A stretch of 33,863 nt of DNA. It comes from Xanthomonas arboricola. GTDB taxonomy: Bacteria > Pseudomonadota > Gammaproteobacteria > Xanthomonadales > Xanthomonadaceae. This document shows, piece after piece, positions 1-33,863 of the stretch; the stretch's first letter is position 1; every line of letters starts with the position of its first letter. The notes below the pieces were generated by a model that was given only the letters and a program-made list of their open reading frames with translations, ran no database searches and was not told the DNA's origin. Position numbers and translations under genes: made by a program. The stretch covers positions 219,222 through 253,084 of the forward strand of contig NZ_QREM01000007.1 in assembly GCF_003353015.1 (NCBI RefSeq), read 5' to 3'.

Positions 1-135
1 CTCGTAGGAGCGCACCCGGGCGCGACAAAGCCATCCCGCCAAAACCCGCAGCTCCACCCCATCACGCACCACCCTCACCGCCGCCGCAACCCGCCCTCTC
101 GTAGGAGCGCACCCGGGCGCGACGAAGCCGTCCCG
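1..135. repeat. Duplicated intergenic repeat (two ~38-bp copies)
   Basis: Positions 1-38 and 98-135 are near-identical copies (36 of 38 bases), both beginning CTCGTAGGAGCGCACCCGGG. Each has a partly self-complementary core (GCGCACCCGGGCGCG) that could fold. Short repeats of this type are common between genes in Xanthomonas and Stenotrophomonas genomes. The first copy may extend beyond the window edge. No gene is seen in 1-154. Confidence 0.7.
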
Positions 136-154
136 ATAACCCCACCCGCCCCCC

Positions 155-551
155 ATGACCGTCATCGACCACGCCCCCGCCGACTGGTTCCTTCTCTGAA
201 GGCAACCACTACTGGCTCGACATCAACTGCACGCTCTCGGCCACCGGCTTCCCGCTCCTGCTGGCGTTGGACGCAACCGAGCAGGCCGACGTGCTGGCAG
301 ACGGGCATGCTGCCTGCGCACGGCTGGCTGCGCAGGAGCAATGGCGGCCGCACGCCTTCGCCGTGCGCGATGTCAGCGCCAGCCACGGCGCGCAGGCCAG
401 CGCAGCGGTGCAGGCGTGGCGTGCGGCAGGTACCCGCACCGTGGGTGCATGCGCATGCATCGCGCCGGGCAAACCGGTCGCGTTGTTCATTGGGCATCGC
501 CGCATGACGGCGCACTCCGCAGCAGTGACTGCACGCAATGCCGTGCACTAA
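155..551 (+). pseudogene. Small conserved-looking protein, frameshifted near its start
   Basis: ATG at 155 opens a frame reading MTVIDHAPADWFLL that hits TGA at 197-199. A different frame, open from 159 to 551, continues plausibly (FSEGNHYWLDINC..., ending ARNAVH). It has no ATG, and its first usable start is a TTG at 267. Joining the two frames needs one base less around 188-197, giving about 131 residues with a soluble, Ala-rich composition. No domain is recognised. A genuine frameshift mutation or a sequencing error would look the same. The alternative is a 94-residue protein from TTG 267, which would lose the well-formed N-terminal part. Confidence 0.5.
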
Positions 552-587
552 GCTTGCATGCGCATTTTCCCGACAAGGATGTTTCCG

Positions 588-959
588 TTGAACACGCGCT
601 ACGCCCCGATCGATTTCAGCGACAAGCTCGCCCTGCTGTCGCAGCACTGGTCCCCGCGTGTCGTCGCGGAAATGAACGACTACCAGTTCAAGCTGGTGAA
701 GCTGCAAGGTGCGTTCGTATGGCATCAACATGCGGACACCGACGAGGTGTTCATCGTGCTGGACGGCAGCATGAGCATCGAGTTTCGCGACGGCGTGGTG
801 GCGCTGTCGGCCGGGCAGATGCACGTGGTGCCCAAGGGGGTCGAACACCGGCCGGCGGCGGAGCACGAATGCAGCGTGTTGCTGGTCGAGCCGCGCGGCG
901 TGGTCAATACCGGCGATGCGGGTGGCGCCTATACCGCAGACAACGACGTCTGGATCTGA
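588..959 (+). CDS. Cupin-domain protein
   Basis: Small single-domain cupin of about 123 residues. Both cupin motifs are visible. Motif 1 is G-x4-HQH-x4-E-x6-G ([20 protein letters not shown]), giving two His and one Glu metal ligands. Motif 2 is [14 protein letters not shown], with the third His. Such proteins bind a metal in a beta-barrel; substrate and reaction cannot be told from sequence. The TTG at 588 is chosen because AAGGA at 575-579 sits 8 nt upstream. In-frame ATGs at 558 and 579 are possible but have no well-placed ribosome site. It follows the frameshifted gene closely and may have been co-transcribed with it. Confidence 0.8.
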
Positions 960-1146
960 TCGGTGCGCGGGTGCCGGCGGCATCGGTTTGCATCCACGCA
1001 GCCATCCCTGCGTGGCAGGTTATTTCAGTCGCTGGACTGCATATGGTGCACCTGGTCCTGCACAGCATCGCTGCAGCCCCCGCGGCCAGCCGGTCGTGGG
1101 GTGCGTGCTAGGCTCGGTGTTCCGCACACAATGCATGGAGCATGGG

Positions 1147-1638
1147 ATGACAGTCCTGAAAGCGGTAGCGATTGCAGCGCTCGGCGCGACCAGTCTGTTG
1201 AGCGGCACCATCGCCAGTGCCGCTGCACCCTCGGAACCAGGCACGCTGCAGGTGACGCGCACCTATCCGGCCGATAGCCCGGCCGCGGCACAGGTGCATC
1301 GCTGGTTGCTGGCGCAGCCGTCCAGGCAACAGCGGCCGGCCAGCGTCGCCGAGCTAGGCCAGCTACGCACCAGTTACCGCACGCACGCGCCAGCTGCCGG
1401 CGGGCGTGCAGACCTGACCAGTCCCGAGGTGGCCTTCCCGGAGCATGGTCAGCCTGGGGATGTGGTCGCCATCGACGCATGTGGCGCGGGGATGCGCTAT
1501 CACTGGACGTATCGGTGGACTACGGCATCGGGCACCGCGGGTTGGAAGTTGCAGTCCTATCACCTGAGAAACGTGCAGGACTGCGCTGCTGCCATGGCCG
1601 ATCCCGACATCTTCAAGCCGACTGCACCGCGCGGCTGA
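1147..1638 (+). CDS. Small exported protein of unknown function
   Basis: The product is 163 residues. It begins with a classical signal peptide: MTVLK, a hydrophobic stretch AVAIAALGATSLLSG, then a likely cleavage after ASA. The mature part is hydrophilic and contains CGAGMRYHWTYRWTTASG and two cysteines (in DACGAG and VQDCAA) that could form a disulfide in the periplasm. No known domain is recognised. ATG 1147 has GGAG at 1137-1140 with 6-nt spacing. An in-frame ATG at 1135 would add MEHG and lacks a site. The gene stands alone between the cupin gene and a gene-poor stretch. Confidence 0.65.
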   Translation: MTVLKAVAIAALGATSLLSGTIASAAAPSEPGTLQVTRTYPADSPAAAQVHRWLLAQPSRQQRPASVAELGQLRTSYRTHAPAAGGRADLTSPEVAFPEHGQPGDVVAIDACGAGMRYHWTYRWTTASGTAGWKLQSYHLRNVQDCAAAMADPDIFKPTAPRG

Positions 1639-1813
1639 GGTGCGTGCGCACGGCGTGCAAGTCACCCGTGGCGATCCACGGCAGCACTGCGGTCGCGGCC
1701 TGCAGCGATCGCGATGGCGGGCGGAAGTCCAGGCACTTTGAGAGGCATGGCGGAGCAAGGCTCTGTACCTGCAGACTCCCCACTTGATGCGCAAGGTGAG
1801 ATGGCGTCAGCGG

Positions 1814-1948
1814 CGGTAATGCGCCGAGCTGGCTCGCGTCGGCGTTTCCCGTTGCCCACGCGCCGCCGTTTGCGTCGAGGAATACAGCATGACGCACGCC
1901 GGCAGTGATGGCGGCCGCGAGGGGGGGCCTGGCGGTGTGCATGCGCAT
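1814..1948 (-). pseudogene. RCC1-repeat-like remnant
   Basis: Stretch 1639-1998 has no intact gene. On the minus strand an open frame beginning at 1948 encodes ITAGVRHAVFLDANGG followed by AWATGNADASQLG. This fits one blade of the RCC1 propeller repeat (V-x-A-G-x-x-H-x-x-x-L-x-x-x-G-x-x-W-x-x-G-x-N-x-x-x-Q-L-G). The following ALPPLTPSHLAHQV resembles the linker to a next blade. The frame then drifts into sequence with no repeat character and ends inside the neighbouring gene. RCC1 proteins normally carry several blades, so this is most likely a decayed fragment. Confidence 0.45.
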
Positions 1949-1998
1949 CCGCGCGCTCCCGGGCCGCGTCGGCGGGCGCTGTGTTTGCGCGCCCGGTG

Positions 1999-2020
1999 TC
2001 AGGCCCGTTGCGGGCCGAGC
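1999..2020 (-). terminator. Possible terminator overlapping regulator stop codon
   Basis: Read on the minus strand, GGCCCG-CAA-CGGGCC forms a 6-bp G/C stem that runs into the stop codon of the regulator gene. No T-run follows, so it is only a weak candidate. Confidence 0.25.
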
Positions 2021-3888
2021 CGGCGATACAGCGTGCTGCGGCTGATGCCGAGCCGGCGTGCCGCCTGCGTGACGTTGCCGCCGCAGGCGTCCAGCGCCTG
2101 CCGCATCGCCGCCTGTGCCAGCTGCTCCAGGCTATCGGCCGGTGCCGGTGCCGGTGCGGCAGCGGCAGAGGCGACTGCCGATACTGCAGTCCGGGTGGCG
2201 AGGTAGCCCGGCAGCGCGTCGCGGTCGATGCGCTCGCCGGGTTCGCTCAGCGCCACCAGCGTGCGCAGGCAGGCCGAGAGCTGGCGCAGGTTGCCCGGCC
2301 AGTCGTAGTCGGCCAGGACCCGCAGCGCGTCGCTGCTGAGCCGGCGGCCCTGGCCAAGGCGCTGCCACAGCTCTTGCACCAGCAGCGGGCGGTCGGCGTG
2401 CGCGCGCAGCGCCGGCAGCGCCACCACATGATGGGCGATGCGGTAGTACAGGTCGGCGCGGAAGCGGCCGTCGGCGATTGCCGCCTGCAGATCCTGGTGG
2501 GTGGCGCAGACCAGCGCGACGTCCAGCCGCACCGGCTTGCCGCCACCCAGCGGCGACAGTTCGCGTTCCTGCAGCACGCGCAGCAGCCGCGGTTGCAGCG
2601 CCAGCGGCATGTCGCCGATTTCGTCGAGAAACAGCACCCCGCCCTCGGCCTGGCGCAGCAGCCCCGGGCTGCCGTGCTTGCGCGCTCCGGTGAAGGCGCC
2701 GTCCTCGTAGCCGAACAGCTCGGCCTCGATCAGACCCTCGGGCAGCGCGGCGCAGTTCACCGCGACGAACGGGCGGGCGGCGCGCGTGCAGCGGCGGTGC
2801 AGCTCGCGCGCGAACACCTCCTTGCCGGTGCCGGTCTCGCCCTGCACCAGCACCGGGAGCTCGGCATCCAGCACCCGGCAGGCGCGCCCGAGCAGGCGCT
2901 CGATCCCGGCCTCGAACAGCGGCGCGTCGCGGTCACCGTCCTGGCGGGCGGCCGAGACCGTGATCGGTGGCTGCGTGGCGCGCCGGCGCGGCCGCGCGTC
3001 GCCGCGCTCGTCCACGCGCCCGTACAGGGCGCGGCCCTGGCGATCGAACAGGGCGCCGTCGTGGCGCAGCCGGGTCAGCGGCTCCTCGAACAGCGCGTCG
3101 TAGCGCGCGCGCCCCAGTTCGTGGCGCTCCAGCCCGAACAGCTGCAGGCCGGCGCGGTTGGCTGCCACCAGGCGCCCGCCGCGGAATGCCAGCAGGCCCT
3201 CGTGCGCGGTGCCGAGCAGGGCCGGGTCGTGGTGAACGCGCAGCAGTTCGCAATCGGCGATGCCGTCGTCGAAGTAGCGGTGCTCGATGCTGGCGACCGC
3301 GCGCCGCGCCAGTCCCAGCGCGTGGATGTGCTGCAGACGCGCATCGCCGGAGATGTCGAGCACGCCGACCAACTGCCCGTAAGGGTCGAAGATCGGCGCG
3401 GCGGCACAGCTGAGGATGCCGTGCGGGGCGAGGTAGTGCTCGCCGCCGCGGACCTCGATCGAGCGGCTCTCCACGATCGCGGTGCCGATGGCATTGGTGC
3501 CGAGCACGCTCTCGCTCCAACAGGCGCCGGGCATCAGCGCCACCCGCCCGGCGCGCTCAAGGAAGCCGGTGCTGCCCTCGGCATCGAGGATCCAGCCCGC
3601 CTCGTCGGTGAGCAGCACGACGCTGCCGGTGGCCGCTGCGTCGGCCGACAGCCCTTCCAGCTCGGCGCGCGCGCGCCGCCACAGGGTCTCGTGGCGTTCG
3701 CGCATCTCGCGCAGGCGTGCGGCGCTGACCGGTTCGATCGCCGGTGTCGCCTCGGCGGCCAGGCCCTGACGCTGGCAGCGTCGCCACGACTGCAGGATCG
3801 CGTCCGGTACCTGCCCGGCCGGCATCGCGCCGTGCTCGAAAAACGAGCGCCGCGCGCGGCCCAGCTGCTGCTCCGTCGACATCGCCAT
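1999..3888 (-). CDS. acoR: Sigma54-dependent activator, AcoR type
   Basis: The product is about 629 residues. An N-terminal sensory half has a GAF-like domain (around residues 65-190, with SVLGTNAIGTAI and the HYLAPHGILSCAAAPIFDP block typical of AcoR) and a PAS-like segment. A AAA+ module follows, with Walker A GETGTGKE (350-357), the sigma54-contacting loop GAFTGA (397-402) and Walker B LFLDE (419-423). A C-terminal Fis-type helix-turn-helix ends the protein (CGGNVTQAARRLGISRSTLYRRL). It should hydrolyse ATP to open sigma54-RNA polymerase promoters. It is divergent from an aldehyde/alcohol dehydrogenase unit that has such a promoter. ATG 3888 follows GAGG; ATG 3882 is an alternative. AcoR itself controls acetoin use, but no acetoin dehydrogenase genes are present here, so the effector may instead be an alcohol or aldehyde. 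Confidence 0.9.
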   Translation of the reverse strand: MAMSTEQQLGRARRSFFEHGAMPAGQVPDAILQSWRRCQRQGLAAEATPAIEPVSAARLREMRERHETLWRRARAELEGLSADAAATGSVVLLTDEAGWILDAEGSTGFLERAGRVALMPGACWSESVLGTNAIGTAIVESRSIEVRGGEHYLAPHGILSCAAAPIFDPYGQLVGVLDISGDARLQHIHALGLARRAVASIEHRYFDDGIADCELLRVHHDPALLGTAHEGLLAFRGGRLVAANRAGLQLFGLERHELGRARYDALFEEPLTRLRHDGALFDRQGRALYGRVDERGDARPRRRATQPPITVSAARQDGDRDAPLFEAGIERLLGRACRVLDAELPVLVQGETGTGKEVFARELHRRCTRAARPFVAVNCAALPEGLIEAELFGYEDGAFTGARKHGSPGLLRQAEGGVLFLDEIGDMPLALQPRLLRVLQERELSPLGGGKPVRLDVALVCATHQDLQAAIADGRFRADLYYRIAHHVVALPALRAHADRPLLVQELWQRLGQGRRLSSDALRVLADYDWPGNLRQLSACLRTLVALSEPGERIDRDALPGYLATRTAVSAVASAAAAPAPAPADSLEQLAQAAMRQALDACGGNVTQAARRLGISRSTLYRRLGPQRA

Positions 3889-3899
3889 CCGCCACCTCG

Positions 3900-3916
3900 T
3901 GTCGCAATCTGCGACA
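3900..3916. promoter_or_regulatory. Perfect palindrome, probable activator binding site
   Basis: TGTCGCAATCTGCGACA is a perfect 7-3-7 inverted repeat. It lies just upstream of the regulator start and about 170-185 bp upstream of the predicted start of the aldehyde dehydrogenase transcript, the usual distance for a sigma54 enhancer. Looser half-sites, TGTCCCG at 3931 and its inverted partner ending at 3959, lie beside it. The inference is binding by the AcoR-type regulator, possibly with autoregulation. Confidence 0.6.
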
Positions 3917-4057
3917 GTCCAGAAGATCACTGTCCCGATAAACACCATGTTTGCGGACACAGCGCAAGCGCCGCGCGTGATGCGCCGCAGCGAAGACCTC
4001 GACGATCGGCCGCACCTGCGGCGCGATCGGGCGTGACGCAATGCAGCAGGAAAAACC

Positions 4058-4073
4058 TGGCATCACCCTTGCG
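4058..4073 (+). promoter_or_regulatory. Sigma54 (-24/-12) promoter
   Basis: TGGCATCACCCTTGCG matches the consensus TGGCACG-N4-TTGCW with GG and GC separated by exactly 10 bases. Transcription would begin near 4084, about 44 nt before the aldehyde dehydrogenase ATG. A sigma54 activator gene lies divergently upstream, which supports the call. Confidence 0.8.
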
Positions 4074-4127
4074 TGACAGCGGAGACGCCCGTTAAGGGCT
4101 TCTTCCCATGTACCGCAGGAGACACCG

Positions 4128-5657
<1,530 letters not shown>

Positions 5658-5722
5658 CACCCATGCCGGTCGCGCGCGTGCGCGGCGACGATCGGCTGGC
5701 GCCGCGCGTGCGCACCGCGGCG

Positions 5723-5736
5723 TTGACTTCGATCAA
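5723..5736. promoter_or_regulatory. FNR/ANR-like box
   Basis: TTGACTTCGATCAA differs from the FNR/ANR consensus TTGAT-N4-ATCAA at one base. It lies in the 136-bp gap between the aldehyde and alcohol dehydrogenase genes, about 58 bp before the GTG start. In Pseudomonas aeruginosa adhA is known to respond to ANR. Whether this organism has a matching regulator cannot be seen here. Confidence 0.35.
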
Positions 5737-5793
5737 GGCCCCGGTTGCGACCCCGGGGCAAAGGTTCCCCAACGACAGCGACAGGAGTGCAAT

Positions 5794-6822
5794 GTGGACA
5801 AGACGATGAAAGCTGCAGTAGTACGCGAGTTCGGCAAGCCTCTGGTGATCGAGGAGGTGCAGGTGCCGCGTCCGGCCGCCGGCGACATCCTGGTCAAGAT
5901 CGAAGCCTGTGGCGTCTGCCACACCGACCTGCACGCCGCCGAAGGCGACTGGCCGGTCAAGCCGAGCCCGCCATTCATTCCCGGCCACGAAGGTGTTGGC
6001 AACGTGGTGGCGGTCGGCGAAGGCGTCAAGCACATCAAGGAAGGCGACCGCGTCGGCATCCCGTGGCTGTACTCGGCTTGCGGGCATTGCGAGCACTGCC
6101 TGGGTGGCTGGGAAACCCTGTGCGAGGCGCAGCAGAACAGCGGCTACTCGGTCAACGGCGGCTTCGCGCAGTACGCGCTGGCCAATGCCGATTACGTCGG
6201 CCACCTGCCCAAGGGCATCGGCTTCGTCGAGGTCGCACCGATCCTGTGCGCGGGCGTCACCGTCTACAAGGGCCTGAAGGTCACCGAGACCAAGCCGGGT
6301 CAGTGGGTCGTGATTTCCGGCATCGGCGGGCTCGGCCACATGGCAGTGCAATATGCCAGGGCGATGGGAATGAACGTGGCCGCAGTGGATGTGGACGACA
6401 CCAAGCTGGCACTGGCCAGGCGCCTGGGCGCAACGGTGACGGTCAATGCGCGCACCACCGATCCGGTGGCGTACCTCAAGAAGGAAATCGGCGGCGCACA
6501 CGGTGCATTGGTCACCGCGGTATCGCCCAAGGCGTTCGAGCAGGCGATCGGCATGGTGCGGCGTGGCGGCACGGTGTCGCTCAACGGCCTGCCACCGGGC
6601 CAGTTCCCGCTGGACATCTTCGGCATGGTGCTCAATGGCGTGACCGTGCGCGGCTCGATCGTCGGAACCCGGCTGGACCTGCAGGAGTCACTTGCCTTTG
6701 CCGAGCAGGGCAAGGTCGCGGCGACCGTGGCCACCGACACCCTGGACAACATCAACGACGTGTTCGCGCGCATGCACGCCGGAACGATCGAGGGGCGTAT
6801 CGTGCTCGACATGGCGGCCTGA
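5794..6822 (+). CDS. adhA: Zinc-dependent alcohol dehydrogenase
   Basis: The product is a 342-residue medium-chain dehydrogenase close to AdhP/AdhA, converting ethanol and other primary alcohols to aldehydes with NAD. The catalytic zinc site is complete: Cys42 (GVCHTDLH), His65-Glu66 (GHEGVG) and Cys152 ([10 protein letters not shown]). The structural zinc uses Cys96, Cys99, Cys102 and Cys110. The Rossmann motif GIGGLG is at 176-181. The GTG at 5794 is chosen because AGGAG at 5782-5786 is well spaced. ATG 5806 (MKAAVV) matches the usual family start but lies about 20 nt from that site. It probably feeds the aldehyde dehydrogenase upstream and may have its own regulation through the intergenic box. 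Confidence 0.93.
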
Positions 6823-6843
6823 CCGCGCCGCAGGAGGCAGACG

Positions 6844-7239
6844 ATGCAGGGCACCACCACGCAGACAGACCCGCCGTTGCAGGTAATGGCCACGCTGGCG
6901 GCGTTGCAGCTGATCGACACGCTGCGCGCGCGCCACGGCGATGTGCTGTTCCATCAATCCGGCGGTTGCTGCGATGGCTCCTCGCCGATGTGTTTCCCGG
7001 TGGGCGATTTCATCGTCGGCGACCGCGACGTGCTGCTGGGCGAGATCGGCGGCGCGCCGTTCTACATCAGCCCCTCGCAGTTCGAATACTGGAAGCACAC
7101 CCAGCTGATCATCGACGTGGTGCCGGGGCGCGGCGGCATGTTCTCGCTGGAAAACGGCGAAGGCGTGCGCTTTCTGGTGCGCTCGCGCCTGTTTGCCGAT
7201 GAGGAATTTGCCCGGCTGCAGCAGGCAGGGCGGGCGTAA
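6844..7239 (+). CDS. DUF779 family protein
   Basis: The product is 131 residues. The conserved block HQSGGCCDGSSPMC (residues 37-50) with three cysteines is diagnostic of DUF779, followed by a conserved EIGGAPFYISPSQFEYWKHTQL. This family is repeatedly found next to aldehyde dehydrogenase genes; its biochemical role is not established. The cysteine cluster suggests metal binding or a redox/maturation role. AGGAGG lies a few nt before ATG 6844, and the gene starts 21 nt after the alcohol dehydrogenase stop, so it is the third gene of the operon. A strong hairpin follows. Confidence 0.88.
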   Translation: MQGTTTQTDPPLQVMATLAALQLIDTLRARHGDVLFHQSGGCCDGSSPMCFPVGDFIVGDRDVLLGEIGGAPFYISPSQFEYWKHTQLIIDVVPGRGGMFSLENGEGVRFLVRSRLFADEEFARLQQAGRA

Positions 7240-7243
7240 GCCG

Positions 7244-7277
7244 CACCCGCCCGGCTGCTGTGGCCGGGCGGGTGTTT
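7244..7277 (+). terminator. Hairpin after dehydrogenase operon
   Basis: CACCCGCCCGGC (7244-7255) pairs perfectly with GCCGGGCGGGTG (7263-7274) across a 7-nt loop and is followed by TTT. The stem is strong and the T tail short. It sits 5 nt after the DUF779 stop and also ahead of the convergent small gene, so it may serve both strands. Confidence 0.7.
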
Positions 7278-7290
7278 CAGCCGGTTGTCG

Positions 7291-7470
7291 TCAACGGTCT
7301 GCCACGGTCGACGGCGCGGTGCCGGGCTTCGTGGCGGGGGTTTCGCTGTCGGCGGGGATCAGCTTGTCGGGTGCGTCGCCGGCACCGCGGTCTTCGTAGT
7401 GCTCGGCATCGCGCTTGCCGCGCTGTTCGCCCGGCTGGGGCGGTTGCTCGCGCAGTGGGTCACGGGACAT
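7291..7470 (-). CDS. Small hydrophilic protein, unknown
   Basis: The product is 59 residues, charged and probably disordered (MSRDPLREQPPQPGEQRGKR, then DAEHYEDRG and a Pro/Thr-rich tail). ATG 7470 has GGAGA 5-6 nt upstream on the minus strand. The longer open frame upstream has no supporting ribosome site. No domain is recognised. It is convergent with the DUF779 gene and divergent from Ku, and function is unknown. Confidence 0.6.
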   Translation of the reverse strand: MSRDPLREQPPQPGEQRGKRDAEHYEDRGAGDAPDKLIPADSETPATKPGTAPSTVADR

Positions 7471-7624
7471 GCGGTTCTCCTGGAAGTCGAGAGGGATGCG
7501 CAGTTCACCGCGTGCCGGGTGAAGGGGGCGCAGTGGCCGCTGCAGGCACATGGCTCACGCATGGATCACGGTGGCCGCGCTACAGCTATGGACTACCCCA
7601 AACAGCACCCGGAGTCACACGCCG

Positions 7625-8584
7625 ATGGCACGACCGATCTGGACCGGAACCCTGTCGTTCGGCTTGCTCAACGTGCCGGTGGCGTTGATGTCGGGCGAGC
7701 GCAAGGTGGACCTGCATTTCCGCATGCTCGATTCGCGCGACAAGAAGCCGATCCGCTTCGAGCGCGTCAACGCCGACACCGGCGACGAGGTGCCGTGGAA
7801 GGAGATCGTCAAGGCGTTCGAGTACGACAAGGGCAGCTATGTCATCGTCGAGGAGCAGGACATCCGCTCGGCCTCGCCGGAAAGCCACGAGACAGTGGAA
7901 GTGGAAACCTTTGTCGATGCCGCCGACATCGACCCGCGCTATTTCGAGAAGCCCTACATCCTGGTGCCCGGCAAGAAGGCCGAGAAAGGCTACGTGCTGC
8001 TGCGCGAGACGCTGCGCGACACCGGCAAGGTGGGCATCGCCAAGGTGGTGATCCGCACGCGCGAATACCTGGCCGCGGTGATGCCGCAGGGCGATGCCTT
8101 GATCCTGCTGCTGCTGCGTTACCAGCAGGAAGTGGTGGACCCGCAGGACTTCAAGTTGCCGGCCGGCGCGGTGGGCGAGTACCGCATCACGCCCAAGGAA
8201 CAGGAGATGGCCAAACAGCTGATCGAGTCGATGTCCGGCACCTGGCAGCCGGAGGATTACCACGACGAATTCCGCGGCAAGCTCGAGCAGATCCTGCGCA
8301 AGCGCATCCAGGCCAAGGGTGGCACCACCACCGTGGATGTCGAGCCACCGCAGCACGAGGACGCCACCACCAACGTGGTCGATTTCATGTCGCTGCTGCA
8401 AAAGAGCCTGCAGGCCAACACGCGCACGCCGGCCAGCAAGAGCAGCGCCGCGGCAACCGCGCCAGCCAGGAAGACCGCCAAGACCGCCACCAGGAAAGTG
8501 GCCAAGAAGGCCACCAAGAAGACTGCGGGCAAGGCCACCAAGGCCACGGCCAGCAAGGCAGCGCCGCGCCGCAAGGCCGGGTAG
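7625..8584 (+). CDS. ku: Non-homologous end joining protein Ku
   Basis: The product is 319 residues. It forms a homodimeric ring on DNA ends and recruits LigD for NHEJ. The N terminus MARPIWTGTLSFGLLNVPV and later RPRYFEKPYIL-like and MPQGDALILLLLRYQQEV blocks are characteristic of bacterial Ku. The core ends near residue 255. A basic Lys/Ala/Thr-rich tail follows (KKATKKTAGKATKATASK), as in other bacterial Ku proteins, where it contributes to DNA binding. ATG 7625 has GGAG at 7611-7614; a further upstream start would add residues with no family resemblance. It lies 9 nt ahead of ligD and is surely co-transcribed with it. Confidence 0.95.
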   Translation: MARPIWTGTLSFGLLNVPVALMSGERKVDLHFRMLDSRDKKPIRFERVNADTGDEVPWKEIVKAFEYDKGSYVIVEEQDIRSASPESHETVEVETFVDAADIDPRYFEKPYILVPGKKAEKGYVLLRETLRDTGKVGIAKVVIRTREYLAAVMPQGDALILLLLRYQQEVVDPQDFKLPAGAVGEYRITPKEQEMAKQLIESMSGTWQPEDYHDEFRGKLEQILRKRIQAKGGTTTVDVEPPQHEDATTNVVDFMSLLQKSLQANTRTPASKSSAAATAPARKTAKTATRKVAKKATKKTAGKATKATASKAAPRRKAG

Positions 8585-8593
8585 GCCCAGTCC

Positions 8594-11404
8594 ATGTCAC
8601 TGCGCGACTACAACGCCAAACGCCGCTTCGACCAGACCCCGGAGCCGGCCGGCGATACGCCCGCACGCGCCAGCAAGCAGCCGATCTTCGTGGTGCAGCT
8701 GCATCACGCCAGCTCGCGCCATTACGACTTCCGTCTGGAACTCGACGGCGTGCTCAAGAGCTGGGCCGTGCCCAAGGGGCCCTCGTTGCGCGTGGGCGAA
8801 AAACGGCTGGCGGTGGAGGTGGAAGACCACCCGTTGTCGTATGCCAGCTTCGCCGGCGACATCCCGCAAGGCCATTACGGCGCCGGGCATGTGGAGGTGT
8901 TCGACCACGGGCATTGGCAGTGCGAAGGCGATGCGTTGGCGGCGTTGGACGCGGGCAAGCTGGAATTCGAACTGCAGGGCAGGCTGCTGCGTGGCGGCTT
9001 CGCCCTGGTGCGGACGCAGATGCGTGGCGGCAAACCGCAGTGGCTGCTGTTCAAGCGCAGCGATGCGCATGCGGCCGATCTGGATGCCGACGCGCTGGTA
9101 GCGCAGCAGGCGGCCGGCGCATCGGCCGCGGCCGCGGCCGCCCCGGCGACGCGGGCCAAGGCCAGCCGGGTGCGGCGTGTGCCGGCGGCAAAAGCGAGTG
9201 CCGGGACCTCAGCGAGGGCGGAGACTTCGCCGGCGGCCAGCAAACGCGCCCGTCCACGGCGCGCAGACGCCAGGCAGTGGCAGACCCGCGCCCTGGCGCT
9301 GGATGGCGCCCGCGATGCACCATGCCCCACCGAGCTGCGCGCGCAACTGACCTTGCTGCGCGAGCAGGCACCGGATGGCGAGCGCTGGATGCACGAGATC
9401 AAGTGGGACGGCTACCGCCTGCTGGCCGATCTGGTCGATGGCGATGTGCAGCTGCGCTCGCGCAACGACCAGGCCTGGACGCAGCGCTTCCCGGAGGTGG
9501 TGCGCGCAGTGCAGGCCTTGCCGGTGCGCGATGCGCGCCTGGATGGCGAGCTGGTGGTGCTGGATGCCAACGGACGCACCGACTTCTCGGCGCTGCAACG
9601 TGCGCTCGATGGCAGCGCCGTGCAGCCGCTGCGCTACATCGTGTTCGACCTGCTCGGCGTGGCCGGGGTGGACCTGCGCGATACCCCCTTGCTGCAACGC
9701 AAGCAGTTGCTGCGCGAGTTGCTGGGCGATAAGCCGGGCACGCTGGCATTCAGCGACCATGTGCTCGGTCACGGCCCGCAGGTGTTCGCGGCCAGCGCCG
9801 GCACCGGCTGGGAAGGCATCGTCAGCAAGCTCGCCGATGCGCCGTATCGCGCAGGACGCAGCGCCGATTGGGTCAAGACCAAGCACGAGGACAGCGACGA
9901 GTTCGTGGTGGTGGGCTACACCGATCCCAAGGGCGCACGCAGCGGCTTTGGCGCCTTGCTGATGGCGCAGCGCGACGGCAGGACGCTGCGTTATGTCGGG
10001 CGTGTGGGCACCGGCTTCGACGATGCCTTGCTGGCAAAGATCACCGCGCTGCTGCAGGCGCTGCACAGCGACACCGCCACGCTGGAATTGCCGACGCACA
10101 TCCCGGGGCGGCCGCGCGACGTGCATTGGGTCCGGCCGGTGCTGATCGCCGAGGTCGCCTTCCGCGGCTGGGCCAAGGAAGGCCTGCTGCGGCAGGCCGC
10201 ATTCAAGCGTCTGCGCGAGGACAAGCCCATGAGCGAGCTGGGCGGCGACCGCGCCGCGCCGGGCAAGGCGCGTGCTGCGGCAACGGATGCTGCGCCGGCG
10301 CGCAAGACGGCGACCAGGAAAACGGCCAGAACGACAGGCGACGCATCCACCAGCACCACCAGCAAGCGCGTGCGTTCGACGGCATCGCAGACGACCGCGG
10401 CCACGACATCCAGAAAGGCTGCAGCGACCACGTCCAGCACATCGGCATCCACGGCTTCCAGATCCACCGCGTCCAAGTCCACAACGTCCAGATCCAGATC
10501 CAGATCCAAATCCAAATCCACGTCCACATCGACAGACGGCATCACCATCACCCATCCCGAGCGGGTGGTGTTCCCCGCAGCGGGCATCAGCAAGGGCGAG
10601 GTGGCCGACTATTACCGGGCAGTGGCGCCGCTGGTGCTGGCGGAGATCGCACACCGGCCCCTGTCGCTGCTGCGCTGCCCTGATGGCGCCGGTGGCGATT
10701 GCTTCTTCCAGAAGCACGAAGGCCGCCACCTGGGCACGCACATCAAGGCGATTCCGCTGCAGCAAAAAAGCGGCACCGAGGATTACATCTACATCGAAGA
10801 TGCCGCCGGCCTGCTGGAGCTGGTGCAGATGAACACGCTGGAGCTGCATCCCTGGGGCGCGCAGGTCGACGATGCGGAGCATCCGGATCGGCTGGTGTTC
10901 GACCTGGACCCCGGCGAGGCGGTGTCCTGGGCCGACGTGGTGGCTGCCGCGCGCGATATCCGCGCCAAGCTGCGCAGTGCAGGCCTGGAGAGCGCGGTGC
11001 GCCTGTCCGGCGGCAAGGGCCTGCACGTGGTGGTGCCGATCGTGCCGGAAGCGGGCTGGGAGCAGGCGCGCGATTTCTGCGAGGCCTTTGCCCAGGCGCT
11101 GGCCACGCATGCGCCGGACCGCTACGTGGCCACCATGAGCAAGGCCAAGCGCCACGGCGTGATCTTCGTCGACTGGCTGCGCAACGGGCGCGGCAACACC
11201 AGCGTCTGTTCGTGGTCGCTGCGCGCGCGCGAAAAAGCCACCGTCGCCGTCCCGCTACGCTGGGAAGAACTCGGCAAGATCAGCGGCCCGGACGCCTTCC
11301 CGATGGACAAGGCCCTGCAGCGTGCCAAGCGTCAGCGTGCAGATCCATGGGCCTCGGTGCTGGCGTTGCAGCAATCCTTGCCCACCGGCGGCGATGAGAA
11401 CTAA
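8594..11404 (+). CDS. ligD: Multifunctional DNA ligase D (PE-LIG-POL)
   Basis: The product is 936 residues, with domain order as in Pseudomonas LigD. The 3'-phosphoesterase (about 1-175) contains HHASSRHYDFRLELDG. The ATP-dependent ligase (about 235-540) has the adenylated Lys270 in EIKWDGYRLL. The primase-polymerase (about 648-936) has the catalytic Asp pair in VFDLDPGE (Asp770, Asp772). The enzyme trims, fills and seals broken ends with Ku. Two low-complexity linkers stand out: an Ala-rich one near 170-225, and a long Ser/Thr/Lys/Arg one at about 550-645. The second is encoded partly by short tandem repeats and uses codons such as AGA and AAA that are rare in the rest of the gene. Confidence 0.95.
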   Translation: MSLRDYNAKRRFDQTPEPAGDTPARASKQPIFVVQLHHASSRHYDFRLELDGVLKSWAVPKGPSLRVGEKRLAVEVEDHPLSYASFAGDIPQGHYGAGHVEVFDHGHWQCEGDALAALDAGKLEFELQGRLLRGGFALVRTQMRGGKPQWLLFKRSDAHAADLDADALVAQQAAGASAAAAAAPATRAKASRVRRVPAAKASAGTSARAETSPAASKRARPRRADARQWQTRALALDGARDAPCPTELRAQLTLLREQAPDGERWMHEIKWDGYRLLADLVDGDVQLRSRNDQAWTQRFPEVVRAVQALPVRDARLDGELVVLDANGRTDFSALQRALDGSAVQPLRYIVFDLLGVAGVDLRDTPLLQRKQLLRELLGDKPGTLAFSDHVLGHGPQVFAASAGTGWEGIVSKLADAPYRAGRSADWVKTKHEDSDEFVVVGYTDPKGARSGFGALLMAQRDGRTLRYVGRVGTGFDDALLAKITALLQALHSDTATLELPTHIPGRPRDVHWVRPVLIAEVAFRGWAKEGLLRQAAFKRLREDKPMSELGGDRAAPGKARAAATDAAPARKTATRKTARTTGDASTSTTSKRVRSTASQTTAATTSRKAAATTSSTSASTASRSTASKSTTSRSRSRSKSKSTSTSTDGITITHPERVVFPAAGISKGEVADYYRAVAPLVLAEIAHRPLSLLRCPDGAGGDCFFQKHEGRHLGTHIKAIPLQQKSGTEDYIYIEDAAGLLELVQMNTLELHPWGAQVDDAEHPDRLVFDLDPGEAVSWADVVAAARDIRAKLRSAGLESAVRLSGGKGLHVVVPIVPEAGWEQARDFCEAFAQALATHAPDRYVATMSKAKRHGVIFVDWLRNGRGNTSVCSWSLRAREKATVAVPLRWEELGKISGPDAFPMDKALQRAKRQRADPWASVLALQQSLPTGGDEN
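10487..10530 (+). repeat. Hexamer tandem repeat inside ligD linker
   Basis: Consecutive TCCAGA, TCCAAA and TCCACG/TCCACA units encode an RS-KS-TS dipeptide series. In-frame hexamers allow the linker between ligase and polymerase domains to change length by slippage without a frameshift. Confidence 0.75.
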
Positions 11405-11772
11405 GCGTGTCTAACAAACCTGCTGCCTAGCCGCGAGGCGGGCGCGGCCTGTGCCCGGAATCGGCATGGACTATTTCAGCCTCAGATTCTGAGTGCGGCG
11501 TCCACGCGTGCATGACGACCGCTTGCAACGCGTCGTTATTCGACTTATCCAATAGGTGCGCATCACCCCCAGCTTGACCATGCGTACCGACCCTCTCGAC
11601 AGGTCCTTGCCCGCCCACCGTCGCGGGACCTTACGCGGCATGGATGCCGCGTAAGAGCCTCCATGGACGGATTCACGGCGTGTCCCGCGATGGTGGGCGG
11701 GCAAGGGCCCTGCAGCCAAGCCGCAGATCATCCGCTCTGCTACGCATCCCGATTCCCGATTCCCGATTCCCG
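11405..11772. repeat. Gene-free gap with long palindromic element and short repeats
   Basis: No gene is seen between ligD and lldD. Positions 11605-11628 and 11683-11706 are a 24-bp inverted repeat with a single mismatch. Between them, 11630-11641 and 11644-11655 form a second, perfect 12-bp palindrome around GG. Near 11748-11771, the unit CGATTCC is tandemly repeated. Both look like dispersed Xanthomonas intergenic repeats; the nested palindrome would make a large cruciform or hairpin and could end transcripts from ligD. Confidence 0.65.
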
Positions 11773-12933
11773 TCAAGGCGAAACCGCAGTCTCCCGCGTC
11801 ACCCGGCTCAACGCATCGCTGCTGATCTCGGCAATCGAATGGGTGCCGGTCAAGGTCATCGCCACGCGCATTTCCTTTTCGATCAGGCTCAGCAGGTTCT
11901 CCACGCCGGCCTGCCCGCCAGCGGCCAGCGCGTAGACGAACGCACGCCCCAGCAGCACCGCATCGGCGCCCAGCGCCAGCATGCGCACCACGTCCAGCCC
12001 GCTGCGGATGCCCGAATCGGCCAGGATCTTCAGCTGCCCCTTCACCGCATCGGCAATGGCCGGCAACGCGCGCGCGCTGGACAGCACGCCGTCGAGCTGG
12101 CGCCCGCCGTGATTGGACACCACGATGCCGTCGGCGCCGAAGCGCACCGCATCGCGCGCATCGTCCGGGTCCAGGATGCCCTTGATCACCATCGGCCCGG
12201 TCCAGAACTCGCGGATCCACTCCAGGTCCTTCCACGCGATGGAGGGATCGAAATTGGCGCCCAGCCAGCCGATGTAGTCCTGCAGGCCGGTGGGGCTGCC
12301 GCGGTAGGTCGAGATGTTGCCCAGATCGTGCGGCTTGCCGAGCAGGCCCACGTCCCAGGCCCAGCGCGGATGGGTCACCGCCTGCAGCATGCGCCGCAGC
12401 CCCGCGTTGGGCCCGCTCATGCCCGAGTGCGCATCGCGGTAGCGCGCGCCCGGCGTGGGCATGTCCACGGTGAACACCAGCGTGGTGACGCCGGCGGCCT
12501 TGGCGCGCTCCAGCGCGTTGCGCATGAAGCCGCGGTCCTTGAGCACGTACAGCTGGAACCACATCGGCCGGCTGATGGCCGGTGCCACTTCCTCGATCGG
12601 GCACACCGACACCGTGGACAGCGTGAACGGGATCCCGCGCGCGGCCGCCGCGCGTGCGGCCTGGACTTCGCCACGGCGCGCGTACATGCCGGTCAGTCCG
12701 ACCGGTGCCAACGCCACCGGCATCGCCAGCGTCTCGCCGAACAACTCGGTGCCCAGGCTCAGGTCCGACATGTTGCGCAGCACCCGCTGACGCAGCGCGA
12801 TATCTGCCAGATCCGCGACATTGCGCCGCAAGGTGTGCTCGGCGTACGCGCCGCCATCGATGTAGTGGAACAGGAACGGCGGCAGGCGTGCCTGCGCAGC
12901 GGCACGGTAGTCGGAAGCGGCGGAAATGATCAT
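11773..12933 (-). CDS. lldD: FMN-dependent L-lactate dehydrogenase
   Basis: The product is 386 residues, normal for LldD. It oxidises L-lactate to pyruvate at the membrane, passing electrons to quinone. The FMN-dependent alpha-hydroxy-acid oxidase signature [10 protein letters not shown] is intact, with catalytic His275 and Arg278. Other conserved parts are [43 protein letters not shown] and [19 protein letters not shown] 12933 gives [10 protein letters not shown], matching the family start, but no strong ribosome site precedes it. It is a single gene here: the lctP permease and LldR regulator often linked to it are not adjacent. It runs towards ligD and is divergent from fabV. Confidence 0.93.
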
Positions 12934-13553
12934 CGAAAACGCATGGCAGCTGCGGGGGTAGCTGCTGAGTGTAAGACCATCGGTGCGGCGGGTGGACCGC
13001 GGCGCGCCGGGCCGGCGGGAAGCGGGCGACTGCGTGGCCATGGGCCGGGGTTTGGTCGTGCCAGTGTGTGGCCGCGCCACAGCGGCAACAGGTCCGCAAT
13101 CCCCCCTGCCGTCGTGCACGCGCGCGTGTTGAAGGCGATCGCCTTGCGGGTGGTTTGAGGGCGGGGATTCGGGAATCAGGATTCGTAAGAGCGGGGGCGG
13201 GCGCATTGCCGTATCGCGGTAATCGCTGCAGGGCATGCGATCGTCTTCAGGCGCGCTGGCGGGAAATCGGTGGCGATCGCTGTTCGTTTGCGCCCGTGTT
13301 CGGGAGATGCCTGCGTGGTCGCACCGTGTGGCGGGCGGTGGCGCGCATCTGCTCGCGTCGCCATACAGCAGCGTGTGGTGCGCTCGGGTTGTTTGGTCGG
13401 CAGGCCGCGATGGGTGTGCGTCCGGCGTGCTGGCATCCTCGGGCCGGCGGCACTTGGCAGCTGCTCCGCACTGCCGGTGGCCAACGCCGCCCGCCCCAAA
13501 GTGGGTCACACGCTCTAAAATGCCGCCAGCATCTTGCTGACCAGGAGTCCACG
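12934..13553. other. 620-bp gap between lldD and fabV
   Basis: No convincing coding region is seen; the open frames here are composition artefacts. Around 13156-13196 there is a short G-rich repeat (GGGGATTCGGGAATCAGGATT) followed by GTAAGAGCGG. It is related to the repeat pair after fabV and to the tandem CGATTCC units before lldD. A TAAAAT at 13516-13521 could be a -10 element for fabV, but no good -35 sits at the right distance. Confidence 0.5.
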
Positions 13554-14762
13554 TTGATCATCCATCCCAAAGTGCGCGGCTTCATCTGCACCACCACGCA
13601 TCCGCTTGGCTGCGAGCGCAATGTGCTCGAGCAGATCGCCGCCACGCGTGCGCGCGGCGTGCGCAATGACGGCCCGAAGAAGGTGCTGGTGATCGGCGCA
13701 TCCAGCGGTTACGGCCTGGCCTCGCGCATCACCGCTGCGTTCGGCTTCGGCGCCGACACGCTGGGCGTGTTCTTCGAAAAACCCGGCAGCGCCAGCAAGG
13801 CCGGCACCGCCGGCTGGTACAACTCCGCTGCGTTCGACAAGCATGCCAAGGCCGCGGGCCTGTACAGCAAGTCGATCAACGGCGATGCGTTTTCCGATGC
13901 CGCGCGCGAAAAGGTCATCGAACTGATCAAGACCGAGATGGGCGGCCAGGTCGACCTGGTGGTGTACTCGCTGGCCTCGCCGGTGCGCAAGCTGCCCGGC
14001 AGCGGCGAAGTGAAGCGCTCGGCGCTCAAGCCGATCGGCCAGACCTATACCGCCACCGCCATCGACACCAACAAGGACACCATCATCCAGGCCTCGATCG
14101 AGCCGGCCAGCGCGCAGGAGATCGACGACACCATCACCGTGATGGGCGGGCAGGACTGGGAGCTGTGGATCGACGCGCTGGACGGCGCCGGCGTGCTTGC
14201 CGACGGCGCGCGCAGCGTGGCCTTCAGCTATATCGGCACCGAGATCACCTGGCCGATCTACTGGCACGGCGCCCTCGGCAAGGCGAAAGTGGACCTGGAC
14301 CACACCGCGCAGCGCCTGAACGCGCGCCTGGCCAAGCGCGGCGGCAGCGCCAACGTGGCGGTGCTCAAGTCGGTGGTGACCCAAGCCAGCGCGGCGATCC
14401 CGGTGATGCCGCTGTACATCTCCATGGTCTACAAGATCATGAAGGAAAAGGGCCTGCACGAAGGCACCATCGCCCAGCTCGACCGCCTGTTCCGCGAGCG
14501 CCTGTATCGCGAGGACGGCCAGCCCGCCGAGGTGGACGACGAAAACCGCCTGCGCCTGGACGACTGGGAACTGCGCGACGACGTGCAGGACGCCTGCAAG
14601 GCGCTATGGCCGCAGGTCACCACCGAGAACCTGTTCCAGCTCACTGACTACGCCGGCTACAAGCACGAGTTCCTCAAGCTGTTCGGCTTCGAGCGCGACG
14701 ATGTGGATTACGACGCCGATGTGGAGACGGACGTGACCTTCGACTGCATCGAGTTGGCTTGA
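13554..14762 (+). CDS. fabV: Enoyl-ACP reductase FabV
   Basis: The product is 402 residues. It performs the last step of each fatty-acid elongation cycle, reducing enoyl-ACP with NADH. The start reads [20 protein letters not shown], typical of FabV. The nucleotide site [11 protein letters not shown] is at 48-58. The catalytic Tyr-x8-Lys is Tyr236/Lys245 ([11 protein letters not shown]). The start is a TTG at 13554, supported by AGGAG at 13543-13547 and by the family N terminus; no ATG or GTG fits. FabV is larger than FabI and naturally triclosan-resistant, and it is the reductase known from Xanthomonas. It is convergent with kdgK. Confidence 0.95.
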
Positions 14763-14765
14763 TTG

Positions 14766-14922
14766 CCGGGATTGGGGATTAGGGATTGGGGATTCGCAAG
14801 AGCGGTGCGCTACGCATCGCTGATCCTTGCCGGACCCGAACGGGGTGTATCACGGACGACCGACATGTAATGCCGGTCGTCCTTGCTGTTACGAATCCCC
14901 ACTCCCGACTCCCCAATCCCGG
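14766..14922. terminator. Inverted repeat pair between convergent fabV and kdgK
   Basis: Positions 14766-14799 and 14889-14922 are inverted copies of a G/A-rich repeat with about 4 mismatches in 34 bases. Inside, GGACGACCG (14854-14862) pairs with CGGTCGTCC (14874-14882) and is followed by a T-rich tail. The arms abut the two stop codons, so the element probably ends both transcripts. The arms belong to the same repeat family seen before lldD and upstream of fabV. Confidence 0.6.
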
Positions 14923-14926
14923 CGCG

Positions 14927-15949
14927 TCACCGCCTCACATCAAACCGCGCATCCCCCACGCACGCCTGCACCTCGGCCACCGACAGCGGATTGAAATCGC
15001 CGGGAATCGAATGCTTCAGGCAGCCCGCTGCCAGGCCGAAGCGCACCGTATCGTCCAGTGACCAGCCTGCGATCAGGCCGTGCAGCACGCCGGCGGCGAA
15101 GGCGTCGCCACCGCCGATGCGGTCGATGATCGGCGTGAGTTCCTCGCTGGGCGCGCGCGCCACCGCGCCACTGCGCGGCACCAGCATCGCGCCCAGGCTG
15201 TGGTGGTCCACGTTGTGCGTCACGCGCTGCGTGCAGGCCATCAACTGCAGCTGCGGGAACGCCGCAAACGCCTGCTGCGCGGCCGCTTCCACGCGCGCTT
15301 CCAGCGTGTCCTGCGGGAATTCGCCACCGAGCACCACGCCAATGTCGCGGTAGTCGGCAAACACCACATCGGCGCAGTCGAACAGCTGGTGCAGGATGCC
15401 GCGCGCATCGCCCTGCCAGCGTTGCCATAGCTTGGGCCGGTAGTTGCCGTCGAACGAGACCCTGACCCCGGCCGCACGCGCCGCGCGTGCCGCCGCCAGC
15501 GTGGCCAGCGCCACGTCCGCGCCCAGCGCCGGGCTGACCCCGGACAGGTGCAGCCACTGCACGCCCTCCAGCAGGGCCGGCCAGTCGTAGGCATCGGCCG
15601 GGGCCAGTGCAAACGCCGAATCGGCGCGGTCGTAGACCACCTCGCTGGGCCGGTGGATCGCGCCGGTAGTCAGGAAGTACAGCCCCATGCGCCCATCCAC
15701 CCGCCGCACATGCCGCGTGTCCACGTCGTGGCGGCGTAGCTCGCCCAGCACCGCCGCGCCCAGCGGGTTGTCCGCCACCGTGCTGACCATCGCCACGGCA
15801 TGGCCGAAATGCGCCAGCGACACGCCGACGTTGGCCTCGGCCCCGCCGCAGTGCACGTCCAGCCGCGGCTGCTGCAACAGCAGTTCATGGCCAGGCGCCC
15901 CCAGGCGCAACAACAACTCTCCAAAACACAGGATGCGGGCACGACTCAT
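14927..15949 (-). CDS. kdgK: 2-keto-3-deoxygluconate kinase
   Basis: The product is 340 residues, a PfkB-family sugar kinase. It phosphorylates 2-keto-3-deoxygluconate, the common product of galacturonate and pectin breakdown, before aldolase cleavage. The substrate-side motif GGAEANVGVSLAHFG is near 35-49. The ATP-site signature DRIGGGDAFAAGVLHGL near the C terminus includes the catalytic Asp. ATG 15949 has GAGG about 10 nt upstream. It is divergent from the pectin receptor and enzyme genes, which supports KDG rather than ribose or fructose as substrate. The two sides share a 285-bp regulatory gap. Confidence 0.88.
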   Translation of the reverse strand: MSRARILCFGELLLRLGAPGHELLLQQPRLDVHCGGAEANVGVSLAHFGHAVAMVSTVADNPLGAAVLGELRRHDVDTRHVRRVDGRMGLYFLTTGAIHRPSEVVYDRADSAFALAPADAYDWPALLEGVQWLHLSGVSPALGADVALATLAAARAARAAGVRVSFDGNYRPKLWQRWQGDARGILHQLFDCADVVFADYRDIGVVLGGEFPQDTLEARVEAAAQQAFAAFPQLQLMACTQRVTHNVDHHSLGAMLVPRSGAVARAPSEELTPIIDRIGGGDAFAAGVLHGLIAGWSLDDTVRFGLAAGCLKHSIPGDFNPLSVAEVQACVGDARFDVRR

Positions 15950-16008
15950 GCGGCAATTACCTCGGCTGTGTGGTGCGTCACGGTGTGGGGGACCCGCTGC
16001 GCGTCAGG

Positions 16009-16025
16009 ATGACCATCGGTGTCAT
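16009..16025. promoter_or_regulatory. Candidate operator 1 (kdgK side)
   Basis: ATGACCATCGGTGTCAT has inverted ATGAC/GTCAT arms. Its CGGTGTCATT decamer recurs at 16172-16181 on the receptor side of the divergent region. Such shared half-sites fit a sugar-acid repressor controlling both directions; the regulator is not in this window. Confidence 0.4.
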
Positions 16026-16147
16026 TCTAGCCGGCGTGAAAGCTGGCCGGCCAGGGTCATGATGCGACCGGGAGTGACCGCTTGCACCCCTTTTGGGCAG
16101 ATTCGCTGACGTTTTCTGCTGCGCTGCAAGATGTTGAACGACGATTC

Positions 16148-16186
16148 AGCTGGTAACGTCGTTTTGACCAGCGGTGTCATTACCGC
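16148..16186. promoter_or_regulatory. Candidate operator 2 (receptor side)
   Basis: Two adjoining inverted repeats lie 50-90 bp before the first receptor gene: GCTGGT...ACCAGC (16149-16172) and GCGGTGTCATTACCGC (16171-16186). The second contains the same CGGTGTCATT decamer as the site near kdgK. The arrangement is consistent with repressor binding; no direct evidence. Confidence 0.45.
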
Positions 16187-16234
16187 TCACAACCAGACTT
16201 TCATGTTGTTCATGGACCCTTGGGAGGGGAGGAC

Positions 16235-19015
16235 ATGCAATTTCGGACCACCAGCCGGAAGACACCGGTTACCTTGCTGGCGTTGTCGATCGGCCTTGCG
16301 CTGAGCGGCCACCTGGCAGCACAAGACACCACCCAAGCGCCCGCAGAACCGGCCGTCGACCTGGACACCGTCACGGTGACCGGTTATCGCGCCTCGGTGG
16401 AAAAGGCCCTGGACATCAAGCGCGGCGAAGCCGGCGTGGTCGATGCGATTGTCGCCGAGGACATCGGCAAGTTCCCCGACCTCAACCTGGCCGAATCGCT
16501 GCAGCGCATCCCCGGCGTGGTGATCACCCGTGACGCCGGCGAGGGCCGCGCCATCACGGTGCGTGGGCTGGGCCCGGAGTTCACCCGCGTGCGCATCAAC
16601 GGCATGGAAGCGCTCACCACCGTGGGTGCCGGCGACCAGAGTGGCGGCACCAACCGCGGCCGCGGCTTCGACTTCAACGTGTTCGCCTCGGACCTGTTCT
16701 CGCAGCTGATCGCGCGCAAGACCGCCTCGGCCGATGTGGAAGAAGGCTCGCTCGGCGCCACCGTCGACCTGCGCACCGCACGTCCGTTCGACTACGAGGG
16801 CTTCACCTTCGCTGCGAATGGCCAGGCCGGTTACAACGCCATGGCCGAAAAAGCCAATCCGCGTATCGCCGCACTGATTTCCAATACCTGGGCCGACAAC
16901 ACGTTCGGCGCGCTTTTCTCGGCGGCATACACCGAGCGAGAAGTGCTTGAAGAGGGTTCCAACACCGGCCGTTGGGCCAATGGTCCCAGCAACGGTGGCT
17001 TCAGTGCGGCCTCGCCGTTTGCCGCCGCGCGTTCGGCTGACGTGTACCACCCGCGATTCCCGCGCTATATCCAGCTGGAACACAAGCAAGAGCGTTTGGG
17101 CCTCACTGGTTCCTTGCAGTGGAAGCCATCCGATCGCACCACGGTGTCGCTGGACATGCTGTACTCCAAGATCGATGCCAAGCGCGACGAGCACTACATC
17201 GAAGCGATCTCCTTCAGCCGCGGTCGCGACAGCGGCTTTCCGCGCCGTGCCGATCGCGACGGCAAGCCGGTCACCATCGTGCGCAACGGGGAGATCCGCA
17301 ACAACGCGCTTGTCTATGGCGAGTTCGACAACGTCGACATCCGCTCGGAAAACCGCCACGACGAGTGGAATACCGAGTTCAAGCAGATCAGCTTCGACGT
17401 GGAGCATCGCTTCAACGACGACTTCAGCGTCAATGCCCGGGTCGGCACCTCGCGCTCTGCGCACGAGAACCCGGTGCAGACCACCATCATCATGGACAAG
17501 TACGACGTCGACGGGTACAGCTACGACTATCGCGGCAACAGCCGCGCGCCAGTGCTGAACTACGGCATCGACCCCACCAATGCCGCCGGATGGGAACTGG
17601 CCGAGCTTCGCCTGCGTCCGCAGACGGTGGACAACGATTTCGATACGGCACAGATCGACTTCAACTGGAACATCAGCCCCGGCTTCCGCCTCAAGGGCGG
17701 CGTGCTGGCCAAGGATTACACGTTCGATACGGTGGAACTGCGTCGCGCAAGTGAAGTGGCGGTGCCGACCTTCGCCGACGGCACACGCATCGTGCCGGTG
17801 GGTCTGACCGAACAGGCCGGTCTGAAGGGCATCAACGGCAGCCCCGGTGCATGGGTCGTCCCGAATCTGGATGCGGTGGCGGATCTTTTCGGCATCTACA
17901 GCAACAGCGGCACATTTGCCGTGGCTCCGCGTGTCAACAACACGCGGAGCGTCGAAGAAAAGGATCGCGGCGTGTGGTTGATGGGCGAGTTCTCCACCGA
18001 CCTGGGCTCCATCCCGCTGTCGGGCAACTTCGGCGTCCGCTATGTCCGGACCGAGCAGGAGTCCAACGGGTCACCTGTCATCAATGGCGTACCCACGCAG
18101 GTGACCGTCAGCCGCAAGTACAACAACACGCTGCCCTCGTTCAACCTGGTCGCCGAGCTGTCCCCGGACCTGCTGCTGCGTCTGGGCGCGGCCAAGGTCA
18201 TGAGCCGTCCCGGCCTGGGCAGCCTGACTCCTGGCGTGACCGTGGCGGTGGCTGGCGGCGCGCGCACCGTGGCGGGCGGTAATCCGGACCTGGACCCGAT
18301 CGAGGCCACCAATGTGGACCTCGGCCTGGAGTGGTACTTCAACGAAGGCGCGATGCTCGGTGTCGGCCTGTTCTACAAGGACATCGAAGGCTTCGTCCAG
18401 CCCGCACGCGAGGTGCGTCCGTATTCCACCAGCGGCCTGCCTGCCGAGCTGCTGGCCGGTACGGGTGCCAGTGTCAATGACGACTTCACCTTCAGCATCC
18501 CGCTCAACACCCCGGGTGGCGAATTGAAGGGCGTGGAAGCCAATTACGTGCAGCCGTTTACCTTCCTGCCGGGCAAGTGGGCCAACCTGGGCGTGCAGCT
18601 CAACTACACCTGGGTCGATTCGCAGATCCAGTACCTGGCCAGCAGCGGCGCGCCGGTGATGAAGAACGATCTGCTCGGGCTGTCGCGGACGTCGTGGAAT
18701 GCCACGCTGTTCTACGAGGGCGAGTCGTTTGCCGGCCGCGTGTCCGCCACCAACCGCGACGACTATCTCACCGCAGCACCGGGCCAGGAGCAGGGATTCA
18801 ACCTGGACGGCGTGCACGGTATGACGGGCACCACCATCCTCGACGCCTCGCTGCGCTACAAGATCAGCAAGCAGCTGGAGCTGAGCCTGGAAGGCATCAA
18901 CCTCACCAACGAAGCCTCCGACGAGTGGGTATCGTCGCCGCGCACCGGCCAGTTGCCGCTGCAATACACCGAAACCGGCCGCCAGTACATGCTGGGTCTA
19001 CGCTACAAGTATTGA
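16235..19015 (+). CDS. TonB-dependent receptor, probable pectin-oligomer transporter (1)
   Basis: The product is about 926 residues. A signal peptide (TLLALSIGLALSGHLAAQ) is followed by a TonB-box-like LDTVTVTGYRAS. The plug domain has IVAEDIGKFPDLNLAESLQRIPGV-type sequence, ITVRGLGPEFTRVRINGMEA and EEGSLGATVDLRTARPFDY. A long beta-barrel ends in YMLGLRYKY with the C-terminal aromatic of outer-membrane proteins. This subtype is typical of carbohydrate-utilisation loci in Xanthomonas. ATG 16235 follows a GGGAGGGGAGG purine run; a TTG at 16220 is a weaker alternative. It heads the run of pectin genes and is divergent from kdgK. Confidence 0.92.
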   Translation: MQFRTTSRKTPVTLLALSIGLALSGHLAAQDTTQAPAEPAVDLDTVTVTGYRASVEKALDIKRGEAGVVDAIVAEDIGKFPDLNLAESLQRIPGVVITRDAGEGRAITVRGLGPEFTRVRINGMEALTTVGAGDQSGGTNRGRGFDFNVFASDLFSQLIARKTASADVEEGSLGATVDLRTARPFDYEGFTFAANGQAGYNAMAEKANPRIAALISNTWADNTFGALFSAAYTEREVLEEGSNTGRWANGPSNGGFSAASPFAAARSADVYHPRFPRYIQLEHKQERLGLTGSLQWKPSDRTTVSLDMLYSKIDAKRDEHYIEAISFSRGRDSGFPRRADRDGKPVTIVRNGEIRNNALVYGEFDNVDIRSENRHDEWNTEFKQISFDVEHRFNDDFSVNARVGTSRSAHENPVQTTIIMDKYDVDGYSYDYRGNSRAPVLNYGIDPTNAAGWELAELRLRPQTVDNDFDTAQIDFNWNISPGFRLKGGVLAKDYTFDTVELRRASEVAVPTFADGTRIVPVGLTEQAGLKGINGSPGAWVVPNLDAVADLFGIYSNSGTFAVAPRVNNTRSVEEKDRGVWLMGEFSTDLGSIPLSGNFGVRYVRTEQESNGSPVINGVPTQVTVSRKYNNTLPSFNLVAELSPDLLLRLGAAKVMSRPGLGSLTPGVTVAVAGGARTVAGGNPDLDPIEATNVDLGLEWYFNEGAMLGVGLFYKDIEGFVQPAREVRPYSTSGLPAELLAGTGASVNDDFTFSIPLNTPGGELKGVEANYVQPFTFLPGKWANLGVQLNYTWVDSQIQYLASSGAPVMKNDLLGLSRTSWNATLFYEGESFAGRVSATNRDDYLTAAPGQEQGFNLDGVHGMTGTTILDASLRYKISKQLELSLEGINLTNEASDEWVSSPRTGQLPLQYTETGRQYMLGLRYKY

Positions 19016-19258
19016 CCGTTGTCCGCCCGCTGCGCGCACGCGCAGCGGGCCCCAATCAACGCCTGATCGCACTGCAGCCTGCGCCCGATATTCGTGCGCG
19101 CATGCAACGCGGTGGGCGCACTTCAAGCCGCTGACACCGCATCGCGCGCCATATGAAAGCCGCGCAGCACGGTGGCCGGTTTGCGTATCGAGTCGACGCC
19201 GGTGGCCTTAGGAGGCTGAGCGCGTCATTGCAGCCTGTGCCATGGAGAGAGCCGCATC
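19016..19258 (+). terminator. Inter-receptor gap with strong hairpin
   Basis: GCCCGCTGCGCG (19025-19036) pairs perfectly with 19039-19050 shortly after the first receptor stop, forming a very stable stem without a T-run. It may attenuate read-through or protect the upstream message. The rest of the 243-bp gap shows nothing else; the second receptor may have its own promoter. Confidence 0.5.
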
Positions 19259-22200
19259 ATGCAAGCCCGTTCGTGTCGTCCTGCCGTCGAGGCAGGCGCC
19301 CGCCTGTCCGCCGCGCGTCTGTCGGTGGCCATCGTCCTGGCCTTGCACGGTGTGAGCGCTGCCGCGCAAACCGCCGGCCCGCCCACCACGCCCACCACGC
19401 CCACCGACGCGGTGGACCTGGACCGCGTGCAGGTCAAGGCCACCTACCGCGAAAGCCTGCAGCAATCGCTCGATGCCAAGCGCTACAGCGTGGAGCAGGT
19501 GGATGCGATCTATGCCGAAGACATCGGCAAGTTTCCCGATCTGAACCTGGCCGAATCGATGCAGCGCATCGCCGGCGTGTCCATCGACCGCGAGGGCGGC
19601 GAGGGCAAGCAGATCTCGGTGCGCGGCCTGGGCTCGGACTTCACCCGCGTGCGCATCAACGGGCTGGAAGCACTGGCCACTGCAGGCAGCGGCAGCGATG
19701 GCGTCAACCGCAGCCGCGGTTTCGACTTCAATACCTTCGCCTCCGAACTCTTCAGCCGCGTCACCATCAGCAAGACCCAGTCGGCGCAGATGGACGAAGG
19801 CTCATTGGGTGCCACCGTCGACCTGCGCGGCTCGCGCCCGTTCGACTTCGACGGCTTCGAAGCGGCCGCCTCCACGCAATACGGCTACAACGATCTCTCG
19901 CGTGAAAAGGACCCGCGCTTTTCCGGACTGATCAGCAACATCTGGGCCGATGGCCGCGTCGGCGCACTGATGTCGGTGTCCTACAGCGAGCGCCACCTGC
20001 GCGAGGAAGGCTACAACCCGGTGCGCTGGGAGCACGGCAACTACCGCAACTCCAACCAGAGCACCGCCACCAACAACGGCACCTACGGTTTCTGTTCGCC
20101 GGTGGGCTACAACCCGCAGACCCCGCGCAACCCGCTGGCCAACGAAACCCCCGCCGGCGTCGGCTCGCAGGCCAACCAGGACCGCAACAACGGCTGGGGC
20201 AGCTACGGCATCAGCGCCGCCAACTGCGGCACCGGCATCCCGCGCCCGGCCAACACGCCGGAGAACATCCAGGCCTACGAAACCGCCACCAACGCCTGGA
20301 TTCCGCGCTACCCGCGCTACATCCGCACCGACCACGAGATCAAGCGCCTGGGCGTCACCGGCGCGCTGCAATTCAAGGTCAGCGACGACACCTTGCTGAA
20401 CTTCGACATGCTGTATTCCAAGCTGGACAAGGACCAGCGCGAAGACTCGGTCGGCGCCAACCTGCACCGCACCGCCAACTTCGGCGGCAAGACCCAGATC
20501 GCCGTGCGCGAAGCGCAGGTGGACGACCAGAACCGCCTCACTTATGGGGTGTTCGACAACGTCGACTTCCGCACCGAATCCAGCAACATCGAAGAATCCA
20601 CCGAATTCAAGCAGTTCAGCCTGGACCTGCAGCACCGCTTCAACGACCAGGTGCGCGTGAATGCATTGGTCGGCCACTCGACCTCGGACTACGAACGCCC
20701 CGAGTTCTCGATGGTGAGTTTCGACAACACCAATCTGGATGGCTTTGTGCTCGACCGCCGCAATGGTGGCGATTACCCCAGCATGAGTTTCCCGTTCGAT
20801 GCGGGTAATCCGAATAACTGGCAATGGCTGGGCTACGGCGCAGTGCCGGTCAACAGCAACGGCACCGCGCGCGGCACCAACATCAGCGAGGTGCGGCTCA
20901 ACCCGCAGTCGGTGGGCAACACCTTCGACACCGCCAAGGTGGATCTGGAATTCAACATCAGCCCTACCTTCACCTTCCGCACCGGGCTGGCCTACAAGAA
21001 CTACGACATGGACACGTCGGAGTCGCGCAACATCTCCTACGGGCGCCTGGCGCAGGCACTGCCGGCCGGCGTGGGCGTGGGCGATCTGAGCACCAACCTG
21101 GACGGCTTTGGCCGCAGCTTGAACGGCAGCTTCCCCACCACCTGGGTGATTCCGGATTTCCAGAAGGTCGCCGACCTGCTCAACATCAATTGCGACTGCG
21201 ACACCGGCGTGCCCGGTGGCGACTACCGCCTGGCCGATGTCGGCCACTTCGGCTCGTCCAACAACAATTTCGCCGTCAACGAAAAGAGCCTGGGCACCTA
21301 CCTGCAGCTGGACTTCAACACCGACCTGTGGGGGCGCGCGCTGCGCGGCAACCTGGGCGTGCGTTATGTGCAGACGCAGATCGCCGCCAGCGGCTATGCG
21401 CCGTGCACGGCCACCGCGGCCGGGGCCATCTCGCCCAACTGCGAATCGTTCTTCGGCGTGGCCAGCGCCACCGCCGCGGCCGGCGAGCGCCTGCTGGTGC
21501 CCACCACGGTCAACCACAATTACCGCGACATCCTGCCCTCGTTGAATCTGTCGTGGGATGTCAGCGACGAGGTGGTGCTGCGCTTCGGTGCGGCCAAGAC
21601 CATGGCGCGCCCCACGCTGGCGTATCTGTCGCCCAGCGTCAGCGGCGGGCCCACGCAGTTCTTCGACGACGGGCGCTTCTTCTCGATCAACCTGGGCAAC
21701 CCCAAGCTCGACCCGTTCCGCTCCACCAACTACGACCTCAGCGCCGAGTGGTATTTCCGCGAAGGCTCGCTGCTGTCGGCGGCGGTGTTCTACAAGGACA
21801 TCGACAGCTATGTGCAGCGCACCCGCGTGCTCAGCACCTGGGAAGCGATGGGCTACTCGCTGGACCTGCTGCCCGCAGGCTTCACGCCGGACACCATCTT
21901 CAACGTACAGAGCTACTTCAACACGCCCGGCGGCCCGCTCAAGGGCTTCGAGCTGACCTACCAGCAGGCCTTCGACTTCTTGCCCGGCTTCTGGCGCAAC
22001 TTCGGCGTGCAGCTCAACTACACCCAGGTCGATTCCAAGATCAATTACCTGTTCAGTACCGCCGGCAGCGCTAACACCAGCATCACCACCACCGCCACCG
22101 AGCGCGACCTGCTCAACCTCTCGCCGCAGTCCTACAACGCCACCGTCTACTACGACGACGGCCGCTTCAGTGCGCGCGTGTCCACAAGTTATCGCGATGG

Positions 22201-22468
22201 CTACATCAACAACATCCTGGCCCAGGAAGACGTCTACGACCTGGATGGCAAGCGCCTGGTCACCGCCGACGTGACCGGCAAATACAGCGTGGAAAACGTG
22301 GATTTCAACATGTCCTACAAGCTCAACGACCAGCTGTCGCTGACGTTCGAGGCCATCAACCTGCTCGACACCCCCGACCGCCGCTACGTCGATTCAACGC
22401 TGGAACTGCCCGACAAGTACACCGTCACCGGGCGCCAGTACTACATCGGCGCGCGCTACAAGTTCTGA
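19259..22468 (+). CDS. TonB-dependent receptor, probable pectin-oligomer transporter (2)
   Basis: The product is 1069 residues. An N-terminal signal region (SVAIVLALHGVSAAAQ) is followed by a Pro/Thr stretch (PPTTPTTPT) and a plug with AIYAEDIGKFPDLNLAESMQRIAGVS and ISVRGLGSDFTRVRINGLEA. The beta-barrel ends in YYIGARYKF. It is clearly paralogous to the receptor upstream, sharing plug motifs and several barrel strands, but about 140 residues longer with extra loops, including a Cys pair in NINCDCDTG. ATG 19259 has GGAGAG about 12 nt upstream. The pectinesterase follows after 13 nt, so transport and degradation genes form one unit. Ligand specificity is inferred from neighbours. Confidence 0.92.
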   Translation: MQARSCRPAVEAGARLSAARLSVAIVLALHGVSAAAQTAGPPTTPTTPTDAVDLDRVQVKATYRESLQQSLDAKRYSVEQVDAIYAEDIGKFPDLNLAESMQRIAGVSIDREGGEGKQISVRGLGSDFTRVRINGLEALATAGSGSDGVNRSRGFDFNTFASELFSRVTISKTQSAQMDEGSLGATVDLRGSRPFDFDGFEAAASTQYGYNDLSREKDPRFSGLISNIWADGRVGALMSVSYSERHLREEGYNPVRWEHGNYRNSNQSTATNNGTYGFCSPVGYNPQTPRNPLANETPAGVGSQANQDRNNGWGSYGISAANCGTGIPRPANTPENIQAYETATNAWIPRYPRYIRTDHEIKRLGVTGALQFKVSDDTLLNFDMLYSKLDKDQREDSVGANLHRTANFGGKTQIAVREAQVDDQNRLTYGVFDNVDFRTESSNIEESTEFKQFSLDLQHRFNDQVRVNALVGHSTSDYERPEFSMVSFDNTNLDGFVLDRRNGGDYPSMSFPFDAGNPNNWQWLGYGAVPVNSNGTARGTNISEVRLNPQSVGNTFDTAKVDLEFNISPTFTFRTGLAYKNYDMDTSESRNISYGRLAQALPAGVGVGDLSTNLDGFGRSLNGSFPTTWVIPDFQKVADLLNINCDCDTGVPGGDYRLADVGHFGSSNNNFAVNEKSLGTYLQLDFNTDLWGRALRGNLGVRYVQTQIAASGYAPCTATAAGAISPNCESFFGVASATAAAGERLLVPTTVNHNYRDILPSLNLSWDVSDEVVLRFGAAKTMARPTLAYLSPSVSGGPTQFFDDGRFFSINLGNPKLDPFRSTNYDLSAEWYFREGSLLSAAVFYKDIDSYVQRTRVLSTWEAMGYSLDLLPAGFTPDTIFNVQSYFNTPGGPLKGFELTYQQAFDFLPGFWRNFGVQLNYTQVDSKINYLFSTAGSANTSITTTATERDLLNLSPQSYNATVYYDDGRFSARVSTSYRDGYINNILAQEDVYDLDGKRLVTADVTGKYSVENVDFNMSYKLNDQLSLTFEAINLLDTPDRRYVDSTLELPDKYTVTGRQYYIGARYKF

Positions 22469-22481
22469 CAGGAGAACAGCA

Positions 22482-23459
22482 ATGCAACCGCATCGCAGGA
22501 TCGTGTTACGCACGCTCGCCGCCACCGCCCTGCTGGCCGGGCTGTCGCTCGGCAGCACCGCCGCCATCGCCGCCGACCCGGTCTACACCGTGGCCAAGCA
22601 GGGCAGCGCCGGCTACCGCACCGTGCAGGCCGCCATCGACGCCGCCGTGCAGGGCGGCAAGCGCGCGCAGATCAACATCGGCGCCGGCACCTACCAGGAA
22701 CTGATCGTGGTGCCGTCCAACGCCCCGGCGCTCAGGCTCACCGGCGCCGGCCCCACCCAGACCGTCATCACCTACGACAACTACGCCTCGCGCATCAATC
22801 CGGCCACCGGTACCGAATACGGCACCTCCGGCTCGTCCAGCGTCATCATCGCCGGCAACGACTTCACTGCGGAAAAGCTCGCCTTCGGCAATCACGCCGG
22901 CCCGGTGGGGCAGGCGGTGGCGGTGCGCGTGGATGGCGATCGCGCCGCGTTCCGCAATGTGCGTTTTCTCGGCTACCAGGACACGCTGTACCTGCGCGGC
23001 GCCAAGCTCTCGTATTTCCTCGACTGCTATGTCGAAGGCACCGTGGACTTCGTGTTCGGCGCCGGCACGGCCTTGTTCGAAAACGTGCAACTGCACTCGC
23101 TGGGCGACGGCTACCTCACTGCCGCCTCCACCCCGCAGGAAAGCGCGCGCGGCTTCGTGTTCCGCAATGCGCGCGTCACCGCTGCCAGCGGCGTGTCGCG
23201 CGTGTTCCTGGGCCGGCCATGGCGCCCGTACGCCAGCGTGAGCTTCATCAGCAGCCAGCTCGGCGCGCATGTGCCGCCGGAAGGCTGGAACAACTGGGGC
23301 AACACCGCCAACGAGGCCACCGCCCGCTACAGCGAATACCAGAGCAGCGGCGCCGGCGCCAACCCCTCGCGCCGCGTGAAGTGGTCGCGTCAGCTCAGCG
23401 CCGCACAAGCCGCCGCGCTGGATCGCAACACCATCCTCGGCAACTGGAGGCCGTTCTGA
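22482..23459 (+). CDS. Pectin methylesterase (CE8)
   Basis: The product is 325 residues with a signal peptide (TLAATALLAGLSLGSTAAIAA). It removes methyl esters from homogalacturonan, making it accessible to pectate lyase. The catalytic set is complete: Gln144 (GPVGQAVAV), Gln166-Asp167 (GYQDTLY), Asp189 (VDFVFGAGTALFE), and Arg245 with Trp247 (LGRPWRPYA). AGGAGA lies a few nt before ATG 22482, 13 nt after the second receptor. Its stop codon overlaps the start of the pectate lyase by one base. Confidence 0.94.
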   Translation: MQPHRRIVLRTLAATALLAGLSLGSTAAIAADPVYTVAKQGSAGYRTVQAAIDAAVQGGKRAQINIGAGTYQELIVVPSNAPALRLTGAGPTQTVITYDNYASRINPATGTEYGTSGSSSVIIAGNDFTAEKLAFGNHAGPVGQAVAVRVDGDRAAFRNVRFLGYQDTLYLRGAKLSYFLDCYVEGTVDFVFGAGTALFENVQLHSLGDGYLTAASTPQESARGFVFRNARVTAASGVSRVFLGRPWRPYASVSFISSQLGAHVPPEGWNNWGNTANEATARYSEYQSSGAGANPSRRVKWSRQLSAAQAAALDRNTILGNWRPF

Positions 23460-24487
23460 TGATCAAGTTCTCTACCTTGGCGTTCACCGGTGCCTTGCTG
23501 CTGACCCCGCTTTCGGCCATGGCCGACAAGATCGCCGACAACATGCTGCTGCTGCAGACCGCCTCCGGCGGCTGGTCCAAGCAGTACAAGGGCGTGGCCG
23601 TCGACTACACCCGCACCTTCACCGCTGCGGAAATCGCCGAGCTGCAGCAACCCGGGCGCAAGGACGACGCCACCATCGACAACAAGGCCACCACGTACGA
23701 AATCACGTACCTGTCCACCGCCTTCAAGAACGAGAAGAACGCCAAGTACATCGCCGCCGCCCGCCGCGGCGTGGACTACCTGCTCAAGGCGCAATACGCC
23801 AACGGCGGCTGGCCGCAGTTCTACCCGGACCTGTCGTCCTACCACCACCAGATCACCTACAACGACGACGCCATGGTGCGCGTGCTCAACCTGCTGCAGG
23901 ACATCGGCGAGGGCAAGGGCGATGCCGGCGCGCAGCTGCGTGGCAGCCACGGCGCCAAGTCCACCCAGGCGGTGGCCAAGGGGCTGGAATGCGTGCTCGC
24001 CACCCAGGTCAAGATCGGCGGCACGCTCACCATCTGGGGTGCGCAGTACGACGAGGTCACGCTCAAGCCGGCCAAGGCGCGCGCGTACGAACTCGCGTCG
24101 CTGGCCTCCAGCGAGTCGGTCAGCATCGTGCGCTTTTTGATGCGCCAGCCCAACCCCTCGGCCAAGATCAAGACTGCCGTGCAGGCGGCCGCTGTCTGGT
24201 TCGACACCCACCGCATGCGCGACCTGGCCACCAAGAAGATCGACGACCCCACCCAGGAAACCGGCAAGGACGTGATCCTCGTCGCGCAACCGGGCGCCTC
24301 GCTGTGGGCACGCTTCTACGACCTGCAGAATCAACGCCCCTTGTATGCCAACCGCGACGGCAAGGCCCTGACCGACTACATGCAGGTGCCCAACGAACGC
24401 CGCGTCGGCTATGCCTGGCATGGCACCTGGCCGGACAAGCTGTTGAAGGACGACATTCCCAAGTGGAAGGCCGCAAACGGGCTGTAG
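23459..24487 (+). CDS. Pectate lyase family 10
   Basis: The product is 342 residues with a short signal peptide (KFSTLAFTGALLLTPLSAMA). It cleaves de-esterified homogalacturonan by beta-elimination. PL10 landmarks are TASGGWSKQYKGV, TIDNKATTYEITYL, YANGGWPQFYPDL with ITYNDDAM, WGAQYDEVTLKPAKARAYE, SLWARFYDL and NERRVGYAWHGTWP. The Arg in the last matches the position of the catalytic base described for the family. In many PL10 enzymes the WGAQYDEV segment reads WCAQ(H/Y)D; here Gly replaces Cys. Start and preceding stop overlap as TGATG, with GGAGG 8 nt upstream, implying translational coupling to the esterase. Confidence 0.92.
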   Translation: MIKFSTLAFTGALLLTPLSAMADKIADNMLLLQTASGGWSKQYKGVAVDYTRTFTAAEIAELQQPGRKDDATIDNKATTYEITYLSTAFKNEKNAKYIAAARRGVDYLLKAQYANGGWPQFYPDLSSYHHQITYNDDAMVRVLNLLQDIGEGKGDAGAQLRGSHGAKSTQAVAKGLECVLATQVKIGGTLTIWGAQYDEVTLKPAKARAYELASLASSESVSIVRFLMRQPNPSAKIKTAVQAAAVWFDTHRMRDLATKKIDDPTQETGKDVILVAQPGASLWARFYDLQNQRPLYANRDGKALTDYMQVPNERRVGYAWHGTWPDKLLKDDIPKWKAANGL

Positions 24488-24546
24488 TGGACGCAGCCAT
24501 CGCACCAGAGTACGCGGCGCATGCTGGCGCGCGCAGCACGCAGGCA

Positions 24547-24570
24547 CGGCATGTACGCTCGTACGTGCCG
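24547..24570 (+). terminator. Hairpin after pectate lyase
   Basis: An 11-pair stem centred on GTACG-CT-CGTAC lies 60 nt downstream of the pectate lyase stop. It has no T-run. It may separate the esterase/lyase message from the large gene that follows. Confidence 0.4.
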
Positions 24571-24650
24571 GCCCGCGCGCTCGCCGCTCAGCGTGCGCCG
24601 CGTGCGGCGTTGCGGTGGCAGGTTGCGGTGGCTGTCGCCCGTGCGGTGCG

Positions 24651-24678
24651 GCAGTGGTTTTGAAGCAGTGGTTTTGAA
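24651..24678. repeat. Perfect 14-bp tandem duplication
   Basis: GCAGTGGTTTTGAA occurs twice back to back just before the ribosome site of the LamG-domain gene, a probable slippage or recombination duplication in its leader. Confidence 0.8.
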
Positions 24679-24693
24679 CCCGACGAGGTGCGT

Positions 24694-27600
24694 GTGCTGA
24701 AGGTTTGGATGGGTTTGTTGTGTCTGATCGCGCTGCCGGCAAGTGCGGCCACCCCCACGGCCCCGGAGTTGCTGTTCCGGGTCTCGGCCGACCGCGACCT
24801 GCAGGCCGATGTCGCCCGCGGCGACGGCGTGCCCAACTTCCGCGACAAGATCACGCTGGTGCCCACCGGCAAGCGCGGCAACGCCATCGAATGGGCCGAC
24901 GACGGCGTGCTGTCGTGGAATGCACCCGGCAACCTCTACACCCAGCGCGGCACGCTGGGCTTCTTCTGGCGCGCACGCTATCCGGTGGGTGAAGCGCCGT
25001 TCGTGATTTTCCGGGTCGGCTATGCCGACCACACCAGCTGGGACATGGCCTGGCTGCGCATCGACTGGAACGGCCACGGCTTCGATGCTTTCGTCACCGA
25101 CGCCAACCTCGCGCGCACCCGCGTCTCGTTCAAGCTCGACAAGAACCCCACTGCCAACGCGTGGACCCACATTGCGTTTGCCTGGGACGAAACCCGCGGC
25201 GTGCGCCTGTATGTCGACGGCAAGGAAGCCGCCCGCGTGGACTGCGGCGCCCCCTGCGCCGACGGCGGCGCGCTCGACTTCGACGCCGCGCTCGACTTCG
25301 ACGCCGCGCTCGACCAGTTCGGCCTGGCCGGCCGCGTGATGTCGCCGCACCAGGTGCAGAGCCGCTACAACTTCCTGCGTGGCAGCGACTTCGACGAACT
25401 CCGTATCTACGACCGCATGCTCGACGCCAGCGGCGCCGCCGCGCTCGCCCGCCTGCAGGAGCCCACCACCGCGGAAGCACCCACCGGCGACGCGCAACAC
25501 GCCGCCTTCCTGCACCGCTTTGGCTGGGACAACGGCCACGCACCGCCGTTGCTGGACGCACCGGTCACCCGCATCCGCAAGGTGGAATTCACCGACGCGC
25601 GCGACCTCAAGCAATGGATGTGGAAGGCCACCGACGGCATCGCCGAGACCACCTGGCCCGGCGTCTACAACCGCTCGCGCCTGCCCGGGCGTAACGACTA
25701 CTTCCAGCTGCCGGACTGGAACACCTATGTCGAAGGCGGCAAGGCGCTGGATCTCACCCTGCCGGACGAGCCGGTCAACCGCATCGAGCTGCGCGGCGCC
25801 GCTTACGGCCAGGCCACTTACGCCGCGCCCAACGCACAGCCGCAGCCGCTGTTCGCGCGCAGCCAGGGCGTGGTGCGCAGCGTGGACCAGTTCCCCGAGC
25901 GCCGTGGCGGCACCCTGCGCTTTGCCAATACCGCGCAGGAAACCCCCATCCAGGAAATCTGGGCCTACAACGTGCAGCCGGGCGAGGTGCCCAAAGGCAG
26001 CGCGCAACTCAGCTACACCGTGCGAAGCGACATCCAGCCCGACTACGACAACCTCGCCCCGCTGCGCGATGTCATCGCCGGCCGCTACCCGCCGGGTGAG
26101 CGCCAGACCGTGATCGCGCTGCCCACCAAGGCGCCGGCGCGCAAGCGCCCCAGCGACAAGGCTGCAGCAAGCGCGCAGCAGCCCATCGTGCACATCCTGG
26201 TGCCGTCCAGCCTGGGTAACCCGCCGCCGGACCAGGCGCTGATGCGCAGCTGGTCCTACGGCTGGGAGAACATGCACGACGGCCTGGACGGCATCGCCAT
26301 CACCTTGCCGGCGCTCACCCTGCCGGCCACCCACAACGGCAGCATCCCGCTCAACATCCGCATCAAGGACCCCATCTGGCCCGCGCGCGACATGCTCGAT
26401 GTCTCGGTCGCCGTCGCTCCCGGCCAGGCCCGCACGCTGTGGCTGGACCTGCGCGACAGGATCCTCAGCAACGACAGCCTGATGCTCAGCATCGCCGCCG
26501 CCGCGCCCGGCTTTGATGCCAACGCGCTCGACGGCACCCAGCTGCAACTGGTGTTCAAGCCGCGCAATGAGGTCATCAAGGAGCACGTGGCCGACCGCTT
26601 CAACCAGGTCAAGGACAACTGGGGCTTTCTGGTGGAAGAGCACACCACCTCCAAGCGCCAGCTGCTCTACAAGCGCCTGGACGCCGACATCACCGACCTG
26701 CTGCGCGTAGACCCCGACCACGCGCTTGGGCGCGAATACTGGAACGACATCAGCTACGCCAACCAGGGCGCGTTGCCGGTCGAGATGCCCACCGTACCCA
26801 AGGGCGTGCCCGCCTGGGCGTTCTGGCAGCTGCAAGACCTCAGCGCCACCCGCCGCTACATCCGCTGGTGGATCGAGCAGCGCCAGGTGGCCTATGGCGA
26901 TTTCGGCGGCGGCATCTCGGATGATTCGGACCTGGTGCAGCAATGGCCCGGCGTCGCCCTGATGGGCGTGGACCCGGACATGCTCAACGCCTCCATGCTG
27001 GCGCTGTCCGATGCCAACTACCGCAACGGCATGTTCACCAACGGCCTGTCCACCATCGAAACCGACGAGCTGCATTCCTACGAGGAGGGCATCAACCTCA
27101 ACAGCGCCCTGCTGTACCTCAACTGGGGCGACCCGCGCACCGTCGAGCGCCTGATGGAAACCGTCAAGGCCTTCGACAGCGTCATCCAGGTCAACCCGCA
27201 AGGCCACCTGCTGTTTGCCAGCAACTGGTTCGGCGGCCGCACCGTCTACCGCGAGCCCAACTGGCAATGGCAAAAGCCGTATTCCTTCCCCATCGTGCAC
27301 CCGGCCATCCTGCTGGGCGGCTATAACGCCGACCCCAACAGCCGCCGCGTCGTCACCGGCCTGGCAGACGGCTATCTCGCCCACGCCTACACAAACGCCA
27401 AGGGCAACTGGGCGCTACCCAACGAGATCAACTGGCAAACCGGCAAAACCCGCGGCGGCGAACTGTTCGAAGGCAGCGGCGGCGCCGACACCTTGCACAC
27501 CTTCTGGGCCGCCTACCGCTTCACCGGCGAGCAGCGCTATCTCAAGCCGATTAACTACCGCGTCGCCAACAGCGGCCCCAACGGCCTGTCCCTGCTCAAC

Positions 27601-28536
27601 GAAAACTTCCTCGACGTCATGGGCAAGCGCAACGACTGGAGCGGCAAGCTCATCGATGCAGCCAACAAGGACGACGGCAGCGCCCCGGACTTCCCGCACC
27701 ACGTGGCCTGGGAGCAGACCGGCAACCTCAAGTATCTCGCCGCCATTTACCGCAGCGAGGCAAGAGAGAAGCTGCAGAACTTCTACATGAACACCCAAGG
27801 CCACTGGTGGAGCGACCGCGTGGAATCGCCCACAGTCAACCTGCAACGCGCACGCCTGGGCGGCGTGGCCCTCAAGCGCAATCAAACCTACCCCGGCCAC
27901 ACCGTGAGCTGGCGCTTCACCGATCCAGAGGCCGCCACCCAAGTGGCCATCGCCATCCCCGCACCCCGGCAAGACCGCTTCACCGTCATCGCCTACAACA
28001 CCTCCAACAAAAACCAGCGCGCCAGCATGACCGGCTGGAACGTCGCCCCGGGCCAATGGCGCATCACCCAAGGCGTAAGCAAAGCCAATGACGGCAAGCT
28101 CGACAGCAACGCCAAGACGCAAGAGGTCGCTTTCGAAAAAAGCGCGTCCATCGACATCGACTTCCCCGCAGGCCGCACCACCGTCCTGCAGCTCGAACGC
28201 ATCGCAGCCACCACCCCGGTCGAACTACGCCCGGACCTGGGCATCGGCCACAGCGATGTGCGCGTGACTGCCGATGCCATCGAGGTCACCGTGCACAGCC
28301 TCGGCCATGCCGATGCGCCGGCCGGGTTTGTGGTGTTGGAGGATGTGCGTGGGAAGGAGCTGGCCACAGTGGCGTTTCCGGCACTCGCGGCACCACGCGA
28401 TCTGACGCCTAGGACGGCGGTTGTGCGGTTGGCGGTGCCGTCTGCCAGTACTGGCAAGGACGCGCGTTTGCGTCTGGTAACGGAAGGCGAGGTTGCTGAG
28501 GTGACTCAGCGCAATAACACGCTAGCTGTACCGTGA
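24694..28536 (+). CDS. Large exported LamG-domain protein of the pectin locus, unknown activity
   Basis: The product is about 1280 residues. A signal peptide (KVWMGLLCLIALPASAA) precedes a LamG/concanavalin-like lectin domain (about 25-245, with GTLGFFWRARYP, WTHIAFAWDETRGVRLYVDGKE and DFDELRIYDRML). The middle and later parts are rich in Trp and aromatic patches (HSYEEGINLNSALLYLNWGD, NWFGGRTVYREPNWQWQKPY) suggesting an alpha/alpha-barrel catalytic fold. The C-terminal 200 residues look beta-rich. No catalytic family is recognised with confidence. GTG 24694 has GAGG with 5-nt spacing; GTG 24688 and ATG 24709 are alternatives. Its place after esterase and lyase suggests a carbohydrate-active enzyme for a pectin side structure. 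A perfect 18-bp tandem duplication inside repeats ALDFDA. Confidence 0.8.
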   Translation: MLKVWMGLLCLIALPASAATPTAPELLFRVSADRDLQADVARGDGVPNFRDKITLVPTGKRGNAIEWADDGVLSWNAPGNLYTQRGTLGFFWRARYPVGEAPFVIFRVGYADHTSWDMAWLRIDWNGHGFDAFVTDANLARTRVSFKLDKNPTANAWTHIAFAWDETRGVRLYVDGKEAARVDCGAPCADGGALDFDAALDFDAALDQFGLAGRVMSPHQVQSRYNFLRGSDFDELRIYDRMLDASGAAALARLQEPTTAEAPTGDAQHAAFLHRFGWDNGHAPPLLDAPVTRIRKVEFTDARDLKQWMWKATDGIAETTWPGVYNRSRLPGRNDYFQLPDWNTYVEGGKALDLTLPDEPVNRIELRGAAYGQATYAAPNAQPQPLFARSQGVVRSVDQFPERRGGTLRFANTAQETPIQEIWAYNVQPGEVPKGSAQLSYTVRSDIQPDYDNLAPLRDVIAGRYPPGERQTVIALPTKAPARKRPSDKAAASAQQPIVHILVPSSLGNPPPDQALMRSWSYGWENMHDGLDGIAITLPALTLPATHNGSIPLNIRIKDPIWPARDMLDVSVAVAPGQARTLWLDLRDRILSNDSLMLSIAAAAPGFDANALDGTQLQLVFKPRNEVIKEHVADRFNQVKDNWGFLVEEHTTSKRQLLYKRLDADITDLLRVDPDHALGREYWNDISYANQGALPVEMPTVPKGVPAWAFWQLQDLSATRRYIRWWIEQRQVAYGDFGGGISDDSDLVQQWPGVALMGVDPDMLNASMLALSDANYRNGMFTNGLSTIETDELHSYEEGINLNSALLYLNWGDPRTVERLMETVKAFDSVIQVNPQGHLLFASNWFGGRTVYREPNWQWQKPYSFPIVHPAILLGGYNADPNSRRVVTGLADGYLAHAYTNAKGNWALPNEINWQTGKTRGGELFEGSGGADTLHTFWAAYRFTGEQRYLKPINYRVANSGPNGLSLLNENFLDVMGKRNDWSGKLIDAANKDDGSAPDFPHHVAWEQTGNLKYLAAIYRSEAREKLQNFYMNTQGHWWSDRVESPTVNLQRARLGGVALKRNQTYPGHTVSWRFTDPEAATQVAIAIPAPRQDRFTVIAYNTSNKNQRASMTGWNVAPGQWRITQGVSKANDGKLDSNAKTQEVAFEKSASIDIDFPAGRTTVLQLERIAATTPVELRPDLGIGHSDVRVTADAIEVTVHSLGHADAPAGFVVLEDVRGKELATVAFPALAAPRDLTPRTAVVRLAVPSASTGKDARLRLVTEGEVAEVTQRNNTLAVP
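25270..25305 (+). repeat. Perfect 18-bp tandem duplication in the LamG gene
   Basis: Two identical 18-bp units (25270-25287, 25288-25305), with half a third copy following, encode ALDFDA twice then ALD. The duplication is in frame and sits at a loop of the LamG domain. Confidence 0.9.
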
Positions 28537-28883
28537 AAGCAGGAAACGAGCTCGAGTGGCGGGCTTCATAGATCCCGGCATTAGGCCGCAAGAAACTCGG
28601 CGTAAAAGAATGAGTCCGCAAAGACGCGGCCTAACACCAGGCATTAGAGGCAGGAACACGGCTGAAAAGAGATGAGCTTCAAATGCTTGTGGTGATTGAC
28701 CGCGGTTAGGGAGTCGGCGAGGATCATGGAACTCCGCGCTTAAAGCGCTCCAGTATAAGTTAGACCGCGCACTGTACATCACGGACACTAGTAGCATAGT
28801 CAAACGCCGTTAGCGGAAGGCCCGACCCGGGCGGCAGCAAACAGCCTTCAAAATTTCTGTAGCACTACTTCAAGGAGAGCAAC
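28537..28883. other. Degenerate left boundary of the integron cassette array
   Basis: No gene is seen. Integron-type core fragments are scattered here: ATTAGGC at 28580, GCCTAAC at 28629, GTTAGAC at 28759-28765 (preceded by CGCGCTTAAAGCGCTCC, resembling the right half of an attC), and CAAACGCCGTTAGCG at about 28803-28815. TTAGGCCGC (28581-28589) and GCGGCCTAA (28626-28634) are a perfect inverted pair. The simplest reading is decayed attC or attI sequence at the edge of the array. No integrase gene or remnant is seen. Confidence 0.5.
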
Positions 28884-29144
28884 ATGGAACGTGAAGAAAG
28901 CTTTCGTCTGACCCTGCAGAGCATGACTGCTGACGAGTGTCTAGCATTCCTTAAGGCTTGTGGTCATAGCCTTTACAACTGTAAGTGGCATATGCGCCAC
29001 GAATTTGACGAGGCAAATACGCATTTAGTTGAGTGCAACCTCCCCGATGGCAACCTCGCCGGAGCCCGAGAGGCAATACGCGAGGCCTCCGCCCGCATCG
29101 GTGTCGATTCCTCGCGCTGGCAGCTGTTGCCTGCAAGGCTTTAG
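28884..29144 (+). CDS. Integron cassette protein 1, unknown
   Basis: The product is 86 residues, soluble and acidic/mixed (MEREESFRLTLQSMTADECL and a helical C-terminal half AREAIREASARIGV). It has three cysteines (DECL, KACG, NCKW) plus VECN. AAGGAGAG lies about 5 nt upstream of ATG 28884, so it has its own ribosome site. The stop is 7 nt before attC site 1. No known domain is recognised; it is one of the single-gene cassettes of the array. Confidence 0.65.
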   Translation: MEREESFRLTLQSMTADECLAFLKACGHSLYNCKWHMRHEFDEANTHLVECNLPDGNLAGAREAIREASARIGVDSSRWQLLPARL

Positions 29145-29151
29145 GGCACCC

Positions 29152-29208
29152 GCCTAACAACAATTCGTCCAAGCCGACTCCGCGGCGCGGCTTAACTCAA
29201 TGTTAGCC
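29152..29208 (+). other. attC site 1
   Basis: A 57-bp site runs from inverse core GCCTAAC to core GTTAGCC. CAAGCCG...GCGCGGCTT pairs internally and the central loop is GC-rich. The orientation places the recombination point G^TTAGCC on the right. Confidence 0.88.
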
Positions 29209-29224
29209 AAACAACGGAGAGATA

Positions 29225-29467
29225 ATGGCACCCCAAATTCTGGAACAAGTTGCATCAGGCTTCGTCGCTACATACATAGACGCGCCCAATGCACCCGACC
29301 GCACAGGCGCCGTCGCTGCTCTTGCGGATATCCTTCACTCTGCTTACGGCAGCGGTCTTGTGTCGGGAGCTGACTGCATCCGTGACAAGTTGCTACGAGA
29401 AACCGAGCGTAGTGGGTCACTCGACTCGCAGAAGCTATTGGCACTCACGTCCACGCTGTTTGGCTAA
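29225..29467 (+). CDS. Integron cassette protein 2, unknown
   Basis: The product is 80 residues: MAPQILEQVASGFVATYID, then APDRTGAVAALADILHSAYG and a helical end RDKLLRETERSGSLDSQKLL. It is mostly alpha-helical by composition, with no signal or membrane segment. ACGGAGAG precedes ATG 29225. Its TAA stop lies inside the left core of attC site 2, so the site defines the end of the protein. No family is recognised. Confidence 0.65.
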   Translation: MAPQILEQVASGFVATYIDAPNAPDRTGAVAALADILHSAYGSGLVSGADCIRDKLLRETERSGSLDSQKLLALTSTLFG

Positions 29468-29521
29468 CAATTCATTCAAGCAGAAACCGCTTTGCGGCTC
29501 GACTTACTTCAGGTGTTAGCT
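29462..29521 (+). other. attC site 2
   Basis: A 60-bp site runs from GGCTAAC to GTTAGCT with inner arms TCAAGCAG and CTCGACTTA and loop CCGCTTTGCGG. The left core contains the stop of cassette gene 2; the next gene starts 4 nt after the right core. Confidence 0.86.
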
Positions 29522-29525
29522 TGCA

Positions 29526-30170
29526 ATGACAGATTGGCAGACCATCACTCTTGCGGTAACTGGTAACGCTTTAGCGCTTGCCGTTCTAGGCTGGCTAGCA
29601 AAATCACTTATTGGTAGTTTCCTATCGAAAGACCTTGAGCGGCATCGGGCGGAGCTAACCGCCGCAAATCAAACGGCAACTGAGCGGCTTCGCCATGAGC
29701 TCAGTCTCGTTGCTCAAGAACGCAACATCGTATTCTCAAGTCTCCACCAAAGGCGCGCAGATGCGATCGCGGGCATCTACGAGCGTATTGTTGAGACGTC
29801 ACGCCGGGGGGCGAGCTATGCTTCACCCATCGAGTACGGCGGTGAGCCGACCAAGCAAGATAAATACTCGGACTTCGTCGTTTCATACAATGATCTGGTC
29901 GGATACTTTGGAAAGACTAAAATCTACGTTCCAAAGGCAACATGCGCCAAGATCGATGAGCTTGTCGATCAGATAAAAGGCGCTGCGATAGAGATGAATG
30001 TCTACATGTCTCGCCCGGACGAGCATTTGGGTCGAGAGGGCCGGATTGCGAAAATGGAGGTGTGGTTGAAGTCTTGGAAGTGTTTCAAAGATCAAGTCCC
30101 GGTAGCTAAGGAAGCTCTAGAAAGCGATCTGCGCTCCCTGCTTGGCGACAGCGAATCGGTTGCAAGCTAA
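29526..30170 (+). CDS. Integron cassette protein 3, membrane-anchored coiled-coil protein
   Basis: The product is 214 residues. A single N-terminal transmembrane helix (ITLAVTGNALALAVLGWL plus AKSLIGSFL) is followed by a basic/acidic coiled-coil-like region (DLERHRAELTAANQTATERL) and a helical cytoplasmic domain (HQRRADAIAGIYERIVETSR and later KIDELVDQIKGAAIEMN). Proteins with this layout are common as hypothetical genes in mobile DNA; function is unknown. ATG 29526 is only 10 nt from the attC recombination point and has no ribosome site within the cassette. Translation must rely on a very short leader or on upstream sequence, and therefore on which cassette precedes it. The stop lies in attC site 3. 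Confidence 0.7.
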   Translation: MTDWQTITLAVTGNALALAVLGWLAKSLIGSFLSKDLERHRAELTAANQTATERLRHELSLVAQERNIVFSSLHQRRADAIAGIYERIVETSRRGASYASPIEYGGEPTKQDKYSDFVVSYNDLVGYFGKTKIYVPKATCAKIDELVDQIKGAAIEMNVYMSRPDEHLGREGRIAKMEVWLKSWKCFKDQVPVAKEALESDLRSLLGDSESVAS

Positions 30171-30236
30171 CAATTCATTCAGACGAACCTTAGAGTCGAA
30201 TCGGCTACTGGGAATGCATTTGGTCTAGGGTTAGTT
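30165..30236 (+). other. attC site 3 (72 bp, divergent)
   Basis: The site runs from AGCTAAC to GTTAGTT. It is longer than its neighbours and the middle (TCGAATCGGCTACTGGG) differs from the shared CCGCTTCGCGG loop. Weak internal pairing remains (AGAC near the left, GGTCT near the right). Confidence 0.65.
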
Positions 30237-30418
30237 ACCCTCCTGCAAACCTTAAATTGGATCCAACTGAAACCAATTGACTGGTCCAGCACCTTGAATA
30301 CCGCGTTTGCAAAAAAAACTGTTCAGACCGAAGTAAGTCACTTTGAGAACGCAGACGCCTAACTCTTCCATCGAGAGGATGTGTCCAGGCAACCGGGCCG
30401 CGCCTCTCATGTGAGACA
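30231..30418 (+). other. Cassette 4, without a standard start codon
   Basis: This 188-bp cassette has no ATG- or GTG-initiated gene of useful length. A frame stays open from the boundary at 30231 to a TAA at 30360-30362 (LVTLLQTLNWIQLKPIDWSS and onward). It is the same frame as the preceding cassette gene and is interrupted only by that gene's stop. TTG 30294 is the only weak start. It may be a decayed gene, a tail for stop read-through, or a noncoding or regulatory cassette. Confidence 0.45.
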
Positions 30419-30424
30419 TTAGGC
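30357..30424 (+). other. attC site 4 with mutated right core
   Basis: A 68-bp site begins with GCCTAAC, and GAGAGG pairs with CCTCTC internally. The right core reads ATTAGGC instead of GTTAGGC; the lost G is the base beside the cleavage point. Folding is preserved, but recombination at this side should be impaired. Confidence 0.7.
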
Positions 30425-30469
30425 CCAACCTAAGACCGCTTTATTCCCAATTCAAAACGAGAGCATCAT

Positions 30470-30715
30470 ATGGCTAAGTACACGATCAGCTACGTTTATA
30501 TAAGAAAAAATTCAAGTGGAAACGAGAGCAGAACGGCGAGCAATTACACTGTGGAAGCAGGAAGTGAGGCGACAGCCATAAGAATGGTTGAGGATAGGCA
30601 CTCGGGCTGCAAAATTGAAATTCGATCCATCAGAGAGAAGAAACAAATACTTATTGTCTACTTGAGCTGCTTACGACTTGAGCATCCGCAAGTGAAGGTC
30701 GCCTGTAGGGCATAA
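30470..30715 (+). CDS. Integron cassette protein 5, unknown
   Basis: The product is 81 residues: MAKYTISYVYIRKNSSGNES, then ASNYTVEAGSEATAIRMVED and RHSGCKIEIRSIREKKQ. It has the look of a small alpha/beta protein with an EAxSExxAI helix seen in cassette-type hypotheticals. The last ~20 residues (IVYLSCLRLEHPQVKVACRA) differ in character and may be a frameshifted extension into attC. A weak purine-rich AACGAGAG precedes ATG 30470. Function unknown. Confidence 0.6.
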   Translation: MAKYTISYVYIRKNSSGNESRTASNYTVEAGSEATAIRMVEDRHSGCKIEIRSIREKKQILIVYLSCLRLEHPQVKVACRA

Positions 30716-30769
30716 CGATTCATTCAAGCCGAGTCCGCTTCGCGGGTCGGCTTGACTCCAGCGTTAGGC
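30710..30769 (+). other. attC site 5
   Basis: A 60-bp site runs from GCATAAC to GTTAGGC, with arms TCAAGCCGA and TCGGCTTGA and loop GTCCGCTTCGCGGG. It is the best-formed site of the array apart from site 6. Confidence 0.9.
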
Positions 30770-30795
30770 GTCATACCAACCAACAAGGGGAGTCA

Positions 30796-31110
30796 ATGGC
30801 AATTTCTAAGCAAGAGCTCGAGGCAATGAATGATCTTCTTGGCAAGGGCAAGAAGGTGACGGACTTGGCGAAGAAGTACCCCCAGTACGACTACTGGGAA
30901 ATATATTGGGCGGTCAATGACTACAGCTTCCTTGGCAAGAAGCGAACGATCACCAATCGCCTAAAGCGTCTGGTCAAAGAAAAGACGACGGAGCAACGCG
31001 AGAAAACCGCAGAGGAGGCGCAAGATCTGCTTAATGAGCTGTATCGGCAGCTCAAACGCAATAGCGAGATGCTCATTGAGATTGACCGCGTTCTGAGAGG
31101 AGGCAAGTGA
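30796..31110 (+). CDS. Integron cassette protein 6, HTH-like plus coiled coil
   Basis: The product is 104 residues. Residues 8-45 (MNDLLGKGKKVTDLAKKYPQ, then YDYWEIYWAVNDYSFLGKKR) resemble a helix-turn-helix of the kind that reads a short motif. A Lys/Glu-rich region from about 50 to the end (EKTTEQREKTAEEAQDLLNE) should form a coiled coil. This suggests a small DNA-binding or multimerising protein, with no family assigned. AGGGGAG lies about 5 nt upstream of ATG 30796. The stop is 1 nt before attC site 6. Confidence 0.7.
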   Translation: MAISKQELEAMNDLLGKGKKVTDLAKKYPQYDYWEIYWAVNDYSFLGKKRTITNRLKRLVKEKTTEQREKTAEEAQDLLNELYRQLKRNSEMLIEIDRVLRGGK

Positions 31111-31111
31111 C

Positions 31112-31171
31112 GCCAAACAATTCGTTCAAGCCGAAGCTGCTTCGCGGCTCGGCTTAACTCAGGCGTTAGGC
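31112..31171 (+). other. attC site 6
   Basis: A 60-bp site runs from GCCAAAC to GTTAGGC with arms TCAAGCCGA and TCGGCTTAA and a GCTGCTTCGCGGC loop. Fully formed. Confidence 0.9.
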
Positions 31172-31172
31172 A

Positions 31173-31286
31173 ATGACCGAGCGTATCCACGACGGCCCAA
31201 TTGACGGGCGCGCGATCCTAGTCTGGGCATATGACGACGATCTTTTGGTTGACGCCCAAGATGAGGACTTACCTGCTCTACGCTAG
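31173..31286 (+). CDS. Integron cassette 7, 37-residue acidic peptide
   Basis: The ATG at 31173 lies 2 nt after the core of attC site 6. It encodes MTERIHDGPIDGRAILVWAY followed by DDDLLVDAQDEDLPALR, a very acidic peptide. No ribosome site is possible inside the cassette, so expression would be leaderless or coupled. The peptide reads like real protein but may be the N-terminal part of a longer ancestral cassette gene. Function unknown. Confidence 0.45.
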   Translation: MTERIHDGPIDGRAILVWAYDDDLLVDAQDEDLPALR

Positions 31287-31334
31287 AATGGATAAATCGC
31301 TTCGCTTGGGAGCTGACTAATTCAGGCGCTAGAC
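31287..31334 (+). other. Decayed attC site 7
   Basis: Only the right half is recognisable: CGCTTCGCTTGGGAGCTGAC followed by TAATTCAGGCGCTAGAC. The core is GCTAGAC rather than GTTAGAC, and no left inverse core is found. It probably cannot recombine normally, fixing cassettes 7 and 8 together. Confidence 0.6.
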
Positions 31335-31350
31335 CTCACAGGAGACTTTC

Positions 31351-32280
31351 GTGGCAACGGATCAGGGTAAAGCCAGTGACGAACCATCTGACTGCACCGT
31401 GCACACGCATCCGGTACCAGCTGGTGAGCTGAGCCGATACAGCGTCGAAGGCGGTGCGCATGCCGAACAGGACATTCGCAATTACGTACAGGGCCAAGCA
31501 CGGGACGAGGTCGTACAGCACGTAGAGCGCGTTAAGCGCGAGGCGGTGTTTGGCCAAATGTACTAGATCTGGGATGTGACTACAGATAAGGACAGGTGGT
31601 GGGTGCTCACGAACCTGACTAACCTTTATTCGCAGCGCCACTTCCCTAGCTTGGATTACACCCTCTCCTTCCGCATCGGCCTTATGGCCAGGCTCCGGGA
31701 CAGATCGGGAAGAGCAGACGCTGAAGACCCCTCGCCATTCGATGAGGTAATTCGCCGAATGGATCAGGCCGAGCGCCACCTAGGCCATGCTGTCGAAGCC
31801 GAAGATTATCAAGCAGTTGGCATGCAGCTTCGAGAAGCTCTTCTATCGCTTATAGCAGCAGTTCGCCGCAGAGTTAAGATCCCGGAGGATTCCGAAGTAC
31901 CACAAGCAGCAAATTTTATCGCGTGGTCTGATCTTCTCATGAACACCCTCTGCGGTGGAGGAAGCAATCGGGAGTTGCGGCAGTATCTGAAGACTTTAGC
32001 CAAAGAGACTTGGCAGTTGGCGAATTGGCTCACGCACCACCGCAACGCCACTGAAATAGCAGCATCAGTTGCTCTACATTCTTGTCAGACGATTGTCGGC
32101 CACTTTATCCAGCTGGTGCAGCGGATCAGCACAAATCAATTAGATCGCTGTCCCATATGCTCTTCTCGAAACATCCGGACACACTTTGATATTGAGATTC
32201 TGCCAGATGGTCATTACTTCTCTAGCTGTGGCAGCTGCGATTGGGATAGTCATCTTGGGCACGGCCCAGAAGAGACCTAA
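31351..32280 (+). pseudogene. Integron cassette protein 8, interrupted by an in-frame amber codon
   Basis: GTG 31351 (GGAG 6 nt upstream) opens a frame that stops at TAG 31564-31566 after AVFGQMY. The same frame continues without shift (IWDVTTDKDRWWVLTNLTNL) to TAA 32278-32280 in an attC core. Together they encode about 309 residues. The second part has helical segments (QLREALLSLIAAVRRR, WLTHHRNATEIAASVALHS) and a C-terminal zinc-ribbon pair CPIC/CGSC. The likely history is a single gene with a nonsense mutation. Alternatives are amber suppression, or re-initiation at GTG 31576 giving a 234-residue protein. No family function is recognised. Confidence 0.65.
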
Positions 32281-32320
32281 CAATTCGTCCAAGCCGACGT
32301 CGCTTCGCGGCTTGGCTTAA
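32275..32320 (+). other. Truncated attC site 8 (array right end)
   Basis: The left core ACCTAAC, the arm TCCAAGCCGA and most of the returning arm (CGGCTTGGCTTAA) are present. The right core is absent: at about 32320 the sequence switches to unrelated AT-rich DNA. This marks a deletion or insertion breakpoint at the end of the array. Confidence 0.75.
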
Positions 32321-32603
32321 ATAAGCGAAAAACGTGGTCGAAAGAACGGGGCGGATTCACTTAAGAAGTAAGCCCGAATTTTTTCCTTCACTCATCTGTA
32401 GGCATAGAGCTTATTGAATGTATCTGGCATAGCTACGGATATCGAGTATTGGAGCCATTCCGCGTTCCTGCAACCTCGTCATGAGTTCAAGTAGAAATCG
32501 TGTTGCTGTGCGTGGTGGAGAGCCAGGTGAGTTTCAGATAAGGATAACCTGAATGCGCTTCTATAAAGCAATTAAATTTGTGAAATTGCGATAATTTATT
32601 GAT
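32321..32603. other. AT-rich stretch without a clear gene
   Basis: Base composition drops sharply after the broken attC. A short minus-strand frame ending near 32418 reads ATRFLLELMTRLQERGMAPI then LDIRSYARYIQ and looks protein-like, but it has no start and may be a remnant. Near 32557-32600 there are A/T-rich partial repeats (AATTAAATTT, AATTTATTGATTTAA). No other feature is seen. Confidence 0.35.
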
Positions 32604-33155
32604 TTAAGCAATAACAGATGCGCCGTAAATTCCGCCAAAACCGTTCTTGCGGATTTGCATCGATTCTTCAAAGTTAGACTCAAAGGGCTCGGTACCTTTT
32701 ACAATTTCGAACCAATCTGTCGCACTATTAACCATGTCGTGAGCAAATTTCTGAACATCAATATGCAAATAACTATTTAAGATGTGATTATGAAAAGACC
32801 CGTCGGTCACTCCAGGTTTGAAGAATATCACTCCGTTGAAATTTAGATTTTTGTGGTTCAACCTGCCTTGATGGAGTGCAGCGCACCTTAGGCTGTAACA
32901 GTTCTTTCCGTCAAGCGTGGGGCGGCCATTTGCTTGATATTTAAAAGCCATCCATTTTTTAAACCACTCCATATATTTCTTGCCAGTCGCGTGGCCATCG
33001 TCGCTTTCGAGGGCCCCGCAAATGTCAGGCACCGTTAGAGTGGTCATCAGTGAAACGAGATACAAGTCACTCTCTTCAGAGAGTAGGGCCACCTGATTAA
33101 TGAAATTAAAGAATGGGTGGTAATCGGCGAGATTTAATAGGTCTGTGCTAGTCAT
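32604..33155 (-). CDS. HEPN-like protein in AT-rich island, unknown
   Basis: The product is 183 residues. The segment NCYSLRCAALHQGRLNHKNL contains R-x4-H (RCAALH), the spacing of HEPN ribonuclease motifs, inside a block (YSLRCAxLHQGR) that I recognise from widespread uncharacterised proteins. A later VIFFKPG, HNHILNSYLHIDVQKFAHDM and a terminal NGFGGIYGASVIA also fit that group. Codons are strikingly A/T-rich compared with all neighbours, pointing to recent transfer. Orientation is opposite to the cassettes. ATG 33155 gives MTSTDLLNLADYHPF; there is no strong ribosome site. A role in defence or toxin action is inference only. Confidence 0.65.
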   Translation of the reverse strand: MTSTDLLNLADYHPFFNFINQVALLSEESDLYLVSLMTTLTVPDICGALESDDGHATGKKYMEWFKKWMAFKYQANGRPTLDGKNCYSLRCAALHQGRLNHKNLNFNGVIFFKPGVTDGSFHNHILNSYLHIDVQKFAHDMVNSATDWFEIVKGTEPFESNFEESMQIRKNGFGGIYGASVIA

Positions 33156-33197
33156 GGGCGGTTAGCTTTATAGTCCGCTCTGAGTCTGCATAGATTA

Positions 33198-33241
33198 ACC
33201 CGCATTGTAATGTCAGGAATATCCTTACATGACAAACGGGT
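33198..33241. repeat. Interrupted inverted repeat upstream of the HEPN-like gene
   Basis: ACCCG (33198-33202) and TGTCA (33211-33215) pair with TGACA (33230-33234) and CGGGT (33237-33241). The element lies 45 bp upstream of the minus-strand gene and close to the point where GC content rises again. It could be an operator or a mobile-element end. Confidence 0.35.
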
Positions 33242-33352
33242 CAGGTTCACTTCTTTAAGAAAATCGGCTAGATAGGGGCTCAGGGATATCTTCCGCGCGT
33301 GTCGGCAGGGAGGCGCTCTCGATTCTTATCAGCGCTTTGCCACCCAAAGCAG

Positions 33353-33358
33353 TTGACA
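33353..33358 (+). promoter_or_regulatory. Possible -35 element of the leader RNA
   Basis: TTGACA is a perfect -35 hexamer. The sequence 17 bp further (CAATCT, 33376-33381) is only a poor -10. If used, transcription would begin just before the antisense target at 33391. Confidence 0.3.
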
Positions 33359-33390
33359 TCCCAACAAACCCGCAGCAATCTCTACCTCAA

Positions 33391-33414
33391 GGAGCGTAGA
33401 AACTCCTCTAAGAG
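33391..33414 (+). ncRNA. Leader segment complementary to the C4-like RNA
   Basis: GGAG-CG-TAGAAAC (33391-33403) and CTAAGAG (33408-33414) are complementary, in the right antiparallel order, to CTCC/GTTTCTA and CTCTTAG of the structured RNA at 33491-33565. In total 18 base pairs form with two small interruptions. Such a target just before a terminator is how phage C4 and P4 CI RNAs recognise their leader. Confidence 0.6.
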
Positions 33415-33418
33415 CGGT

Positions 33419-33448
33419 ACCCACCTCCGTCAAACCGGTGGGTTTTTT
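33419..33448 (+). terminator. Rho-independent terminator in phage-like leader
   Basis: ACCCACC (33419-33425) pairs with GGTGGGT (33437-33443) around an 11-nt loop and runs into six T residues. It lies 5 nt after the antisense target and before the C4-like RNA, so it is placed to truncate a leader transcript. Confidence 0.85.
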
Positions 33449-33490
33449 GTGCCTGTAGATTCTTGCGGGCGCAACCGACGCGATGCCTGC

Positions 33491-33565
33491 GTCGGGAGGG
33501 CGGCTAATACAAGACCCTTCGGGGAAATACGCCCGCCGACTCTTAGCGGTTTCTAACCTCCCGAC
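33491..33565 (+). ncRNA. C4 / P4-CI-like structured antisense RNA
   Basis: GTCGGGAGG (33491-33499) pairs perfectly with CCTCCCGAC (33557-33565), closing a compact fold. Inside are GCGG/CCGC (33500-33503, 33533-33536) and CCC-TTCG-GGG (33515-33524). An unpaired CTCTTAGCGGTTTCTAA (33540-33556) carries the bases complementary to the leader. An alternative hairpin CCGACGC/GCGTCGG competes with the outer stem. This outline fits the C4 antisense RNA family of phages P1/P7 and the immunity RNA of satellite P4, which shut off downstream phage genes by pairing to their leader. The overlapping open frame at 33299-33556 is probably only read-through of this RNA. Confidence 0.6.
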
Positions 33566-33615
33566 ATCCCGTCGCCACCCGGCGGCGGGGCCTGCTCGTC
33601 AAGGAGGGCTTTGCC

Positions 33616-33780
33616 ATGCGTCGATCCACGTCCCGTCCCAAGCCAGCGCGCAAGCGCGCCACGGTGCCGCCGCCCACCGAGGTCGTCTGGCGCTCGCTCG
33701 ACCCAACGATCACGCCGCGGCCCTACCTCGACCGCCCCGCCATCCCCGAGCCCCGCCCCGATCCTGTCGACTCCCCTTAA
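33616..33780 (+). CDS. Small basic Pro/Arg-rich protein, possibly truncated
   Basis: The product is 54 residues (MRRSTSRPKPARKRATVPPP, then TEVVWRSLDPTITPRPYLDR). It is basic and proline-rich, likely disordered and nucleic-acid binding. AAGGAGG lies 8 nt before ATG 33616, an excellent ribosome site. It follows the C4-like RNA and so would be the gene controlled by it. The last residues (DSP) and the TAA are read from CGACTCCCCTTAA, which may already be the tip of the adjacent insertion sequence, so the native protein may have been longer. No function recognised. Confidence 0.6.
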   Translation: MRRSTSRPKPARKRATVPPPTEVVWRSLDPTITPRPYLDRPAIPEPRPDPVDSP

Positions 33781-33781
33781 T

Positions 33782-33863
33782 TCAATGCCAGCCAAAACTA
33801 GAGGTCTGCGGTTGATGTTGATCACGGAACTCGGCGGGTGTTAGCCCGCCCAGGCTGTCGTGC
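33782..33863 (-). CDS. IS3-family transposase, C-terminal end (runs off window)
   Basis: On the minus strand the last 26 codons read HDSLGGLTPAEFRDQHQPQT then SSFGWH and TGA. The HDSLGGLTPAEF block is the characteristic C terminus of the IS3-family integrase-type transposase (OrfB). The 5' part lies outside the window. The end of the element is likely within 20 bp after the stop, near TGTCGACTCCCC at 33765-33776. Confidence 0.75.
   Translation of the reverse strand, partial: HDSLGGLTPAEFRDQHQPQTSSFGWH

Follow-up and report, generated by a model that had tools for sequence, protein, structure and literature searches.

The small RNA sRNA-Xcc1 as a leader-linked antisense RNA that probably switches neighbouring toxin and phage genes in Xanthomonas and its relatives

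Immunity in satellite P4 is conferred by a leader-encoded antisense RNA, the CI RNA. Rfam holds a family for SymR, and sRNA-Xcc1 itself is reportedly, going by the title of Chen 2011, an integron-encoded trans-acting small RNA. The best-matching described system is the C4 RNA of phages P1 and P7 (RF01695, with c4-a1b1, RF03163), whose locus shares with sRNA-Xcc1 loci the order promoter, target, terminator-like hairpin and antisense RNA. The P1 record runs from the a1 and b1 target sites through C4 RNA and the a2 and b2 target sites to icd and ant; in its sequence GTTAGTG is followed by the overlapping GCGG-ACAA-CCGC...GCGGTATTTTT and then by C4, which carries CACTAAC in its second hairpin, and GTTAGTG occurs again shortly before icd. 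With the Rfam models, P1 gave 68.8 bits for C4 (our positive control) and 51 bits for c4-a1b1. In the literature as available to us, c4-a1b1 is named in a table row of the main text of PMC2864571, and C4 is covered in the review text PMC12197685.

Two further systems are close in part. IsrK of Gifsy-1, in the portion of PMC4825925 at hand, resembles our locus as a short leader ended by a terminator, with read-through into an antirepressor-like gene; it differs in being a trans activator. SymE-SymR of E. coli places the same toxin family under an antisense RNA (partial text of PMC1891008), but SymR is encoded in cis to symE, whereas in our locus the RNA precedes the gene and is read from the gene's own strand, a layout also noted for the cassettes (excerpt of PMC12444791).

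As for sRNA-Xcc1, the accessible text of PMC2996969 gives a Northern signal of about 100 nt and mapped ends of 88 nt in Xcc 8004. One Xylella strain has seven copies, five of them clustered, and in another strain C4 and isrK are annotated near a copy (PMC12189769, in part). Copies are also recorded in Aeromonas and Haemophilus (passages of PMC8780938 and PMC11932112), and symE with sRNA-Xcc1 is described as the most widespread Xanthomonas cassette, for which 'a divergent regulatory mechanism' was suggested (PMC12444791, in part). In the portions of this literature at hand the RNA is discussed as a regulator of virulence or one carried by vesicles, and the targets given for it are all predictions. 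In the main-text passages that we consulted on sRNA-Xcc1, C4, isrK and SymE antisense control, we found nothing tying sRNA-Xcc1 to a C4-type leader switch.

The window, by which we mean the whole 33,863-nt stretch of Xanthomonas arboricola DNA analysed here, has one Rfam match at gathering threshold, and it is sRNA-Xcc1: positions 33491-33573 on the plus strand match RF02221 over its full length (positions 1-87 of 87) at 74.1 bits, above the cut-off of 53, on the same strand as the downstream ORF. The window element thus belongs to the same sequence and structure family as the published RNA; that RNA is presented as trans-acting, whereas we read it here as a leader-linked antisense switch. The elements of the locus are:

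33353..33381, plus strand: promoter-like element by direct reading (TTGACA 33353-33358, 17-nt spacer, weak -10 hexamer CAATCT 33376-33381)
33391..33406, plus strand: target hairpin with GGAG/CTCC stem; its loop holds 33397-33402, complementary to the sRNA junction 33550-33555
33408..33414, plus strand: variable target heptamer, complementary to the sRNA loop 33540-33546
33420..33448, plus strand: intrinsic-terminator-like hairpin and T-run (TTTTTT), immediately 3' of the target
33475..33495, plus strand: conserved 7-bp hairpin overlapping the 5' arm of the sRNA closing stem
33491..33573, plus strand: antisense RNA sRNA-Xcc1 (RF02221 match; closing stem 33491-33499/33557-33565)
33540..33546, plus strand: specificity loop of hairpin 3, from its pairing and from loop variation among relatives
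33550..33555, plus strand: second antisense block (junction), from covariation in the alignment
33616..33780, plus strand: 54-codon ORF with Shine-Dalgarno-like AAGGAGG, an N-terminal remnant of a SymE-like gene by tblastn
33765..33863, strand unassigned: multi-copy IS3-type end that cuts the symE-like ORF

The order is therefore TTGACA, target block (33391-33414), terminator-like hairpin, sRNA and, 42 nt behind the sRNA, the ORF. A consensus promoter scan of 33280-33800 returned no promoter, the TTGACA element included; the same scan, which thus missed TTGACA, gave no separate promoter for the sRNA between the terminator and 33491. Among the 126 unique loci whose target could be recognised, 78 have TTGAC 35-40 nt 5' of the target hairpin, compared with 2 in a control stretch.

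The original prediction was of a C4/P4-like antisense RNA with a perfect 9-bp closing stem, sharing one short leader with its own target and terminator. The stem is present (33491-33499 with 33557-33565), and the three parts do lie in one leader, ordered as in phage P1 C4. One of the two outcomes named in advance as counting against the prediction did occur: the C4 model (cut-off 45) gave no match at E<=10 on 32200-33863, where RF02221 matched instead, and we rejected Rfam C4 membership for the element on this result. Nor did the model match the sRNA-Xcc1 elements of 20 chosen relatives at E<=0.1; a separate c4-2 match at one locus (L097) lay below its cut-off. RF02221 stands without a clan in Rfam, whereas C4 is in CL00128. 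The likeness of P1 C4 to sRNA-Xcc1 loci extends to a closed stem with two hairpins, a loop complementary to the target, a second target near the gene start and an antirepressor gene; the window differs from C4 in that no Shine-Dalgarno target was found and a truncated symE-like ORF takes the place of the antirepressor. Because the order of parts is the same but the C4 model finds no match, we describe sRNA-Xcc1 as working like C4 and do not claim it as a member of the C4 family.

In the window copy, the sRNA and its leader pair in three blocks: 33540-33546 with 33408-33414 (7 pairs), 33548-33555 with 33397-33404 (8, one of them G-T) and 33558-33561 with 33391-33394 (4). The complementary strand that had been proposed is thus present, but with 19 pairs instead of the 18 claimed, or 22 once the hairpin arm 33536-33538 is released to pair with 33415-33417, as happens in the computed duplex. 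The duplex energy of -27.7 kcal/mol was reached by none of 1000 dinucleotide-shuffled leaders (mean -13.2, sd 2.9). The 83-nt RNA itself folds with a z of -2.14 (5 of 200 shuffles equally good), and the minimum free energy fold of the isolated sRNA, unlike the Rfam consensus, buries most of the loop (unpaired probability 0.11-0.23 at 33541-33546).

RF02221 matched at E<=0.001 in 43 of 149 genomes of the organism's own family (43/43 above the cut-off), 26 of 369 genomes of the class (12 above) and 58 of 398 genomes of the phylum (40 above), sets that overlap in part, and in none of 14 control genomes; genomes of the own family carry up to ten copies. Into our locus table went 190 of the matches listed, chosen mainly for their high scores; 188 of them had enough leader, and these yielded 165 distinct antisense segments. 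At 132 of the 165 unique loci the leader contains a perfect complement of at least 7 nt to the hairpin-3 loop of its own sRNA, compared with 2377 of 26996 swapped pairs; the other 33 have no 7-nt loop complement in their own leader. There are 45 kinds of loop in 97 loci, and the targets change along with the loops.

Covariation among homologous loci, which the original prediction had made a test of its case, was clearly present in an alignment of 110 of the 112 own-family loci (two were left out for N), which had not been chosen for pairing. The 13 core target-antisense pairs, 7 from the loop and 6 from the junction, were paired in 94.0% of 1403 cells across these 110 leader-plus-sRNA sequences. 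Double changes filled 316 cells, compared with 82 in shuffled and 24-46 in slid versions (relatedness inflates such counts, and the slid versions retain the same relatedness), and the covariation score was 0.582 against 0.160 for shuffles. All seven pairs of the loop heptamer showed double changes, with 97.3% of cells paired, as did five of the six junction pairs, with 90.3%. The fold of the sRNA itself was paired in 87.5% of cells and varied little: double changes occupied 22 cells versus 12 in shuffles, the covariation score equalled that of shuffles (0.049 versus 0.048; 139/500), and sliding the fold by +1 gave more double-change cells (44 versus 22), in a test that had one helix-2 pair set in poor register. 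The pairing between leader and sRNA is the best-supported pairing of the whole module, since the sRNA's own fold varies so little and scores no higher than shuffles.

A different measure, the duplex energy of the 38-nt segment against whole leaders, was abandoned as a test: matched medians (-39.0) lay below swapped ones (-29.7), but the own leader ranked first in just 19 of 165 cases, the signal being swamped by conserved and GC-rich parts. It was replaced by the loop-complement test and by pair counts on the fixed alignment. The hairpin at 33475-33495 was paired in 92.3% of cells among relatives, with 17 double-change cells versus 4.2 in shuffles (0/500); just three of its pairs carried double changes, a number reached by 61 of 500 shuffles. 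It could be a processing site, a competitor or an alternative fold.

On these grounds we read the window module as a C4-type antisense switch, with a probability of about 0.78; the best reading of this copy is a single-target, terminator-linked variant. What the copy now controls is another matter. With the intact SymE protein of a related locus (L152; 123 residues) as query, tblastn aligned residues 1-50 to the window ORF at 80% identity, the alignment stopping at 33765, and the SymE domain of that protein (62-112) had no match better than E 0.28 in 13 kb around the window ORF (L054). The 54-codon ORF has no Pfam match, and none of the genome's SymE matches lies within the window. The stretch that cuts the ORF, 33765-33863, recurs at seven further places in the genome at 95-100% identity over all or most of its length, and matching plasmid places are annotated as IS3 family transposase. 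Beyond the window, past the IS3-type end, a 524-aa ORF (L054:6153-7727) has by eye the look of a YD/RHS-repeat fragment. Because its symE-like gene is truncated, the window copy is probably an orphan.

It could then also be a decayed remnant that is inactive in this genome, and the truncated gene, the weak -10 hexamer and the loop buried in the minimum free energy fold all fit that account. We nonetheless think it doubtful, although of the alternatives it survives best: all 13 core target-antisense pairs are intact in the window copy, and its target heptamer recurs in two more leaders of this genome (C20:376784 and C12:203191); a backward-pattern control produced one such match by chance. This genome holds four scored sRNA-Xcc1 copies, along with additional leaders whose sequence is broken by single Ns; in the own-genome copies L056, L057, L058 and L059 the single Ns fall inside the module, apparently where repeats broke the assembly. 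The two leaders that share the heptamer pair with the window sRNA at 12 of 13 core positions; so does C12:1153608, which has another heptamer, if G-T is counted, and the two remaining leaders reach 10 and 11. Because other leaders pair at 12 of 13 positions, one of them with a different heptamer, copies that share its target may still respond to the orphan RNA, and the pairing code may be a loose one. The differences between loops probably sort the copies into immunity groups. Avoidance of the same loop between copies of one genome was not seen: 8 of 136 pairs share a loop, against a shuffled mean of 4.4 (153/2000).

The terminator had been described as a strong one directly behind the target. 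A hairpin with TTTTTT does lie there (33420-33448), almost every row of the alignment has the target directly adjoining the terminator, and the stem is kept in the 110 relatives, where 95.7% of cells are paired and four of six pairs show double changes (7 to 17 of the 110 rows have gaps); yet the fold of the window hairpin, taken by itself, lies within the ordinary range of shuffles (z -0.95). In the nascent window leader an alternative fold (-10.4 kcal/mol) competes, and the terminator wins at equilibrium (0.91); occupying the target raises its probability to 0.99. The effect is far larger in loci L025-L029, where the terminator goes from a probability of 0.01-0.17 to one of 0.73-0.97. Across 103 loci the mean goes from 0.76 to 0.89 and the number of loci below 0.5 drops from 24 to 11; a second calculation on 105 loci gave 0.80 and 0.87, with a rise above 0.2 in 14 and a fall in one. 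The position of the target and the first calculation favour the idea that target pairing promotes termination; the second calculation and the small change in the window weigh against a general switch of this kind in equilibrium folding. A simple 1-2-3 attenuator common to all members was rejected, as only some loci fold in this way at equilibrium.

A terminated leader could itself be the main product: a short RNA of about 60 nt would, like IsrK, free the long transcript in trans, and the sRNA segment would be a cis inhibitory fold. The precedent is IsrK of Gifsy-1, whose short terminated form activates the read-through mRNA in trans (PMC4825925, in part), and the P1 leader scores 35.1 bits to the isrK model, below its cut-off of 50; the same model had no match at E<=10 on 32200-33863. 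We regard this account as unlikely, because sRNA-Xcc1 has been published as a separate RNA of about 100 nt (mapped ends 88 nt) in Xcc 8004 (available text of PMC2996969), so that in that strain the segment does occur as an RNA of its own. By analogy, the short terminated leader may be a decoy, which is compatible with an sRNA switch.

A C4-type switch may also act at the ribosome site. Start codons were called at 161 of the 165 loci by a simple score, so single cases may be off. We separated 81 short-type loci, defined as own-family loci whose sRNA starts with GTCGGGA or GCCGGGA and including the window, from 80 others, made up of own-family loci of other types and all loci from the class and phylum searches (a few of which, such as L091 and L100, look short-type). 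Among the 80, a loop complement of at least 7 nt lies within 30 nt 5' of the start codon in 35, often touching the Shine-Dalgarno sequence, compared with 115 of 6316 swapped pairs; none of 2000 permutations reached 35, the highest giving 7. At the short-type loci such second targets occur at chance (2 of 81 versus 135 of 6430 swapped), and for the window gene a second target at the Shine-Dalgarno sequence was discarded, the copy having no downstream match of at least 7 nt. Phages Smp131 and VPBES and an E. coli IS copy have the loop complement both in the leader and near the start codon, and the Sulfuricystis plasmid copy has no Shine-Dalgarno match (5 nt). In the Rac-SA53 phage and an E. coli O121 prophage copy our script chose another best leader match, and the loop match was seen by eye.

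From 185 ORFs called downstream of the module we scanned 110 proteins, 107 of them thinned by eye and three phage ORFs. Pfam assigned 31 to SymE, 5 to Bro-N, 3 each to pRha and KilA-N, 2 to HTH_38 and one each to P22_AR_N, AntA, Rap1a and MazE; antirepressor-type matches number 13 (Bro-N 5, pRha 3, KilA-N 3, P22_AR_N 1, AntA 1), a count in which a protein may appear twice. NCBIfam gave SymE 29, XAC0095 18 and pRha 3, PHROGs returned antirepressor names with up to six members each, and the remaining proteins of the 110 had no Pfam or NCBIfam match. Seen from the gene side, 12 of 13 genomes of the genus held 65 SymE matches, and 33 places were examined with their locus. Of the 30 SymE domains with at least 400 nt upstream, 28 are preceded, at a distance of up to 1 kb, by the sRNA in the same orientation; the exceptions are L257 and L239, and four matches lay on the opposite strand. 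An antisense RNA opposite symE, as in SymE-SymR, was not found in the window, whose one Rfam match at gathering threshold (RF02221) is on the strand of the ORF.

XAC0095-family genes follow the module at L021, L022 and many own-family loci; the accessible part of PMC2653504 lists XAC0095 among mutants altered in virulence and gives its expression as confined to growth in planta. In two phage records the module precedes an AntA-type or KilA-N gene. In Smp131 the ORF annotated as an anti-repressor (L009:4950-5522), which has no Pfam match, spans leader and sRNA, and its start may be misplaced. Viral contigs contained no exact short-type leader, and six had the sRNA core pattern (these were looked at for the element only). 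On plasmids, the Sulfuricystis module (L012:4001-4059) sits among VapC-, PemK/MazF- and antitoxin-type genes, and on a Xanthomonas plasmid (L014, ~3900-4200) leader and sRNA loop are, by eye, both broken at CTAG beside IS5-like copies. The sRNA-Xcc1 module is also present on an ISL3-type insertion sequence, together with a KilA-N/P22_AR_C gene and the transposase (L219:6001-8318 in E. coli GMM060; L013:4001-6318 on a Klebsiella plasmid); one E. coli genome has 13 matching places, and the one examined sits inside bcsE. This element would be a phage-type immunity switch on a transposon.

These distributions bear on the view of sRNA-Xcc1 as a trans-acting virulence regulator of many chromosomal mRNAs, whose match to the leader would be incidental. 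That view can draw on HrpG/HrpX control and on published target predictions (PMC12189769 and PMC2996969, both in part). We hold it to be quite improbable: no part of the RNA varies more than the loop, and the loop changes with the leader of its own locus and, at loci not of the short type, with the Shine-Dalgarno sequence there as well. Copies of the RNA also adjoin antirepressor or KilA-N genes in phages, Vibrio phages included, in E. coli and on Klebsiella plasmids. A trans role could nevertheless be added to a local one. Comparison among relatives indicates that sRNA-Xcc1 pairs with its own leader as the C4 RNA of phage P1 does, and for this reason it probably turns toxin and phage genes on and off locally and is not a free-roaming virulence regulator.

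That the RNA belongs to the immunity region of a P4-like cryptic satellite, as originally proposed, is very improbable: the likeness to P4 CI is one of logic, the ORF behind the RNA is symE-like and truncated, and an NCBIfam scan at E<=0.01 of the seven neighbouring window ORFs (24688-33155) found no family match and with it no support for a satellite. The setting next to an integron was not supported either. By eye, repeats resembling attC can be made out at ~31116 and ~32281, but nowhere in the genome did an integron integrase score above the cut-off. Seven matches fell below it, none in the window, and sub-cut-off matches also arose in 14 of 14 control genomes.

For the C4-type switch in the window we infer the following course. 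One promoter at ~33353-33381 would start an RNA whose first ~25 nt are the target, followed by terminator, sRNA and coding sequence. Read-through RNA would yield an sRNA-Xcc1 of ~83-88 nt, which would pair through its hairpin-3 loop and junction with the target in new transcripts. This terminator-linked pairing would most likely favour termination, so that the downstream gene would stay off once some sRNA exists. In many non-short relatives a second target at the Shine-Dalgarno sequence would add a translation block, as in phage P1 C4.

A wider reading, which we offer tentatively and at somewhat less than even odds, is that sRNA-Xcc1 is a portable C4-type immunity module that came from phage antirepressor operons and now governs SymE, XAC0095 and ISL3-type KilA-N/P22_AR genes, with a loop code for each copy; in the own family it would be a single-target transcription attenuator, and orphans would immunise against elements with the same target. 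If this is true, the family-wide covarying leader target would make a supposed virulence or vesicle regulator a testable local switch. It would also explain why sRNA-Xcc1 travels with symE in the cassette that the consulted part of PMC12444791 calls the most widespread in Xanthomonas, and it would link phage immunity RNAs to the control of toxins and of transposons.
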